Positions 1 through 57,185 of a stretch of 57,185 nt of DNA are shown piece after piece. The stretch lies in contig JAMCXX010000004.1 in assembly GCA_023474425.1 (NCBI GenBank), forward strand, positions 1 to 57,185. Reading direction: 5' to 3'. The position numbers were made by a program, and so were the translations under genes. The stretch is from Patescibacteria group bacterium (GTDB lineage Bacteria > Patescibacteriota > WWE3 > JAMCXX01). The notes beneath the pieces were generated by a model that made no database searches, was not told the origin of the DNA, and saw only the letters and a list, made by a program, of their open reading frames with translations. Numbering within the stretch: the first letter of the stretch is position 1; each line of letters starts with the position of its first letter.

Positions 1-213
1 CGAGGCAGAACCTTTTTCAATTTCGCCAAGCATTTCATTAAAAATTTCTCGTCCTGGCTCTTTAGCAGTTTTGCTCTCGTAAAATTCCTTTACCACAAAA
101 AGATTATTTTGCTTGGCGAATTCCCGAAGCTCAGTTAATTGAGCCTCAATAGACAAAACTTGGCGTTCCTCATCCTCTGATGATTTTCTACAATAAATAT
201 AATATTTGATCAT
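1..213 (-). CDS. Serine recombinase (resolvase family), N-terminal part only
   Basis: Reading leftward from an ATG at 213, 71 codons are open to the window edge, so the rest of the gene lies outside. The start MIKYYIYCRKSSEDEERQ fits the resolvase N-terminal catalytic domain: the R-K-S at residues 9-11 carries the expected catalytic serine (S11), and the later LSIEAQ segment matches the conserved S-x-E-x-Q region. Family knowledge: this serine makes a covalent 5'-phosphoserine link to DNA during site-specific recombination. Subfamily (small invertase/resolvase or large integrase) cannot be decided because the C-terminus is missing. It reads away from the inverted-repeat cassette at 436-3033 and could have mobilised it; that link is inference. 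Confidence 0.85.
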   Translation of the reverse strand, partial: MIKYYIYCRKSSEDEERQVLSIEAQLTELREFAKQNNLFVVKEFYESKTAKEPGREIFNEMLGEIEKGSAS

Positions 214-435
214 AGCTTCGGGAATTAAATTGATAAAAGGTTTTGTATTACACCGACAATTTCTAAATCTCCACTCATCGGCTCTTGTGCCTTTGGCACA
301 ATCCAAACTTTGTTTGGGAACCGCCGAATTTCGGCGGGAATTCTTTTGGCGGAATTCAAAACCCCTTGGAATTTCTTGGCGGAAACCAATGCCGAGGGGC
401 GAAGCCCCGAGGCAATTTCTTCGGCAAATTCGAAA

Positions 436-641
436 TGGTGGTGTTTGTTTGAAAAAGTCAGAACCCATTTTGCGGAAAATCCCAATGAATGAAATGGAAA
501 CAATGCGGACTCGGCGGGGCAAACTATTTTTCTGGGGGAATGGAATTGCCCCGCCTCGGCTTCCTTCCCGCCCGCAGGAGGGGTCTGGGGAGGAATGCGG
601 GCGGGTTTTTGAACCTTTCCTTTTTCGCTTCCAAATTTCGT
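436..641 (+). repeat. 206-bp inverted repeat, left copy
   Basis: This segment reappears in reverse complement at 2828-3033 with no difference noticed by eye. Homology stops abruptly at both ends, where flanking bases become unrelated. It contains two GC-rich stem-loops: GGCGGGGCAA (513-522) with TTGCCCCGCC (546-555), and CCCGCCCGCA (567-576) with TGCGGGCGGG (596-605). There is no transposase and no obvious terminal inverted repeat within the unit, so it is either a non-autonomous element or a simple duplicated block. The two copies bracket a 2.2-kb segment of four genes. Confidence 0.9.
567..610 (+). terminator. Candidate intrinsic terminator inside left repeat
   Basis: A 10-bp GC-rich stem (567-576 with 596-605) is followed directly by TTTTT at 606-610. 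It would stop rightward transcription before the XRE gene. The loop of 19 bases is longer than usual. Confidence 0.4.
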
Positions 642-799
642 ATTTTGCAAAGCAAAATGCGCCACCAAAAGAGATGTTGCCCTTGACCTACCCAACCCAT
701 TCGCGGGCAACGCTAAGGAACTCCCTTTGTCTGTTATATAATTGCTCTCCATAGACCAATCATATAACATTTGATACAATCAATGCAAGTGGATAAAAT

Positions 800-1003
800 A
801 TGAAAAACGAGATTACAAATTTTGGGAAGCGTCTCCGCGAAGCCCGCTTAAAAAAGAAGATGTCGCAGGGCGATATCGCCGAGAAATTAGGTGTTCACAG
901 GAGTTATATCAGCGGTCTTGAACGCGGGAAACGCAACCCGTCTTTATTAACCATTAATAAAATGGCGAAAGCCATCGGCGTTGAGCCGAAAGAATTACTA
1001 TGA
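800..1003 (+). CDS. XRE-family helix-turn-helix regulator
   Basis: A 67-residue protein that is essentially one HTH_3/Cro-CI domain. RLREARLKKKMSQGDIAEKLGV gives helices 1-2, and HRSYISGLERGKRNPS gives the recognition helix and following turn. Expected role: a dimeric DNA-binding repressor or antitoxin-like regulator, probably acting on its own promoter. The stop overlaps the next start (ATGA at 1000-1003), so the two genes are translationally coupled. That coupling and the small size are typical of regulator-partner pairs of phages and toxin-antitoxin loci, but the partner is not a recognised toxin. It lies inside the 206-bp inverted-repeat cassette. Confidence 0.85.
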   Translation: MKNEITNFGKRLREARLKKKMSQGDIAEKLGVHRSYISGLERGKRNPSLLTINKMAKAIGVEPKELL

Positions 1004-1398
1004 ATAATTACAACGGCACTATTATTGAGGAATCTTTAGCAAATAAAGATGTTCTCAAAAAAGTAAAAATTATTTCTACAAAAGTTGAACCGATAACTGA
1101 CGAGCACAAAACGCCGTGGCTTTCGCAATGGACTTTACACGCTGTTGAAATTCCTGAAAATGAAGCGCAAAGCGTAGCCGAAGAAATAAGTAAATCCCTT
1201 GATTACTCGCATAATAGTTCTTGGTATGCGGATTATAAAAACAATGCTCATCATTACATAATTTTCCGTGATAAAATTTTCTATATAGACCGAAAAAGCA
1301 AAGAGCAATATGACGAAGCGAAACGCTACGGTATTTCGCTTGGCATACCGGAATATCAAGTGGATTTCCACCCCGAGGTCGAGGAGTGGGAAAGATAA
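1000..1398 (+). CDS. Conserved hypothetical protein coupled to XRE regulator
   Basis: A 132-residue soluble protein starting in the ATGA overlap with the XRE gene. I know similar unnamed proteins from CPR genomes but no assigned function. Visible features are TPWLSQWTLHAVEIPE near residues 38-53, an aromatic segment SSWYADYKNN (73-82), HHYIIFRDKIFYIDR (84-98), and a C-terminal YGISLGIPEYQVDFHPE. The aromatic strand-rich middle suggests a compact alpha/beta fold. No signal peptide, membrane segment or metal cluster is visible. Its place directly behind an XRE gene makes a regulated effector or regulator partner possible; this is context only. Confidence 0.75.
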   Translation: MNNYNGTIIEESLANKDVLKKVKIISTKVEPITDEHKTPWLSQWTLHAVEIPENEAQSVAEEISKSLDYSHNSSWYADYKNNAHHYIIFRDKIFYIDRKSKEQYDEAKRYGISLGIPEYQVDFHPEVEEWER

Positions 1399-1418
1399 TA
1401 ATTGGAGGTGATAAAAAT

Positions 1419-1787
1419 ATGCTTAAAAAATTATTTGCAAACTGTTTGTTGGTAAATGACTTCGAAAAATCACTTGCCTTTTACCGAGACATTTTAGGGT
1501 TAGAGGTAAATTCAACTGAAGGCAAATTTGCCGATTTCAAGCTTGAAGGCACTTCTTTGGCTATCTTTGAGAAAGAAGCGGCAACGGCTATGTTCCCTAA
1601 AAAATTTATGGGAAATGGCGGCGGAGTGATTTTGGCTTTCCAAGTTGATGATGTCAAAAAGACTTGCGACGATCTAAAAACAAAAGGTATTGAGATTTTT
1701 GAAGGACCAAAAACCACGCCGTGGGGTCAAACTGTTGCTTATTTCAACGATCCAGACGGAAACATTTGGGAAGTTTCGGCAAAATAA
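1419..1787 (+). CDS. VOC (glyoxalase/bleomycin-resistance) family protein
   Basis: A 123-residue protein. The start at 1419 is preferred over an upstream in-frame codon because GGAGGTGAT lies just before it (1404-1412). It shows the beta-alpha-beta-beta-beta pattern of a VOC domain: NCLLVNDFEKSLAFYRDILGL at the N-terminus, and VAYFNDPDGNIWEVSAK at the C-terminus, where the conserved E is a usual metal ligand of the fold. The family includes glyoxalase I, dioxygenases and antibiotic-binding proteins; the substrate cannot be read from sequence. It follows the unknown partner gene by 20 bases and precedes the glycosylase by 8, so the four genes may be one operon. Confidence 0.85.
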   Translation: MLKKLFANCLLVNDFEKSLAFYRDILGLEVNSTEGKFADFKLEGTSLAIFEKEAATAMFPKKFMGNGGGVILAFQVDDVKKTCDDLKTKGIEIFEGPKTTPWGQTVAYFNDPDGNIWEVSAK

Positions 1788-1795
1788 ATTAGAAT

Positions 1796-2767
1796 ATGAA
1801 GTCATTAGTTTTGAAAAACAAAAAGGAATTTTTTGTATTTCCAAGCTCGCCATTTCATTTTGACGGGACTTTTCATAAACCCTCGCATTATCCCGATAAA
1901 TTGACTGATTGGGAAGCTGGAAAGTATTGGCAAGCAATTAGAATTGGCAAGCGACTTTTTGGCTTGAAAATTGAAAACAAAGGCGCAACACAAAAGCCAA
2001 AAATCAAAGTTTCAATTTTCTATGACACAAACATTTCCGAAAGCGAACTTGGAAAAATCAAGGAAGAAATTATTTGGCGGTTTGATCTGAACGCTGATTT
2101 GAAAGAATTTAACAAGCTCGCCAAAAGCGATAAACGCTTTTATCCAATTTTCAAAAAATGGTTGGGTATGCGCAACTCAAGCGCGCATAATTTGTATGAA
2201 CTTCTCATAATCGCTGTGCTTCTTCAAAACGCGACTGTTCGACGAACTGTGCAAATGACGGACGCCTTGCTTAATAACTACGGAACAAAACTTAAATTTG
2301 ACGGCAAAGAAATTTTTGCGATTTGGTTGCCGGAAAAACTTAACAATGTATCCGAACAAGAACTACGAGATTTGAAAATTGGATATAGAGCAAAATTCAT
2401 AAAGCGTTTATCGCAAAATTTTGCCGAAGGCAAAATTGACGAGCTTAAATTAAGAGAACTTGATCAAGAGGATGCTAAAAAAGAATTAACGAAATTGTAT
2501 GGAGTTGGACCGGAAACCGCTCGCATTTTGCTTTTTGAAGTTTGCCACCAATACAATACTTTTGACCATATTGCCCCGTGGCAACAAAAAATATATTCCC
2601 AACTTTTTTACAAAAAACCGCTTGTCCCGACAAACAAAATCCGAGACGACATTAAAAAACAATATGGCGATTATTCAATGCTCGCGGTTCACTACATTTG
2701 GGAAGATATTTTTTGGAAAAGGAAACATAAAAAAATTGATTGGTTAGAAAAAGAAATCCGACTTTGA
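1796..2767 (+). CDS. HhH-GPD DNA glycosylase (AlkA/OGG-like)
   Basis: A 323-residue protein. The C-terminal half has the helix-hairpin-helix LTKLYGVGPETARILLFE (about 236-253) followed by the catalytic aspartate in FDHIAPWQQ (D257), as in AlkA/OGG1 relatives. The N-terminal 120 residues resemble the AlkA-type beta domain (HFDGTFHKPSHYP, WQAIRIGKRLFGLKI). Expected role: removal of damaged bases (alkylated or oxidised) from DNA in base-excision repair. No iron-sulphur cysteine cluster is seen, so it is not EndoIII/MutY type. By eye it is more AT-rich than the pgk-gat run next door, which with the flanking repeats suggests acquisition. Confidence 0.8.
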   Translation: MKSLVLKNKKEFFVFPSSPFHFDGTFHKPSHYPDKLTDWEAGKYWQAIRIGKRLFGLKIENKGATQKPKIKVSIFYDTNISESELGKIKEEIIWRFDLNADLKEFNKLAKSDKRFYPIFKKWLGMRNSSAHNLYELLIIAVLLQNATVRRTVQMTDALLNNYGTKLKFDGKEIFAIWLPEKLNNVSEQELRDLKIGYRAKFIKRLSQNFAEGKIDELKLRELDQEDAKKELTKLYGVGPETARILLFEVCHQYNTFDHIAPWQQKIYSQLFYKKPLVPTNKIRDDIKKQYGDYSMLAVHYIWEDIFWKRKHKKIDWLEKEIRL

Positions 2768-2807
2768 TTTTTTCCGTTTTCTGGTAAATTAAAGATATAA
2801 AAGTTGG

Positions 2808-2830
2808 CGTGCCAGTTTTCAACTGGCACG
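2808..2830. repeat. Perfect short hairpin at inner edge of right repeat
   Basis: CGTGCCAGTT and AACTGGCACG form a 10-bp stem with a 3-base loop, ending at the first bases of the right 206-bp repeat copy. There is no T-tract on the + side. The left copy also has a short perfect hairpin at its inner edge (642-658), of different sequence. Confidence 0.7.
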
Positions 2831-3033
2831 AAATTTGGAAGCGAAAAAGGAAAGGTTCAAAAACCCGCCCGCATTCCTCCCCAGACCCCTCCTGCGGGCG
2901 GGAAGGAAGCCGAGGCGGGGCAATTCCATTCCCCCAGAAAAATAGTTTGCCCCGCCGAGTCCGCATTGTTTCCATTTCATTCATTGGGATTTTCCGCAAA
3001 ATGGGTTCTGACTTTTTCAAACAAACACCACCA
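2828..3033 (-). repeat. 206-bp inverted repeat, right copy
   Basis: Reverse complement of 436-641, matching to the last base at both ends as far as I can align by eye. It begins 41 bases after hhH glycosylase coding ends (the short hairpin lies between) and ends 9 bases from the pgk stop codon, so it also forms the 3' flank of the long leftward operon. Confidence 0.9.
2859..2902 (-). terminator. Candidate terminator of the pgk operon
   Basis: In the leftward direction the repeat copy presents the CCCGCCCGCA/TGCGGGCGGG stem (2902-2864) followed by TTTTT (2863-2859). It lies about 140 bases beyond the pgk stop and is the first terminator-like structure after the run. Confidence 0.45.
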
Positions 3034-3042
3034 GTGAAATCT

Positions 3043-4086
3043 TCAGGAAACAGTCAGTGGAACAAGCGCCGGCAGGGGTTGGCCGGATAAAAATTCTAAC
3101 ATGGCGCCCCCGCCCACGGAAATAAAAGAAATATCTGTATCAAGACTATTCTTACGCAAATAAGCCTCGGTATCGCCGCCGCCAACAATAGAACAGGCCC
3201 CTTTCTTGGTTGCCTCAACAATACTCATAGCAATTAAATCGGTGCCGACCAGCTGATTTTTGGAAATGTCGCCCATGGGCCCGTTCCAAACAATCATTTT
3301 AGCTTCCAAAATCTGTGTCGCCCATTCTTTAGCTTTGTTAAAAGATAAATCCGGATCGCCGCAGGAAATCTCAATCTTTGGTCCTAAATTCTTTAACTCA
3401 TCGTGGCAACCCACCAATCCCCCAACCAAAATTTTGTCGGCAATATTCACAAAATTCTTAACTGCCAAAACCTTGGTTTCCACCTTGGCCCCGCCAATTA
3501 CTACATACAAAGGCCTGGCCGGAGTCTTGAGCACCAAGGATAACTCCCGCACCTCGTCCTGTAAATGAAAGCCGGCAAATGAGGGCAGAAATTTAGTAAC
3601 GGCCACCATCGAGGTGTCGGTACGGTGGGAATTGGCAAACGAGTCGTTCACATAATAATCGGCCAAAGCCGCATAACCGCGGGCTAAGTCCTCGCTTCCC
3701 TTCTGCTCGTCGGCTAAAAATCTCAAATTCTCCAAAACCAGTATTTGGCCGGAGGCCAGCGCGGAGATTTCGGCTTCCACCCGCGGTCCCACACAGTATT
3801 GGCTGAGGGTAACGGCCGGATAAATTGATTTTAAATAATCAGCAACCGGTCTGGAACTCTTACTTGGGTCCGGCACCCCACCCGGACGGTCAAGATGCCC
3901 GCCAATAACTACCCTGGCTTTATTCCGAACCAGGAAATCCAGAGTCTTTGAAAAGGATTTTAAACGGGTAGGGTCGCTAACGCTCCATACTCCGCCCGAC
4001 TCAACTAACGGCACATCCAAATCGGCCCGTAAAAAGACCCTCTTACCGTCCAAATCTTTTAGCTCTTCGACGCTTCTCAAATTCAT
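3043..4086 (-). CDS. pgk: Phosphoglycerate kinase, short and divergent
   Basis: A 347-residue enzyme, shorter than the usual 385-400. It catalyses 1,3-bisphosphoglycerate + ADP to 3-phosphoglycerate + ATP in glycolysis. Recognisable motifs in order are VFLRADLDVPL (substrate-binding RxDxNVP, here with D in place of the usual N), GGHLDRPGG (normally SHLGRP), LVLENLRF, VNDSFANSHRTD, VVIGGAKVETK, IVWNGPMGDIS, SIVGGGDTEAYL and ISVGGGAMLEFLSGQPLP. The order and spacing support an intact two-domain kinase, though several substrate-site residues differ from textbook forms. The ATG overlaps the yraN stop (4083-4086), so it is the last gene of the leftward operon. Confidence 0.93.
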   Translation of the reverse strand: MNLRSVEELKDLDGKRVFLRADLDVPLVESGGVWSVSDPTRLKSFSKTLDFLVRNKARVVIGGHLDRPGGVPDPSKSSRPVADYLKSIYPAVTLSQYCVGPRVEAEISALASGQILVLENLRFLADEQKGSEDLARGYAALADYYVNDSFANSHRTDTSMVAVTKFLPSFAGFHLQDEVRELSLVLKTPARPLYVVIGGAKVETKVLAVKNFVNIADKILVGGLVGCHDELKNLGPKIEISCGDPDLSFNKAKEWATQILEAKMIVWNGPMGDISKNQLVGTDLIAMSIVEATKKGACSIVGGGDTEAYLRKNSLDTDISFISVGGGAMLEFLSGQPLPALVPLTVS

Positions 4087-4442
4087 GACTCCGTATAAAC
4101 ACTCTTAAAGTATTCTATCTCCGGCGGCTCTGTTAAAACAATGGAAACAACATCAATTCTTAAAGGCAAGGAGGAATTGGCGCCGGTCATTCGATAATTG
4201 TTAGCCGTGCGCACGAGTGATTTTAACTTGTAGTAGTTGACGGCTTCGAAAGGTTTACCCAAAGAACCGACCGAACGGGTTTTAACCTCAATAAAAACTA
4301 GGTCTTCGTGATCCTTGGCGACGATGTCCAACTCTCCCCAACGTTTACTCTTCCAATTCCGGGCCAGGATTTTATAGCCCCGCTTAGAAACATAATCGGC
4401 CGCGATTTCCTCGCCCCTTTGGCCGACACTTAAACCCTCCAT
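4083..4442 (-). CDS. yraN: YraN/UPF0102 family nuclease-like protein
   Basis: A 119-residue protein of the UPF0102 family, whose fold is related to Holliday-junction resolvases and restriction endonucleases. The diagnostic core is present: GQRGEEIAADYVSKRGY at the N-terminus, then GELDIVAKD and LVFIEVKTRS, giving the D and E-x-K residues expected at a nuclease active site. Cellular function is not established for the family. It overlaps rplS by one base at its start and pgk by four at its end, so it is translationally coupled. Association of yraN with rplS is common in bacteria. Confidence 0.9.
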   Translation of the reverse strand: MEGLSVGQRGEEIAADYVSKRGYKILARNWKSKRWGELDIVAKDHEDLVFIEVKTRSVGSLGKPFEAVNYYKLKSLVRTANNYRMTGANSSLPLRIDVVSIVLTEPPEIEYFKSVYTES

Positions 4443-4741
4443 TACGACAACTTTTTCCTAACTTCTTTGGGAGACAAATTCCTCACAAAATAAACTTTGG
4501 CGCGCCTTACACGACCTTGGCGAAGAAGCTCAACCTTCTCTAAATTAGGGCTGCTTAAGGGAAAAATCCTTTCCACCCCTACATTATCGGCACCTATATG
4601 CCGAACCGTAAAAGTCTTATCGCCGGCCTGGCCCTTTACTGCCAAGACGACACCTTCAAAAGCCTGTGTCCGCGTTTGTTCGCCTTCTTTAATTTTATAA
4701 TAAACTTTTATCGTGTCGCCGGCCTTAAAATTCAAATCCAT
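4442..4741 (-). CDS. rplS: 50S ribosomal protein L19
   Basis: About 99 residues from the ATG at 4741; a TTG two codons upstream (4747) is an alternative start. L19 lies at the 30S-50S interface. The family signature is clear: FKAGDTIKVYYKIKEG, TRTQAFEGVVLAVKG, FTVRHIGADNVGVERIFPL, and the basic C-terminus GRVRRAKVYFVRNL. It is a little shorter than typical L19 (about 115), as often seen in reduced genomes. It lies 45 bases beyond the clpE stop; a separate weak promoter may drive it. Confidence 0.95.
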   Translation of the reverse strand: MDLNFKAGDTIKVYYKIKEGEQTRTQAFEGVVLAVKGQAGDKTFTVRHIGADNVGVERIFPLSSPNLEKVELLRQGRVRRAKVYFVRNLSPKEVRKKLS

Positions 4742-4750
4742 AGACAAAAG

Positions 4751-4779
4751 ATACTATCATTACCAGTCCTTTCTGACAA
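4751..4779 (-). promoter_or_regulatory. Possible rplS promoter
   Basis: Leftward, TTGTCA (4779-4774) and TAGTAT (4756-4751) are separated by 17 bases and precede the L19 start by about 10 bases. Each hexamer deviates from consensus, so this is tentative. Confidence 0.35.
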
Positions 4780-4786
4780 ACACTAC

Positions 4787-6877
4787 TTACTTAGAAAGAA
4801 CGGACAGTTGCAAACCTTTCTTACCGGCATCCACCAAAATTTTTTTGCCGGGGCCAATCTCCTGGGTAAGCATTTTCGAGGAAATTAAGTTTTCCACCTC
4901 TTTCTGAATCAGGCGTCGCAGCGGACGGGCGCCAAAATCCGGGTCAAAACCCTCCTTAACCAGGTAATCTTTAGCCTTTTCGGAAACGGTTAATATTATT
5001 CCTTTTTGGCTTAAAAGATTGGCCGTTTGTTCTAAAATTCTCTCGGCAATTTGCCGAACTTCCTTTCTGCCGAGAGGATGAAAAACGACAATCTCATCAA
5101 TCCGGTTAAGAAATTCCGGTCTAAAAGTTTGCTTGAGGGCAGCCATTACTTTGTCTTTGAGCTTTTGGTAGGAATCGTTTTCAGGGTTACGGACCTCTCC
5201 TCCGCCCGAAGAAAACCCGATTGATTCTTTAGATAAAAGTTCGCTGCCCACATTGGAGGTCATTATAATAATCACGTTCTTAAAATCCACCGTGCGCCCG
5301 TGTCCGTCGGTGAGCCGCCCATCTTCCATTATTTGCAAAAGGACATTAAACACCTCGGGGTGGGCTTTTTCTATTTCATCCAAAAGAATCACCGAAAAAG
5401 GCTTGCGTCGCACGATTTCGGTTAGCTGGCCACCGCGCTCAAACCCAATGTAACCCGGAGGCGCTCCAATTAAACGGCTCACCGTGTGGCGCTCCATGTA
5501 TTCGCTCATGTCAAGCCTCACCATTAAGTCCTCACTACCATAAAGTACCTCGGCCAAAGCTTTGGTAAGCTCGGTTTTGCCGACTCCCGTGGGACCTAGG
5601 AAAAGAAAACTGCCGATCGGACGACGCGGGTCTTTAAGACCCACTCGGGAGCGCCTAATTGCCTCGGCTACCACCTTAACGGCCTCGTTCTGGTCCACAA
5701 TCCGCTCGTGCAACCTCTCCTCAAGTTTTAAGAGCTTGTGCATCTCTTCTTCGGAAAGATCGGAAAGAGGAATCCCGGTCATTCCCGAAACGATCTCGGC
5801 AATGTTCTCCTTGCGGACCACCGGCACTTCTTCCATTTTGGTTTTAAGCCATAAATCGGTCAGCTCGGCCCGCACCTTCTCCAACTCGTCAATTCGCCTC
5901 TGCAACTTATCTTTCTCCGCCGTTTTTTGGGTCCTCACCTGGGATGCCTTGGTTTGCTGTAATTCTTCCTCGACTCTTTTCAAATTTTCCGGCTCCTTTA
6001 CCGCTGCCAGCCTTACCTTGGCACAGGCCTCATCAATTAAGTCAATGGCCTTATCCGGCAGAAATCGGTCGGCAATGTAGCGGTCGGAAAGCTCCACTGC
6101 GGCCACAACGGCCCCATCATCAATTTTTACCTGGTGATGCTTTTCATACTTAGGACGCAGGCCCTTAAGAATTTCGATGGTGTCATTAAGCGTCGGCTCG
6201 GCAATCAAAACCGGTTGGAACCGCCTTTCCAAAGCGGCATCGCGCTCCACATGTTGGCGATATTCATCCAAAGTTGTGGCCCCAATGGCCTGAAGCTCCC
6301 CGCGGGCCAAGGCAGGTTTAAGCATATTGGCGGCGTCAATAGCTCCCTCGGCCGCGCCGGCACCAATAACCGTATGAAGCTCGTCGATAAAAAGGATAAT
6401 CTGGCCCTTGGCGTTAATAACTTCCTCAATGGTCTTTTTAAGACGCTGTTCGAACTCACCACGGTGGGAAGCACCGGCGAGCATGAGAGGCAAATCTATT
6501 GATACAACCCGTTTACCCTTGAGCGTTTCGGGCACGGCTCCCTGCACTATTTTTTGAGCCAGGCCCTCCACAATGGCCGTCTTGCCCACACCGGGGTCGC
6601 CAATGAGCACGGGATTGTTTTTGGTCCGGCGCGATAAAATGTGAACAACGCGCTCAATTTCGCTTTTGCGCCCGATTACCGGGTCCAGGCGGTCCTCACG
6701 GGCCAGAGCGGTTAAATCGCGTCCGTATTTGTCTAGAAAAGACGTCTTAGAAGCTTCTTCGCGGATTTCCTGAAAACAGACTTCGCAAAGATTAACAAAG
6801 ATAGGCCGCCCGTCGGGCCCAATTTGTTGTGATTGAATAACTGCGGGACGCCGCCCACAACGCTGACAAACAACCAT
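4787..6877 (-). CDS. clpE: ClpE-type AAA+ unfoldase with N-terminal zinc finger
   Basis: A 696-residue HSP100 ATPase. Instead of Clp_N repeats it starts with a four-cysteine zinc finger (C4, C7, C31, C34), as in Bacillus ClpE (about 699 residues). Two AAA+ modules follow: Walker A GDPGVGKT near residue 94 with LFIDELHT as Walker B, and GPTGVGKT near residue 430 with ILLDEIEKAHPEV. A coiled-coil middle segment (EELQQTKASQ..., about 300-340) separates them. An IGF tripeptide in SKESIGFSS sits where ClpC/ClpE carry the ClpP-docking loop, so it should feed substrates to ClpP; clpP is not in the window. It follows polA in the leftward run. Confidence 0.92.
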   Translation of the reverse strand: MVVCQRCGRRPAVIQSQQIGPDGRPIFVNLCEVCFQEIREEASKTSFLDKYGRDLTALAREDRLDPVIGRKSEIERVVHILSRRTKNNPVLIGDPGVGKTAIVEGLAQKIVQGAVPETLKGKRVVSIDLPLMLAGASHRGEFEQRLKKTIEEVINAKGQIILFIDELHTVIGAGAAEGAIDAANMLKPALARGELQAIGATTLDEYRQHVERDAALERRFQPVLIAEPTLNDTIEILKGLRPKYEKHHQVKIDDGAVVAAVELSDRYIADRFLPDKAIDLIDEACAKVRLAAVKEPENLKRVEEELQQTKASQVRTQKTAEKDKLQRRIDELEKVRAELTDLWLKTKMEEVPVVRKENIAEIVSGMTGIPLSDLSEEEMHKLLKLEERLHERIVDQNEAVKVVAEAIRRSRVGLKDPRRPIGSFLFLGPTGVGKTELTKALAEVLYGSEDLMVRLDMSEYMERHTVSRLIGAPPGYIGFERGGQLTEIVRRKPFSVILLDEIEKAHPEVFNVLLQIMEDGRLTDGHGRTVDFKNVIIIMTSNVGSELLSKESIGFSSGGGEVRNPENDSYQKLKDKVMAALKQTFRPEFLNRIDEIVVFHPLGRKEVRQIAERILEQTANLLSQKGIILTVSEKAKDYLVKEGFDPDFGARPLRRLIQKEVENLISSKMLTQEIGPGKKILVDAGKKGLQLSVLSK

Positions 6878-6948
6878 ACTCCACTATGTGAAATTTAACC
6901 AATTACCAATTTACAAAAAAAATAAAAATTGAAAATTGACCATTCCTC

Positions 6949-6965
6949 GCCTCGCGTCGCGAGGC
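6949..6965 (-). terminator. Hairpin at polA stop codon
   Basis: GCCTCGCG and CGCGAGGC form an 8-bp perfect stem with a one-base centre, ending on the polA stop codon. T-rich sequence follows leftward only after about 15 bases, so its strength as a terminator is uncertain. Confidence 0.35.
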
Positions 6966-8752
6966 TAGTGTTCCCAAAAATCTGACGCCTTAACATCCAC
7001 CTCCACCTTAACCTTCTTTAAAAGTTGTCGGCCGGCATTAACCATTTCTTCACTAATCACTTTGGTCATGGCCGCAACATCGCTTTCCTTTGCTTCGGTC
7101 ACGATTTCGTCGTGCACCGTGTGGGTAATATAGGCATCCAAACCTTCTTTTTTAATTCTATCATAGATGTTAATAAGGGCATATTTAGTTATATCGGCAC
7201 TGCTACCCTGAATCGGCGTATTCTTACCCTGGCGTTCGATGTTGGCCAAAAGTCTTTCGTAATTGGGGTCGCCTTTATCGGGCATAATATACCAACGTTT
7301 GCGGCCGCTTAGAGTCTGGCTGTATCCGTCCTTAACCGCCTGCTTGCCGGCTTTATCTAACCAAGCTTTAACCCCCTCATAAGCTTTAAAATACTTATCC
7401 AGAAGAACCCGTGCTTCGTCCGGGCCCACACCAATCTGGGCGCCTATAGAGGCGGCTCCCCGCCCGTACATAAGACCAAAATTTATGGTCTTGGCTGCCG
7501 TTCTCATTTTTTTATCCACCTGTTCTTCCTTAACGTTGTACATGTTAACGGCAGTTTTCATATGCAAATCCTCACCTTTATCGAACGCGCCCAAAAAGAC
7601 TTTGTCGCCGGAAAGCTCGGCCATAATCCGCAGTTCAATTTGAGAGTAGTCGGCCACCACAAGTTTGTAGCCCTCGGCCGGAATAAAGCAGCCGCGAAAC
7701 GACGAGTCCTGGGGAATCTGCTGCAAATTGGGGTTGCTGCAGGCGAAACGGCCGGTGTCAGCACCGATCTGCATAAAATCCGGGTGAATCCGCTTGGTCT
7801 TTTTGTGAATTTTTTCCAAAAAATTTTCCCCGAAGGCGGTAATCAATTTTTCCGCTTCCCGGTATTGCAGCATAAGCTGGGCTACTGGGTGGTTAACTTT
7901 GCGTAAAACGGCCTCTCCGGTGGAGGGCAGGTCGATACCCAGTTTTCTAAAGGCTTCAACGATTTGAATTGGCGAATTTAGATTAAGGACTTTGTCGCTT
8001 GAGCCAAAAAGATCAACCTGCTGAATTTTATAGTAAGGTTTAAGTTCGCGCTGAATCTGTACCACAATTTCGTCGCGCCGCGCCTTTAGGGCTTCAATAT
8101 TTTGATGCCATTTTTTAACGTCAATGCGCGTGCCCCGAAGCTCCATTTCGGCTACCACCGGCAGAAGCCTAAATTCCAGCTTGGAAACCTCAATGAGTTT
8201 CTGTTTTTTTATTTCCTCGAACTGTTTTTTAAAAATCGGAAAAAGAACCAAAACATCCAAGGCCGCATACTTAAGATGCTTTTGGGTTATACGGCCGGTT
8301 AAACCCACCTCCTGCCAGTTATAATTTTCGTAGTCTTTATCGAGGGTTATGTTTAAATATTTTTTGGCAATAGCCCCTAAGGAATTCTCGCGAATGAGAC
8401 CCGTGGTCAAAATTCTTTCGGCCAACATTGTGTCATAGATGTTGTTAATGCTAAAACCTTTCGAAGCTTTAAGGGCCTCATAATCAAATTTACCGTTTTG
8501 CAGAAGTTTAAGAATTCTTTCGTCGAGCAGTATTTCTTTAAGCGGCGTAAGGTCGAGTTTTCCGTTAAAAACATAGGCCTTGTCCTCGGTGCCGATCTGA
8601 AGTAAAAGTACCTTTAAGGTGTAGGGATCCAGTGCGTCGGCTTCCAAATCCACGGCCAAAACTGCCTCGCGGGAAAGAACTGCCGCGGTCTTGTTAAGCT
8701 CTTCCTGCGTTTCGATGTATTCAAAATTTGGGTTCTTTATATCAATGGGCAT
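6965..8752 (-). CDS. polA: DNA polymerase I without 5'-3' exonuclease domain
   Basis: A 595-residue A-family polymerase. The N-terminus is a DEDD 3'-5' exonuclease: VDLEADAL (D35, E37), NGKFDYEAL, and YAALDVLVL, so proofreading residues look intact. The polymerase domain has motif A DYSQIELR, motif B RTAAKTINFGLMYG and motif C HDEI. The N-terminal flap-exonuclease domain (about 300 residues) of standard PolA is absent, as in many CPR and phage forms. Role: repair synthesis and Okazaki fragment filling, with primer removal needing another nuclease. Between gatB and clpE in the leftward run. Confidence 0.93.
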   Translation of the reverse strand: MPIDIKNPNFEYIETQEELNKTAAVLSREAVLAVDLEADALDPYTLKVLLLQIGTEDKAYVFNGKLDLTPLKEILLDERILKLLQNGKFDYEALKASKGFSINNIYDTMLAERILTTGLIRENSLGAIAKKYLNITLDKDYENYNWQEVGLTGRITQKHLKYAALDVLVLFPIFKKQFEEIKKQKLIEVSKLEFRLLPVVAEMELRGTRIDVKKWHQNIEALKARRDEIVVQIQRELKPYYKIQQVDLFGSSDKVLNLNSPIQIVEAFRKLGIDLPSTGEAVLRKVNHPVAQLMLQYREAEKLITAFGENFLEKIHKKTKRIHPDFMQIGADTGRFACSNPNLQQIPQDSSFRGCFIPAEGYKLVVADYSQIELRIMAELSGDKVFLGAFDKGEDLHMKTAVNMYNVKEEQVDKKMRTAAKTINFGLMYGRGAASIGAQIGVGPDEARVLLDKYFKAYEGVKAWLDKAGKQAVKDGYSQTLSGRKRWYIMPDKGDPNYERLLANIERQGKNTPIQGSSADITKYALINIYDRIKKEGLDAYITHTVHDEIVTEAKESDVAAMTKVISEEMVNAGRQLLKKVKVEVDVKASDFWEH

Positions 8753-8820
8753 AAGAAACTTATACGGAACTTAATAGAGAATAGACCCTCCTTAAAAAAA
8801 TTTAAAGGGAAAAATCTATT

Positions 8821-10395
8821 TTACTTGAGGAGGTCTTTAAGGACGGAAGCGGCTAACTGCGGTTCGGCCCGGCCGCGCGAGATTTTCATTACCTGACCTA
8901 CCAAAAACTGCAGACTTTCCTTCTTGCCGTTTTGGTACTCCGAAACTGCCCGCTCGTTTTGTTCGACAGCTTCCCGGCAAACCTCGGCCAACTCCTCATG
9001 TTTCAGCGTTTCCTGCTCCTTTTCTTGAACCAGTTTTTGAACCAGATCTTTAGGATTTAAGTTCGCGAAGTCAAGCCTTTTGTTAACCAGGACACCGGAC
9101 AGTTTAGACACGGGATAATCTTTCTGCAGAGCTTCCGCAGCGGCCGTCTCAAAATAAGCGGCCAAGTTTTTATTCTCTACAATTATTACGGCCTCCGTCT
9201 CCTTAATCGACCAGTCTCTAATGTATCTCACAACTTTTGCCTCAGGCAATTCGGGGATTTGAGATTTGAGATTTGAGATTTGAGATTTCGTAAAGTGCAT
9301 TGGGGGAACGTCAGGCTCGGGAAAATAGCGGTAGTCGTGGGCTTCTTCTTTGCTCCTTTGAAGCACCGTCATTTTTTTGGCTTCGTTATACCCCATCGTG
9401 GCCTTATTACCGGCCTTTTTCTGCTCGCGCGTCTTTAGGAATTCTTCGGACTGTCTTTTTATTTCGTATTCCAAAGCCTGCTTAACAAATTTGAAAGAAT
9501 TAATGTTCTTAATTTCAACTAACGGGGTATAAGAAACTTCCTTCCTCTTCCAATAATTCTGCCCTTCGTCCGTCATTCTGGCTTGGGCGCTCAGCACCCC
9601 TTGTCCAGAATCGATGCTGGACCTGCCTGCCGGCAAGGCAGGATCCCCCGGCATGACACCCTCTGAGGTTATCTCACTCCGACTCAACGAAACAGATTCC
9701 GTGACCTTCAAATTAATGGTTGGCTCCAGTCTCATTGACCCCTTTTCCATGTCCGCATCAGAAATACCCAGGTATCTCACAATCAACTGAAGTTTCTTAA
9801 GATAATCAACAACTTCTTCGGTTGACTTAAAGTCCGGTTCGGTCACAATTTCCACCAGCGGCACCCCACTGCGGTTAAAATCCACTAAAGATACGTCTTT
9901 AGGGCCTTGGTAATTGGGTATTTGGTCGGAGTGCAAAAGTTTCCCTGTATCCTCCTCCATATGCACGCGGTTAATTCGAATAGTTTTACCTCTACCCTGC
10001 CCTTCGTCATGCTGGGCGACTCCAGCATCTGCCCCTTTAGATTCTGGAGTCCTTGCCCTGCTCGTCCCTAGAATGACGATTGAGCCATTCACGCAGAATG
10101 GTTTGGCATACTGACTAATCTGGTACCCTTTTGGTAAATCCGGGTAAAAGTAGTTCTTCCTCTCAAAGTACGAATCTTCGTTTACCCGGCAGTTGAGGGC
10201 TAATCCTAACATTATGCACCATTCAACCGCCTTTTTATTGGGCACTGGCAGGGCTCCCGGCAACCCTAAACAGACCGGGCAGGTGTTGGAATTAGGTTCT
10301 CTGCCAAAGTGGTCGGCCGGGCAGCCGCAAAACATTTTGCTTTTTGTTTTTAGTTCCACGTGGACTTCCAGTCCGATAATCGGTTCAAACTGCAT
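8821..10395 (-). CDS. gatB: Asp-tRNA(Asn)/Glu-tRNA(Gln) amidotransferase subunit B, with inserts
   Basis: GatB binds mischarged tRNA and activates the Glu/Asp side chain with ATP for transamidation. The ATG at 10395 (MQFEPIIGLEVH) is preferred over a TTG 6 codons upstream. Conserved segments include PNSNTCPVCLGLPG, YFYPDLPKGYQISQY, VHMEEDTGKLLH, LVEIKNINSF and DYRYFPEPDVPP, and the C-terminal YqeY-like tail. At about 524 residues it is some 45 longer than usual. The excess is two stretches, about residues 106-130 and 246-274, that coincide with palindromic DNA at 10005-10078 and 9572-9657; a third region (about 369-380) is a tandem 7-nt repeat. All keep the frame open, so the gene appears functional. 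Confidence 0.93.
   Translation of the reverse strand: MQFEPIIGLEVHVELKTKSKMFCGCPADHFGREPNSNTCPVCLGLPGALPVPNKKAVEWCIMLGLALNCRVNEDSYFERKNYFYPDLPKGYQISQYAKPFCVNGSIVILGTSRARTPESKGADAGVAQHDEGQGRGKTIRINRVHMEEDTGKLLHSDQIPNYQGPKDVSLVDFNRSGVPLVEIVTEPDFKSTEEVVDYLKKLQLIVRYLGISDADMEKGSMRLEPTINLKVTESVSLSRSEITSEGVMPGDPALPAGRSSIDSGQGVLSAQARMTDEGQNYWKRKEVSYTPLVEIKNINSFKFVKQALEYEIKRQSEEFLKTREQKKAGNKATMGYNEAKKMTVLQRSKEEAHDYRYFPEPDVPPMHFTKSQISNLKSQIPELPEAKVVRYIRDWSIKETEAVIIVENKNLAAYFETAAAEALQKDYPVSKLSGVLVNKRLDFANLNPKDLVQKLVQEKEQETLKHEELAEVCREAVEQNERAVSEYQNGKKESLQFLVGQVMKISRGRAEPQLAASVLKDLLK
9256..9288. repeat. Tandem 7-nt repeat inside gatB
   Basis: GATTTGA is repeated about 4.7 times. In the coding direction it gives KSQISNLKSQI just before the conserved PELP of GatB. 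Because 7 is not a multiple of 3, gain or loss of one unit would shift the frame; only changes by three units keep it. Confidence 0.9.
9572..9657. repeat. Palindromic element translated within gatB (second insert)
   Basis: GTCATTCTGG at 9572 pairs with CCGGCATGAC at 9648 (8 of 10), with an inner GCCTGCCGGCAAGGC-like hairpin. In the gatB frame it encodes about 29 residues (MPGDPALPAG...AQARM) between GSMR and VEIKN, where GatB normally has only a short linker. It shares sequence with the element at 10005-10078, including the flank CTGCCCTTCGTC. Confidence 0.8.
10005..10078. repeat. Palindromic element translated within gatB (first insert)
   Basis: CGTCAT at 10005 pairs with ATGACG at 10073, and GACTCCAG with CTGGAGTC inside. 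In the gatB frame it encodes about 25 residues (GTSRARTPESKGADAG...) between NGSIVIL and KTIRINRVHMEEDTG, where relatives have a short turn. Same family as 9572-9657. Confidence 0.8.
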
Positions 10396-10418
10396 AATTT
10401 TAACTGACTCCAACTAAC

Positions 10419-10449
10419 GTCATCCTGAGGTCTACGACCCGAAGGATCT
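10419..10449. repeat. Short palindromic repeat at gatA-gatB junction
   Basis: GTCATCCTGAG...CGAAGGATCTA is a half-size member of the GTCATCCTGAGC/GAAGGATCT type of repeat. Its edge overlaps the gatA stop codon (10448-10450) and it fills the spacer before gatB. Confidence 0.6.
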
Positions 10450-11836
10450 AACCATTCGGCCTTTCCTTATGCCACTCAGTTGATTGTTCATAATGGTAAG
10501 CCACCCGCAAAACCAATTCCTCCGAAAGCTTGGGACCTATTAGGTCTAAACCCACCGGCATTCCTTCACTAAAACCACACGGGACGGAAATACCTGCCAG
10601 ACCGGCAATGGAACTCGGCTCCACCAAAACGTCCGCCATTTCCCCAAACATTGACTGCCCCCGGCTTACTCCCACCGGCAACGCTATCGTCGGCGAAACC
10701 GGGCCAGCTATGAGGTCGACTTCGGAAAAAGCCCGGTTAAAATCATTAATAATTAAAGTCCTTACTTTTTCCGCCGTTTTGTAGTAGGCGTCATAGTATC
10801 CGGCCGAAAGGGCGTAAGTTCCTAGCATAATCCGCCTTTTGGCCTCCGGACCAAACGCTTCGCGCCCTTCTCCATACCGTATTCCGTCATATCTGGCCAA
10901 GTTACTGGAAACCTCACTACGTTGAATAATAGTGTAAACGGCAATGGAATATTTGGGATCCAGTAGGGAAATCTCTTTAACCAAGCAACCCAGCGTCTCC
11001 AGTTGCTTTACAGCCTCCATAACCTTTTGGGAAACTCCGTTTTCTACCCCTTCAAAATATTCCTTCGGCACTCCAATTTTTAATCCGCCGACGGAATCAT
11101 TGAGCCGGGCGGTATAATCGGGAACTTCGTCCGGCAAAGACGTGGCGTCATAAACATCGTGGCCGGCTAAAATGCTTAAGAGAAATGCCGCATCCCAAAC
11201 TGTTTTGGTAATCGGGCCGGGGCTGTCGGTGGACGAAGCCATAGCCACAATTCCGTAGCGCGAAACACGCCCGTAACTGGGCTTAAACCCAACCACCCCG
11301 CACCAGCCGGCAGGCTGGCGAATGGAACCGGCCGTTTCCGTGCCCACCGCCGCCAAGCACAAGTCGGCGGCTACGGCCGCCGCCGACCCGCCGGAGGATC
11401 CGCCCGGCAAACGCGTCAAATCCCAGGGATTTAAGGTCGGACCAAAGTCCGATGTTTCCGTGGACGAGCCGTGGGCCCAGGCGTCCATATTAGTTTTCCC
11501 CAACAAAAACGCCCCGGCTCTAATTAGCTTTTCCGCGATCGTGGCGTTGTATTGAGGTTTATAATCCTTCAAAACGCTGGAAGATGCGGTTGTTTTAAAA
11601 TCTTTGGTGAGAATGTTGTCCTTTAGAGCTAGAGGTAAGTCCTTTAATACCGAGTCACTACGCGGTTCAATACTGTTAATTTCGTCTAAGCTTACTGAAC
11701 TTAAATAAGCACGAACTTTAGAATCTCTTTGCGAAATGGCCGCAAGGCAGTCCACCACAACATCTCGGCCGCTAAATTCTCCATTGGTTATTCCTTCCAA
11801 TGCCTCTTTTAGTGTAAGATTATTAAGACCCGTCAT
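10448..11836 (-). CDS. gatA: Asp-tRNA(Asn)/Glu-tRNA(Gln) amidotransferase subunit A
   Basis: A 462-residue amidase-signature enzyme that releases ammonia from glutamine and passes it to GatB. The catalytic triad is intact and correctly spaced: K72 (LALKDNI), cis-Ser S147 (PGGSSGGSAAA) and nucleophile S171 (GTETAGSIRQPA). The length is typical of the family, slightly short. Its ATG overlaps the gatC stop by 4 bases. The stop codon lies inside a palindromic repeat, so the very C-terminus (HKERPNG) may have been set by the repeat. With gatB and gatC it forms the full trimer; presence of GatCAB usually means GlnRS and/or AsnRS is missing. Confidence 0.95.
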   Translation of the reverse strand: MTGLNNLTLKEALEGITNGEFSGRDVVVDCLAAISQRDSKVRAYLSSVSLDEINSIEPRSDSVLKDLPLALKDNILTKDFKTTASSSVLKDYKPQYNATIAEKLIRAGAFLLGKTNMDAWAHGSSTETSDFGPTLNPWDLTRLPGGSSGGSAAAVAADLCLAAVGTETAGSIRQPAGWCGVVGFKPSYGRVSRYGIVAMASSTDSPGPITKTVWDAAFLLSILAGHDVYDATSLPDEVPDYTARLNDSVGGLKIGVPKEYFEGVENGVSQKVMEAVKQLETLGCLVKEISLLDPKYSIAVYTIIQRSEVSSNLARYDGIRYGEGREAFGPEAKRRIMLGTYALSAGYYDAYYKTAEKVRTLIINDFNRAFSEVDLIAGPVSPTIALPVGVSRGQSMFGEMADVLVEPSSIAGLAGISVPCGFSEGMPVGLDLIGPKLSEELVLRVAYHYEQSTEWHKERPNG

Positions 11837-12135
11837 CCCAGTATCCTTTTAACCACAAAATATCCGCCATGCGTATTCTTGCAATTAGAAAGCGCCTCTT
11901 TTTGAGGAAGTATTCTTTTTGAATCAATCACATCCTCCCTAAAAATATCTCTTAACCCCGAAATCTGACTCGTTTCGCTCAAGTTTTTTATTTTTAAATT
12001 AAGCTTTGACAAAATATTAATATGGGAAATTGTGTCGGAAAGTTCCACGGCAAGTTTCCCTGTCTCTTCATCCGACAAAGGGAGTTTTGCCAAATCGGCG
12101 ATGTGTTTTACTTCTTCTTTGGAAATTTCAGTCAT
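11833..12135 (-). CDS. gatC: Asp-tRNA(Asn)/Glu-tRNA(Gln) amidotransferase subunit C
   Basis: A 100-residue GatC, the small chain that wraps around GatA and GatB and stabilises the complex. The family N-terminus EISKEEVKHIADLAKLPLSDEE and the middle segment REDVIDSKRILPQKEAL are recognisable, as is the C-terminal GGYFVVKRIL, which matches the usual end of the family (G-x-F-x-V-P-x-V/I-L). It overlaps gatA and the upstream gene by 4 bases each, so the four genes are one translationally coupled unit. Confidence 0.93.
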   Translation of the reverse strand: MTEISKEEVKHIADLAKLPLSDEETGKLAVELSDTISHINILSKLNLKIKNLSETSQISGLRDIFREDVIDSKRILPQKEALSNCKNTHGGYFVVKRILG

Positions 12136-12518
12136 AATCTTATTCCCAAATCCCTAAATCCCTCTTTAAAATTTTCCACAGCTTCGGTTGTTATAAAATG
12201 CGGCGGGTCGTAGTCAATCTCATGAACCAGGCTGTTGCGTACTTTGTGCGCCTGCCATACTCTGTCGTAAACAGGCCGGCTAAAACGATCGGATGCATTC
12301 TTTAGGCGCTCACCCATGGTCTGCCCGTCAACAATTTTAGACAAAGCAAAATCCATGAGCTTATCGCCGCGGCTTACGGCTTCTTTAAGAGAACTGGGTT
12401 TGGCCAGCTTAACCAAAGACTCAATCTGCACCCACTCATCGGTAACTTTCCTTTCGTCCAACGAAGAGAGCTGTCTTCTAGCAATCCGTCCGGGTTTTAA
12501 AAAATCAAAAAATCCCAT
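12132..12518 (-). CDS. Conserved hypothetical protein with HEPN-like R-x4-H motif
   Basis: A 128-residue, mostly helical protein. The pattern of an N-terminal basic helix, a central DKLMDFALSKI...TMGERLKNA and VWQAHKVRNSLVHEIDYD, then a helical tail resembles a common unnamed CPR family. RNSLVH fits the R-x4-6-H signature of HEPN domains, many of which are RNases or nucleotide-transfer partners; whether it is catalytic here is unknown. It overlaps gatC by four bases, so it is co-translated with the amidotransferase. An N-terminal FFDFLKPGRIARR could bind membrane or nucleic acid. Function not established. Confidence 0.8.
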   Translation of the reverse strand: MGFFDFLKPGRIARRQLSSLDERKVTDEWVQIESLVKLAKPSSLKEAVSRGDKLMDFALSKIVDGQTMGERLKNASDRFSRPVYDRVWQAHKVRNSLVHEIDYDPPHFITTEAVENFKEGFRDLGIRL

Positions 12519-12534
12519 GTTTTACTTAATGTTA

Positions 12535-12633
12535 GGGCGCAGTGTTGGTTTTGCAGCGAGCGTTGAGGGGGAGCCGTCAGTCCGCAGACTGAGGGAGGAC
12601 TCCTTGAGCGAGTCGCAAAACTGACACGAGCCC
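12535..12633. repeat. Structured palindromic element, copy A
   Basis: Spacer between htpX and the HEPN-like gene. Outer helix: GGGC, GTGT and GTTTTGC on the left pair with GCAAAAC, ACAC and GCCC on the right. Inner helix: CCGTCAGTC with GACTGAGGG (one mismatch). Between them lie conserved strands AGCGAGCGTTGAGG and TTGAGCGAGTC plus a short GGAG/CTCC pairing. Copies B (37988-38073) and C (55937-56022) share the conserved strands but have different, still complementary helices. Confidence 0.85.
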
Positions 12634-12637
12634 GACT

Positions 12638-13540
12638 TTACATTGATCTAAGTATCTTTATTCTCTCCTCCAGCGGCGGGTGAGTGTCAAAAAGCCCGGC
12701 AAACCATCCGCTCAAATTCTTGCCCTTAAAGGGATTAACAATGTAGAGGTGGGCCGTGGCTTTGTTGGCCACGGAAAGCGGGCGGCTGTCACCTTTAAGC
12801 TTTTCTAATGCCGAGGCTAAACCTTCGGGAAACCTGGTTACCAAAACCCCGTCGGCGTCGGCCAAAAGCTCCCTTTTGCGGGAAACGGCCAACTGGATTA
12901 GTGTAGCAAAAAGCGGTGAAAGCAGGGCTAAAACCACGGCAATTAAAAAGATGACTGCGCCCGCCTGACCCTCCTCGCGGTCATCGCGCCTTCGACCGCC
13001 CCACCAAAGCGACTGCAGAAACCAATCCGAAAGCAGAGTAATCATACCCGCTAACACCGCCACCAAAGCCATATACCGTACATCGTAATTTTTAATGTGG
13101 GAAAGCTCGTGCGCCGTTACACCCTCAAGTTCAACCCGATCTAGCCTTTCCACAATACCCGAAGTGTAGCAAACCACGGCGTGCTGCGGGTCGCGGCCGG
13201 TAGCAAAGGCATTCATAGCCGGGTCGTTAATCATAAAAACACGGGGCTTGGGCAGACCGGCGCCAATGGCTACCGCCTCCACCAAATTATGTAAAGTGGG
13301 ATTCTCCAGTGGCAAAACCTCCCGCGCGCCCGACACTGCCAGCACAATCTTATCGCTGTAATAAAAGCTTCCCAGCGAGGCCAAAACCGAGAAAACAAAG
13401 GCAAAGATTATTAAACCCTGGCCGTAGCCGAAAACATAACCAAAAACGTAACCCAAAGCGGTAATCAAAAAAATAAAAACTGCTACGAGCAAAATACTTT
13501 TCCGCTTATTTTCGGCAATTTCTCTATAAATTGTTGGCAT
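12638..13540 (-). CDS. htpX: Membrane zinc metalloprotease HtpX (M48)
   Basis: A 300-residue inner-membrane protease for quality control of membrane proteins. From the ATG at 13540 (MPTIYREIAENKRKS) there are two N-terminal membrane segments (about 15-60), then the catalytic helix VTAHELSHIKN with the HExxH zinc motif, two more membrane segments around a Gly/Arg-rich loop (WWGGRRRDDREEGQ), and RKRELLADADG supplying the third ligand Glu. The C-terminal THPPLEERIKIL matches the family. It lies downstream of lemA, a common pairing, but the two are separated by about 200 bases of palindromic repeat. Confidence 0.93.
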   Translation of the reverse strand: MPTIYREIAENKRKSILLVAVFIFLITALGYVFGYVFGYGQGLIIFAFVFSVLASLGSFYYSDKIVLAVSGAREVLPLENPTLHNLVEAVAIGAGLPKPRVFMINDPAMNAFATGRDPQHAVVCYTSGIVERLDRVELEGVTAHELSHIKNYDVRYMALVAVLAGMITLLSDWFLQSLWWGGRRRDDREEGQAGAVIFLIAVVLALLSPLFATLIQLAVSRKRELLADADGVLVTRFPEGLASALEKLKGDSRPLSVANKATAHLYIVNPFKGKNLSGWFAGLFDTHPPLEERIKILRSM

Positions 13541-13598
13541 ACTTAAATTGAATTTCCACCACGAACACCACCCACAAATTATCACGAAACCTGAAGTC

Positions 13599-13688
13599 TG
13601 TCATTGCGAAGCGTTCGGCCTGAAGCAATCTTTCCCAAACGACATCCTAGTCTGCATCAGAGATCGCCACACTACGCTCGCGATGACA
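13599..13688. repeat. Palindromic repeat (TGTCATTGCGA type) between lemA and htpX
   Basis: TGTCATTGCGA at 13599 pairs with TCGCGATGACA at 13678 (10 of 11), and GAAGCAATCT pairs imperfectly with AGAGATCGCC. This type of CATTGCGA...GCAATCT...CGCAATGAC palindrome is widespread in several bacterial groups. It interrupts the lemA-htpX spacer, adding about 90 bases. Confidence 0.75.
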
Positions 13689-13742
13689 ATATCGATCCAC
13701 GCTGATTCCGCAAAGGAGTTCGTGGAAAAAGCCTGCCTTAAA

Positions 13743-14306
13743 CTAAAACTGCACCTTAACGTCAGCTTTTTCTTCCTCCGGAGCGGCAAAATACTCCGCC
13801 TCCTTAAAGCCCAAACTTGAAGCCAAAACCACCGCCGGAAAAAGTTTAATCTTCGTGTTATAGTCGGCTGCATTGCTGTTATAGAACTGGCGGGCATAGG
13901 CGATTTTTTCCTCAATACCGGTAACCGATTCCATAAGAGATGAGAGCTCGCCGTGGGACTTAATATCCGGGTAGGCTTCCACACTTACTTTAATATCTCT
14001 CATCATTGAAGAAAGCTGATTCTCCAACTGGGATCGGCTGGCCACATTGGCGCCGGAATTTTGGGCCTCAATCGCCTGCGAACGCAAGCGAGCAACCTCG
14101 GTAAACACCTTTTCATCTAAATTAGTGGCTTTCCTAGCCGTTTCCACTAAATCTGGCAAAAGGTCGTAACGCTTTTTTAGCTGTACGTCAATGTCTTTTA
14201 AACTCTGGTCAACCCGGACTCTAGCCGTCACCAAATCGTTGTAGAGGAAAAAAACATATAAGACAGCCGCCGCCAAAATAATCAAAACAATTAATTCGAT
14301 TGACAT
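13743..14306 (-). CDS. lemA: LemA family membrane protein
   Basis: A 187-residue protein with one N-terminal membrane helix (IELIVLIILAAAVLYVFFLY) followed by the conserved LemA helical bundle: YNDLVTARVRVDQSLKDIDVQLKKRYDLLPDLVETAR, a family hallmark, and AYARQFYNSNAADYNTKIKLFP near the C-terminus. The ATG at 14306 is favoured because GGTGAT precedes it; a GTG at 14315 is possible. Biological role of LemA is not settled; it is often next to HtpX or TPM-domain proteins. It directly follows polX. Confidence 0.92.
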   Translation of the reverse strand: MSIELIVLIILAAAVLYVFFLYNDLVTARVRVDQSLKDIDVQLKKRYDLLPDLVETARKATNLDEKVFTEVARLRSQAIEAQNSGANVASRSQLENQLSSMMRDIKVSVEAYPDIKSHGELSSLMESVTGIEEKIAYARQFYNSNAADYNTKIKLFPAVVLASSLGFKEAEYFAAPEEEKADVKVQF

Positions 14307-14311
14307 TTTTA

Positions 14312-16060
14312 TCACCAGCCTTTCAGATTCAACGCTTCTTTAAGTTTAGCAAACGGCAGGGAGTTTAACACGTCGTTTTTAGTTAGCCAACCGCGCCGTG
14401 CCACGCTGACACCGTATTCCATGAACCCCATGTGGGAAACATGGTGGGCATCGGTATCAATCAAGAATTTTAAACCTAACTCTTTGGCTTCCCTCACCAA
14501 AAGGTCAGGTAAATCAAGCCTTTCGGGCAAAGCGTCTATCTCCAAATACTTCTTATTTCTTAAACAGGCATTAAAGACTGCGCTCCAGTCAGCCTCGACT
14601 CCTTTGCGCTTATCCAGAAGGCGGCCGGTGGGGTGGGCAATAAAAGTAATATAGGGATTTTCGATTGCTTTAATAAGACGGCGGGTAACACTTTCCTTGT
14701 TCTGCTCAAAGCCACTATGAATCGCCCCAATTACGTAGTCAAATTCTTTGAGTAACCCATCCGGATAAGATAGTTCTCCATCGGCCCGAATAAGTAATTC
14801 GATACCATTAAGTACTCTTATATTTTTATTTGAGTAATTTATTTTATCAATAAGATTTTTACGCTTTCTTATCTCGTTTCTAACTACTATCTCACCTCTT
14901 GTCTCGATGCTTAACTGGTGGTCGGTTATACCTACGTATTCGTAACCTTTTTTAACTGCCGCCCTAACCATTTCCTCCGCAGTGTTATTTCCGTCGCTCC
15001 AAACCGTATGCATCTGTAAATCCCCACGGATGTCTTTAAGTTCTACAAGGTCCGGCAAATTATGGCCTGCCGCCGCCTCAATCTCTCCGCCATCCTCCCT
15101 TAATTCCGGTTGTATATAATCCAAACCAATACGGCCGTAAAAACTCTCCTCATCGGCAAATTCCTCTACACGACCCCTCCTCCCTTTTACGCCATATTCG
15201 GAGAGGGATAATCCCTTACTCTTAGCCAATTCCCGTAAATGTATATTATGGCTTTTACTGCCGGTAAAATGCTGCAAAAGCGCCCCAAAGGCTTGCGGCT
15301 TTTGGGTCATTAAATCTACCTGGCGTCCGTTCAAAAGAATAATTCGCCCTTTAACCCCACCCTCGTTAAGTACCTCTACCGCCTCGGGATAGGCGACAAA
15401 ATGCTTAACTACCGCTGCCGGATCGTTGGTGGCCACGGCAATATCTACGTCCCCCACGGTTGAAACGCGGCGCCGTAAAGAACCCAACGGTTCCGCCCGC
15501 AAAACTTTGGGCTCTTTAAGCAAATAGTCAATGAGGCGGCGCGAGAGGTCTAAAGCTTGGGAGAGCAACATTCTGTTTTCGCTTTTGCGCTCTTTCTCAA
15601 GGCCTTTTAAAATGTCTTCTTCGGAAGTTTCGCCAAAACCCTCAAGGCTCCTTATTTTGCCTGATTTTGCCGCTAAATAAAGCTGGTTAACGGCGTCTTT
15701 TTCCTTAAGCTTAAGATCCTTTGCCAACCGCAAGGCCGTCCTGGCGCCGATTCCGGGAATACCCAAAAGAGCAAACATGGCCGGCGGCAAACCTTTTTTA
15801 ACTGCTTCAAAGTGGGATGCCTTACCCTTAAGAAAAAGCTCATTTAAATGGGAAGCGAGGGATTCTCCAATCCCGGCAACTTCTTTAATCCTTCCTTCCT
15901 GCCAGAGGCTGTGAAGGTCTTCGCTCATGTGTTCCACCGAAGCCGCGGCGTTTTGATAGGCGCGGATGCGAAAACGGTCTTCGCCTTTAACTTCGTAGGC
16001 GGCCTCGACTTCTTTGAGAAGCTTAACAATCTGTTCGTTGGAAAATTTACCATTTTCCAT
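14312..16060 (-). CDS. polX: PolX: family X DNA polymerase with PHP domain
   Basis: A 582-residue repair polymerase. The N-terminal 8-kDa and fingers regions carry helix-hairpin-helix segments (VAGIGESLASHL, LLGIPGIGARTAL). The palm has GSLRRR and TVGDVDIAV (D204, D206) and a third carboxylate in RQVDLMT (D249). The C-terminal PHP domain starts with GDLQMHTVWSDG (about 345) and continues with GITDHQLS, IHSGFEQN, FIAHPTGR and LIDTDAHH, keeping the metal ligands; in other PolX proteins this gives 3'-5' exonuclease and AP-endonuclease activity. It is the first gene of the 13-kb leftward run. Confidence 0.93.
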   Translation of the reverse strand: MENGKFSNEQIVKLLKEVEAAYEVKGEDRFRIRAYQNAAASVEHMSEDLHSLWQEGRIKEVAGIGESLASHLNELFLKGKASHFEAVKKGLPPAMFALLGIPGIGARTALRLAKDLKLKEKDAVNQLYLAAKSGKIRSLEGFGETSEEDILKGLEKERKSENRMLLSQALDLSRRLIDYLLKEPKVLRAEPLGSLRRRVSTVGDVDIAVATNDPAAVVKHFVAYPEAVEVLNEGGVKGRIILLNGRQVDLMTQKPQAFGALLQHFTGSKSHNIHLRELAKSKGLSLSEYGVKGRRGRVEEFADEESFYGRIGLDYIQPELREDGGEIEAAAGHNLPDLVELKDIRGDLQMHTVWSDGNNTAEEMVRAAVKKGYEYVGITDHQLSIETRGEIVVRNEIRKRKNLIDKINYSNKNIRVLNGIELLIRADGELSYPDGLLKEFDYVIGAIHSGFEQNKESVTRRLIKAIENPYITFIAHPTGRLLDKRKGVEADWSAVFNACLRNKKYLEIDALPERLDLPDLLVREAKELGLKFLIDTDAHHVSHMGFMEYGVSVARRGWLTKNDVLNSLPFAKLKEALNLKGW

Positions 16061-16176
16061 ACTTAAACCAGTATATCATTCACAATGCTGTCCTTGACGG
16101 TTTTGGCTGGAGAGGTTAACTTATAAATGACAAACAATCGTTTTGATTTCTGATTTCTGAGATCTGAATTGTTCTT

Positions 16177-16253
16177 GGAGCTGTAGCTCAGTCGGTTAGA
16201 GCATTCGCTTGTCAAGCGAAGGGTCGCCGGTTCAAGTCCGGTCAGCTCCGCCA
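16177..16253 (+). tRNA. tRNA-Asp(GTC)
   Basis: Full cloverleaf: acceptor GGAGCTG/CAGCTCC, D-arm with GCTCAGTCGGTTAGAGC, anticodon stem TTCGC/GCGAA with loop TTGTCAA (anticodon GTC), T-arm with GTTCAAGTC, discriminator G and encoded CCA (16251-16253). Confidence 0.96.
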
Positions 16254-16408
16254 CCCTACGCTCTGCGAGCTTCGGGCGGTCTACAACCACGCGAGGCGAG
16301 GTAGAGCTAGGAGTTGTCCCTCGAAGCCTTGCGCGAAGTGGGACAACATCCAATTAAAAATTACCTGCCCACTAACCTTTTTTGCGTGATGGGAGGTGAA
16401 CTCTAAAA

Positions 16409-16930
16409 TTGCCGAGTATAAACTACGAAGAATTTAAAAAAAGCTTAAATAACCTTCTTTCCGGCCGCGACCCGAGGTTGAGTGTTCTTTTGGTGGGAAT
16501 TCTTCTGATTGTTGCCGGATTTTTTGCCTATTCGAATTTTTACCGCAGCGAGCAGAATCCAAAAAACGCGGAAACACTAAAGATTGAGTCGGGGCAGTCA
16601 AGCGAAGGCAGCATTTCCGGGGGCGCTATTGGCCCTCAAGGAAACGTCCAAACCACCGGCTCCATAGCCGGCGCCGAAACCCAAACCGGTAACAAAACCC
16701 AAATTAAAGAAAATACTACCTGGCAGGCACGCCTGATTGAACGCAACAGTATTAAGGAAAGCACTTACACCGTGCAAAAGGGCGACACGCTTTGGGAAAT
16801 CGCCAAAGGCAAATACGGCAGCGGCTTTGAGTGGCACAAGATTCTTAAGGCTAATAAAGACAAGGTTGGCTTTCTACCCAACGGTAGTCAGGCTTTAATT
16901 GAAGTGGGACAGGAACTTGCCCTGCCTTAG
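16409..16930 (+). CDS. Membrane-anchored LysM-domain protein
   Basis: A 173-residue protein from a TTG start at 16409, supported by GGGAGGTGA (16391-16399). A short cytoplasmic head is followed by one membrane helix (LSVLLVGILLIVAGFFAY, about 25-42), a Gly/Ser/Thr/Gln-rich linker (about 55-100), and a C-terminal LysM domain (about 120-173): STYTVQKGDTLWEIAKGKYG...WHKILKANKD...LIEVGQELALP. LysM binds N-acetylglucosamine of peptidoglycan, so this is likely a wall-contacting surface protein. It lies between two tRNA genes. Confidence 0.9.
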   Translation: MPSINYEEFKKSLNNLLSGRDPRLSVLLVGILLIVAGFFAYSNFYRSEQNPKNAETLKIESGQSSEGSISGGAIGPQGNVQTTGSIAGAETQTGNKTQIKENTTWQARLIERNSIKESTYTVQKGDTLWEIAKGKYGSGFEWHKILKANKDKVGFLPNGSQALIEVGQELALP

Positions 16931-16949
16931 TCTGCCGGGAGTCACCGTG

Positions 16950-16955
16950 TATAAT
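16950..16955 (+). promoter_or_regulatory. -10-like TATAAT before tRNA-Gly
   Basis: A perfect TATAAT lies 22 bases before the tRNA-Gly gene. The sequence 17 bases upstream is not a good -35 match. Confidence 0.35.
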
Positions 16956-16977
16956 TATTCTTGTAGCTTAAGCGCAG

Positions 16978-17051
16978 GCGGGATTAGTTGAGTGGCTCAA
17001 TGCTGCCTTCCCAAGGCAGAGAGACGGGTCCGATTCCCGTATCCCGCTCCA
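16978..17051 (+). tRNA. tRNA-Gly(CCC)
   Basis: Acceptor GCGGGAT/ATCCCGC, anticodon stem CTGCC/GGCAG with loop TTCCCAA (anticodon CCC), T-arm ACGGG/CCCGT, discriminator T and encoded CCA (17049-17051). The T-loop reads TCCGATT rather than the usual TTCGA form. Confidence 0.93.
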
Positions 17052-17113
17052 TAGGACAATTGCGTAAATAAAAGTACACAAAGCTGCTTGATAAATACAT
17101 AATATAACAATAA

Positions 17114-17707
17114 ATGAAAAGAATTATCCTTTTTTCCACACCAACATCTGGCAATCTGGATAAGATTTTGAGTCTCGTCTTTCCAAAAGAAATGGAGCAT
17201 AAGGCATTTGCATACATGCCTAGTGATGGAGCGAATTGTCCACAAAAATATAGAGACGAATGGAAAAGTTATGCTGAAAAATATGATGCTGAGTTTAAAT
17301 ATATAGATAATTCCAAGGAAATCGCCGTTGATGAGGTTAACAAATTACTTGGAGCCAATATCTTAATTATTACCGGTGGAAATACCTTTAAACTCCTCGA
17401 TAATCTTCGAAAATCTGGACTAGATAAAGCAATAAAAGAATTTGCCAACAGAAATGAGTTTGTGTTAGCCGGGTTTAGTGCTGGTGCGTTGGTATTAACT
17501 CCTACTATTGAGGTTTGTAATTTACCTAATTACGACAAAAACGACGTTGGGTTGAAGGATTTAACTGGTCTTAACATTGTTAATTTTGAAGTATTTCCTC
17601 ACTACTCTGAACAGGAGCATAAAGATTTGTTAAGTGAATACAAGACTCATGCTAAAAATGAAGTTAAAGAGATTACAAACGAGGATTGTATAGTCTTAGA
17701 TCCTTAA
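17114..17707 (+). CDS. Peptidase S51-family (dipeptidase E-like) protein
   Basis: A 197-residue protein related to aspartyl dipeptidase PepE. It shows LIITGGNTFKLLDNL, the nucleophile region LAGFSAGALVLTP (catalytic Ser in GFSAGA), and NFEVFPHYSEQEH with the expected His. The C-terminus stops at EDCIVLDP, somewhat earlier than usual, and its last 35 bases overlap an oppositely oriented gene, so the end may have been altered by a recombination event. By eye it is more AT-rich than the gene run before it, and it directly follows tRNA-Gly, a typical place for acquired DNA. Confidence 0.85.
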   Translation: MKRIILFSTPTSGNLDKILSLVFPKEMEHKAFAYMPSDGANCPQKYRDEWKSYAEKYDAEFKYIDNSKEIAVDEVNKLLGANILIITGGNTFKLLDNLRKSGLDKAIKEFANRNEFVLAGFSAGALVLTPTIEVCNLPNYDKNDVGLKDLTGLNIVNFEVFPHYSEQEHKDLLSEYKTHAKNEVKEITNEDCIVLDP

Positions 17708-17933
17708 AACTCGGGATACCTAGATGGTCTTTGAGCATCTGAAGTTGTAAAATCAAATCGGCTGTAATGTAATGGCGGAGACCAATTTTAACAGCAGTAA
17801 TAAGCGGGATGTGGGGGTCGAGTAGATACTGTTTGATATACTCGCCCTGGCTAAATAGGTCCGAGCCAATTACGTTATCCGGCTCCATATGAGAACGGTT
17901 TTGGCGCGGTTCAAAATCTCCCCTTAAAATCAA
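17673..17933 (-). CDS. Unknown protein, paralogue of the fragment at 19107-19346
   Basis: About 86 residues from a TTG at 17933; an ATG at 17888 is an alternative start, and the frame stays open a further 9 or so codons upstream to a stop. The body reads SDLFSQGEYIKQYLLDPHIPLITAVKIGLRHYITADLILQLQMLKDHL. I do not recognise the family. A related sequence, about 1.45 kb away on the same strand, shares LFSQxEYIKQYLLDP, IKIGLRxYIT and LILQL, which argues that it is or was coding. No membrane segment or catalytic motif is evident. It overlaps the 3' end of the S51 gene by 35 bases on the other strand. Confidence 0.55.
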   Translation of the reverse strand: MILRGDFEPRQNRSHMEPDNVIGSDLFSQGEYIKQYLLDPHIPLITAVKIGLRHYITADLILQLQMLKDHLGIPSFKDLRLYNPRL

Positions 17934-18019
17934 GTTTTCCCCGAGTTCGAGCCAAATTTTTTAGCAAAATTGTCTTAGCCTGGAAAAATTAGTTACTGGT
18001 GACGAGAGTCGGACCTATT

Positions 18020-19006
18020 TCAAGCGACTGCAGCTTCATTAAATTCCAATGAGAGTTGATCAGCGTCCATGGCTACATTCAAACCAATTGGCATAGGAAT
18101 ATCCACCGTTTTATGGCCAAAATCAACTGCTCCGATAATCGGGAATTTAAAATCTTTCAATACTTCCATAGCTATTTCTTTTGGTGAAGGTTCTTCGAGT
18201 CCTTCCCAAGACGTTCTTTTTACATCTGGTAATTTTCCGATTAACATTCCAGAAATTACCCCTAATATTCCAGAATACTTTAATTGATATAACCCTTTTT
18301 CAATTCTGTAAGATGATGTATTGTCAATTTCCCAAAACAAAATCCTTCCTTTTAATTCTTCTGGTTGTGGGAAATATTCTGTTCCAACCAGAGAAGATAA
18401 TATGCTTAAATTTCCACCGAATAATCTGCCACTAGCTTTTCCTACTCGCCAACACTCCCATTTGGTTAATGGTTGTATTTGACCCAAAGGAGTAGTTGAG
18501 GTGAGGATATTGAATAACAATCTTTTACCTTCTTCTTTTTTTTCTGGCAAAAACTGCTCCCAAACTCTTCCTAAGCTATAAGTTAAGAGTGGCCCGTGAA
18601 AACCAATAAGACCAGTTTTGGTGTGTAAGGCACAATGAATATTAGTAATATCGCTAAATCCGATAAACGGTTTCGGATTTGCTTTTACAGCTTCATAATC
18701 TATGTGTTCCAACGTGGCGATAGCTGATTGGCCTCCTTCATGAACAATGATTGCTTTCACCTCAGGGTCAATGAACATTGTGTTGATGTCACTTGCTCTT
18801 TCTTCTGGAGTTCCTGCAAACCACCACTTAGTTCGCTTGAGATTTTTTGCCTCTTTTGTTTTAAATCCGAGACTTTCAAGCTCGTTTACGCCCTTACGAT
18901 ACTGGTTAAAATAATCACTGTTTTGATCGGTGGGAAAGGGAAAAGAAGTTGCGACGACTCCAATTGTGTCACCACTAATAAGCCGGTTTGGTTTAAGTAT
19001 ATTCAT
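18020..19006 (-). CDS. S66-family LD-carboxypeptidase / MccF-like serine peptidase
   Basis: A 328-residue protein. The nucleophile is in FIGFSDITNIHCAL, followed by GLIGFHGPLLTY, the GGNLSILSSLVGTEYFP segment, ILFWEIDNTSSY with the catalytic-site Glu, and VDFGHK with the His, giving the Ser-Glu-His arrangement of S66. Relatives either trim LD-tetrapeptides in peptidoglycan recycling or, as MccF, cleave microcin C-type nucleotide-peptide antibiotics. The length and the WE-D pattern resemble the MccF branch, but I cannot assign the substrate. It sits between the two copies of the unknown gene and is AT-rich. Confidence 0.87.
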   Translation of the reverse strand: MNILKPNRLISGDTIGVVATSFPFPTDQNSDYFNQYRKGVNELESLGFKTKEAKNLKRTKWWFAGTPEERASDINTMFIDPEVKAIIVHEGGQSAIATLEHIDYEAVKANPKPFIGFSDITNIHCALHTKTGLIGFHGPLLTYSLGRVWEQFLPEKKEEGKRLLFNILTSTTPLGQIQPLTKWECWRVGKASGRLFGGNLSILSSLVGTEYFPQPEELKGRILFWEIDNTSSYRIEKGLYQLKYSGILGVISGMLIGKLPDVKRTSWEGLEEPSPKEIAMEVLKDFKFPIIGAVDFGHKTVDIPMPIGLNVAMDADQLSLEFNEAAVA

Positions 19007-19106
19007 ATCAAATTTCGGTCTCTGCGGCTAAGGTGTATCACGATTGTGCCATCAGTTCCCTAAAAGTAAGGTACGTTCGTCGTAGAGGTCATTCGGTACC
19101 CAAATA

Positions 19107-19346
19107 TTACCACTTTTTGCCGTCTTTTCTATATTTGCCGAAAACTTCAAAAAATAGAAATGGGTTAACTTTCTCCAAGTAGCCTTTAAAAACAGTAAGT
19201 TGTAAAATCAACTCAGACTGATCTGTAATGTAATATCGAAGACCGATTTTAATTTTAGAGATTAGAGATAAATCGGGATCGAGTAGATACTGTTTGATAT
19301 ACTCGTCCTGGCTAAATAGGTTTGAGCTGAGTACCGTCCCAAGCTC
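19107..19346 (-). pseudogene. Degenerate second copy of the 17673-17933 gene
   Basis: An open frame on the minus strand translates to LSSNLFSQDEYIKQYLLDPDLSLISKIKIGLRYYITDQ...LILQLTVFKGYLEK, clearly related to the intact copy, with the nucleotide block around 19280-19320 almost identical to 17820-17860. I find no ATG/GTG/TTG start in a good position at the 5' end and the C-terminus diverges, so it is probably a remnant. It fills most of the spacer 19007-19366; the rest of that spacer shows nothing recognisable. Confidence 0.6.
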
Positions 19347-19366
19347 TAATTGAATGAAAAGTTGTT

Positions 19367-19915
19367 ATGAAAAACTTGCCGCCGTTTCCCCGAGGTTATT
19401 TCCAAAAATTCAGCACTAAGCCCGTTATCCTTAAGCCGTACGATCCAAAGTCTAAACAGATCTCCGATAAAATAATTAATAACCTGCAAGAAATTCTTAA
19501 AAATTACTCCGTAAAAATCATTCACCGCGGCTCAACCGCTTTTGGCATTGCCGGCAAAGGCGATATTGAAATCGGCGTTTATCCGTCGGCGGATGACTGG
19601 AAGGCAACCGTTGAAGCGGTCAGAGTGCATTTTGGGAACCCGCAAAACGTTGAATCTGACTATGTCCGATTCAACACGCGAAGCGGCGGTTTTGAGGTGG
19701 AAATCATATTACAGAACGGGGATTCAGCGAAAGTTGACTTGGCCCTTACCAATTACCTAAAAACGCATCCGCAGGCTTTAAAAGAGTACGGGAATATCAA
19801 GAAGAAGTTCGCCTACTCCAAACGGGAATATCAGATTCAGAAAGATAAGTTCTTAAGGGCAGTAGTCCGTTCCCTTCCCGAACCCGAACAAAGAACCGTC
19901 TTAAAAAATACCTAG
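19367..19915 (+). CDS. GrpB-like nucleotidyltransferase-fold protein
   Basis: A 182-residue protein. IIHRGSTAFGIAGKGDIEIGVYP (about 49-71) is the GS-x(n)-D-x-E/D motif of nucleotidyltransferase-fold proteins, and the layout (motif followed by SGGFEVEIILQNGDSAKVDLAL and a helical tail with YxxxKxxF) resembles the UPF0157/GrpB group. The substrate is unknown for nearly all members. No membrane or secretion signals. It starts 21 bases after the degenerate unknown gene on the other strand. Confidence 0.75.
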   Translation: MKNLPPFPRGYFQKFSTKPVILKPYDPKSKQISDKIINNLQEILKNYSVKIIHRGSTAFGIAGKGDIEIGVYPSADDWKATVEAVRVHFGNPQNVESDYVRFNTRSGGFEVEIILQNGDSAKVDLALTNYLKTHPQALKEYGNIKKKFAYSKREYQIQKDKFLRAVVRSLPEPEQRTVLKNT

Positions 19916-20054
19916 TTCTTCCTGCTCCCGACCAAATACCAAACCAATTGCTACAATGATAAGTATTAAAGCAAAGCATCAACCGGTCCGGAGTCAATCG
20001 AATCTATTCTGTTGACCGTTGTTAGTACACAACCATTTATATAATAACCTAGAT

Positions 20055-20708
20055 ATGAATAAATCTTTCAATAATCACTGGGTCGGTGTGTACCTAAAAG
20101 AATTCCTCAACTCTTTGCCAGTAAACTATGAATATTCGGTTATTGGCTCCGTGGCCCTCCTCTCATACACCCAAAAAATAGGCTACGAGCGCGAAATTCA
20201 CGATATTGACGTTATTTGCCAAGCGGAAGGATTTTCCCAAATTGCCAATAAACTTATCTCCCTCGGTTACGGGCAAGGAACTTTCGTCGACAAACGTATG
20301 CCTTTTTACAAAACCTTAATGCGCTTGGCCAAAAGCAAGTACTACCGATTCCAAAAGGAGGGACACGCCCTGGAACTCTTGACCACGCCGTTTAACAAAT
20401 TTGGAGATAAAATCTGTATTGAACTTTACCCCGGACTTAGGTTCCGGGTTCCGGAATCCTTTATCAGCGAAACCGCTTTTCAGGGTTTAAGTTTTAAAGC
20501 CGCCACTCCCGAAGCCCTATATTGTATTTGCAGCATCGGCTTTACCACCTGGGGCAAAGTTGTAAAAGTAAAGAACAACCAGGTGCTTGAAGATCTTAAA
20601 AATCTAAAAAAAGTTGTCGACACGAATTTACTTAAGGAAATGGCAAGTAAAGTAAGGGTTGAGATAGGCAAACTAAGTTTTAAACTCCCGCTAATGTTAA
20701 TCAGCTAA
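20055..20708 (+). CDS. Nucleotidyltransferase-fold protein
   Basis: From the ATG at 20055 the protein has 217 residues (an upstream in-frame start at 20019 is less likely). YEYSVIGSVALLSYTQ followed by REIHDIDVICQ gives the G-S...D-x-D pattern of the nucleotidyltransferase superfamily, as in AbiEii-like or DUF6036-like proteins, and the central basic segment KSKYYRFQKEGHALELLT fits this fold. The substrate is unknown. The next gene follows after a palindromic spacer. Together with the preceding gene it forms a pair of nucleotidyltransferase-fold genes. Confidence 0.7.
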   Translation: MNKSFNNHWVGVYLKEFLNSLPVNYEYSVIGSVALLSYTQKIGYEREIHDIDVICQAEGFSQIANKLISLGYGQGTFVDKRMPFYKTLMRLAKSKYYRFQKEGHALELLTTPFNKFGDKICIELYPGLRFRVPESFISETAFQGLSFKAATPEALYCICSIGFTTWGKVVKVKNNQVLEDLKNLKKVVDTNLLKEMASKVRVEIGKLSFKLPLMLIS

Positions 20709-20740
20709 CTCTGATAAAATTAGTTGAGTATTGGTATCTC

Positions 20741-20795
20741 CGAACACCTGTTCGGGATCCGGGACTACAGATTCCGGGTCAGGCCCGGAATGACG
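20741..20795. repeat. Palindromic repeat before the aminotransferase
   Basis: Two hairpins: CGAAC/GTTCG (20741-20754) and TTCCGGG/CCCGGAA with a 5-base loop (20772-20790), followed by TGACGA. The CCGGAATGAC end matches the edges of the GTCATTCCGG type seen elsewhere in the window. Confidence 0.7.
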
Positions 20796-20804
20796 ATTGA
20801 ATAA

Positions 20805-21989
20805 ATGACCGAATATAAATTCGCGGACCGAGACACAAATGTTCCCGTTTCCGGCATTGGTGCCATGATGAATTACGGCGCCAAATACGCCGATGTTCTG
20901 TCTTTGGGCCAGGGCACGCCCATCTTTCCTACGCCCCAATTTATTTACGACTATGTTCATGAAAGAGCCAAATCCGACCCTTCCGTTGGTATGTACAGTA
21001 GCCCCAAAATAGAAAACGGGCTCAAGGAACTGATTATAAAAGAGATGGAACAGCTCTATGGTTTTAAGCCGATGTTAGACAACCTGACCCTGACGACTGG
21101 CGGTATTGGTGCGCTCTACTCCGCCATGATGGCCCTTGTGCAAAAAGGCGACGAGGTTATTTATTTTGACCCAAGCTACCCTTTGCACCTTTCCCAAATT
21201 CATCTGACGGAAGCCAAACCCGTCTTTGTTTCCTATAAAGAGGAATCCGGCTGGGCGTTGGATCTTGAAAGACTCAAGAATAGTGTCACTAAGAACACTA
21301 AAGCAATTATACTAACAAATCCCAATAACCCTACAGGTACGGTACTTTCCAAAGAAGAGGTTGAAGAAATTGCAAAAATAATTCTGGAAAATAATCTTAT
21401 TTTGATTCTTGACGAGGCCTACGACTTTTTAACTTATGGTAAGGAGCTCTATAGTCCCATGAAAATGCAGGAGATTAGAAATAATGTAATCCTTTGTAAA
21501 AGTTTTTCCAAAGAATTTGCCATGACTGGCTGGAGAATTGGCTACGCTTATGCAAATCCGGAAATAATTAAGAAGCTAAACGATGTACACACCTACTTTA
21601 GTATTAGCCCGGCTACGCCATCTATCGTTGCCGCCATTGCTGCCCTCTCCAACCCGCGCGGCCTCGAGGCCAAGGCCGGTTTTATTAAAGAATTTAGAGA
21701 AAGCCGGGAAACTATCTGCCAAAGGCTCGACCGGCTGCCCAAGCTTTTTTCGTACCAAAAACCTGCCGGCGCCTATTACGTTTTTCCTAAATATCTTAAT
21801 TTTGACCTTACCGCTTTGGAGTTTGCCAGGCACCTTGTTGACGAAGTCCGCGTTATTACCATCCCCGGAACGGCCATGGGACCGGCCGGAGTCAATCACT
21901 TAAGAATGTCTTTTGCGGCCAAATCCGACTACATTAACCGCTGTTTCGACCGGCTTGATCAATTTGCCAAAATCCATAATCTGAATTAA
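20805..21989 (+). CDS. PLP-dependent aminotransferase, class I/II
   Basis: A 394-residue fold-type I enzyme. Motifs: LSLGQGTPIFPTP, LTTGGIGALYSAMMAL, NPNNPTGTVLSKEE, ILDEAYDFLTYG (D and Y at the PLP site), CKSFSKEFAMTGWRIGY with the Schiff-base lysine (SFSK), and HLRMSFA with the carboxylate-binding Arg. It resembles the aspartate/aromatic aminotransferase (AspB) subgroup; the actual amino acid substrate cannot be read. The start 10 bases after the palindromic repeat has no strong ribosome-binding site. Downstream the next gene follows after 10 bases. Confidence 0.92.
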   Translation: MTEYKFADRDTNVPVSGIGAMMNYGAKYADVLSLGQGTPIFPTPQFIYDYVHERAKSDPSVGMYSSPKIENGLKELIIKEMEQLYGFKPMLDNLTLTTGGIGALYSAMMALVQKGDEVIYFDPSYPLHLSQIHLTEAKPVFVSYKEESGWALDLERLKNSVTKNTKAIILTNPNNPTGTVLSKEEVEEIAKIILENNLILILDEAYDFLTYGKELYSPMKMQEIRNNVILCKSFSKEFAMTGWRIGYAYANPEIIKKLNDVHTYFSISPATPSIVAAIAALSNPRGLEAKAGFIKEFRESRETICQRLDRLPKLFSYQKPAGAYYVFPKYLNFDLTALEFARHLVDEVRVITIPGTAMGPAGVNHLRMSFAAKSDYINRCFDRLDQFAKIHNLN

Positions 21990-21999
21990 AAATTAATCC

Positions 22000-22470
22000 G
22001 TGCCTCAATCAAACTTTCCCGGACTTTTCTATCTTGGACAAAAAATGGCGGTGCGAATCGTTGGCCCACAATACCCGCCACTACAATTAATTGACAACAG
22101 TTTTTACCTTTCCAGAACCCACGTTTATAAGTTGCGGGTTTTAATTACCGGCTGGTACCGCAGCGAATCCAAAAAAGTAATTTTGGAGAGATTAAAAGCC
22201 GTTTCGTCTAAATTTGGATTATCCTATCGCTCTGTGAAAATTACCGGCGCCAAAACTCGCTGGGGCTCCTGCGGCCGCAAAGGCAACCTAAACTTTAGCT
22301 GGAGGCTCGTTGCCGCGCCGCCCGAGGTTATTGACTATGTGATTATTCACGAACTGGCCCACACTCTTGAGCCAAACCATTCCCGTAAGTTTTGGCAAAC
22401 GGTCGCCCGTTTCTGCCCGGATTACAAAGAAAAAAGAGTGCGTCTAAAAACGGTTATTCCCTTGGCGTGA
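22000..22470 (+). CDS. YgjP-like (DUF45) zinc metallopeptidase-fold protein
   Basis: A 156-residue protein from a GTG start. It has the DUF45/YgjP hallmark: RWGSCGRKGNLNFSWRLVAAPPEVIDYVIIHELAHTLEPNHSRKFW (written here as one motif region, residues about 87-128), where HELAH plus a downstream His gives a zinc HExxH site. Members are M48/SprT-like; the physiological substrate is unknown. It is shorter than the typical 220-240 residues because most of the N-terminal domain is missing. Its 3' end overlaps the convergent L,D-transpeptidase gene by 17 bases. Confidence 0.85.
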   Translation: MPQSNFPGLFYLGQKMAVRIVGPQYPPLQLIDNSFYLSRTHVYKLRVLITGWYRSESKKVILERLKAVSSKFGLSYRSVKITGAKTRWGSCGRKGNLNFSWRLVAAPPEVIDYVIIHELAHTLEPNHSRKFWQTVARFCPDYKEKRVRLKTVIPLA

Positions 22471-23167
22471 CGCCGTAAATGGTTAGAGGCGTGCCGAGAT
22501 TATTATCCGCGGCGTAAGTTACGTTGCCGGCAGTTGGCGGGTCGGCCCAATTGTAAAGCTTCTCGGCGTTAGGAATGCTTATATTAATACAGCCGTGGCT
22601 CATGGGATGACCAAAATTATTGTGCCAGTAGGCCCCGTGCAAGCCGAATCCGCGCCACTTGGAAATTTCGTCATTGTAAAAATACATGGTAAAAGGCACA
22701 TTGGGCAGGTCGTAATAGGTGTGAATGGCCGGATTGCCTCCGGTCATCCGCGTGTAGCGCAGTTTAATCCAAATTCTAAAATCGCCGGTGGGTGTTGGGT
22801 ACCACTTGCCCGAAGAAATAGGAAAAGAAAAAACTTCCCTGTCCCCCTCCTTGGCATAAAGCATTTGGTGGGTTAAATCCACATAAATATGTTTGTTAGG
22901 CGCCGAACTTTCCCCCAAAACCGGCGGCGGTTTGACGGCGGCTATTTCTTTAGGCACGTCCACCTCGATGCCTTCAAAAACTCCCTCTTTCGGTGACGCT
23001 TCATACTTGCCCGTAAGGTTCCCTAAACAGCTTAGGGAATTGGCGCAAACGGTGCCGGCATTTTTCTTTGAAAGACGATTGAGACCGGGTAAAATAGCAA
23101 AAACCGAAAGTGAAAAAACGCTTAACAGGAAAATAGCTAAAAGAATCTTATTGGAACCGTTTCTCAT
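22454..23167 (-). CDS. Secreted L,D-transpeptidase (YkuD domain)
   Basis: A 237-residue protein with an N-terminal membrane anchor/signal (ILLAIFLLSVFSLSVFAILPG) and a linker, then a YkuD domain (about 100-237). Motifs: IYVDLTHQMLYAKEGDREVFSFPISSG, TPTGDFRI and the catalytic FGLHGAYWHNNFG...SHGCINIS with His and Cys. It should make 3-3 cross-links in peptidoglycan or attach proteins to it, outside the membrane. Divergent from the vanW-like gene, which is also wall-linked. Confidence 0.93.
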   Translation of the reverse strand: MRNGSNKILLAIFLLSVFSLSVFAILPGLNRLSKKNAGTVCANSLSCLGNLTGKYEASPKEGVFEGIEVDVPKEIAAVKPPPVLGESSAPNKHIYVDLTHQMLYAKEGDREVFSFPISSGKWYPTPTGDFRIWIKLRYTRMTGGNPAIHTYYDLPNVPFTMYFYNDEISKWRGFGLHGAYWHNNFGHPMSHGCINISIPNAEKLYNWADPPTAGNVTYAADNNLGTPLTIYGVTPRE

Positions 23168-23266
23168 ACCTAATTCGACCTAAAAATTAAAATCTTAAAA
23201 ACAATTATAGTTCGAGTTCCCTCCAGAAACAATCCTCAAACCAAATTATCCTGTACCGTCCACCGT

Positions 23267-23295
23267 TTGACAAAATTGTCCCATTGACCTATAAT
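23267..23295 (+). promoter_or_regulatory. Consensus sigma-70-type promoter for vanW-like gene
   Basis: TTGACA (23267-23272), a 17-base spacer and TATAAT (23290-23295) match consensus perfectly. Predicted start of transcription is near 23302, about 36 bases before the ATG at 23338. Confidence 0.8.
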
Positions 23296-23309
23296 ATAAT
23301 TATGTCTAG

Positions 23310-23331
23310 ATAGCCCAAGGGGCTATTTTTT
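23310..23331 (+). terminator. Terminator-like hairpin in the vanW leader
   Basis: ATAGCCC/GGGCTAT form a 7-bp stem with a 3-base loop, followed by a run of six T (23326-23331). It lies just after the predicted transcription start and 6 bases before the ATG, so it could act as an attenuator or start-site structure. Confidence 0.6.
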
Positions 23332-23337
23332 GTTGTT

Positions 23338-24009
23338 ATGACAATATATTCTTTTTCCAGCCAAGCTATAGCTTCCCTACTCTTAATACCGGGTTTGCTG
23401 GGCTTCAATGCCACACCGGAAAAAATTCTGGCCGGTCATAAAATGGACCTTAATAACCGTTATTCGGTATCCTCGGTCAATCTCGTTTTTAAAGACAACA
23501 TTCTTTTAACTCTTAATAATTTGGAGGGCGGCACCGAAAGCCGGGCGGAAAAAGTCGTCTGGAATGAAGTCATACAGTCCAAAGATTTTAGTTTCACGCT
23601 AAACCCCGGCCAAGTATTTGCTTTCCACGACTCAATCCTGCCGGAGTTTAAAAACAGGGTGGTTAAAACTACCGAGTCTCATTTTAGCGGTGAAGAAGGT
23701 TTTAAAAGCGACGGCTACCTTTTTGGCGACGGGGTTTGCCATCTGGCTTCGCTTATTTACTGGACTGCCAAAGATGCCGGTCTTGAAACCGTAGCTCCAA
23801 CCAACCATAACTTTGCAAGAATCAACGGCATACCGCGGGATTACGGTGTTTCTATTTACTCTAACCCTCTTTTACCAAACATTAGCGCCAACCAAAATCT
23901 TTATGTGGCCAATAATTTTTCCCTACCCGTTAGTTTTAACTTCCAATACCAGGACGGCATTCTTTACTTCTCTATCTCAATTCCCAACCCAACCGGAAAG
24001 TCTGTCTGA
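23338..24009 (+). CDS. VanW-family protein
   Basis: A 223-residue protein, probably exported (hydrophobic N-terminus YSFSSQAIASLLLIPGLLGF). The VanW domain is shown by FTLNPGQVFAFHDSILP, GDGVCHLASLIYWTAKDAGLE and HNFARINGIPRDYGVSIY, with the conserved Cys in the first of these last two. VanW proteins are common in CPR and Gram-positives and are linked to the cell envelope; their activity is not known. Expressed from a consensus promoter with a hairpin in its leader, divergent from the L,D-transpeptidase. Confidence 0.88.
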   Translation: MTIYSFSSQAIASLLLIPGLLGFNATPEKILAGHKMDLNNRYSVSSVNLVFKDNILLTLNNLEGGTESRAEKVVWNEVIQSKDFSFTLNPGQVFAFHDSILPEFKNRVVKTTESHFSGEEGFKSDGYLFGDGVCHLASLIYWTAKDAGLETVAPTNHNFARINGIPRDYGVSIYSNPLLPNISANQNLYVANNFSLPVSFNFQYQDGILYFSISIPNPTGKSV

Positions 24010-24148
24010 CATCGGAAAATAACATCCATAAAAACTTGAGAATGTTGGTATAAAAAGCGAAAAGAAAAATAATTCTTGACCTCCAATAATTTCCCCAAAA
24101 ATTCTTTGCCAGAATTTACACAAATTCTACCTTGGTAAAAAAATCTTC

Positions 24149-24176
24149 TTGACAGACTTTGGGGGTGTGCTACAAC
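24149..24176 (+). promoter_or_regulatory. Promoter for kamA-like gene
   Basis: TTGACA (24149-24154), 16-base spacer, TACAAC (24171-24176), 20 bases before the ATG. Together with a second TTGACC near 24074 this makes the 186-base spacer 24010-24195 a likely promoter region. Confidence 0.6.
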
Positions 24177-24195
24177 TCCATATCATAAAGATTTT

Positions 24196-25344
24196 ATGGA
24201 ACCGGAAAGAGACAAACCCCACACTATCGTTGAAACAACTATAACCCCGTCGCAAAGGGCGGAAAAAATTATTCCCCGCGGCGTTAGGGCCATGCTTCCC
24301 CACGGCGGACTGCCCGAATCCGTCTCCCTTTACCTTTTGGAATTAATTGAAAAAACCGGCGGCCGAAAAGGACCTTTGGGGCTTCAATTCCTTGCCCAGC
24401 CGGAACTGGAAAAAAAATATTATCAAATTAAGGCGCTGGACCCATTAATCGAAGACGAGCACGAGGTGGCCCCGGGCCTTGTTTACAAATACCGCGGCAA
24501 GCTTAACAAAAACAAACATGTTGTTACTCACGGACGCGTTTTGTGGACAATCACCCGTTTTTGCTCAACATACTGCCGTTTTTGCACCCGCGGCCGAGAG
24601 GTTGGCATTCCGCCAAACGTAAAGGGCTACAACCACTCTACCATTTCCCGCAAACCGTATTTGGATGATAACGAAATCGAACAGGTTTTCAATTTTCTTC
24701 GTGATCGTAAAGAGATTAATGAGGTGATTTTATCGGGCGGAGACCCTTTGACCTGCCCCCAAAACTACCTTACTAAGGTTTTTGAGGGACTCTCCAAACT
24801 CCAGAAAGAGGGTCACATAGACATTATTCGTCTGGGCACCCGCCTGCCGGTTCACAACCCCCCGGCCGTCCAAAACTGGCATTATGAACTTTTAAGGCTA
24901 ATTCAAAACCCTTATTTAATGGTTCACATTAATCACCCGTTTGAACTCACCCCTCAAACTTTAAACGTGCTTAATAATTTTAGAAGAATTGCCCAAGCTG
25001 TGGTGATGAGCCAATCGGTTCTTTTAAAAGGGATCAACGACAATGTGCAAACTCTCCACGACCTTTTTGTGAAAATGGCGGCGGAGGGAATCAGACCATA
25101 CTATATCTATCAGAATGACCCCGTTTACTGGGCGTCCCACTTTACCGTGCCTCCCAAAAGAGCCATAAAAATTTGGCAAAGCCTAAGACCAAAACTTTCC
25201 GGTGTGGCCGCCACGGCGCGGCTGGTGATTGACACGCCTTTTGGCTTTGGCAAGGTGGCCGTACCCGAAGGCAACGCATGGGAAGTAAACTTTAAATCCT
25301 ACAAAGACTTCAAGGGCCAAAGGCATGAGTTAGCCCGGAAATGA
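24196..25344 (+). CDS. KamA/EpmB-family radical SAM lysine aminomutase
   Basis: A 382-residue radical SAM, PLP-dependent enzyme. The iron-sulphur motif is CSTYCRFC (C123, C127, C130). VILSGGDPLTCP, RLGTRLPVHNP, HINHPFELTP and the C-terminal VIDTPFGFGKVAV, which replaces the usual D-x-P-G-G-G-G-K PLP-lysine motif with GFGK, are family features. Relatives interconvert alpha- and beta-lysine, either free or on elongation factor P. No efp or epmA is nearby. The length fits lysine 2,3-aminomutase (about 400) more than EpmB (about 340), but substrate cannot be decided. Confidence 0.88.
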   Translation: MEPERDKPHTIVETTITPSQRAEKIIPRGVRAMLPHGGLPESVSLYLLELIEKTGGRKGPLGLQFLAQPELEKKYYQIKALDPLIEDEHEVAPGLVYKYRGKLNKNKHVVTHGRVLWTITRFCSTYCRFCTRGREVGIPPNVKGYNHSTISRKPYLDDNEIEQVFNFLRDRKEINEVILSGGDPLTCPQNYLTKVFEGLSKLQKEGHIDIIRLGTRLPVHNPPAVQNWHYELLRLIQNPYLMVHINHPFELTPQTLNVLNNFRRIAQAVVMSQSVLLKGINDNVQTLHDLFVKMAAEGIRPYYIYQNDPVYWASHFTVPPKRAIKIWQSLRPKLSGVAATARLVIDTPFGFGKVAVPEGNAWEVNFKSYKDFKGQRHELARK

Positions 25345-25391
25345 CATTGGGCCGACTAAAAACCTAGCTACTTTGTACCTTCTGACCTAAT

Positions 25392-25838
25392 CTAGTGAGT
25401 GAGACCGGGGCTTAAATAAAGAAGGGAGATTAAAAGAACAATCTGCAATGTTACCAAAACCGAAAGAATGACCACAAATTTGCCCAACCTGGCCGGGCTC
25501 GATACTGCCGGTTCGAGCTTCTTTGTCTCCCGCTCCTCCAACTTTTTAGGCGGTGTTGCCGACTTAGATGTTTTTGCATATTTTGAAGGCTTAGAGGGCG
25601 CCGCCGGAATTTCCGGCGCAGCATAGTTCTTAACAAATTCCTGTACGGCCGGTCTGCCCGACGCTTCCGAAACCGCCACGGCTGCCTTTGCCCGAGAAAC
25701 TCCCGAATTCTCCGCTTGAGCTTTTAATTTCGGTAAAACATTTTTCTTATTTTCGGCCGGGTCGGGTGTAACCGTAGCCAAAGGCACGACAGGCGGCACG
25801 TACTCCGAAATCTTTTGGGTATTCTTAAACTTGGTCAT
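25392..25838 (-). CDS. Small protein with Pro/Ala/Lys-rich body and C-terminal membrane anchor
   Basis: About 148 residues from the ATG at 25838. The first 110 residues are low-complexity, rich in Pro, Ala, Lys and Ser (SKPSKYAKTSKSATPPKK), probably disordered. The last 35 form one hydrophobic helix, GKFVVILSVLVTLQIVLLISLLYL, with a short polar end, as in tail-anchored proteins. No known domain. It lies 48 bases from the VIT1-like gene on the same strand. Confidence 0.7.
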   Translation of the reverse strand: MTKFKNTQKISEYVPPVVPLATVTPDPAENKKNVLPKLKAQAENSGVSRAKAAVAVSEASGRPAVQEFVKNYAAPEIPAAPSKPSKYAKTSKSATPPKKLEERETKKLEPAVSSPARLGKFVVILSVLVTLQIVLLISLLYLSPGLTH

Positions 25839-25886
25839 AATTTCTGCGGACAAATATATTACCGCAATTGTAGCAGATTGTTAACT

Positions 25887-26564
25887 TTAAGAGACTTTAA
25901 AAATAATCCCGACCAAATAGCCGGCCAGAGCCGAGACCGTACCAATAACCGCCATCTCTAAACCGCTCTTCAAAGGTTTTCCGACCGTTTGCCGCGCTTT
26001 ATAGGCGCCGACCAAGAGTAAAGTGAGCGCCGCCAAAAAAACGGAGACAAAAAGAGAAAGACGGAGAGGCAGAAAAATAAACGGCAGAAGGGGAATTAAA
26101 GAACCGACCACTGCCGAAGCTCCGACCAGCACGGAAGAGGCCAAAAGAGTGCTTTTAGCCACCGGTTCCAGTTTTAGCTCCTCTCTCATCATAACCTCCA
26201 ACCAGACTTTTGGATTACTCACAATTTTTGCCACCACTTCCTCCAAAAGCGGTCCGTCAAAACCGCGTTCGCGATAAATCTGACGAATTTCTTCTACCTC
26301 CTGTGAGGGTACGTCCTTCATTTCACGCGTCTCGCGATTTACCTCCGATTCGTAGAAATCTGCCCGAGCCCTTTTACTGGTATAGGCCACGGCGGCCATG
26401 GAAATACTTTCGGCAAAAGTAGCGGACAACCCGGCGGCGATTACCAGACGCGGCGACTGCGAGGCGGCGGCAACCCCCAAAATCACACCCAAAACGTTAA
26501 CCAATCCGTCCTGACCCCCCAAAATAATATCAGTTAGGCGAAACTCCGTGCGGTGCTGTTCCAT
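25887..26564 (-). CDS. VIT1/CCC1-family iron/manganese transporter-like protein
   Basis: About 226 residues from the ATG at 26564 (longer TTG start at 26627 possible). Segment LTDIILGGQDGLVNVLGVILGVAAA, with the G-G-x-D-G-L-V motif, matches the first helix of VIT1; SATFAESISMAAVAYTSKRA follows, a hydrophilic helical metal-binding region (about 85-150, rich in Glu), then three more hydrophobic segments. In yeast and plants the family moves Fe2+ or Mn2+ into vacuoles; in bacteria it is thought to export them. Metal specificity not readable. Confidence 0.85.
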   Translation of the reverse strand: MEQHRTEFRLTDIILGGQDGLVNVLGVILGVAAASQSPRLVIAAGLSATFAESISMAAVAYTSKRARADFYESEVNRETREMKDVPSQEVEEIRQIYRERGFDGPLLEEVVAKIVSNPKVWLEVMMREELKLEPVAKSTLLASSVLVGASAVVGSLIPLLPFIFLPLRLSLFVSVFLAALTLLLVGAYKARQTVGKPLKSGLEMAVIGTVSALAGYLVGIIFKVS

Positions 26565-26648
26565 ATAACCCTTTAAGACTAGCTTAAAACGAGGTCTTCT
26601 GACAAGAACTTTACTAATGAGACCCAAACATCTACCATTTAAATAATT

Positions 26649-27356
26649 ATGAAACCAGGAGAACTCTTCTTAAAACTGATACCAAAAATCGGCCTGATTA
26701 TTGCTATCCCTCTTATTATTTACTTTTGGGGGGCGGCTATCGTCTACAACATCGCTAACTTCTGGAAGATCTTTACGCCATCAAATACCGTAACCTTGAG
26801 CCAAAGCACCGATAATCCTGTTCTTCCGCCCCATATTCAACCGCTGCCGCCGGCCGTTAAGGACCCTAAAATAGCCGTTTCCGGCTACGCCCAAGAGGGG
26901 GTGGAGGTAAGGATTTATGTAAACGGCAGTCTTGAGGCAAGCGTTCGAGCCGACAAAGGCGGGCAGTTTTCCTTTGATAGCATTAATCTTAAAGAAGGCG
27001 ACAACCAAATCTACGCCAAGGCGGTTGACTCTCAACGTAACGAAAGTTCTCCATCTCAAACCATCACGGTGAGCTACATTAAGAAACCGCCGTTTTTGGA
27101 CGTGAATAATCTTGGTTCGGACGTTAACGACGTTAAACAGGCCTCCAACGTTTTTAATCTGGTAGGCAAAAGCGACCCTCAAGCCACCATCACCGTTAAC
27201 GGCTTCCAGGTTTTCGTGGACCCTGACGGCAATTTTAGCTACCCCTTAACTCTTAATAAAGGCCAAAACCAAATCACTATCCAGGCCACGGACACCGCCG
27301 GCAACACGACTACCATTAAGAAAATCATTAACTTTACCCAACAACAGCAGTCTTAA
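26649..27356 (+). CDS. Membrane-anchored protein with two Ig-like domains
   Basis: A 235-residue protein. One N-terminal membrane helix (IGLIIAIPLIIYFWGAAIVY, about 14-33) is followed by two repeated Ig-like beta domains of about 80 residues: VSGYAQEGVEVRIYVNGSLEASVRADKGGQFSFDSINLKEGDNQIYAKAVD and FNLVGKSDPQATITVNGFQVFVDPDGNFSYPLTLNKGQNQITIQATDTAGN (both given as residue regions, about 76-127 and 172-221). This repeated G-x-x-x-x-x-x-V/I-x-V-N-G pattern is common in bacterial surface adhesin or wall-binding domains. It ends 4 bases inside the convergent ligase gene. Confidence 0.82.
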   Translation: MKPGELFLKLIPKIGLIIAIPLIIYFWGAAIVYNIANFWKIFTPSNTVTLSQSTDNPVLPPHIQPLPPAVKDPKIAVSGYAQEGVEVRIYVNGSLEASVRADKGGQFSFDSINLKEGDNQIYAKAVDSQRNESSPSQTITVSYIKKPPFLDVNNLGSDVNDVKQASNVFNLVGKSDPQATITVNGFQVFVDPDGNFSYPLTLNKGQNQITIQATDTAGNTTTIKKIINFTQQQQS

Positions 27357-28561
27357 AGAAGGCCCAAAAGAATCCACAACCAAAGCATAATCTGGGGAAA
27401 AAAAAGCGAGTTTATAAACTGACTCTCAAACAGTAATCCGAAGAGAGAAAGGGTTATGGCCAGGCCGGCGGGCGCCCGAATGTTGCTTGTGGAAAGAAAA
27501 AGTATTCTTAACGCCAACAAAAGAAACAGAATTAAACCAACAACCCCGGTGGTTGCCAGAACCAGAAGCAGGCTGGAATCGGAGCCGGCGCCGGCGTGGC
27601 CGCCAACAACAAGCGTTGAATTAAGCCGGGGACCAAAAAAACCAAAATCCTCTTGTGACGTCCGATAAAGATTAAAACCCACCCCGGCAATCGGCGACGA
27701 ACGCCAGACAGCCAGGGCGTGAGACCAGGAAACAAGACGCAATTGGGCGCTGTCGTTAGGATCGGTGATTCCGGCCAGGCGGGTCTGAACCCGCGGCACG
27801 GCAAAGTAGGCCAGAAATCCTATAATACCCGCCAGAAAGATTAAACGGGGTGACCTTAAAAGACTGTAGAGAAATAAAACCGCCGCCAGCAGTAACCAGC
27901 CCGAGCGCGAAAAGGTTAAAAAAATAGCCAAGACCAAAACCGTACCAAGAAAAGCTCTTACTACGTTACTATGTAGTAACGTAGTGAAGCGGTCGGAAAC
28001 CCTTTCACTCATACACAAGAGTAGCGTCAAACTCAAAACCAAATAGGCGGCAGTAAAATTCGGGTCAAGAAAAGTGGAAACCAGTCGGTTCTTGTGAGGG
28101 TCATAGCCAAACTCCGCCGCCAACCGAGCCAAATCTGGATAAACAATCAACTGAACGAAACCGGCCACGGCGAGAACCAACCCGCTTATAATAAGAGCCC
28201 ACAAAACACGCCCAAAGAATTTTGGTGAGCTTCTCTTGAGGTCGAATACGACCAACGCCAGAAAGGCGTAAGCGGCAAAACGGATAAGATAGGCGGCCCC
28301 GTCAATAAAATCGGAGGGAGGCAAGTCTCGGGCGCCGTGAATCAGTGAAATAAGAGCCCAAAAACAGAAAAAGAATAGAAACGGCCAAAAACCGGGCAAA
28401 TCAATTTTTTTATCATTGGACAAAAGCCTGTCAAAAACAAAAACAACTCCAACGATAATAACCAGAATATCCTGCGGGTAAAAATTACCCGAGCCAAAGG
28501 GCAGTTTAATCAACTGACCAAAAAGCCCGGAAAAAATTGTAAGATAAATTAGATATTCCAC
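27353..28561 (-). CDS. O-antigen ligase-like (Wzy/WaaL) membrane protein
   Basis: A 402-residue polytopic membrane protein with about eleven hydrophobic segments and the large exported loop of the family (about 240-330), with the conserved R in LRLVSWSHALAVWRSSPIAGVGFNLYR and a H-x-G motif in VVGGHAGAGSDSSLL. The GTG start abuts the stop of the fused glycosyltransferase gene, so the two are coupled. Role: ligation or polymerisation of lipid-linked oligosaccharide at the outer face of the membrane. Next to a flippase gene, giving a polysaccharide export locus. Confidence 0.85.
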   Translation of the reverse strand: MEYLIYLTIFSGLFGQLIKLPFGSGNFYPQDILVIIVGVVFVFDRLLSNDKKIDLPGFWPFLFFFCFWALISLIHGARDLPPSDFIDGAAYLIRFAAYAFLALVVFDLKRSSPKFFGRVLWALIISGLVLAVAGFVQLIVYPDLARLAAEFGYDPHKNRLVSTFLDPNFTAAYLVLSLTLLLCMSERVSDRFTTLLHSNVVRAFLGTVLVLAIFLTFSRSGWLLLAAVLFLYSLLRSPRLIFLAGIIGFLAYFAVPRVQTRLAGITDPNDSAQLRLVSWSHALAVWRSSPIAGVGFNLYRTSQEDFGFFGPRLNSTLVVGGHAGAGSDSSLLLVLATTGVVGLILFLLLALRILFLSTSNIRAPAGLAITLSLFGLLFESQFINSLFFPQIMLWLWILLGLL

Positions 28562-30646
28562 TTAAACGGACGAATAAATTTCCATAAGCTCTCCGGTTAT
28601 TTTTTCTTCCCCAAAAGAATTTAAGGCTTTTTTTAAAGCATTTTTACCTAATCTTTCTCTAAGGGATTCATTATTAGCAAGCTTTTCTAAGGCGTTTGTC
28701 AGAGAGTCAGCTGAAGGTGTTACCAAGAGCCCCGTCACCCCATCTTCCACAAACTCTTTAGTACCGCCGGTATTGGTTGCCGCTATCGGCAGACCGGCCA
28801 ACCCTGCCTCAATTACGGCCGTGGCAAAAGGCTCCGGCTCAATCGAGGCCTGAACAAAAATATCAAAAATCTTATACCAAACAGCCGGCTCTTCGCAAAA
28901 GCCGGTAAAAAAAACGCGGTCGGAAAGTCCGCTCTGGCTTACCTTTGCTGCAAGCCTTTCCCGCTCCACCCCCTCGCCAACAAAAACCAGACGGGCCTCC
29001 CTTCCCTCCTTGACCAAAGAGGTAAAGGCGTCTAATAGCAAAAAAGGTCCTTTCCAAAAGACCAGACGGCCCACAAAGCCGATGGTCAAAATTCCTCTGG
29101 TATTCGGCAAACCCAACGACACGGCGGCTATGTCGATGTCTAAATCGCTGACTTGGGATAATCTCTTCTCGAAATCTGAACCTACGTAAACCACTGTGGC
29201 GCGTTTTTCGAGACCGTAGAAATCTTGAACACTTTTCGAAACGCAAACATACCGGCCGACCTTAAAAGCGGTCAGCCGCAAAAGAATTCGGGAATACTCA
29301 AAGTCCCTCAAAATAAGAATAAGTTTTTTTCTCAAGACTAACGAAACCAGAAAACACAGGTAATAAGCCCGTTCGGTATTGGCCGTGAGTATTTCTATGC
29401 CTTCGCGGTTAACCAAGCTAATAAGGTCTAAAAAATCCGCCAGAAAATAAAGAGAAGCTTGCGGCTGCAGAGATTTTAAGCGCGGAAACCGAAGAATTTT
29501 TACTGTCAGACCAAAAACCTCCTCAAAGCGCCGCGTCAGATCTGGGGTGCTGCCTGACAAAACCATAACCGGCCAAAACTTTTGCCTATCCAAAAATTTT
29601 AAGTGACGCAGAAGTGCCAACTGGGCCCCGCCAACGAACGGGGTATGGTCGGCAAAAAGTATCCTAATCCGTCTGGTCTTACTTTCCATTTGACTCGAAA
29701 AACACTCTATAACTTGAGCTCGATATTTAATTTTCCCCAACTGTCTAAAAAAATTGGCCAAGCCGTCAAGGAAAGCAACCCTGCCTCGCTCGCGGCCGCG
29801 GGCAAGATTTAAAAGAAAAATAACCGGCGAGGTTAAAAGTCCTGCGGTGAGCCAAATATAACCCGGCGAAGTTTGGCCGTGATTCAGCTTGAACTGCAAA
29901 ATACTGCCGCCGAGGCTTAAATTTTGAGCCAGGAAACGGCGAAAATTATAACTCGAGAGATGGCGGTTAATTATCGGCAGAAAAACGAGAAAGTAACCCC
30001 GGCTGACCACCCGCTCCTTAAGATCGGCGTCCTCACCGTAGATTGAGGGGACAAACCTTTCATCAAAACCGCCGACCTCGTTAAGAATATCGCGGCGATA
30101 AGCGATGTTGCCGCCAAAAACCGGGTGCTCGTTTATTGAAAACGAGCACCGCTGCGCCTTGGGATAATTCTCATAAACAGATCTCTCGTAAGCGGCAAAG
30201 ATATTTTTAGAGACCAAATCCGGCGGCGGCAAAGTTAAGCCGCCGGCCCCAACCGCGTCCGGATTATCTTTAAAAGCCCGGTCAAATTCGATCAGCCAAT
30301 TTGGCGGCACTGCCACATCGTCATCGGTAAAAACCAGAACGGAACTCAATATTTTTGTTTGACCTCTGTTAACCGCTCTAAGACCAAAGTTGCGCCCTCG
30401 GGCTGCGCCCAAATTACCGAGGTTCGGCTTAAGAAGTGTAAAATTTGCGTCGCTTTGCGAGGCCAAACGTGAAAGATGGTCTATATCCCCGTTGTTAAGC
30501 CCGGAACCGCTGTCTACAATAACGATTTCAAAATTCTCTTTGGGGAAATCCTGACGGCAGAGCGTGGCAAAACATTCAGCAAAAACCGCTCTTCTATCTT
30601 TGTTTTCAACCCCACGGGAAACGACAACTATAATGGAGAAGGTCAT
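28562..30646 (-). CDS. Fused GT2-GT4 glycosyltransferase
   Basis: A 694-residue protein of two transferase parts. The N-terminal part (about 1-310) is a GT-A GT2: IIVVVSRG..., the VFTDDDVAVP DxD-like motif, VFGGNIAYRRDILNEVGGFDERF and YGEDADLKERV with the E-D base motif, and a hydrophobic pair near 265-285. The C-terminal part (about 325-694) is a GT-B GT4: ADHTPFVGGAQLALLRHLKF, LTIGFVGRLVFWKGPFLLLDAF, and EPEPFATAVIEAGLAGLPI with the E-x7-E motif. It should add two sugars in sequence. Fusion of these families in one chain is uncommon; it lies in the polysaccharide locus. Confidence 0.85.
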   Translation of the reverse strand: MTFSIIVVVSRGVENKDRRAVFAECFATLCRQDFPKENFEIVIVDSGSGLNNGDIDHLSRLASQSDANFTLLKPNLGNLGAARGRNFGLRAVNRGQTKILSSVLVFTDDDVAVPPNWLIEFDRAFKDNPDAVGAGGLTLPPPDLVSKNIFAAYERSVYENYPKAQRCSFSINEHPVFGGNIAYRRDILNEVGGFDERFVPSIYGEDADLKERVVSRGYFLVFLPIINRHLSSYNFRRFLAQNLSLGGSILQFKLNHGQTSPGYIWLTAGLLTSPVIFLLNLARGRERGRVAFLDGLANFFRQLGKIKYRAQVIECFSSQMESKTRRIRILFADHTPFVGGAQLALLRHLKFLDRQKFWPVMVLSGSTPDLTRRFEEVFGLTVKILRFPRLKSLQPQASLYFLADFLDLISLVNREGIEILTANTERAYYLCFLVSLVLRKKLILILRDFEYSRILLRLTAFKVGRYVCVSKSVQDFYGLEKRATVVYVGSDFEKRLSQVSDLDIDIAAVSLGLPNTRGILTIGFVGRLVFWKGPFLLLDAFTSLVKEGREARLVFVGEGVERERLAAKVSQSGLSDRVFFTGFCEEPAVWYKIFDIFVQASIEPEPFATAVIEAGLAGLPIAATNTGGTKEFVEDGVTGLLVTPSADSLTNALEKLANNESLRERLGKNALKKALNSFGEEKITGELMEIYSSV

Positions 30647-30753
30647 ATCCGCGAATTTAAAATTTGAACTTTGAAATTTTCAATGAATTTTAATTGATTT
30701 AAAGTTTCAAACATTTAAAATTGGGGTTCTGTTATTTCATTTCAAATTGAAAA
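30647..30753. repeat. AT-rich short-repeat spacer
   Basis: Between the glycosyltransferase and flippase genes, the sequence is built from variants of ATTTAAAATTTGAA-like words on both strands. It is a low-complexity spacer with no gene or clear promoter seen. Confidence 0.4.
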
Positions 30754-32037
30754 TTACGATTCAGATGATCGAAAACCTTTTAACCCGAAATAAGCCACTA
30801 AAACGAGAATAAGCAACTCCGTGGCGCCGGTCAGCCAAGCACTGGCCATAAAACCGAACTTTGGAATTAAAAGATAATTGGAACAGAAATTAAAAACGGC
30901 CGCGATTAGATAAATAAAGGGAATAATTTTTTGCTGATTTTGAGTAATCATTAAAAAAAGAAAAAGAGCCGAACTAAAAAAAAATGGCAGACCAAAAAGC
31001 AGAACCCTTAGTGCTGTTGGCGCCAAAACAAAACCGCGGCCGCCAATAATTTCGATTATCAGCGGCGAAAAATAAATACCCAGAGCGCCAACCGCAATGG
31101 ACGCGCCAACCATAAAAACCAGTGATGACCAGAAAATCCTACGAAATTTGGGCGCATCAACAGCGTAATTTTTAACCATAAGGGGGTAAACGGCATTCAC
31201 AAAATAGGTGGGGAAAACCAGAATGTTTTCAAAAACCTTATAGGCCAAACCGTAGTTGCCCAAAGCCACATCATTAGTCATCTCAAGGGAGGGAGAAAGT
31301 CTAAGAACCGAAAGCAAAAATTGATCCGATTTGGCCACGACCACTGTTAAAACAATGCCGGCGCCAAGCGGTAATGAAGTCGTGATTATTTTCTTCCAAA
31401 AAGCAAAATCGAAATCCAGAGAAACTTGCCCCGTCACCTGTCCGGCCAAATAAAGAGAAACCGCCGCCACAATGATCGCGCCAAAAGTGTTAGCCGCCAC
31501 AAGAGGCAAAAGGCCAAAACCTTTTTCCACGAGCCACAAAACCAAGGCCAGAAAAGTGAGATTGCCGATAATCGAAGAAACCACTAACTTCTCATAAGAA
31601 AGCGTTGTCTGAAAAATAATGGTGGCGCAGTTATAGACGCTTTGGGAAAAAATGGTCAAGAGCCCAATTAGGATTCCAAAACGGATAACATTGGGATCGG
31701 CCAGCCTAAAGGGAATAAGCGGCACCAGAAAAAAAAGGACCAAAAAAATTACGAGCGCTTCCAAAAGCCGCAGGGTTAAAAGATTGTTAAAATATTTTTG
31801 CGCTTTGGAAAAATCGGCCGATAAATCCCTGGTGGCAATGGCGTTAATCCCAAAATCGGTTAACAGGTAGAAATAGGTGGCAAACCCGGTCATTAAGAAA
31901 AAAGCGCCAAACTCGGCCGCGCCGAAGCGGCGGGCAATAATGGCCGTAGTAATTACCGTGGTGCCGGCAGAAAAAGCTTTGCCCAAAAGCTGGGCGGCGG
32001 TATTGGTAGTAATTTTTCCAACTTCCCGATTTATCAT
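30754..32037 (-). CDS. Polysaccharide flippase (MOP/Wzx family)
   Basis: A 427-residue protein with about 12-14 hydrophobic segments. The start NREVGKITTNTAAQLLGKAFSAGTTVITTAIIARRFGAAEFGAFF is typical of MOP-family Wzx/PST proteins, and positively charged loops follow the inside pattern. It should move a lipid-linked sugar unit from the inner to the outer face of the membrane. Upstream of the fused transferase and ligase, probably co-transcribed. A TATAAT-like -10 lies 10 bases before its ATG on the minus strand. Confidence 0.88.
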   Translation of the reverse strand: MINREVGKITTNTAAQLLGKAFSAGTTVITTAIIARRFGAAEFGAFFLMTGFATYFYLLTDFGINAIATRDLSADFSKAQKYFNNLLTLRLLEALVIFLVLFFLVPLIPFRLADPNVIRFGILIGLLTIFSQSVYNCATIIFQTTLSYEKLVVSSIIGNLTFLALVLWLVEKGFGLLPLVAANTFGAIIVAAVSLYLAGQVTGQVSLDFDFAFWKKIITTSLPLGAGIVLTVVVAKSDQFLLSVLRLSPSLEMTNDVALGNYGLAYKVFENILVFPTYFVNAVYPLMVKNYAVDAPKFRRIFWSSLVFMVGASIAVGALGIYFSPLIIEIIGGRGFVLAPTALRVLLFGLPFFFSSALFLFLMITQNQQKIIPFIYLIAAVFNFCSNYLLIPKFGFMASAWLTGATELLILVLVAYFGLKGFRSSES

Positions 32038-32046
32038 CGTTAATCT

Positions 32047-32063
32047 ATTATAACTGTTATAAT
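32047..32063. promoter_or_regulatory. Palindromic bidirectional -10 region
   Basis: TTATAAC-T-GTTATAA (32048-32062) gives a TATAAT on the minus strand (32052-32047), 10 bases from the flippase ATG, and a TATAAT on the plus strand (32058-32063), 27 bases before tRNA-Val. No consensus -35 elements are seen for either. Confidence 0.4.
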
Positions 32064-32090
32064 AGTTATATTCCCAAGCCTTTCGAATAC

Positions 32091-32166
32091 GGCCGCTTAG
32101 CTCAGTTGGTAGAGCGCTGCATTCACATTGCAGAGGTCGCTGGTTCGAGACCAGCAGCGGCTACCA
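32091..32166 (+). tRNA. tRNA-Val(CAC)
   Basis: Acceptor GGCCGCT with AGCGGCT (first pair G-U), D-arm GCTCAGTTGGTAGAGC, anticodon stem CTGCA/TGCAG with loop TTCACAT (anticodon CAC), T-arm GCTGG/CCAGC, discriminator A, encoded CCA (32164-32166). Confidence 0.95.
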
Positions 32167-32179
32167 TTTTCTTATTTTT

Positions 32180-32755
32180 ATGATTAAATCGATTGCCTCA
32201 CAACTTTTGGATTTTCTGGAAACAATCGTCCTCGCATTTATTATTTTTATTCTCGTGGACACATTTGTGATGCAGCCGCACGTTATCCGCGGCGACTCCA
32301 TGCTGCCAAACTTTCATACCGGAGAAAGGATTTTTACCGAAAAAATCAGCTATCGATTTCACGATCCGCAACGGGGCGATGTGGTGGTCTTTCGCTACCC
32401 TTTAGCCCCAATTAACGACTACATAAAAAGAATTATTGGCCTGCCCGGCGAAGAACTGGAAATAAAGGACGGAAAAATTACGGTCTTTAACTCCCAACAC
32501 CCGCAGGGCTTTCTTCTGAATGAGCCGTACTTGGCCGCAGGAACCGTCACCCAAGGCAAGGCGGCTATACCGGACGGGGTTAAATTTAAAGTTCCCGAAG
32601 GCCAATACTTGGTTATGGGGGATAATCGTTCGGAAAGTTCGGACTCTAGAGAATGGGGACCTGTACCCAAGGCCAACCTGGTGGGTCGGGTTTTCTTAAG
32701 ATATTGGCCGCCTTCGGCCCTTTCAATTATTTCGGGGTTTACCTACCAAGAATAA
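32180..32755 (+). CDS. lepB: Signal peptidase I
   Basis: A 191-residue membrane protease that removes signal peptides of exported proteins. One N-terminal membrane helix (TIVLAFIIFILVDTFVM) is followed by the box with nucleophile S40 in IRGDSMLPNF and the general base K83 in NDYIKRIIGLPGEE; MGDNRSESSDSREWGPV gives the conserved GDNR-x-SxDSR segment. It starts 13 bases after tRNA-Val. With one membrane span it resembles the Gram-positive/CPR form. Confidence 0.95.
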   Translation: MIKSIASQLLDFLETIVLAFIIFILVDTFVMQPHVIRGDSMLPNFHTGERIFTEKISYRFHDPQRGDVVVFRYPLAPINDYIKRIIGLPGEELEIKDGKITVFNSQHPQGFLLNEPYLAAGTVTQGKAAIPDGVKFKVPEGQYLVMGDNRSESSDSREWGPVPKANLVGRVFLRYWPPSALSIISGFTYQE

Positions 32756-32759
32756 AAGT

Positions 32760-33374
32760 TTAGCGCCTCAAAATCACAAAGCCGGCTATTCCCAGAAAAA
32801 GAAAAAATCCGCCCAATACAAAATATTTTGTCGGACCGGAAAAGGACGACAGCCGGCTTATTAGCAAAGATGCCGCATTAGTCTGGCCGGATGCAGGAAT
32901 CGAAGGCGTTATGGTCCCCGGCGAAACTTTCTGCGTTTCTTCGGACCCGGCCGGTGCCCGGGTTTCAAATTTAATCGTCTGGATTATTTGCGGGTCAAAA
33001 CTCTTGTCGTCGTTGCCTACGAGTTCTACGATTAAGGTGTGCTTGCCGGAGGGTACATCGGCAAAAACATAGGGGTCGGTTTTAGCATATTTAATGGCGT
33101 TGTCATGAGTAGGATTGTCTGCATCCAACCAGAGGTCTAGGTGGCCCTGATTTGGATTGTTACCAAGAAATTGACGGTAATCTTTAAGAGTAAAGTTCTT
33201 TAAGCTGAAATTAAGAGTCACTACATAAGAATTTATCACCTGGCCGTCGGTGGGGCTTTGAATATTGATAAGGGGAACAGGCGCGCCAAAGGCTAGCCTT
33301 TGCGTAGCGAGCAAGATAACACAAAAGGTGGCCAACAAACCCAAAGGCTTAAAATATCTGAGGGAGAGGTACAT
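32760..33374 (-). CDS. Exported protein with C-terminal membrane anchor (DUF4399-like)
   Basis: A 204-residue protein with an N-terminal signal peptide (LGLLATFCVILLATQRLAFGAP), a beta-rich domain and a C-terminal hydrophobic segment ending in RR (YFVLGGFFLFLGIAGFVILRR), a sorting-like topology. The middle segment QGHLDLWLDADN...KYAKTDPYVFADVPSGKHTLIVELVGNDDKSF resembles DUF4399-type domains with GH-x-H/L and G-x-HT-L patterns. No enzyme motif. Function unknown; probably a surface protein. The spacer 33375-33618 on its 5' side holds nothing that I can name. Confidence 0.7.
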   Translation of the reverse strand: MYLSLRYFKPLGLLATFCVILLATQRLAFGAPVPLINIQSPTDGQVINSYVVTLNFSLKNFTLKDYRQFLGNNPNQGHLDLWLDADNPTHDNAIKYAKTDPYVFADVPSGKHTLIVELVGNDDKSFDPQIIQTIKFETRAPAGSEETQKVSPGTITPSIPASGQTNAASLLISRLSSFSGPTKYFVLGGFFLFLGIAGFVILRR

Positions 33375-33618
33375 TACCTAAATTCTAAAACCCTTTCTTG
33401 CCTAATTGCAAATCTCTGCGATTAAGCTTGAGCCTTTGTAAAAATTTGTTTTCTTATTCCACTATTCGTTCGAATTAGAGAATATAGATTTACATGTTTA
33501 CGCTCAAGCACCAACCGGAGTTGAAAAGAGCGTAATTAACTCGAACTATAAAAGTATATCGCTTCCGGTTTGATTTTTCAGTTAAATACCTTGAAAAATT
33601 ACCTTAATGTTCAAAGTT

Positions 33619-34260
33619 TCAGAGTGATAAACCCAGTAAAGCCTTCTTAATTGTAACGGTGTTGTCATTAATTTCACTAACGTGGATATTAATATTTCGC
33701 TGTAACTGTTCTTCTATTTTACGACACGCACGAACTAAGTTTTCAAAATCAGGTCTACCAGAATATTTAGGCATCCTGTCTTTAACGTCATTAATTCTTT
33801 CCTCTAACGTCCCAATGCCGAAAGGGAGAGTTCTTAAATCAGCATAGTACAAAATTTTCAGCGGCCAGTTATTTGAATTTTTTGTTTCAATCGAACTACC
33901 GAAACTTTTTTGAAGAATTGCCTTTATCATCTCGTCTTCTACACCAATCTCCAGGAGCATTTGTTTTGTAGCTTCGTGATCATCCGACCCGTATCTTTTA
34001 ACAATTTTCCCCTGGACCTTTTTCCAATGCTGTACATTTGATTCCTCCTCTCCAAGAAATTCCGGATGTTTGTCTAAATCAAATTTCACCGTATTTCCCA
34101 AATCGTGAAGTAATGCCATTTTTTTAGTGAAATTCCAATCAATAATTTCTTTTCCCCGCCAATGTTTTTGGAAAAACTCAACGATACCGCAAACTCTTAA
34201 CATGTGGTCTTGAAGATTGGGGGTTATTCCGTATTCTTCGTAGATTTCACTGATCTTCAT
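33619..34260 (-). CDS. HD-domain phosphohydrolase-like protein
   Basis: A 213-residue protein. LQDHMLRVCGIVEFF (His), MALLHDLGNTVKF (His-Asp) and ILYYADLRTLPFG (Asp) make the H...HD...D metal site of HD phosphohydrolases. Members hydrolyse nucleotides, cyclic nucleotides or phosphodiester bonds; the small size and lack of other domains leave the substrate open. By eye it is AT-rich relative to its neighbours and lies beside a tRNA, which could mean recent acquisition. Confidence 0.82.
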   Translation of the reverse strand: MKISEIYEEYGITPNLQDHMLRVCGIVEFFQKHWRGKEIIDWNFTKKMALLHDLGNTVKFDLDKHPEFLGEEESNVQHWKKVQGKIVKRYGSDDHEATKQMLLEIGVEDEMIKAILQKSFGSSIETKNSNNWPLKILYYADLRTLPFGIGTLEERINDVKDRMPKYSGRPDFENLVRACRKIEEQLQRNINIHVSEINDNTVTIKKALLGLSL

Positions 34261-34313
34261 GTTAATTTATGTATGTAATTTATTAGTAACTTTATACCCA
34301 TTCCTGTCACTTC

Positions 34314-34369
34314 TGGAACCGGAGAGAGAAATCGAACCTCCAACCTAGTGTTTACGCATAAACCACTAC
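34314..34369 (-). pseudogene. tRNA-like 3' fragment next to tRNA-Thr
   Basis: Just after the CCA of tRNA-Thr on the minus strand comes a sequence with a stem-loop TAGTG...CACTA, a T-arm-like GGAGGTTCGATTTCTC and an end CTCCGGTTCCA, all as in the 3' half of a tRNA, but there is no matching 5' acceptor strand or D-arm. The hairpin in place of the anticodon arm has nine pairs and a bulge, unlike a functional one. A decayed tRNA is the simplest reading. Confidence 0.4.
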
Positions 34370-34445
34370 TGGAGCCGCCTCTCGGGATCGGACCGAGGAC
34401 CTACTGTTTACGAAACAGTCGCTCTACCAACTGAGCTAAGGCGGC
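34370..34445 (-). tRNA. tRNA-Thr(CGT)
   Basis: Minus-strand cloverleaf: acceptor GCCGCCT/AGGCGGC, D-arm GCTCAGTTGGTAGAGC, anticodon stem ACTGT/ACAGT with loop TTCGTAA (anticodon CGT), T-arm CTCGG/CCGAG, discriminator T, encoded CCA. Confidence 0.95.
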
Positions 34446-34512
34446 TTACTGTCACCATTCTACTAAATTTGTACCTAAACTTTAACTCTTGCTGCTGACA
34501 TACTCGCATAAC

Positions 34513-34600
34513 GTCATTCCGAGTCCGGCTCAGCCGGAGTCCCGAAGAATCTCTACTGTTGAGATCCTTCTCCCGACGTAGAGGTCGAGATCAAGATGAC
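34513..34600. repeat. Palindromic repeat (GTCATTCCGAG type)
   Basis: GTCATTCCGAG at 34513 faces TCAAGATGAC at 34591, with a perfect inner hairpin TCCGGCT/AGCCGGA and a GAATCTC...GAGATCC pair in the middle. It fills most of the spacer between tRNA-Thr and the P-type ATPase. The rest of 34446-34675 contains no gene that I can see. Confidence 0.7.
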
Positions 34601-34675
34601 GGGTGAGGTCCATACCTGTTCGTGGAGAAAGTTCGTGGAAAGCCTCCATTATGAATATGTTAAGATTAAAATGTT

Positions 34676-37234
34676 ATGCCCGTTCAAGGACTGACGAGCA
34701 GTGAGGCCTTAAGCAAGCTTAAAGATTTAGGACCCAACGAAATCGCCGAGAAAAAAAGAAACGGACCTCTTTCCATTTTCCTTGGCCAATTTGCCAACTT
34801 TTTGGTAATACTCCTTATTATTGCCGCCGCGCTTTCCTTCTTCCTTGGCGACGCCACCGACGGAATTTTTATTCTTCTTATCGTAATTCTTAACGGCGCC
34901 TTGGGTTTTGCCCAGGAGGTCAAGGCCGAAAAAGCCATTGAGGCCTTAAAAAAAATTACCATTTCCCGAATCCGGGTGTTGCGTGACGGTGTGGAGACGG
35001 AAGTTGACAGCCGTATGCTTGTCCCCGGAGACGTTTTCTTTGTGGAAGAGGGCGTCAAAATTCCCGCCGACGGCAAAGTTCTTAACGCCTACAATCTTGA
35101 GGTCAACGAGTCAAGCCTTACCGGAGAGTCGCTGCCGGTTGCAAAAAGCGTATCGGCGGAAAATTCGGGTAAGGTTGTTTTTTCCGGCACGGTTGTAGCC
35201 GGCGGGCGCGGCCAAATACTGGTTGTGGCAACCGGTATGCGCACACGTTTCGGCAAAATTGCCGAAAGCCTCCAGAATATTCCCAGCGAACCCACTCCCC
35301 TGCAGAGAAAAATTAACTCTCTCGGACGGCAGCTTGGAATACTGGGCGTGGCCGCAAGCCTGCTGGTCTTAATTCTGGCCATTGTTCGGAGCACGCCGAT
35401 TTTTGACTCAATTCTTACGGCTATCTCCCTCTCGGTGGCGGCCATTCCCGAAGGACTGCCGGCGGTTATTACCATTACCCTGGCCGTGGGGGTGCAGCGA
35501 ATGTCCAAGGCCAAAGCCGTGGTACGCAAAATGACGGCCGTGGAAGCTTTGGGCTCTACCTCCACCATTGCCACCGACAAAACCGGAACTCTAACCGAAA
35601 ACCAAATGCGGGTTCGCGAAGTCTGGTTTGACGGTGCCTCTCACTCATCCGACAATTTAGAACCCAAAGAATCGCTCGAAAAAATTATTCATATCTCCTC
35701 TATCTGCAACAACTCCAGCCTGGTTTATAAAAAGGATGGCGGTATTAGTATCTTGGGTGACACCACCGAAGGCTCCCTCCTGCTATTTGTCCACAATTTA
35801 GGACTGAACCCTCAACAAATAAAGGAGGCCGAGACGATGGTTGCCGAACTCCCATTTAATACCGTCTCCAAAACTATGACCTCCGTCTACACTCACGCCG
35901 GACAGACCGAAATTCTAACCAAGGGCGCTCCGGAATCAATTCTTAAAATATCTTCGCAAATTTTGTGGATGGGAAAACCGGAGAGTCTTACCGAATCCAA
36001 AAGGCAACTTGTAACAAAAGCTTTTGAACAATCGGCGGCCACCGGCTTGCGCATGATTGCCTTCTCGTTCAAAAATCCGGAGGTGGGAAACCCGGTTGAA
36101 ATAAAAAGGGACGAAGCCGAATCACAAATGGTTTTTGCCGGATTCGTAGGCATCGCCGACCCGCCTAGGGAAGAGGCAAAGGCAGCCGTTCGTCAGTGCA
36201 AAGACGCCGGAATTCGGATCATCATGGTAACGGGAGACAACGAGCTCACCGCCAACGCCATAGGCAGCGAACTGGGAATAATCGAGGAAGGTGAAGATAT
36301 CGTCACAGGGTCCCAGCTGGACAGTTACTCCGACGACGACCTTATTAAAATTCTTCCCAAGGTTAAAATATTTGCACGCACTACCCCGGAACACAAGTTT
36401 AGAATCGTTAAATCCCTGCAAAAGCTCGGCGAAGTGGTGGCCGTTACCGGCGATGGGGTTAACGATGCTCTGGCCTTAAAACAGGCCGACGTGGGCGTGG
36501 CCATGGGAAGGACCGGCACCGATGTAGCTAAAGAGGCGGCCGACTTAGTAATCACCGACGATAATTTTGCCTCCATTGTACGGGCGGTGGAGGAAGGCCG
36601 CGTGATTTTCGAAAATGTTAAAAGCGCCGTCAAGTATCTAATCGGCTGCAACAGCGGCGAAGTCCTGGCCGTACTTTTGGGAATTATTTTTGGCTGGCCG
36701 CTAATTCTAACCCCTATTCAAATTCTTTACGTCAACCTGATTACCGACGGACTGCCGGCAATTGCCCTGGCTCTAACGCCAAAACATACCGACACTATGC
36801 AAAGAAAGCCGCGCAAGGGTGAAGAGATTATAACCGGCCGGGACCTTCCATGGTTCGCGGAAGTTACCTCCCTGACCACTGCCGTAACTCTTATGGCCTT
36901 CTATTTAGGACTACAATTAAATATATCGGCGGCCCGAACCCTGGCGCTGACCGTCATCGTTTTTGCCCAGCATTTCGTTCTTTTGGACGTTTGGAGCCGC
37001 AACAAATCCGGGATTAACGTTTATCTTCTTAAAAATCCAGTCTTTCTTCTGGCCTTCGCCTTTCCCTTCCTACTCCAACCGATACTTACTTACCTGCCGC
37101 TCTCCGCTAAAATTCTAGAACTCACCCCCATTAGTCCTGCCGATTTGGGTCTGGTCTTTCTTCTTTCCCTAGCCGTTTTTATTGTTTCGGAACTGCGAAA
37201 GCTAGTCCTCAAAAAAAATATTATTCGTTCCTGA
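34676..37234 (+). CDS. P2A-type Ca2+-like P-type ATPase
   Basis: An 852-residue cation pump of SERCA/PMCA type. The start shows the cation_ATPase_N segment (GLTSSEALSKLKDLGPNEI), the actuator has SLTGESLPV, helix M4 has PEGLPAVITITLAVGV, the phosphorylated Asp is D301 in DKTGTLTENQM, the nucleotide domain has KGAPE, the hinge TGDGVNDALALKQADVGVAMG, and M6 has NLITDGLPAIALALTP. The PEGLP and D in NLITDG are ion-site residues of calcium pumps. Ten membrane segments expected. Specificity for Ca2+ or Mn2+ is likely, not proven. Confidence 0.92.
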   Translation: MPVQGLTSSEALSKLKDLGPNEIAEKKRNGPLSIFLGQFANFLVILLIIAAALSFFLGDATDGIFILLIVILNGALGFAQEVKAEKAIEALKKITISRIRVLRDGVETEVDSRMLVPGDVFFVEEGVKIPADGKVLNAYNLEVNESSLTGESLPVAKSVSAENSGKVVFSGTVVAGGRGQILVVATGMRTRFGKIAESLQNIPSEPTPLQRKINSLGRQLGILGVAASLLVLILAIVRSTPIFDSILTAISLSVAAIPEGLPAVITITLAVGVQRMSKAKAVVRKMTAVEALGSTSTIATDKTGTLTENQMRVREVWFDGASHSSDNLEPKESLEKIIHISSICNNSSLVYKKDGGISILGDTTEGSLLLFVHNLGLNPQQIKEAETMVAELPFNTVSKTMTSVYTHAGQTEILTKGAPESILKISSQILWMGKPESLTESKRQLVTKAFEQSAATGLRMIAFSFKNPEVGNPVEIKRDEAESQMVFAGFVGIADPPREEAKAAVRQCKDAGIRIIMVTGDNELTANAIGSELGIIEEGEDIVTGSQLDSYSDDDLIKILPKVKIFARTTPEHKFRIVKSLQKLGEVVAVTGDGVNDALALKQADVGVAMGRTGTDVAKEAADLVITDDNFASIVRAVEEGRVIFENVKSAVKYLIGCNSGEVLAVLLGIIFGWPLILTPIQILYVNLITDGLPAIALALTPKHTDTMQRKPRKGEEIITGRDLPWFAEVTSLTTAVTLMAFYLGLQLNISAARTLALTVIVFAQHFVLLDVWSRNKSGINVYLLKNPVFLLAFAFPFLLQPILTYLPLSAKILELTPISPADLGLVFLLSLAVFIVSELRKLVLKKNIIRS

Positions 37235-37235
37235 C

Positions 37236-37264
37236 TTGACAACCCCACTTATATTCGGTATATT
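37236..37264 (+). promoter_or_regulatory. Promoter for the Y-family polymerase operon
   Basis: TTGACA (37236-37241), a 17-base spacer and TATATT (37259-37264), about 110 bases upstream of the DUF6504-like gene. The remaining leader 37265-37375 contains short repeats (CTTCTGAC-like) and no recognised operator. Confidence 0.65.
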
Positions 37265-37375
37265 TTCGGTAATATAAATGGGTCGGAAGGCAGAAGGCAA
37301 TAGGTCCTAGGTAAATAAATCTAGGTGCTCCAAGGACTTCTGACTTTCTAACTTCAGACCTCCTGACCTCATTGT

Positions 37376-37621
37376 ATGTACGAAGATATTAACGAGCCCA
37401 TAGAAGTTGCCACACATTTCAAGGGTGGTCGGGCAAGTCCTCTTGCCTTCCGCTGGCAGCACCTATTCTTTAAGGTCAGCCGAGTCAACCTTTATCATAA
37501 ATTCCGCATCGGCCGGGATGTTATTCACGCTTACTCGGTTTCCACTGACCAAGGAGGAACGTTCAAGATTTCTTTTGATCCTAATCTGCTCACATGGCGA
37601 CTGAACCAAATTTACAACTGA
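37376..37621 (+). CDS. Small DUF6504-like protein upstream of dinB
   Basis: An 81-residue protein. Sequence SPLAFRWQHLFFKVSRVNLYHKFRIGRDVIHAYSVSTDQGGTFKISFDP (region 21-70) resembles the small beta proteins with an F-x-W-x-x-x-x-y motif that stand before Y-family polymerases in many bacteria. The exact role is unknown; the fixed position argues for a link to translesion synthesis. It overlaps the dinB-like start by 28 bases in another frame. Confidence 0.75.
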   Translation: MYEDINEPIEVATHFKGGRASPLAFRWQHLFFKVSRVNLYHKFRIGRDVIHAYSVSTDQGGTFKISFDPNLLTWRLNQIYN

Positions 37622-38928
37622 AGTCCCACGAATTTAATTGTTCCCCTTCAAACGTCATGCACATTGATTTGAATAGCTGCTTTGCTTCAATAGAGCAGCA
37701 GGCCAATCCAACGCTTCGCGGCATTCCTACCGTCGTGGCCGCCTACCCCACCGGCGGTGGCTGTGTGCTGGCGGCCAGCATTGAAGCCAAAAAACTGGGT
37801 ATAAAAACAGGCTGGCGTGTCAGGGACGCACAAAAAGTCTGCCCGCAAGTAGCCGTTCTTATCCCAGACCCGGCCAAATACCGCCACGTCCACAAAGAAA
37901 TGATGAAAATATTCGAAGCCTACTGCGGCAATGTTACCCCCAAAAGCATTGACGAGGCTGTTCTCACATTTGGAAAGCCCGAGCGGAGGGCATGGTTTGC
38001 AGCGAACGTTGAGGGGGAGCCGTCAGTATTCGGTCTGACGGAGGACTCCTTGAGTGAGTCGCAAACTATGCCCGAGCTCGGAAACATAGGAAAACAAATC
38101 AAAAAAGACATTAAGGAAAAAATTGGGGAATGGCTTACTGTTAGCATCGGCATAGGACCAAACAGGTTTATGGCCAAAACGGCCGCCGGACTTCAAAAAC
38201 CCGACGGTCTCGAAGAAATAAACTTTATGAACGTGGATAGAATATTTAGCGGCCTGAAGGTTGAGGACCTTTGTGGCATTAATGTTGCCCTTAAGTCCCG
38301 CCTCAATGCTGCCGGAATTTATTCGGCTTTAGAATTCCTCAACGCTAACCGCTACACGCTAAACGCTGTTTTTCGCTCCATCTCTTCCTACCACTGGTAC
38401 ATGCGTTTAAGAGGGTTCGAAGTTGACAACTGGTCTACGGAGAGAAAAAGCATTGGGCATTCCTATGCTTTGCCCAAAGCCACAAACGACGAAAGAGAGC
38501 TCGGTAAAATACTTTTTAGGCTTTGCGAAAAGGTCGGTCTGCGCTTACGCAATAATAACCTGGAAGCCCAAGGAGTTTACCTTTTCTGCTCCTACAAGGG
38601 TAGAACCTGTTTTCACAAAAGTCATAAACTTCACCAGAAGATATTTACCACCCCGGAAATCTACCAACAGGGTTTGCGGATTTTGAGCGAGAGTCTCAAG
38701 ATGGTTAACTCTATTGGAACCCTCGCCGTCGGGGTTTTTGACCTATCTCAATCCCTATACCAACAACAAACCTTCTTCGAAGACCAAGACAAAAAAAGGC
38801 ACCTAGCCCAAACGCTAGACAAGATTAATAACAAGTACGGTAATTTTTCTGTGTCTTTCGGCACCACTTTTGGCCTGTCCAAGAAAATCCTGGACCGCAT
38901 TGCCTTCGGCGGAATTAGAGATATGTAA
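37594..38928 (+). CDS. dinB: Y-family DNA polymerase (DinB-like) with translated palindromic insert
   Basis: A 444-residue translesion polymerase. Catalytic residues are intact: D25 in MHIDLNSCFASIEQQ, and D120-E121 in KSIDEAV; SIGIGPNRFMAKTA gives the fingers/palm motif, followed by a thumb with helix-hairpin-helix and a little-finger domain (FCSYKGRT...). Between SIDEAVLTFGKP (to residue 129) and GNIGKQIKKDIKE (from 163) lies an extra segment of about 32 residues, ERRAWFAANVEGEPSV...SESQTMPE, that relatives lack. It coincides with the palindromic element at 37988-38073. It falls in a surface loop after a palm strand, so activity may be kept. No interruption of the frame. Confidence 0.9.
   Translation: MATEPNLQLKSHEFNCSPSNVMHIDLNSCFASIEQQANPTLRGIPTVVAAYPTGGGCVLAASIEAKKLGIKTGWRVRDAQKVCPQVAVLIPDPAKYRHVHKEMMKIFEAYCGNVTPKSIDEAVLTFGKPERRAWFAANVEGEPSVFGLTEDSLSESQTMPELGNIGKQIKKDIKEKIGEWLTVSIGIGPNRFMAKTAAGLQKPDGLEEINFMNVDRIFSGLKVEDLCGINVALKSRLNAAGIYSALEFLNANRYTLNAVFRSISSYHWYMRLRGFEVDNWSTERKSIGHSYALPKATNDERELGKILFRLCEKVGLRLRNNNLEAQGVYLFCSYKGRTCFHKSHKLHQKIFTTPEIYQQGLRILSESLKMVNSIGTLAVGVFDLSQSLYQQQTFFEDQDKKRHLAQTLDKINNKYGNFSVSFGTTFGLSKKILDRIAFGGIRDM
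37988..38073. repeat. Structured palindromic element, copy B (inside dinB)
   Basis: Outer arms GGGCATGGTTTGC (37988-38000) and GCAAACTATGCCC (38061-38073) pair 12 of 13. Inner arms CCGTCAG (38020-38026) and CTGACGG (38035-38041) pair fully. Between them are AGCGAACGTTGAGG and TTGAGTGAGTC. A direct repeat CCCGAGC flanks the element (37978-37984 and 38071-38077), which could be a target duplication or part of the element. Confidence 0.88.
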
Positions 38929-38940
38929 AAAATCTTACGG

Positions 38941-39609
38941 CTACTTACCGGCGATAATTAGAGTAACTTCACCCTTAACTTGCCGGCCTTTAAACTTTTC
39001 CAAAACTTCCGACACCGCGCCCCGCACGAAATCTTCGTGAATTTTTGTCAGTTCGCGGGCCACGCAGATTTGCCGGTTCCCTAAAACTTCCAAAATGTCC
39101 TTGAGGGTAAAAAGCAGACGGTGGGGAGATTCATAAACGACAATTGTCCCTTCTTCCAACTTTAACGATTCCAAAAAGTTGCGCCTTTTTCCCGGTTTCT
39201 GCGGCAAAAAACCAACAAAGACAAACCGGTCGGTGGGCAGACCGGAAGCGGCTAAGGCGGCAACGGCGGCCGATGGACCGGGAATAGGAACCACCTTTAC
39301 GCCCTGGGCAATCGCCGCCCTGACTAACGAGTAACCGGGGTCGGAGACCGCCGGCATACCGGCATCGGTAACTAAAGCCACATTGGCCCCGGATAAAATC
39401 TGGCTGACTATTTTAGCCGTCTTCGACAATTCATTATGTTCAAAAAAACTTTCCAGAGGCTTGGAAATTTCGTAATGAGAAAGCAGTTTACCTGTCACCC
39501 GAGTGTCCTCGCAAACCACCAAATCTGATGACTTTAAAACTTTAAGGCCTCTAAAGGTGACATCTTCCAAATTCCCAATCGGCGTGGCTACTAAATATAA
39601 AATTCCCAT
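38941..39609 (-). CDS. rsmI: 16S rRNA (cytidine-2'-O)-methyltransferase RsmI
   Basis: A 223-residue enzyme that 2'-O-methylates C1402 of 16S rRNA. From the ATG at 39609 (MGILYLVATPIGNLEDVTFRGL) it has the family features LVVCEDTRVTGKLLSH, ALVTDAGMPAVSDPG (SAM site), IPGPSAAVAALAASGLPTDRFVFVGFLPQKP and YESPHRL. The C-terminal domain of longer homologues is largely lost. A second upstream ATG (39627) falls in a palindromic repeat and is less likely. Codon and content normal for the window. Confidence 0.93.
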   Translation of the reverse strand: MGILYLVATPIGNLEDVTFRGLKVLKSSDLVVCEDTRVTGKLLSHYEISKPLESFFEHNELSKTAKIVSQILSGANVALVTDAGMPAVSDPGYSLVRAAIAQGVKVVPIPGPSAAVAALAASGLPTDRFVFVGFLPQKPGKRRNFLESLKLEEGTIVVYESPHRLLFTLKDILEVLGNRQICVARELTKIHEDFVRGAVSEVLEKFKGRQVKGEVTLIIAGK

Positions 39610-39622
39610 AATCAGCCTATAC

Positions 39623-39656
39623 GTCATCCTGATCCGGCTCAGCCGAAGAAGGATCT
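39623..39656. repeat. Short palindromic repeat before rsmI
   Basis: GTCATCCTGATCCGGCTCAGC...AAGGATCT; half-size member of the GTCATCCTGAGC/AAGGATCT group, containing an alternative ATG of rsmI. Confidence 0.55.
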
Positions 39657-39742
39657 AAACAGCCAGACGGGGATGATATAACTCAGAATAACAACCGTAT
39701 ATGTTATTTTATCATTATTGAACTTGTGTCTATAATGTAGCT

Positions 39743-40048
39743 ATGGCAACAAGTATTAATAAACTGACAAAAGGCGCCTTAAAGATGCAGCTGGAAACCA
39801 CCAAACAGATGATTGTTCTGGCCACCAACGGCTTTGGGCTGGTGGCCGCTCTGGCTTGGAACAATGTGGTTCAGGACGCGGTTAATACCTATATTAAACC
39901 CTTTTTGCCAAACGGCTCCGGTTTGGTTTCGCTTCTTATTTACGCTCTCCTGGTTACCGTTCTGGCCGTAGGCATTACCGTTCAGCTAACTGCGCTTAAA
40001 GACCGTTTGGAGAAGTCGATGCTCGAAAAAGAAGGCAATGAAACTTAA
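39743..40048 (+). CDS. DUF5654-family small membrane protein
   Basis: A 101-residue protein with two membrane helices: IVLATNGFGLVAALAWNNVVQDAV (about 24-47) and LVSLLIYALLVTVLAVGITVQL (about 61-82). The Ala-Trp-Asn pattern after the first helix is typical of DUF5654, found in CPR and archaea. Function unknown. A TATAAT lies 7 bases before the ATG (39731-39736), so the mRNA may have almost no leader. It overlaps the next gene by 11 bases. Confidence 0.8.
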   Translation: MATSINKLTKGALKMQLETTKQMIVLATNGFGLVAALAWNNVVQDAVNTYIKPFLPNGSGLVSLLIYALLVTVLAVGITVQLTALKDRLEKSMLEKEGNET

Positions 40049-40625
40049 AACTGTCTTCTCTATATTGATATTATTAATTATAACAGCGTCCGTTTCATTT
40101 TCTCTGGGTTATACTCTTAACAACGCAAACTTAATTGCCCGGTATGCCGGCCAAATTATTCAAAGCATTAAAGGTATGAATTCCACCCAAGTGGTTATTA
40201 AAGAGTCGCCGGCTCCGGTGCAGGTTTCCATTAAACCTTCTGCGACTTCGCCCAAACCCAATTGGAGCGGCCCGGATTTCTGGAACGCGATCTCCGATAA
40301 ACGCCGCGAGGGAGGCTTAAGCCCAATACCGGTGGTAGATATTCTTTGCACCCTGGCGGCCATAAGGCTTAACGACCTTAGAACCCTGGGACGCTTGGAC
40401 GACCACAACGGGTTCAAGCCCCTCGTTGATAAATATCATGACGATTTAGTGAAGGCAGATCAGCTTAACCTTTACGAATTTCTCACCTATGGCGCCCCCA
40501 CGGCCAAAGATGCTGTTGACGGTCTTTTTAATACCCTTGGTCACAAGGCTTTATTCACCGATATTTACAAGGGTGGCTGCGCCTACGCCGCCGACACCTT
40601 TGGCGTTGTGATAACATCTAAATGA
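40038..40625 (+). CDS. Exported CAP-domain (SCP/PR-1-like) protein
   Basis: A 195-residue protein with an N-terminal membrane segment (TVFSILILLIITASVSFSLGYTL) and a Pro/Ser linker, then a CAP domain (about 78-195): FWNAISDKRREGGLSPIPVVDILCTLAAIRLNDLRTLGRLDDHNGF, NLYEFLTYGAPTAKDAVDGLFNTLGHKALF and GCAYAADTFGVVI (residue regions). The N-terminal anchor would hold it outside the cell. CAP domains bind ligands and cell-wall material; catalysis is not usual. Two Cys (in ILCTL and GGCAYA) could form a disulphide. Coupled to the DUF5654 gene. Confidence 0.8.
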   Translation: MKLKTVFSILILLIITASVSFSLGYTLNNANLIARYAGQIIQSIKGMNSTQVVIKESPAPVQVSIKPSATSPKPNWSGPDFWNAISDKRREGGLSPIPVVDILCTLAAIRLNDLRTLGRLDDHNGFKPLVDKYHDDLVKADQLNLYEFLTYGAPTAKDAVDGLFNTLGHKALFTDIYKGGCAYAADTFGVVITSK

Positions 40626-40634
40626 CGCGGACTC

Positions 40635-40661
40635 GTCATCCTGAGCGGAGTGAAGGATCTA
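40635..40661. repeat. Short palindromic repeat before Nudix gene
   Basis: GTCATCCTGAGCGGAGTGAAGGATCT is a half-size member of the GTCATCCTGAGC group, directly between the CAP-domain gene and the Nudix ATG. Confidence 0.6.
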
Positions 40662-40665
40662 AACT

Positions 40666-41091
40666 ATGACTTTCGAATTAGGAAACCGAGTCATCCGAAA
40701 AGCGGCCGGAATAATTGTTAAGGACAGAAAACTCCTTTTGTTTAAAGGAGGCGGTAAGGATACCTTTGTTGCACCCGGAGGTAAACCAGAAGGTAACGAG
40801 ACAATAACGGAAGCACTTGCCCGTGAACTTAAAGAAGAGGTTGGAATAGTAATTGACGGTAATGATTTGGAAGAATTTGGAACATTTTCTGCCGAGGCGG
40901 CCACCAAACCCGGTTATGTTGTTAAGATGGAAACCTTTATTGTTAAGTCCTGGCAGGGAGAAATTAAAGCCTGCGAAGAAGGCTCAGAGATACTCTGGAT
41001 AAACTCTCAAATTCCAAAGGATATAAAAGTAGGCTCAATATTCGCTCATGAAGTAACTCCCAGATTAAAGGAAAGAAACTTAATCGATTAA
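40666..41091 (+). CDS. Nudix hydrolase
   Basis: A 141-residue protein. The Nudix box is complete: GGKPEGNETITEALARELKEEVGI (residue region 44-67), matching G-x5-E-x7-R-E-U-x-E-E-x-G-U, with Glu residues for Mg2+. The N-terminus VIRKAAGIIVKDRKLLLFKGG fits the fold. Substrates of such small Nudix proteins are nucleoside diphosphate derivatives, either house-cleaning (oxidised dNTP) or others. The ATG follows the palindromic repeat, and there is no clear ribosome-binding site. Confidence 0.88.
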   Translation: MTFELGNRVIRKAAGIIVKDRKLLLFKGGGKDTFVAPGGKPEGNETITEALARELKEEVGIVIDGNDLEEFGTFSAEAATKPGYVVKMETFIVKSWQGEIKACEEGSEILWINSQIPKDIKVGSIFAHEVTPRLKERNLID

Positions 41092-41141
41092 TACTAAAGA
41101 GCTGTATAATATTTAAGTTATCGACCGCTCATAAACAAGTC

Positions 41142-41540
41142 TTACAAAATGGGCACCATAATAATCAACTCTTTTTGCGACCGGTAAAATTCAATCCGTG
41201 GGCGGGAAATATCTTCTGGGTATTTGCTGGCCAATGACTTAAAAGTTGGATAAAGCTGGTCAATCTTACCACCCCAATCCCAGATCTTGGTTTTAACATA
41301 TTTTCCTTCGGGAATTGATGTTTCCCCGAATCCTAGAGCCCGAGGATCCTCCCCAGCTACAACCGCCACAGCGGCAAGGTAGGTTTTCCCTTCGTCAGAA
41401 ATAATCCCATAGAATCTCCTCCCCTTTAAGGTGGAAAGTTTTCCCTCCAGCGTACTAAACGCCGCCGCCGCCCCTTGGGGTCCATCTTCCGACTTAACAT
41501 ACATTACCTTTATCTCATCTAACAAAATTTCAGATTCCAT
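41142..41540 (-). CDS. GyrI-like/effector-binding domain protein
   Basis: A 132-residue protein. The features LSTLKGRRFYGIISDEGKTYLAAVAVVAGEDP, SIPEGKYVKTKIWDWGG and IEFYRSQKELIIMVPIL fit the SHS2-type effector-binding fold (GyrI-like/AraC-effector). Stand-alone members bind small hydrophobic molecules or modulate gyrase; here no DNA-binding domain is attached. It lies 2 bases from the rarA stop and may share its transcript. Confidence 0.72.
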   Translation of the reverse strand: MESEILLDEIKVMYVKSEDGPQGAAAAFSTLEGKLSTLKGRRFYGIISDEGKTYLAAVAVVAGEDPRALGFGETSIPEGKYVKTKIWDWGGKIDQLYPTFKSLASKYPEDISRPRIEFYRSQKELIIMVPIL

Positions 41541-41542
41541 AA

Positions 41543-42730
41543 TTAACAGTTAGCTCCTTTATGAATTTTAGTAAAATAAGTGTGGTTCCTTATTACATCC
41601 GGCAAAAAACTTTCCCTAGTATATTTTTCGTAACCTTTGCTGTAACCCAAGTCCCTCATAAGTCTCGTGGGAGCGTTTCTAATTTTAAGAGGAATAGGAA
41701 GGTTCCCATATTCTTTGACATCTGCCAGGGCTTTCATGTAGGCATCGTACGCCGAGCGGTCTTTGGGGGCTTTAGACAGATAAACCGCTCCGTGGGCCAA
41801 ATTTTCCTGGCATTCAGGCAAGCCGATTGTTTCACAGGCGCGAAAGACCTCATTGGCCACAACCAGCGCCGTTGACTGAGCCATACCCACATCCTCCGAA
41901 GCAAAAACAACCAAACGCCTTGCAATAAACAGCGGGTCTTCGCCGGCGGCTACCATGCGGGCCAAATAATAAAGAGCCGCATCCGCGTTGGAAGCTCTCA
42001 TTGATTTAATAAAGGCACTAATCGTATCGTAGTGTTCGTCGCCCACCCGGTCATACCTTAAAAACTTGCTCTGCAGTGCCTGCGCCAAAGTTTTCTGACT
42101 CACTTCTTTGTACAAACGGGCGGTCTCTTCCATAAGGTTTAAGGCCTTACGGGCGTCGCCGTTGGCAAAAGCAACCAAAAAATCCTCGGCTTCGCACTCG
42201 AGTTCCACCGAAATTTCCTTGGCTCCCCTCTTTAAAATTCGGGAAAGGTCGCCCGCTGAAAGCGGCTCCAAAACAAAGACGCGGGCACGGGACAAAAGCG
42301 GGCTAATTATCTCAAAACTGGGATTTTCGGTCGTGGCGCCAAATAGAACAATAGTTCCGTCTTCAACAAAAGGCAGAAAAGCGTCCTGCTGGGCTTTAGT
42401 GAACCGATGTATTTCGTCTATGAACAGAATCGTTCTCCGACCGGAAGTTTTAAGACGTTCCCGGGCTTCCCCAACCACCGCCATCACATCGGCTTTTCTG
42501 GCCGCTACGGCCGAGTACTCAACAAAATGCGCGCCCGTTTGGGAAGAAATAATCCTGGCCAAAGTGGTCTTGCCGATTCCCGGAGGCCCCCAAAAAATAA
42601 TGGAGAAAAGATTGCCGGTTTCAACAATTTTGGAAAGCGGTTTATCTACACCAATTAAATGGCTCTGTCCGACCACCTCTCCAAGCGTTGAGGGCCTGAT
42701 TCTATCTGCCAAGGGAGCCGCTGTGTTCAT
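41543..42730 (-). CDS. rarA: Replication-associated recombination protein A (RarA/MgsA)
   Basis: A 395-residue AAA+ ATPase related to clamp loaders, acting at stalled forks. PLADRIRPSTLGEVVGQSHLIG is the family start, FWGPPGIGKTTLARII the Walker A, ILFIDEIHRF the Walker B, GATTENPSFEIISPLLSRARVFVL gives sensor 1 and the Arg-finger region, and GDARKALNLME the sensor 2. The C-terminal DRVGDEHYDTISAFIKSMRASNADAALYYLARM matches the tetramerisation domain. A leftward promoter TTGACA-N17-CATACT lies upstream. Confidence 0.95.
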   Translation of the reverse strand: MNTAAPLADRIRPSTLGEVVGQSHLIGVDKPLSKIVETGNLFSIIFWGPPGIGKTTLARIISSQTGAHFVEYSAVAARKADVMAVVGEARERLKTSGRRTILFIDEIHRFTKAQQDAFLPFVEDGTIVLFGATTENPSFEIISPLLSRARVFVLEPLSAGDLSRILKRGAKEISVELECEAEDFLVAFANGDARKALNLMEETARLYKEVSQKTLAQALQSKFLRYDRVGDEHYDTISAFIKSMRASNADAALYYLARMVAAGEDPLFIARRLVVFASEDVGMAQSTALVVANEVFRACETIGLPECQENLAHGAVYLSKAPKDRSAYDAYMKALADVKEYGNLPIPLKIRNAPTRLMRDLGYSKGYEKYTRESFLPDVIRNHTYFTKIHKGANC

Positions 42731-42764
42731 ACTTTCCGGTTTCGGTAAACTTTCGGTTAATCAC

Positions 42765-42793
42765 AGTATGGGCTATTAAGTTCGTGGTGTCAA
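42765..42793 (-). promoter_or_regulatory. rarA promoter
   Basis: Leftward TTGACA (42793-42788), 17-base spacer, CATACT (42770-42765), 35 bases before the rarA ATG. Confidence 0.65.
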
Positions 42794-42807
42794 TTAGAAA
42801 AAACGGG

Positions 42808-43077
42808 TTATTTTTGAGGTTTGGCGGGAATTACGGAGACTTTTTTCTTGCCTTTTTTTAGAAAGGAATAGTCGACAACGCCTTCAATCATAGAAAAAAT
42901 AGTATAATCGCGGCCCATACCCACGTTGAGACCTGGGTGAATCACCGTTCCCAACTGTTTAACCAAAACGGTCCCGACCTTAACTTTTTGACCGCCGTAA
43001 ACTTTTATTCCCCGCGATTTACCGCGGATATTTCCTCCCTGGCGGGCTTTGCTGCCCCCGGCTTTTTTATGCGCCAT
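42808..43077 (-). CDS. rpmA: 50S ribosomal protein L27
   Basis: An 89-residue protein. MAHKKAGGSKARQGGN is the usual mature N-terminus of L27, reaching the peptidyl-transferase centre; no N-terminal extension that would require Prp cleavage is present. GIKVYGGQKVKVGTVLVKQLGT and HPGLNVGMGRDYTIFSMIEG are conserved. It follows rplU by 11 bases, the usual rplU-rpmA pair. Confidence 0.96.
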   Translation of the reverse strand: MAHKKAGGSKARQGGNIRGKSRGIKVYGGQKVKVGTVLVKQLGTVIHPGLNVGMGRDYTIFSMIEGVVDYSFLKKGKKKVSVIPAKPQK

Positions 43078-43088
43078 ACCTTATAAAA

Positions 43089-43463
43089 TTACGAACTTAT
43101 AGAAATAACTCTTACTTTAGTCAAACTTGATCTGTAGCCAATGTGCTTCCGGTACCGCGATTTGGCTTTATACTTATAAACATCAATCTTAGGCCCTTTC
43201 AAGTTCTCCACTATCTCCAGCTTAACCCCAGCTCCTTCCAAATAAGGCCGGCCGAATTTCGCCTGACCGTCTTTCGACAAAAGTAAAACCTGTTTAATCT
43301 CAAAACTCTCGCCGGTTTCCAGGCCGCGGCGGTCAATTGTAAAAACCTCCCCTTCCTTAACCAGGTATTGATGTCCGGACAGTTCAACGACAGCCAAAAC
43401 ACTACCCGTCCTTGCCGTGTTGTCAGGGTTTTCTTTAATTTTCGCAATCTTTTTCGTGACCAT
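43089..43463 (-). CDS. rplU: 50S ribosomal protein L21
   Basis: A 124-residue protein with the L21 core: LAVVELSGHQYLVKEGEVFTIDRRG, VLLLSKDGQAKFGRPYLEGAGVKLEIV and KIDVYKYKAKSRYRKHIGYRSSLTKVRV (residue regions). It has an N-terminal extension of about 20 residues (VTKKIAKIKENPDNTARTG). It binds 23S rRNA in the 50S subunit. It follows rodA by 19 bases, so rodA, rplU and rpmA are likely one transcript. Confidence 0.95.
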   Translation of the reverse strand: MVTKKIAKIKENPDNTARTGSVLAVVELSGHQYLVKEGEVFTIDRRGLETGESFEIKQVLLLSKDGQAKFGRPYLEGAGVKLEIVENLKGPKIDVYKYKAKSRYRKHIGYRSSLTKVRVISISS

Positions 43464-43482
43464 AAGAAAGCATTTTAATTTA

Positions 43483-44547
43483 TTATGTCTCTTTGTGCAA
43501 GACGGTTGACTGGACCACGCCCAGGCAAAGGACGGTCGTTACCAGAGAGCTGCCGCCGGATGAAATGAGAGGCAGAGGAATGCCCGTAACCGGAGCCAAA
43601 CCAAGATTCATTCCGATATTAATGGCGAATTGCGAAAAAATCATGGAGAAAACCCCCAAACACAGAAGTTTGCTAAAAGGTTGGACGGCTCGGTCATATA
43701 GAATCAAAATCCGAAAAAGCATAAATGTAAAAATAATTAGAATAAGAAAATCGCCTACAAGACCCCATTCTTCGGATAAAGCGGCAAAAATAAAATCGTT
43801 ATGGTACTCGGGCAAAAAACGCAGACGGCTTTGTGTTCCCTGCCCAAAGCCCCGACCAAAAATTTGTCCGCTACCAATGGCGATGCGGGACTGGAGAATA
43901 TGGTAACCGGCGCCCAAAGGGTCCGCAGAGGGACTTAAGAATGTGGTTAATCTTTGACGTTGGTATGCTTTTAGCGAATGCCAGAGAATTGGGGAAACAA
44001 GAATTGCCGCCAAACCAAAGATAATCAGATATTTAACTTTAAAACCGCTGCCAACAAGCATCAGCATCCAAATAGAAAAAATAACCAGGGTGGTGCCTAA
44101 ATCCGGCTGCCAAAAGACAAGCAAAATCGGCGGTGTAATAATAAACAGACAAATAAGAAAGCTTCTTATATTACCCCGCCAGAAACGCGAAGAAAAGAAA
44201 GCCGCCAAAACTACAATCAAGAGAAACTTGGCGAGTTCCGAGGTTTGCAGGGTAACTCCACCTAAGAAAAGGGGGATCCAACGCACGGCTCCATGCGAGA
44301 GAATACCGATAAATAAGGTGGCCGTAAGAAGAGTAAGGGCTAAAAAATAAAAAAAAGGCGAAAAAATTTTAAAATAGTCCGTTTGCGTAAAGGCTACAAA
44401 AAAATAGAGAATTAACCCAAACAGCCCAAAAACAGCCTGCTCGGCAGCCAAACCCGGGTCGGTGGAGTAAATCACCAAAACACCAAATGAGATTAAAAAA
44501 ATCATGGGAATAAAAATTCCCCAGTCAAATTTTCTTAGGTTCTCCAT
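43483..44547 (-). CDS. rodA: RodA/FtsW-family peptidoglycan glycosyltransferase
   Basis: A 354-residue SEDS protein with about ten membrane segments. It polymerises lipid II into glycan strands. Motifs: FWQPDLGTTLVIFSIW, QSRIAIGSGQIFGRGFGQGTQ, LPEYHNDFIFAALSEEWGLVGD with the catalytic Asp region, and GMNLGLAPVTGIPLPLISSGGSSL (residue regions). The gene order with ribosomal proteins suggests the elongation enzyme RodA, but RodA and FtsW cannot be separated with certainty. A TATAAT-like -10 lies 16 bases before the start (44568-44563, minus). Confidence 0.92.
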   Translation of the reverse strand: MENLRKFDWGIFIPMIFLISFGVLVIYSTDPGLAAEQAVFGLFGLILYFFVAFTQTDYFKIFSPFFYFLALTLLTATLFIGILSHGAVRWIPLFLGGVTLQTSELAKFLLIVVLAAFFSSRFWRGNIRSFLICLFIITPPILLVFWQPDLGTTLVIFSIWMLMLVGSGFKVKYLIIFGLAAILVSPILWHSLKAYQRQRLTTFLSPSADPLGAGYHILQSRIAIGSGQIFGRGFGQGTQSRLRFLPEYHNDFIFAALSEEWGLVGDFLILIIFTFMLFRILILYDRAVQPFSKLLCLGVFSMIFSQFAINIGMNLGLAPVTGIPLPLISSGGSSLVTTVLCLGVVQSTVLHKET

Positions 44548-44626
44548 AACTAAGACGTTTTAATTATAATCCCTTTTAGGAAAAAATTAGGGAAGTGAAC
44601 GGTTTTGGTCCACTCCCCCATAAGTC

Positions 44627-45082
44627 TTACTCCCGAGATTTGAGACTAAGATACAATATTTGTTGACCTGGCCTAAGACGCTCGCTGAAGCCAAATCTTC
44701 CGAAGACTTCCGGTTTACGGGTAACGGTCATAACTGTTTCAATCCCTTGACGGCGCGCAAACTGCACTCCGGAGCCAATCAGGTCGGAACCTACTCCCAT
44801 ACGACGAAACTCTGGCAGAACATAGAAAGTGCGAATCTCGCACCAGCGTCCGCCGTTATCGACCACCCGACCGTTAAGCACCGAGGCATAAATGCGGACA
44901 AACAGACAGCCAATCACCTTTTCTTCATGGACGGCAACAAAACCGCAGCCAATCAAGGCCCTAATCTCGTCTTCCTTGCAGAGCAGTAAATCTCCCTCCT
45001 CGTATCCCAAGCGGTTCAACTCCAATATTGAAGGTACATCCGGCGGTATCGCACCCCTAACCAGAGCTTTTAAGCCGTTCAT
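44627..45082 (-). CDS. GNAT acetyltransferase, ArgA-like
   Basis: A 151-residue protein. VRGAIPPDVPSILELNRLGYEEGDLL at the N-terminus, FVAVHEEKVIGCLFVRI, CEIRTFYVLPEFRRMGVGSDLIGSGVQFARRQGI with the acetyl-CoA loop (R/Q-x-x-G-x-G, here RRMGVG), and VTRKPEVFGRFGFSE are the GNAT features. The layout most resembles the acetyltransferase domain of N-acetylglutamate synthase. With no arginine pathway genes around, its substrate stays unknown. It precedes ileS by 26 bases in the leftward sense. Confidence 0.87.
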   Translation of the reverse strand: MNGLKALVRGAIPPDVPSILELNRLGYEEGDLLLCKEDEIRALIGCGFVAVHEEKVIGCLFVRIYASVLNGRVVDNGGRWCEIRTFYVLPEFRRMGVGSDLIGSGVQFARRQGIETVMTVTRKPEVFGRFGFSERLRPGQQILYLSLKSRE

Positions 45083-45108
45083 TGATCCCTCCCTCTAGTT
45101 TTACGCGG

Positions 45109-47958
45109 CTAGATCAATTCTATCCTAAAATCTTTTGCTGAAGCGACACTCTCGGCTAATGTCTCTTTTTTAATATAGTCCTCAAACTCTTTTGGCCAGG
45201 AGGGCGCAAAAATTCTAATTCTGTCTGTGACTTTGCAACCGGCTTCCTTGCGCAAATCCTGAATCTGTCTAACAAGATCTCGCGCTTCGCCTTCAGCTTT
45301 GAGTTCCGGTGTGATAACAGTATCCAAAGTCACCTGTGGCTCGGAAGCAGTAGTATCTTTTTTCCACTCCACCATTTTTATATTAACTTCGTCCAGAATT
45401 AATTGTTCTAAGTCTTTTCCGACCGCACTACCACTATAATTAACTATAACTTTGGCCAAAGGCTGACGGACCTTGATGGACTTTTCTTTTCTTTGAGCGT
45501 GCCCCAGCTCACAAATCTTCCTCACCAAAACCATATCATCCATCAGGGATGCCGAGGCTCCCGAAGTCTGCCCAGCTTCGCTGCCCCGACTCCGGGGGGC
45601 GGGCCAATTCGCCAAATGCACCGATTCTTCCCCGGTTAAGTCTTTGTAAACATACTCGGTGATAAACGGAATAATAGGCGCCGCTACTTTAGAAAAGCGG
45701 ATAAGCGCTGTTGCCAAAACTTGGAGTGAATCGGTTCTACTGTCCTTAATAACGTCCCGGCTGCGCCGCAGGTACCAGGTGGACAAATCGGAAACATATT
45801 CGCGCATTAACTTGCAGGAACTAACCGTATCATAATCATCCATAAAACCGGTCGCTTCCCTAACTAGCCAGTCCGTTCTGATAATCAGCCACTCGTCCAA
45901 AACCGTCATCTTTCCTTTTGGCCACTCGTCCTTGAATTGATCCTGCGAATACAACCGCAAAAACCTAAAACAGTTGAAGTAAAGATTTATAAACTGGTTG
46001 CGGGCTTCCTCCACACCAGACTCTGAAAAAATAACATCCTCGGCCTTCATTACGGAAGAGCCCATCATATAAAACCTCAAAGAGTCCACGCCGTACTTGT
46101 TGATCACGATCATGGGATCGGGGAAATTACCGCGCGATTTACTCATTTTTTTACCATCGGTGCCAAGATAAGTACCCGTCACCGAAACATTTTTAAAGCT
46201 GGGCTTACCAAACACCGCCACGGAAATTCTGTGCAAAACATTAAACCAGGCCCGCACCTGCGCCACATATTCACCAATAAAGTCGGCCGGGTAGTTTTTT
46301 TCGAACCACTCTTTGTTTTCAAAAGGATAATGCTTGGCGGCAAAAGACATAGAGCCGCTTTCCACCCAGCAGTCAAAAACATCGGGAATCCGCATCATCT
46401 CGCCCCCGCATTCACATTTGAGTCTGATTCCGTCTATGTAAGGTCTGTGCAGATCAAAGTCATTGGTCAACGGTTGACTATTTTTAGCTAACGACTTCAA
46501 TTCTTCAACCGAACCAATAATCTGCTTCGTCTGACAGGATTCACACACCCAAATTGGCATTGGATTTCCCCAATAACGGCTGCGGCTAATATTCCAGTCC
46601 GGAGAATTCTCAAGGATGTCCTTAAATTGTCCGTGCTTAAAATGCTGCGGGTGCCAAGAAATCTGTTCGTTGGCGGCTACCAGTTCTTTTTTGATTTTTT
46701 GAATATTAATAAACCAGGCCGGTACGGCATTGTAAAAAAGCGGGGTGTCGCAACGGTAACAAAACGGATAGGGGTGAACTATTTTTTCTTCGCGGTAAAG
46801 TAAATCCCGCGACTTAAGATCGTCTATGACCAAAGGGTTAGCCTGTTTAAAAAACTTTCCGGCCAGAAAACCGGTGAAGGGCAAGAATTTTCCTTCGTCC
46901 GAAAGCATGGGCACAGCCGGAAGACCCAATTCCATTCCCAGACGATAATCGTCTTCTCCATACATTACCGCTGTGTGAACGACGCCGGTACCTTCTTCCA
47001 TACTCACAAAATCCGCCCCCGCAACATAAAAAGCCTTCCTGTCACCTATGGGAAGAAACCCATACAAAGGTTCATATTCTAATCCGACCAGATCTTTGCC
47101 CTTGATTTCTTCAACGACTTCATAAGGTTCCTTAATAACCTTTTCTGCTAGAGATTTAGCCAAAATCAATAGTTCTTCGTCCTTACTTCTTAATTCTTTC
47201 TTCTTAATTCTGATTTTGACGTAATCAGCTTTTTCATCCACAGCTAAAGCCACATTTCCCGGTAATGTCCAAGGAGTCGTCGTCCATGCGAGTATATATC
47301 CCTCATCCTTGATTCTTGATTCTTTATTCTTGATTCTAAACTTCACATAGACCGACTCGTCCTCCACATCCCGGTAACTTTTGTCCATGGCGATTTCAAA
47401 ATCGGAAAGGGGCGTAGCGCAACGCGGGCAATAAAGAATCACGCGGCGGCCTTCGTAAACCAAACCTTTTTCCCAAAGTTTCTTGAACCCCCACCACACC
47501 GACTCCATAAAGGTGTTGTCCATGGTTTTGTAGGAGTGCTCCATGTCAACAAATCTTCCGATGCGGGTAATAAATTTTTTCCACTCTTTATCGAACCTTA
47601 AAACGGCTAAGCGGCAGGCTTCGTTGAATTTATCTATCCCCAAGGCTTCAATACCTTTTTTGCCCCCGGTAATTGCCAATTCTTTTTCCACAATATTTTC
47701 AATGGGCAGGCCGTGGCAATCCCAACCCCAAACCCGCTCCACCCGGAAGCCCCGCATCGTCCAGTAACGCGGCATAACGTCTTTAAGAGTAGAACCTAGA
47801 AGATGGCCGTAGTGAGGCAGACCCGTGGCAAAGGGCGGGCCGTCATAAAATACGTAATGACGATCTTGCGGTCGGTTTTCCACCGACTTTTCAAAAATCC
47901 TGTTTTTTTGCCAAAAATCGATTACCTTTTCTTCTACCTCCGGAAGCGTTTGGGCCAT
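45109..47958 (-). CDS. ileS: Isoleucyl-tRNA synthetase
   Basis: A 949-residue class Ia synthetase charging tRNA-Ile. HYGH (49-52) is the HIGH motif, KMSKS lies near residue 603, the CP1 editing domain has AWTTTPWTLPGN, and NISRSRYWGNPMPIW and DVFDCWVESGSM are conserved core segments. The zinc-binding C-x-x-C is at CESCQ near 470. Sequence and length are more like the eukaryotic-type IleS2 branch. Two short stretches (near 47185-47212 and 47307-47341) are made of ATTCTTGATTCT-like repeats coding KNKESRIKDE and KKKELRSKDE. A segment PRSRGSEAGQTSGASAS (near 45548-45600) may be a small insert. Confidence 0.95.
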   Translation of the reverse strand: MAQTLPEVEEKVIDFWQKNRIFEKSVENRPQDRHYVFYDGPPFATGLPHYGHLLGSTLKDVMPRYWTMRGFRVERVWGWDCHGLPIENIVEKELAITGGKKGIEALGIDKFNEACRLAVLRFDKEWKKFITRIGRFVDMEHSYKTMDNTFMESVWWGFKKLWEKGLVYEGRRVILYCPRCATPLSDFEIAMDKSYRDVEDESVYVKFRIKNKESRIKDEGYILAWTTTPWTLPGNVALAVDEKADYVKIRIKKKELRSKDEELLILAKSLAEKVIKEPYEVVEEIKGKDLVGLEYEPLYGFLPIGDRKAFYVAGADFVSMEEGTGVVHTAVMYGEDDYRLGMELGLPAVPMLSDEGKFLPFTGFLAGKFFKQANPLVIDDLKSRDLLYREEKIVHPYPFCYRCDTPLFYNAVPAWFINIQKIKKELVAANEQISWHPQHFKHGQFKDILENSPDWNISRSRYWGNPMPIWVCESCQTKQIIGSVEELKSLAKNSQPLTNDFDLHRPYIDGIRLKCECGGEMMRIPDVFDCWVESGSMSFAAKHYPFENKEWFEKNYPADFIGEYVAQVRAWFNVLHRISVAVFGKPSFKNVSVTGTYLGTDGKKMSKSRGNFPDPMIVINKYGVDSLRFYMMGSSVMKAEDVIFSESGVEEARNQFINLYFNCFRFLRLYSQDQFKDEWPKGKMTVLDEWLIIRTDWLVREATGFMDDYDTVSSCKLMREYVSDLSTWYLRRSRDVIKDSRTDSLQVLATALIRFSKVAAPIIPFITEYVYKDLTGEESVHLANWPAPRSRGSEAGQTSGASASLMDDMVLVRKICELGHAQRKEKSIKVRQPLAKVIVNYSGSAVGKDLEQLILDEVNIKMVEWKKDTTASEPQVTLDTVITPELKAEGEARDLVRQIQDLRKEAGCKVTDRIRIFAPSWPKEFEDYIKKETLAESVASAKDFRIELI
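47307..47341. repeat. Short tandem repeat inside ileS
   Basis: CTTGATTCTTGATTCTTT-type units in tandem code for FRIKNKESRIKDEG in the CP1 domain. A related unit (TTACTTCTTAATTCTTTC) lies at about 47185-47212. Both look like a low-complexity repeat that is read in frame. Confidence 0.55.
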
Positions 47959-47965
47959 AACTTGA

Positions 47966-48160
47966 TTATTTTATCACGAAGGATGGGGAAGAGGGGCTTG
48001 CCTCTTTAATAATGGACGATGAGGTTGACAGTCTCTCGCTACCGGAAGGATTATAGATCGCCGGCAGTTTTGATGCTTTGTAAACAAGAAAAGTTGTTAG
48101 AACAATGCCTGCCAAGGCAACTACCGCCAAAACTGCGTAAAAAGACTGCTCCCGTTTCAT
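47966..48160 (-). CDS. Small single-pass membrane protein
   Basis: A 64-residue protein: short basic head (MKREQS), one hydrophobic helix FYAVLAVVALAGIVLTTFLVY (7-27), then a Ser/Pro-rich tail (SERLSTSSSIIKEASPSSPS). No domain match known to me. It ends 8 bases before the ileS start on the same strand, so it may be co-transcribed. A real gene is likely from the clean membrane pattern, but not certain. Confidence 0.55.
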   Translation of the reverse strand: MKREQSFYAVLAVVALAGIVLTTFLVYKASKLPAIYNPSGSERLSTSSSIIKEASPSSPSFVIK

Positions 48161-48225
48161 TTGGCTAAATTATGGTCAAATTAGGTTTAATTGTCAAAAA
48201 CTATACAAGCTGATAAGTTTGGGTA

Positions 48226-48774
48226 GTGGCCATATACACACGAACCGGAGATATCGGAACAACCTCGGTAGGCAGTTTTAAGCGACGGTCAAAAGCTGAC
48301 GGACTGGTTAAAATTTTGGGCGATTTGGACGAGCTTAACTCGAGTCTTGGCTTGGTTCTCTCTTACTCCAAAACGACGCGGACGGCAAAAATCCTTAAAA
48401 CGGTTCAAAACTCCATTTTTAATCTGGGCGCCAAACTTACCGGGCACCAAAAAAACTTCCGGAAACTTGAACATCCCGATGTAGGATTTCTGGAGAGAGA
48501 AATTGACAAAATCGAACGGGAACTTAAACCTCTAAGAAATTTTATTCTGCCCGGCGGTAGTAAAGGTTCGGCGCATCTGCATTTAGCCCGATCCGTCTGC
48601 CGAAGAGCCGAAAGAACCGTGGCGGAAAATCGTAAACTGGTAACAGAGGATAATAGAATCCTCTTACCCTACCTAAATCGTTTGGCCGACCTCCTATTTG
48701 TTTTAGCCCGATTCGAAAATCAAAGAGCGGGCCTTAAAGACCGGCTTTGGAACAAAGAATTTAAAACCCCTTGA
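48226..48774 (+). CDS. pduO: PduO-type ATP:cob(I)alamin adenosyltransferase
   Basis: A 182-residue protein from a GTG start. It makes adenosylcobalamin from cob(I)alamin and ATP. IYTRTGDIGTTSVGSFKRRSKADG is the ATP-binding N-terminal loop, GDLDELNSSLGL follows, then HLARSVCRRAERTVAEN with the R-x-x-x-R-R-A-E-R motif, and PYLNRLADLLFVLARFEN at the C-terminus. It lies just upstream of the cobalamin-dependent RNR (the RNR promoter overlaps its end), so cofactor supply and use are together. No cobalamin synthesis genes are seen; the cofactor is probably salvaged. Confidence 0.92.
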   Translation: MAIYTRTGDIGTTSVGSFKRRSKADGLVKILGDLDELNSSLGLVLSYSKTTRTAKILKTVQNSIFNLGAKLTGHQKNFRKLEHPDVGFLEREIDKIERELKPLRNFILPGGSKGSAHLHLARSVCRRAERTVAENRKLVTEDNRILLPYLNRLADLLFVLARFENQRAGLKDRLWNKEFKTP

Positions 48775-48775
48775 C

Positions 48776-48823
48776 AGCAGTCATTTTGTGTATCAGGATT
48801 TCCCATAACACAAGAAGTTGTGT
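48776..48823 (+). promoter_or_regulatory. Paired NrdR-box-like sites before the RNR gene
   Basis: ACACAAGAAGTTGTGT (48808-48823) is a 16-base palindrome close to the NrdR box ACACwATATATwGTGT. Exactly 32 bases upstream, 48776-48791 ends in the same TTTTGTGT half-site with a degenerate left half. Two boxes about three helical turns apart are the known NrdR arrangement. TTGACA (48771-48776) is a -35 candidate that overlaps the first box; the -10 is poor. Box 2 with TTTTT after it also looks like a terminator. Confidence 0.6.
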
Positions 48824-48833
48824 TTTTGCTTTT

Positions 48834-51104
48834 ATGGGGGACACTGCCTTAAACAATCAAAAGACCGCCTTACAACAACCGGTTTTAAATTATCCCTCAG
48901 TCATTGTAAAACGCGACGGGCGGGTGGTCCCCTTTGACATTAAAAGAATAGAAAATGCTCTCAATAAGTGTTTCTTAAGTTTAGAAAAGACTCCCAACAC
49001 ACCAGTGGAGGAATTGTCCCGTCAGGCCGTGAACATTGTGGTTGCCAAGGGAGAGACAGCCACTGTGGAAGCCGTGCAGGACGCAGTGGAAATTATTCTT
49101 CAGGCGGTAGGTGAATTTGAAGCCGCCAAACACTATATCCTCTACCGCGCCGAGCACGCTAGAAAACGACAGGAACGTCCCATACCCGAAGAGGTACGCC
49201 GGGCCTTTGCCCAGTCGGATCGTTACTTTCCCACTCCCATTCAAAAATTTCAATTTTATGACAAATATTCGAGATTTAATTACGAATTAGGACGGCGGGA
49301 AACCTGGGTGGAAACGGTTGACCGCTCGGTAAGCTTTCTCCACGACCTAGCCGGTTCGAGGCTGCGTACGGAAACTTACGAAAAGATCCGCCAAAATATT
49401 TTGGAAATGAGATCAATGCCCTCCATGAGACTTTTGGCCATGGCCGGAGCGGCGGCTAAACGCAGCAATATTGCCATCTATAATTGTTCTTATCTTCCCG
49501 TAAAAGATGAGGACAGCTTTGTGGAGGCTCTAATAATTTCCATGAACGGATGCGGGGTGGGTTTTTCGGTGGAGCGGCGTTACGTAGAGAACTTTCCCCG
49601 AATTAAAAGGCAAAAAGGCAAAGCGCCGGCCAGATTCACCGTGGCCGATACAACCGAAGGCTGGGCCGATTCGTTAAGATTCGGTCTTAAAACCTGGTTC
49701 GACGGCGAAGATGTGGAGTTTGACTTAACACATCTGCGGCCGGCCGGGGCACCCCTAAAAACTAAAGGCGGGAGGGCTTCGGGACCGGAACCGCTGCGCA
49801 AGATGTTCGACTTTATGAGAGGGCGGATACTCGCCCGGCAAGGCAGTTTCCTGCGCCCGATTGACGCACACGACCTAATGTGCGCCGTGGGCAGCGCCGC
49901 CGTTTCCGGAGGTGTCAGGCGCACGGCCATGATTTCCCTCTTTGACTTTGATGACACGGAGATGCGTCTCTCCAAATCCGGCGATTTTGAGCGCAGCAAC
50001 AATCAGCGCTGGAACGCCAACAATTCCGCCGTTTGGCCGGAAAGACCCTTAACCCAAACTGAAGTAGCCCACTTTATTATGGACATGGTGGACTCGGGCC
50101 GCGGCGAGCCGGGAATATTCAGCCGGCAGGCGGCTCTTAATTCCATTCCAGAACGACGCAAGCCGGCCGAGTTCGGCACTAACCCCTGCGGGGAAATTGT
50201 GTTGCGCCCATATGAGTTTTGCAACCTTTCCATTGCCGTAGCCCGCGCCGAAGACGACTTTGAAAGTCTTAAAGACAAGGTGGAAGTAGCCGCCATAATC
50301 GGCACTATTCAATCTTTGGCCACAAACTTCCCGGGACTGCGCGACGATTGGAAAAGAAACTGTGAGGAGGAGAGACTATTGGGTGTCGATATTAACGGAC
50401 AGATGGACAGCCCGGTTTCACAAAATGCGGAAGTTCAAGCCAAATTAAAAGGGTTGGTGCGCGAGGTGAACCGCCGAGTCAGCCGTGACTTAGGCATTAA
50501 CGAATCGGCCTCTCTTACCTGTGTTAAGCCTTCGGGTAACTCCTCACAACTTTTAAACTGTTCGTCCGGCGTCCACGCCCGCTGGTCCCCCTATTACATT
50601 CGCAACGCTAGGGTGGGCACCCACACGCCGATTTATAAAGTCTTAAGTGACGCCGGCGTGCCCATGGACCCCGAAAACGGCCAAAGCCGCAAAGATGCCA
50701 ATGCCTGGGTGGTTCACTTCCCTATTAAATCACCCGATGGGGCCGCCACCCGGCAAGACCGGGCACTTCATAATCAGCTTGACTACTGGCTTCAGGTCAA
50801 AAAGCAGTGGACGGAGCACAACCCCAGCGCCACCATTACCTACCGCAACGATGAAGTTATTGAAATTATTAAATGGGTCTGGGAGCATCAGGATATTATT
50901 GGCGGCATTACCTTTTTGCCCTCTACCGACGCCCAATACGACCAAATGCCTTATGAAGAGATTGAGCGTGGGGAGTATGAGAAAAGACTCGCCGCTTTTC
51001 CCGAAATCGATTTTTCCAAGATTTACCGCTACGAAGAAGAAGATTTAACCACCGCCGCCCAGGAAATTGCCTGCCTTGGTGCCGCCTGCGACCTAACCCT
51101 CTAA
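48834..51104 (+). CDS. nrdJ: Adenosylcobalamin-dependent ribonucleotide reductase (class II)
   Basis: About 756 residues from the ATG at 48834; a TTG at 48771 is not supported. An N-terminal ATP-cone (about 20-105, VIVKRDGRVVPFDIKRIENAL) is followed by the catalytic barrel: IYNCSYLPVKDEDSFVEALIISMNGCGVGFSVERRYVE, then NPCGEIVLRPYEFCNLS with the C-x-E active site, and the radical-loop partners. The C-terminus CLGAACDLTL contains a C-x4-C pair, as in the thioredoxin-reactive tail of RTPR-type enzymes. It makes deoxynucleotides without oxygen dependence. NrdR boxes lie before it and nrdR downstream. Confidence 0.93.
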   Translation: MGDTALNNQKTALQQPVLNYPSVIVKRDGRVVPFDIKRIENALNKCFLSLEKTPNTPVEELSRQAVNIVVAKGETATVEAVQDAVEIILQAVGEFEAAKHYILYRAEHARKRQERPIPEEVRRAFAQSDRYFPTPIQKFQFYDKYSRFNYELGRRETWVETVDRSVSFLHDLAGSRLRTETYEKIRQNILEMRSMPSMRLLAMAGAAAKRSNIAIYNCSYLPVKDEDSFVEALIISMNGCGVGFSVERRYVENFPRIKRQKGKAPARFTVADTTEGWADSLRFGLKTWFDGEDVEFDLTHLRPAGAPLKTKGGRASGPEPLRKMFDFMRGRILARQGSFLRPIDAHDLMCAVGSAAVSGGVRRTAMISLFDFDDTEMRLSKSGDFERSNNQRWNANNSAVWPERPLTQTEVAHFIMDMVDSGRGEPGIFSRQAALNSIPERRKPAEFGTNPCGEIVLRPYEFCNLSIAVARAEDDFESLKDKVEVAAIIGTIQSLATNFPGLRDDWKRNCEEERLLGVDINGQMDSPVSQNAEVQAKLKGLVREVNRRVSRDLGINESASLTCVKPSGNSSQLLNCSSGVHARWSPYYIRNARVGTHTPIYKVLSDAGVPMDPENGQSRKDANAWVVHFPIKSPDGAATRQDRALHNQLDYWLQVKKQWTEHNPSATITYRNDEVIEIIKWVWEHQDIIGGITFLPSTDAQYDQMPYEEIERGEYEKRLAAFPEIDFSKIYRYEEEDLTTAAQEIACLGAACDLTL

Positions 51105-51198
51105 TTCATTAACCAGATGTAAATACTCCAGAAGGTCTACAAACTCTGTGCGAACGAGGTGATTTGATAAAGAGGAATAAAAAAACTATAAAAAAGGT

Positions 51199-51204
51199 TA
51201 TAAT
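51199..51204 (+). promoter_or_regulatory. -10-like TATAAT before hydrolase gene
   Basis: A TATAAT lies 8 bases before the ATG at 51213, so transcription would start at or next to the start codon (leaderless). No -35 match. The rest of the spacer 51105-51198 shows nothing recognisable. Confidence 0.35.
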
Positions 51205-51212
51205 TATGCGTG

Positions 51213-52220
51213 ATGGAAACCAAAGATTATCAAGAACTTCATAACCTAATCAAAATTTCAGTCGAGCCGAATTTTGTAATCAGGTTAGTTGGCCCAAACC
51301 CGTCAATAAAATCTTTCTGGGTAATGCTTAAATCTAAAACAAGCGTGGTTGAGGGCAAATTATTCTTACAAAACAGCAGAACAAAATTAGTGATTTTCGA
51401 ACCGGGATTTCCTGGAGGCGGCTCAACTCAATTCGAGAAGCTGTGGTTGAGAAAAACGCTTGAAAAAGGTTATTCCGTATTTTTAGCTCGGCACGGAGGA
51501 ACAATAATCAATGGTAAATTTTCGAGCCGCTATCTAAATTGCCCAGAAAGGCAAGAATTAGAAATAGCTAACAGAGTTAATGGTTTGAGCGTCCTTGGGA
51601 ATAAAAAAGAATATAACATTGCTGACTGGCTTATTGAACCACTAACCGCAATGAAAATACTAGTTCCGCATTTCTCCGACGTTGTCCTCTGCGGTCATTC
51701 GTTTGGACCACTAGCATTAATCTATTCTCTAATAAGATTTGTCGAAGAAGAACCCAGGTTATCAAGAAAAATATACCGCGTGGTATCGCTCTCGGGGTCC
51801 ATTGGAAAAATAAGAAGCTATGACAACTCCATACTGAAAGTTTGGCAGGACCATCTAAATACGGAATGGGCAAGAGAACGGGTTCAGGTGGGCGACCATA
51901 AAAGAAACACTGATATTTTCGAAGAGGCGCATAAAGCTGTCAACGATAACGTCTCAATTATTCCAAAAGACGTAACCCTTATAGCCGTTGTCCCTTACGG
52001 CGATACCGAAAATTCTATTGATGAAATAGTAAACCCCATGGAGTCGATAGATTTTATAAACTCTCTTGGAAGAGGTTATTTTATTGTTGACAAAACAGAG
52101 TGGGGAGATAAGAAAACCGGCCGGATGACGCATGATATGGAAGCCTTAACTTCGGATACTCTTGTCAAGTTGCTGTCAAAAGATTGGATACCCGAAAGCC
52201 GGATTACAACAATTGAATAG
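51213..52220 (+). CDS. Alpha/beta-hydrolase-fold protein
   Basis: A 335-residue protein starting at the ATG at 51213 (a GTG one codon upstream is possible). The nucleophile elbow is VVLCGHSFGPLALIYSL, and LVIFEPGFPGGGSTQFEKLWLRKTLEKGYSVFLARHGG gives the oxyanion-hole strand and following helix (residue regions about 70-107). VSLSGSIGKIRS and a late His (TGRMTHDMEAL) may complete a Ser-Asp-His triad. No signal peptide. The substrate is unknown. By eye more AT-rich than nrdJ. Confidence 0.75.
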   Translation: METKDYQELHNLIKISVEPNFVIRLVGPNPSIKSFWVMLKSKTSVVEGKLFLQNSRTKLVIFEPGFPGGGSTQFEKLWLRKTLEKGYSVFLARHGGTIINGKFSSRYLNCPERQELEIANRVNGLSVLGNKKEYNIADWLIEPLTAMKILVPHFSDVVLCGHSFGPLALIYSLIRFVEEEPRLSRKIYRVVSLSGSIGKIRSYDNSILKVWQDHLNTEWARERVQVGDHKRNTDIFEEAHKAVNDNVSIIPKDVTLIAVVPYGDTENSIDEIVNPMESIDFINSLGRGYFIVDKTEWGDKKTGRMTHDMEALTSDTLVKLLSKDWIPESRITTIE

Positions 52221-52249
52221 TTTTATCTTTCCGGACCAGAGCAGACGTG

Positions 52250-52318
52250 TCACAAGAAGCGGGAACGAGCTAACACATCGAAGTTAAATATTTCTTGTGA
52301 GCGGCCGGAGGGAGTCGG
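52250..52318 (+). promoter_or_regulatory. Structured leader of nrdR
   Basis: TCACAAGAA (52250-52258) pairs with TTCTTGTGA (52292-52300), a 9-bp stem around a 33-base loop. A second small hairpin GGCCG/CGGCC (about 52303-52320) holds the Shine-Dalgarno-like GAGGGAG in its loop. CACAAGAA is also the left part of the NrdR-box-like site before nrdJ, so this may be an autoregulatory site. Confidence 0.4.
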
Positions 52319-52336
52319 CCCTTGAAGTTTACGCTT

Positions 52337-52786
52337 ATGAAATGTCCGTATTGCCAAAGTGCGGAAACCAAGGTTATTGATAAAAGAGATTTGAGCGAAG
52401 AGGCCTCAACTAGGCGGCGGCGCGAATGCCTTAAATGCGGCAAGCGTTTTACCACTTATGAAAAAGTCGAGCGGATTGATTTGAAAGTCGTAAAGAAAGA
52501 CGGCCGGGTGGAAGACTACGTGCGGGAAAAGCTTAAAGCCGGGCTTGTGAAAGCCGTGGAAAAAAGACCGGTAACGGAAGAGCAGATTGAGGAAGTAATC
52601 GACGACATTGAACAAAGGATTCTTAAACGTCAGTCAAAACAGATTTCGGCTTCGGATATTGGGCAGATGGTTTTAACGAGGCTCAAAAAGATTGACCGCG
52701 TGGCTTACTTAAGGTTCGCCAGCGTTTTTCTGGAATTCGAAAGCCTTAAAGACTTCGCCAAACAGATTAAGGATTTTAGCAAATAA
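52337..52786 (+). CDS. nrdR: Transcriptional repressor NrdR
   Basis: A 149-residue repressor of ribonucleotide reductase genes. The zinc ribbon MKCPYCQSAETKVIDKRDL...RRRRECLKCGKRFTTYE has C-x2-C twice (C3, C6 and a second pair), followed by an ATP-cone (about 50-140, LKVVKKDGRVEDYVREKLKAGLVKA). The ATG at 52337 matches the family start; a TTG at 52322 has a better-placed GGAGGGAG. It binds the boxes in front of nrdJ when dATP is high (family knowledge). Confidence 0.95.
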   Translation: MKCPYCQSAETKVIDKRDLSEEASTRRRRECLKCGKRFTTYEKVERIDLKVVKKDGRVEDYVREKLKAGLVKAVEKRPVTEEQIEEVIDDIEQRILKRQSKQISASDIGQMVLTRLKKIDRVAYLRFASVFLEFESLKDFAKQIKDFSK

Positions 52787-52848
52787 TTTGTTGGCGTCAT
52801 AATGTTTTACTTTCAAAGAACCCAAAGATAATCTATTATGAGAAAATT

Positions 52849-53850
52849 ATGAAAATCGGAATAATTGGCACTGGCTTTGGCAAAATGATTGGTCTGAACT
52901 TTAAAGCTGTGGATCCCTTGTGTCAGATTTATTTCTTCTCACGGGACAAAGAAAAGGCCAAAACAGCTTGTCGAGAGACCGGATGCCAAGGAACTTTTGA
53001 CACTTGGCAGGAACTGGTCCAAAGTCCAGGAATCGACCTAGTTGTTATTGCCAGCCCCAGCTATCTGCATAAGGAAATGTTTGAATTCGTGGCCAAAAAC
53101 AAAAAAGCAGCCCTGATTGAAAAACCGGCTGCCGTTACTACTAAAGACATGGCCGCGATGATGAGATGTGAGACCGGAGAATTAGCCGTGGTTAACCACG
53201 AAGGCCGTTTCCATCCAGTGGTTTCTTACATCAAAGATCTGGTCGCCCAGGGCAGGCTGGGAGAGATTTTAACTGCGAGAATTGGAGCCTATTTAAACTG
53301 GTATACCAATCCAGAATACAAAGGAACTTGGAATGATCTGAAGAAATTCGGTGGCGGACAGCTATTATCATTGGGTACTCATCAAATTGATCTGGCCAGA
53401 TTCGTCTTAGGAATGCCCAAGATTAAATCCGGGTCGGTACAAACCAGGATTTTCAGCGGGCCGCGCATTCACCCACCAGCCGAAACGGAAACCCAATTTT
53501 CCGCACATTTCCTGACTGAAAATAAAACCAGTATCCAACTTTTCAACGATACTTATTGCTTCGGGTATAAAAACTTCACAATTGATGTGATTGGCAGCAA
53601 TGGTACCGTGATTTACAGCGACCTTACCGGGCTCAAAATTACTTATTCTAACAATGAACCGTTGCAGACAGTTGAGTGGGTGGACCCGTTACCAGAAATT
53701 AAATTGGGCAACTCGATTTTGACAAAATCTATGAAATATATGGCTAAGGCCCTAATTGAATCGATTTCGGATAATAAACCGAACCCTAACTTCTGCACAC
53801 TAGAACAGGCTCGTGACAATCTGGAAATACTCGAACGTTTTAAACAATAA
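52849..53850 (+). CDS. Gfo/Idh/MocA-family oxidoreductase
   Basis: A 333-residue NAD(P)-dependent enzyme. IGIIGTGFGKMIGLNFK is the Rossmann GxGxxG region, VIASPSYLHKEMFEFVAKNKKAALIEKPAAVT gives the E-K-P motif, and LKKFGGGQLLSLGTHQIDLARFVLG the catalytic G-G-x-x-x-D/H region (residue regions). The C-terminal alpha/beta domain is complete. Substrates are sugars or related polyols; the exact one cannot be read. Its stop is directly followed by a truncated reverse-transcriptase sequence. Confidence 0.88.
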   Translation: MKIGIIGTGFGKMIGLNFKAVDPLCQIYFFSRDKEKAKTACRETGCQGTFDTWQELVQSPGIDLVVIASPSYLHKEMFEFVAKNKKAALIEKPAAVTTKDMAAMMRCETGELAVVNHEGRFHPVVSYIKDLVAQGRLGEILTARIGAYLNWYTNPEYKGTWNDLKKFGGGQLLSLGTHQIDLARFVLGMPKIKSGSVQTRIFSGPRIHPPAETETQFSAHFLTENKTSIQLFNDTYCFGYKNFTIDVIGSNGTVIYSDLTGLKITYSNNEPLQTVEWVDPLPEIKLGNSILTKSMKYMAKALIESISDNKPNPNFCTLEQARDNLEILERFKQ

Positions 53851-54169
53851 GGTAACGTTAAATTCCCTTCCCCACCCGCAGAAAATCCGTCTAAAAATTA
53901 TTACTTCGGGCGTGGATTTTTTAGGCTGGGTTCATTTCCACAGCCACCGCATCCTGCGGACAGCTACTAAAAAACGGATGTACAAAAGGATTGCCGAGAA
54001 CCCCAAGGAATCAACCCGACAATCTTACTTAGGGCTTCTAAAGCACGGCAACGCCTACAAAATTAAAAAGAGGCTCGATTGTCTTTATGCTAGAGAAAAA
54101 AATAAGCTCCCAGACGGAAAGAACCGGCCTGAGAGCTTAAGGACAGAAGAACCAAGGGCAAAGAGCTAA
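53851..54169 (+). pseudogene. Reverse transcriptase C-terminal remnant
   Basis: An open frame continuing from within the oxidoreductase end carries, after about 53860, LPHPQKIRLKIITSGVDFLGWVHFHSHRILRTATKKRMYKRI and SYLGLLKHGNAYKIKKRL (residue regions). This is the thumb/C-terminal part of retron-, group II- or DGR-type reverse transcriptases. The catalytic domain with the YxDD motif is missing, so the enzyme is not functional here. The break lies exactly after the oxidoreductase stop, as if recombination joined them. The end of the frame is a basic, low-complexity tail. Confidence 0.75.
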
Positions 54170-54188
54170 GTGGCCAAGGGTCAAAGCG

Positions 54189-54632
54189 CTACTTGCGGAA
54201 GGCCAAGAAGCGATAGCCCTGATGCCATCTGTCGTCAAACCACGGGAGGTAGAGGCCCCGGTGAGAACTGTGGCCCCACAGGTACGGAACGCTGCGATTG
54301 CCAACAGAAGCACGCCAAACCGAGCCAAGAGCCACGATAGGATATTCGCGCTGTTGATTGGGATGTTGGGCACCCAAAGCGAGAAGTTCTGCCAAAGTCC
54401 CAGCCCGCATTCCCATCTTGTCGAGTTCGGCGAGGACTTCATCTGACTCCATGTAGCGATCGAATTGGACGAGGACTGCTTCGAGGTTCGCCTGTCCCTT
54501 CCGCTGGGACGGAAAATTCTTGGAAGTGACATCGCTGTTGGCGTAGTCAAACTTCCCCGCCTTGACCACCACCTCGACCGATTGGTCGTAATCAACTCTT
54601 AACTTGAGCGTTGTCTGCGTCAAAGTGCTCAC
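54189..54632 (-). CDS. Candidate DGR target-like protein with variable C-terminal region
   Basis: A 147-residue protein from a GTG start at 54632 with AAGGAGGAG just upstream. The N-terminus is a conserved CPR-type domain (VDYDQSVEVVVKAGKFDYANSDVTSKNF; VLVQFDRYMESDEVLAELDKMGMRAG; LAELLALG). The C-terminus PIVALGSVW...GNRSVPYL...RGLYLPWFDDRW...YRFLAFRK is a C-type-lectin-like ending of the sort in which proteins from this family vary at alternating positions from genome to genome (family recollection). Many of the variable codons end in C or T (AGC, TAC, GGC, CAC, AGT, CAC, GGC, TAC), as expected from NNY positions of DGR mutagenesis. No template repeat is seen in the window. Confidence 0.8.
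   Translation of the reverse strand: MSTLTQTTLKLRVDYDQSVEVVVKAGKFDYANSDVTSKNFPSQRKGQANLEAVLVQFDRYMESDEVLAELDKMGMRAGTLAELLALGAQHPNQQREYPIVALGSVWRASVGNRSVPYLWGHSSHRGLYLPWFDDRWHQGYRFLAFRK
54192..54323 (-). other. Variable-region-like segment of the target-like gene
   Basis: The last 44 codons (residues about 104-147) form the candidate variable region. It keeps fixed residues W, VP-L, R-L-L-WF and RFLA-RK with changing residues between them. A matching template repeat with AAC/AAT codons was looked for within the window and not found. Confidence 0.35.
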
Positions 54633-54663
54633 TCTCTCCTCCTTTCTGGGAGACTTACAGTTT

Positions 54664-54711
54664 GTCCTACGGGAATCCCAATTTGGCCAGGGTGTGTTTT
54701 GCCCGTAGGAC
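54664..54711. terminator. Long perfect-stem hairpin before the variable-protein gene
   Basis: GTCCTACGGG (54664-54673) and CCCGTAGGAC (54702-54711) form a 10-bp perfect stem with a 28-base loop. On the + strand AGGGTTTTT follows; on the minus strand it lies in the leader of the variable-protein gene, about 30 bases from its ribosome-binding site. It could be a terminator of + strand transcription or a leader structure. Confidence 0.5.
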
Positions 54712-54791
54712 AGGGTTTTTAATGTTAGGGATATATTAACACAAACAACCTATAATTGTCGAGGGGGTGTAAGAGCCAGTGAGATTAGCGG

Positions 54792-55859
54792 TTAAATCCC
54801 CTTACCGGCCCGAAGGTAGGCGGGGATGTCGAAGCGGTCGCCAGAAGCGGAATCGGGAAATGTTTCCGGAACACTCTCATCTTTAATGCGGCCGGTTTGA
54901 CGACGTCGGGAGTCAAAGCCGGTGGCCACCACCGTAATCTTAATACTGTCCGAAAGCGACTCGTCAATGGCCGCGCCAAAAATAATATTGGCTTCGCTAT
55001 CCGCCGCGTCGCTGACCACTCTGGCCGCTTCGTCCACCTCGTTCATGGTCAAATCTTTGCCGCCGGTCACATTAAAAAGAATCCCTTTGGCGCCGTCAAT
55101 AGTAACTTCCAAAAGCGGAGAAGAAATAGCCTGCTTGGCCGCGACCAGTGCCCGGTCCTCCCCCGAAGCCGTCCCCACACCCATTAGGGCCGAACCGGCA
55201 TCGGTCATAATCGTTTTAACATCGGCAAAATCAACGTTCACCAAACCGGGCAAAATAATTAAATCAGAAATCCCCTGCACTCCTTGGGATAAAACTGAAT
55301 CGGCCAGATCGAAGGCCTCTAAAATCGTCATCTTTTTGTCCACAATTTCCAGTAACCTTTGGTTGGGAATAGTAATGAGAGCATCCACCTCGCCGCGCAG
55401 GGCTTCGGCTCCGTCCTGCGCCACCAGGGAGCGCTTGTTGCCTTCAAACGAGAAAGGTTTGGTGACCACGCCAATGGTCAGGGCGCCCAGGCTCTTGGCG
55501 ATTTTAGCCACAATGGGGCTTGCGCCGGTGCCTGTGCCGCCGCCAAGTCCGGCCGTCAAAAAAACCATATCCGAGCCGGCCACGGCCGCCTTTATTTTTT
55601 CCGCCGACTCCTCGGCCGCCTTGCGTCCGATTTCGGGATTGGCGCCGCTGCCCAAACCCTTAGTTAAATCCTCTCCAATTTGAACTTTGGTCGGACAGGC
55701 TGAATTGTCCAACGCCTGTTTATCGGTATTAATTCCCACAAAATCCACTCCTGAAATTACGTTGCGGGCTACCATGGAGGAAACGGCGTTGCAGCCGCCG
55801 CCGCCAATCCCCACCACCTTGATCCGGGCAAATTTTTCCACTTCCGGTTTAATCAGCAT
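54792..55859 (-). CDS. ftsZ: Cell division protein FtsZ
   Basis: A 355-residue tubulin homologue. The ATG at 55859 ([26 protein letters not shown]) is chosen over a GTG at 55883. The GTP-binding site includes GGGGCN and the signature [28 protein letters not shown] and the T7 synergy loop are conserved. The short tail ends in [12 protein letters not shown], keeping the conserved C-terminal FtsA-binding peptide. It polymerises into the Z ring. It follows ftsA with a 168-base spacer that contains palindromic copy C. Confidence 0.96.
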
Positions 55860-55936
55860 ATTAGTTGAACCAATACCACACACTTAACTGCCAACTGACA
55901 GGTTTCCTACATAGACTACCACAGATAAAGGCGAGA

Positions 55937-56022
55937 GGTAAGGCTCACAGCGAGCGTTGAGGAGGTACCGTCAAATCTACGACTTTGACGGGGGACACCT
56001 TGAGCGAGTCGTGAGACTTACC
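55937..56022. repeat. Structured palindromic element, copy C (ftsA-ftsZ spacer)
   Basis: Outer arms GGTAAGGCTCAC (55937-55948) and GTGAGACTTACC (56011-56022) pair 11 of 12. Inner arms CCGTCAAA and TTTGACGG pair fully. Internal strands AGCGAGCGTTGAGG and TTGAGCGAGTC are as in copies A and B, and the GGT/ACC pair replaces GGA/TCC of A and B, keeping complementarity. It lies between ftsA and ftsZ, so their shared transcript would carry it. Confidence 0.88.
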
Positions 56023-56051
56023 CGAGCCTAACTCACAAATTAATAATAGAT

Positions 56052-57185
56052 TTAGGGCAGGAAAGATTTAAACCAACCTAGGGCGCGGCTAAAAGGACTG
56101 GCCAAACCTCCGCGACCCAAAAAACCAAAGGAGCTCACAGGCTGAGCCTTAGAACCATAGATAACTAAACCCACCGAACCGCTGTAGGCCGGGCCCACAA
56201 TTTCGTCAATTAAACCGGTTACGCCGGTTGGAGCCCCGAGTCTGACCGGCATTTTTAAAACCGACCGGGCTACCTCCGCCGCCCCCCGGGTTTCACTACC
56301 GCCGCCGGTCAAAACTAAACCGCCGGCCACCTTGCCCAAAAGTCCGCTTTTCTTTACTTCGGCTCCCACCAAACTAAAAATTTCCGAAAGACGCACACGG
56401 ACAATTTCCTCTAAATTTTTACGGGAAACCGATTCCGTGGCCCCATCGGCTCCCAAACCGGGTATCGTTATCTCTTCGCCGTTTTCCTCACGAGACATCT
56501 GCGAAAGTTTTATCTTTGCTTTCTCGGCCGTCTCGATAGATGTTCTTAAACCAATGGCCAAATCATTAGTAATATTTTGGCCGCCGATGGGCAATACCGA
56601 GCTATAATAAGGACTACCACCTTCAAAAATGCAGATTTTGGTGGTACCGGCGCCCACATCCACCAAAACCGTGCCCAATTCCTTTTCCGTATCGGTTAAA
56701 ACACTTTGGGAGGCGGCGATACCAGAAAACACCAGGTCGCTCACATCTACTCCTACCTGGGCGACGCATTTGGTAAGATTGCGCAAAGAAGTGGCTGAAC
56801 CGTAAATAATGTTGGTTTCCACCTCCAAGCGGATGCCGCTCATGCCTACCGGATTTTTAACGCCCTCCTGGCTGTCAACAATAAAATCTCGGGGAATCAC
56901 ATGAATTATTTCCTGTGAGGTGGGAATGGAAATAGCCTGGGCGGCCTCGGTGGCCCGGGCTACGTCCTCCTCGCTGATTTCCCCATCGGAACTGGAAACA
57001 GCCACCACCCCCTTGGAATTAAGCGAGCTTATGTGTGAACCGTCCACACCAATAAAAGCACTGGTTACCGCATAGCCGGCCATGCGTTCGCTGGCCTCGA
57101 GGCTTTGGGAAATGGCCGCCACGGCCTGGTCAATGTCAACCACAACTCCTTTTTTTATTCCCTTGGAAGGGGTGGAAGAAACGCC
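56052..57185 (-). CDS. ftsA: Cell division protein FtsA, 5' end outside the window
   Basis: The frame is open to the window edge with KGIKKGVVVDIDQAVAAI at the upstream side, the typical early FtsA segment, so the GTG at 57143 is not the start and the gene is truncated. Seen parts: SHISSLNSKGVVAVSS, GTVLVDVGAGTTKICIFEGG (phosphate-binding ATPase motif), LPIGGQNITNDLAIGL and GGLVLTGGGSETRGAAEVARSVLKMPVRLG (residue regions). The C-terminal ALGWFKSFLP is the amphipathic membrane-targeting helix. It anchors FtsZ to the membrane. Confidence 0.94.
   Translation of the reverse strand, partial: GVSSTPSKGIKKGVVVDIDQAVAAISQSLEASERMAGYAVTSAFIGVDGSHISSLNSKGVVAVSSSDGEISEEDVARATEAAQAISIPTSQEIIHVIPRDFIVDSQEGVKNPVGMSGIRLEVETNIIYGSATSLRNLTKCVAQVGVDVSDLVFSGIAASQSVLTDTEKELGTVLVDVGAGTTKICIFEGGSPYYSSVLPIGGQNITNDLAIGLRTSIETAEKAKIKLSQMSREENGEEITIPGLGADGATESVSRKNLEEIVRVRLSEIFSLVGAEVKKSGLLGKVAGGLVLTGGGSETRGAAEVARSVLKMPVRLGAPTGVTGLIDEIVGPAYSGSVGLVIYGSKAQPVSSFGFLGRGGLASPFSRALGWFKSFLP

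Follow-up and report, generated by a model that had tools for sequence, protein, structure and literature searches.

Rickettsia palindromic elements (RPEs) are about 150 bp long; in R. conorii they were reported 44 times within genes, where they encode a conserved peptide. REP/BIME sequences, which are moved by the Y1 transposases TnpA-REP (RAYT), are oriented with respect to replication, in line with transposition of a single strand into the template of the lagging strand (PMC6006769). Here we describe a hairpin present in three copies in the window, by which we mean the whole stretch of 57,185 nucleotides analysed from a Patescibacteria group bacterium. This hairpin and the RPEs are both short palindromic interspersed elements found between genes and also in frame inside a conserved gene (compare PMC10969869, which cites Ogata et al. 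2000 and 2002). The difference is that one of six copies is intragenic here, and that no conserved peptide was found, since the length of the tip differs modulo 3 between copies and the frame of the 3' half changes with it.

With REP/BIME sequences the element shares the dispersion of hairpins, the internal mismatches or bulges and the replication-tied orientation, but it is about three times longer. In the left flanks read, no GTAG/GTGG tetranucleotide was found 0-2 nt 5' of the hairpin, and the Y1 transposase (Y1_Tnp, PF01797) had no match in the own genome, which is 84% complete. Y1_Tnp is present in 24 of 45 genomes of the class; the RAYT loci of these 24 relatives were considered as a source and rejected, as they carry other, near-perfect palindromes without similarity to the element. 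Like MITEs, the element is short, dispersed and non-coding and forms a hairpin through inverted repeats; no autonomous partner sharing terminal inverted repeats was found. Integron attC sites, which are active as single-stranded DNA, also have variable arms around a conserved fold. However, the present element has no GTTRRRY / RYYYAAC boxes at its ends and forms no array, and its conserved part lies inside the rod and not at the base. Identity with attC, judged from the ends read, and with an intrinsic terminator was rejected as not fitting; no terminator was found at copy e1.

Because the element lacks both the tag and the transposase of REP sequences as well as the conserved peptide of RPEs, we class it no further than as a new family of MITE-like palindromic repeats. 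As a kind it is ordinary; its unusual traits are a strict orientation and a core that is conserved while the arms vary freely and still pair. We consider it probable that this is a small palindromic DNA element that is mobile but non-autonomous, resembles MITEs and RPEs and is private to its lineage, with the folded strand as its presumed functional unit.

Rod fold and covariation of its helices

The original prediction placed a structured element at 12535-12633, 37988-38073 and 55937-56022. All three copies are present and share one long-rod fold:

12542-12627, + strand: hairpin proper of copy e1 (MFE -56 kcal/mol, z = -7.3 against shuffles; 100 bits with covariance model R1); arms 12542-12554 / 12615-12627, core strands 12555-12568 / 12602-12614; intergenic, antisense to both neighbour genes
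37988-38073, + strand: hairpin of copy e2 (MFE -63 kcal/mol, z = -7.8; R1 103.6 bits); arms 37988-38000 / 38061-38073, core strands 38001-38014 / 38048-38060
55937-56022, + strand: hairpin of copy e3 (MFE -46 kcal/mol, z = -5.6; R1 104.1 bits); arms 55937-55948 / 56011-56022, core strands 55949-55962 / 55998-56010

The base of the rod is a short helix formed by the flanks, in which there is a GCGA/CGAGC step, followed towards the tip by a variable arm of 12-14 bp with a mid-arm G.A or G-Y step. Then comes the conserved core, AGCGARCGTTGAGG / CCTTGAGYGAGTC, which contains tandem G.A mismatches and one bulged G, and beyond it a short helix GGA/TCC and a variable rod tip; the rod ends read GCGAGGG...ACCCGAGC. 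The internal strands quoted in the prediction, AGCGARCGTTGAGG and TTGAGYGAGTC, are exact, and within the window both the 14-nt first strand and the second strand have exact matches at these three copies only. The outer arms are complementary as claimed but longer than quoted, their full sequences being GTGTTGGTTTTGC/GCAAAACTGACAC, GGGCATGGTTTGC/GCAAACTATGCCC and GGTAAGGCTCAC/GTGAGACTTACC in the three window copies. Folding is better for the top strand than for its complement in 5/5 intact copies, with RNA and DNA energies alike; G-U pairs are conserved and the tandem G.A mismatches persist across copies.

The outer arms, the inner arm and the short third helix had all been predicted to covary, and they do so. 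As a description of n = 5 intact copies whose fold was derived from the same sequences, two-sided changes occur in 17-18 of 37 pairs and amount to 31-32 cells against 10.6-10.7 in shuffles, a number that 0/500 shuffles reach; despite n = 5, the effect is so large that little doubt remains. Shifting the register by 1-3 columns lowers pairing from 92% to 33-47%, a slide of one column being enough to halve it. The change of the third helix from GGA/TCC to GGT/ACC was likewise borne out: columns 39-41 pair with 81-83 in 5/5 copies (A-U, U-A, G-U), with one compensatory change among the five intact copies.

Compensatory change had been taken to mean selection on structure. A constraint on the folded single strand is indeed the simplest reading of the covarying helices; selection is not a necessary conclusion, since template-switch repair or arm renewal could also keep the arms complementary. 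It is thus conceivable, although we think it unlikely, that the arms were acquired anew at each insertion and not inherited, whether the core went into the tips of hairpins already there, the site was copied in inverted form, or template switching corrected one arm to the complement of the other; in that case complementarity would arise without selection on structure. Palindromes are well known to mutate by template switching. Moreover, arm identity between copies (5-15 of 26 positions, 19-58%) is far below that of the core strands (36-42 of 44, 82-95%), even though 61 of 65 arm cells are paired (58 Watson-Crick, 3 G-U). Arms renewed at each site, however, would fit poorly with a common length of 12-14 bp, the recurrent mid-arm G.A or G-Y step and the outer GGG..CCC end. 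Some copies also share arm positions as descent predicts (15/26 in e1/e2, 15/26 in L001/L006, and the arms that e3 has in common with the decayed copy at C2:265k), the mismatches of the core have not been corrected, and the comparison of dinB genes shows that neither the core nor the arms of the hairpin belong to the host gene.

Copies in the genome and wider distribution

The genome of the window comprises 681 kb in 5 contigs. The count of three copies holds for the window, but the genome has at least six, five intact and one decayed, dispersed over three contigs. Three of them, including the decayed one, lie outside the window, where further copies had been predicted, and were found with covariance model R1, which was applied to the own genome and 424 other Patescibacteria:

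C4:12.5k, C4:38.0k and C4:55.9k, + strand: the copies of the window (pattern and covariance-model searches)
C2:10.9k, + strand: intact copy (pattern and covariance-model searches)
C3:13.3k, - strand: intact copy (pattern and covariance-model searches)
C2:265.4k, - strand: decayed copy (29 bits with the covariance model)

The five intact copies score 79-105 bits. No two of them are near-identical, which is unusual for an active element and counts against mobility.

The suggested spread over other CPR genomes was not borne out: the covariance model finds no copy in the 424 other Patescibacteria, that is, all 44 other members of the class and a sample of the phylum, searched with stricter filters by which weak relatives may be missed. 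Loose and exact patterns run over 84,980 species genomes gave no match at first and then two chance matches only (L028 and L029, 14 bits or less). Viral contigs scanned with the core patterns gave none, and plasmids no match to e1. Rfam has no credible match at gathering and permissive thresholds, in agreement with the view that no named family has this pattern. Three more rods of the own genome (C2:14.5k, 38.8k and 187k) have the same kind of ends and diverged cores. The covariance model gives no match on them, and their grouping with the family is based on the shared ends and the leader described below.

The insertion in dinB and the CACAGAT leader

Copy e2 lies inside a gene, with a short direct repeat around it:

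37594-38928, + strand: gene of a dinB-type Y-family polymerase (Pfam IMS, 2.2e-34, and IMS_C)
37977-37984, + strand: GCCCGAGC on the left side of e2; these 8 nt occur again at 38070-38077, 93 nt (31 codons) away

The copy interrupts this gene in frame, past the catalytic SIDEA motif. From SIDEA to the next conserved IK there are 48 residues here versus 22 in most of the about 25 class homologues that cover this loop, and the extra residues are the hairpin read through in frame. Since homologues in the class have no insert, the whole hairpin, arms included, is foreign to dinB. The catalytic motif and the C-terminal domain of the product remain despite the insertion. The repeat of GCCCGAGC around e2 could be a target duplication or, in part, the element end, judging from its letters: CCCGAG is also the conserved right end of the element, and the direct repeat (CGAG or GCCCGAGC) is only partly repeated at other copies. 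A likeness between the element-coded NVEGEPS and the NLEGxPS of homologues was discarded as chance, as TFGKP to the left of the insert already aligns there.

Some copies are directly preceded by a leader of CACAGAT units:

55872-55928, + strand: leader upstream of e3, AATACCACACAC...ACAGGTTTCCTACATAGACTACCACAGATAA, 77% identical over 57 nt to the leader of the C3 copy

The leader of e3 is common to the copy at C3:13.3k and other places in the genome. Besides e3 and the C3 copy, such a leader directly precedes the decayed C2 copy and the 14.5k, 38.8k and 187k rods, and three copies of the element have none. Leader and arms hardly differ between the rods at C2:14.5k and 38.8k; therefore leader and rod were copied as one unit, and recently. 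These two units, at C2:14456 and C2:38825 (L167, L166), read GACGGGTGGCAAAGGCGGAGGG...GCCTTTGGCAGGACCCGTC, and one holds a nested palindrome, CCTGCCTGCCGCAGGCAGG. The third, at C2:187045-187153 (L120/L156), has another core and lies between jag and dnaN beside the skew flip, so it is probably near the origin of replication.

The leader is also common in viral contigs from many sources, as a palindromic repeat with two ends (CCACAGAT..CACAGAT...CACAGAT / inverted), which in L179, L194, L199 and L207 encloses a rod between its two leader ends. These palindromes, an example of prokaryotic MITEs with terminal inverted repeats, and the present elements have the leader in common, whereas here leader and rod occur without an inverted right-hand leader and their rods are unrelated in sequence. 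The present case is thus one instance of a broader pattern in which rods are carried by or lie beside CACAGAT-type palindromic repeats.

Related arrangements were seen on the way. Two viral contigs from different samples (L187:4446-10581 and L215:178-6313) have inverted CACAGAT leaders about 6.1 kb apart that enclose structural-looking genes, and the same contigs hold other leader repeats. The own genome has a complete two-ended CACAGAT/CACGGAT palindromic repeat at C2:102219-102252 (L168/L169) with a nested CTTGCCTGCGGCAAGCAGG palindrome, and at C4:197908 (L086) a CATTCCGGG...CCCGGAATC hairpin whose loop contains a CCTGCCTGCGCAGTCAGG palindrome; such nesting of one palindrome in another is recurrent here.

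Orientation to replication and origin of the element

Except for e2, the copies are intergenic (M48 peptidase/hypothetical, ftsA/ftsZ, dnaX/recR, sensor kinase/HlyD, xerC/ftsB). The annotated neighbours in the window are:

12638-13585, - strand: M48 peptidase gene, neighbour of e1 (Pfam Peptidase_M48)
54792-55883, - strand: ftsZ, downstream neighbour of e3 (Pfam Tubulin/FtsZ_C)
56052-57143, - strand: ftsA, upstream neighbour of e3 (Pfam FtsA)

The sites ftsA/ftsZ, dnaX/recR, xerC/ftsB and kinase/HlyD are in or between ordinary operons, as is jag/dnaN, the site of a more distant rod. Elsewhere in the window, a 131-nt direct repeat (17762-17892 and 19223-19353), 75% identical and 1461 nt apart, surrounds an ORF at 18020-19006, and ARAGORN calls a tRNA-Thr at 11306-11394 (- strand) inside a 462-aa ORF, probably a false call because Rfam gives it no support.

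GC skew was measured on stretches around the copies and on sampled stretches of the genome. The top strand of the element lies on the negative-skew (C-rich) strand in 6/6 copies, in 9/9 when the related rods are included and in 12/12 when three leader-only copies are added (two-sided sign test, 0.03, 0.004 and 0.0005, respectively), the replichore polarity of contigs C3 and C4 being taken from GC skew alone:

C2:24.4k, C2:264.4k and C3:53.3k: leader-only copies

On C2 the skew changes sign near 180 kb, by yidC-jag-dnaN, as expected of an origin. The top strand is itself G-rich (34-41 G versus 23-26 C), and therefore composition would predict the opposite of the orientation seen. By analogy with IS608-type elements, uniform orientation fits single-strand transposition at replication forks (PMC6006769); it is also compatible with the more stable hairpin being lost preferentially where it lies on the template of the lagging strand.

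A structured RNA, either cis-regulatory or a small RNA family, kept at each locus by selection on RNA structure, would explain a conserved core with free but paired arms. The covariation pattern is typical of such RNAs, the G-U pairs favour one strand, and the core is 82-95% identical among otherwise saturated copies. Nevertheless, we regard this explanation as improbable. The dinB and kinase/HlyD copies are in the sense of the genes, while those at the M48 gene (e1), between ftsA and ftsZ (e3, antisense to both) and at dnaX/recR are antisense, and such a mixture argues against a cis-regulatory RNA. In addition, a reading frame contains one of the copies, all copies are oriented according to replication, and Rfam offers no match. 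Judged by its context, the element looks like a mobile palindrome and not like a dedicated family of RNAs.

A chromosomal site acting as an orientation-specific DNA hairpin in replication, segregation or repair would account for the uniform orientation and for neighbours such as dinB, ftsA/ftsZ, dnaX/recR and xerC/ftsB (dnaN for the distant rod), but it is very improbable given only six copies in 681 kb and none in the 44 other class genomes, one copy that interrupts a gene and one that has decayed, and two related rods beside transporter or channel genes.

We favour a mobile element because of the insertion in dinB, the random orientation to genes, the uniform orientation to replication and the shared leader. 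The copies, their fold and covariation, the insertion in dinB, the uniform orientation and the recent copying of a related unit are what the data show; mobility of the core-sharing family itself, a single-strand intermediate and recognition of the core are what we infer. The element would move, or persist, at replication forks in the form of a folded single strand, and a protein may recognise the core with its tandem G.A mismatches, one bulge and UUGA/UUGA. The arms would need only to pair, and so may have drifted with compensation between old source lineages that coexisted, the element being presumably old in the lineage. An enzyme acting in trans might be encoded in the missing 16% of the genome, have been lost or belong to another family. 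That several copies lie next to genes for replication, repair or division might reflect a function and not chance, and it counts against a mobile element. Far more speculatively, an element may be at work that keeps its folded core and renews or freely rewrites its arms, its transposition or retention being dependent on shape and not on end sequence, and that inserts in one fork orientation with no Y1 transposase.

If the mobile-element explanation is true, this would be a natural mobile hairpin in which the shape is conserved and the sequence of the ends is not, hosted by a tiny, probably symbiotic genome of a kind thought to be poor in selfish DNA. Its diverged and still-paired copies would be useful substrates for asking what recognises such hairpins. 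Furthermore, palindromic insertions in conserved genes, best known from Rickettsia, would then occur also in Patescibacteria.
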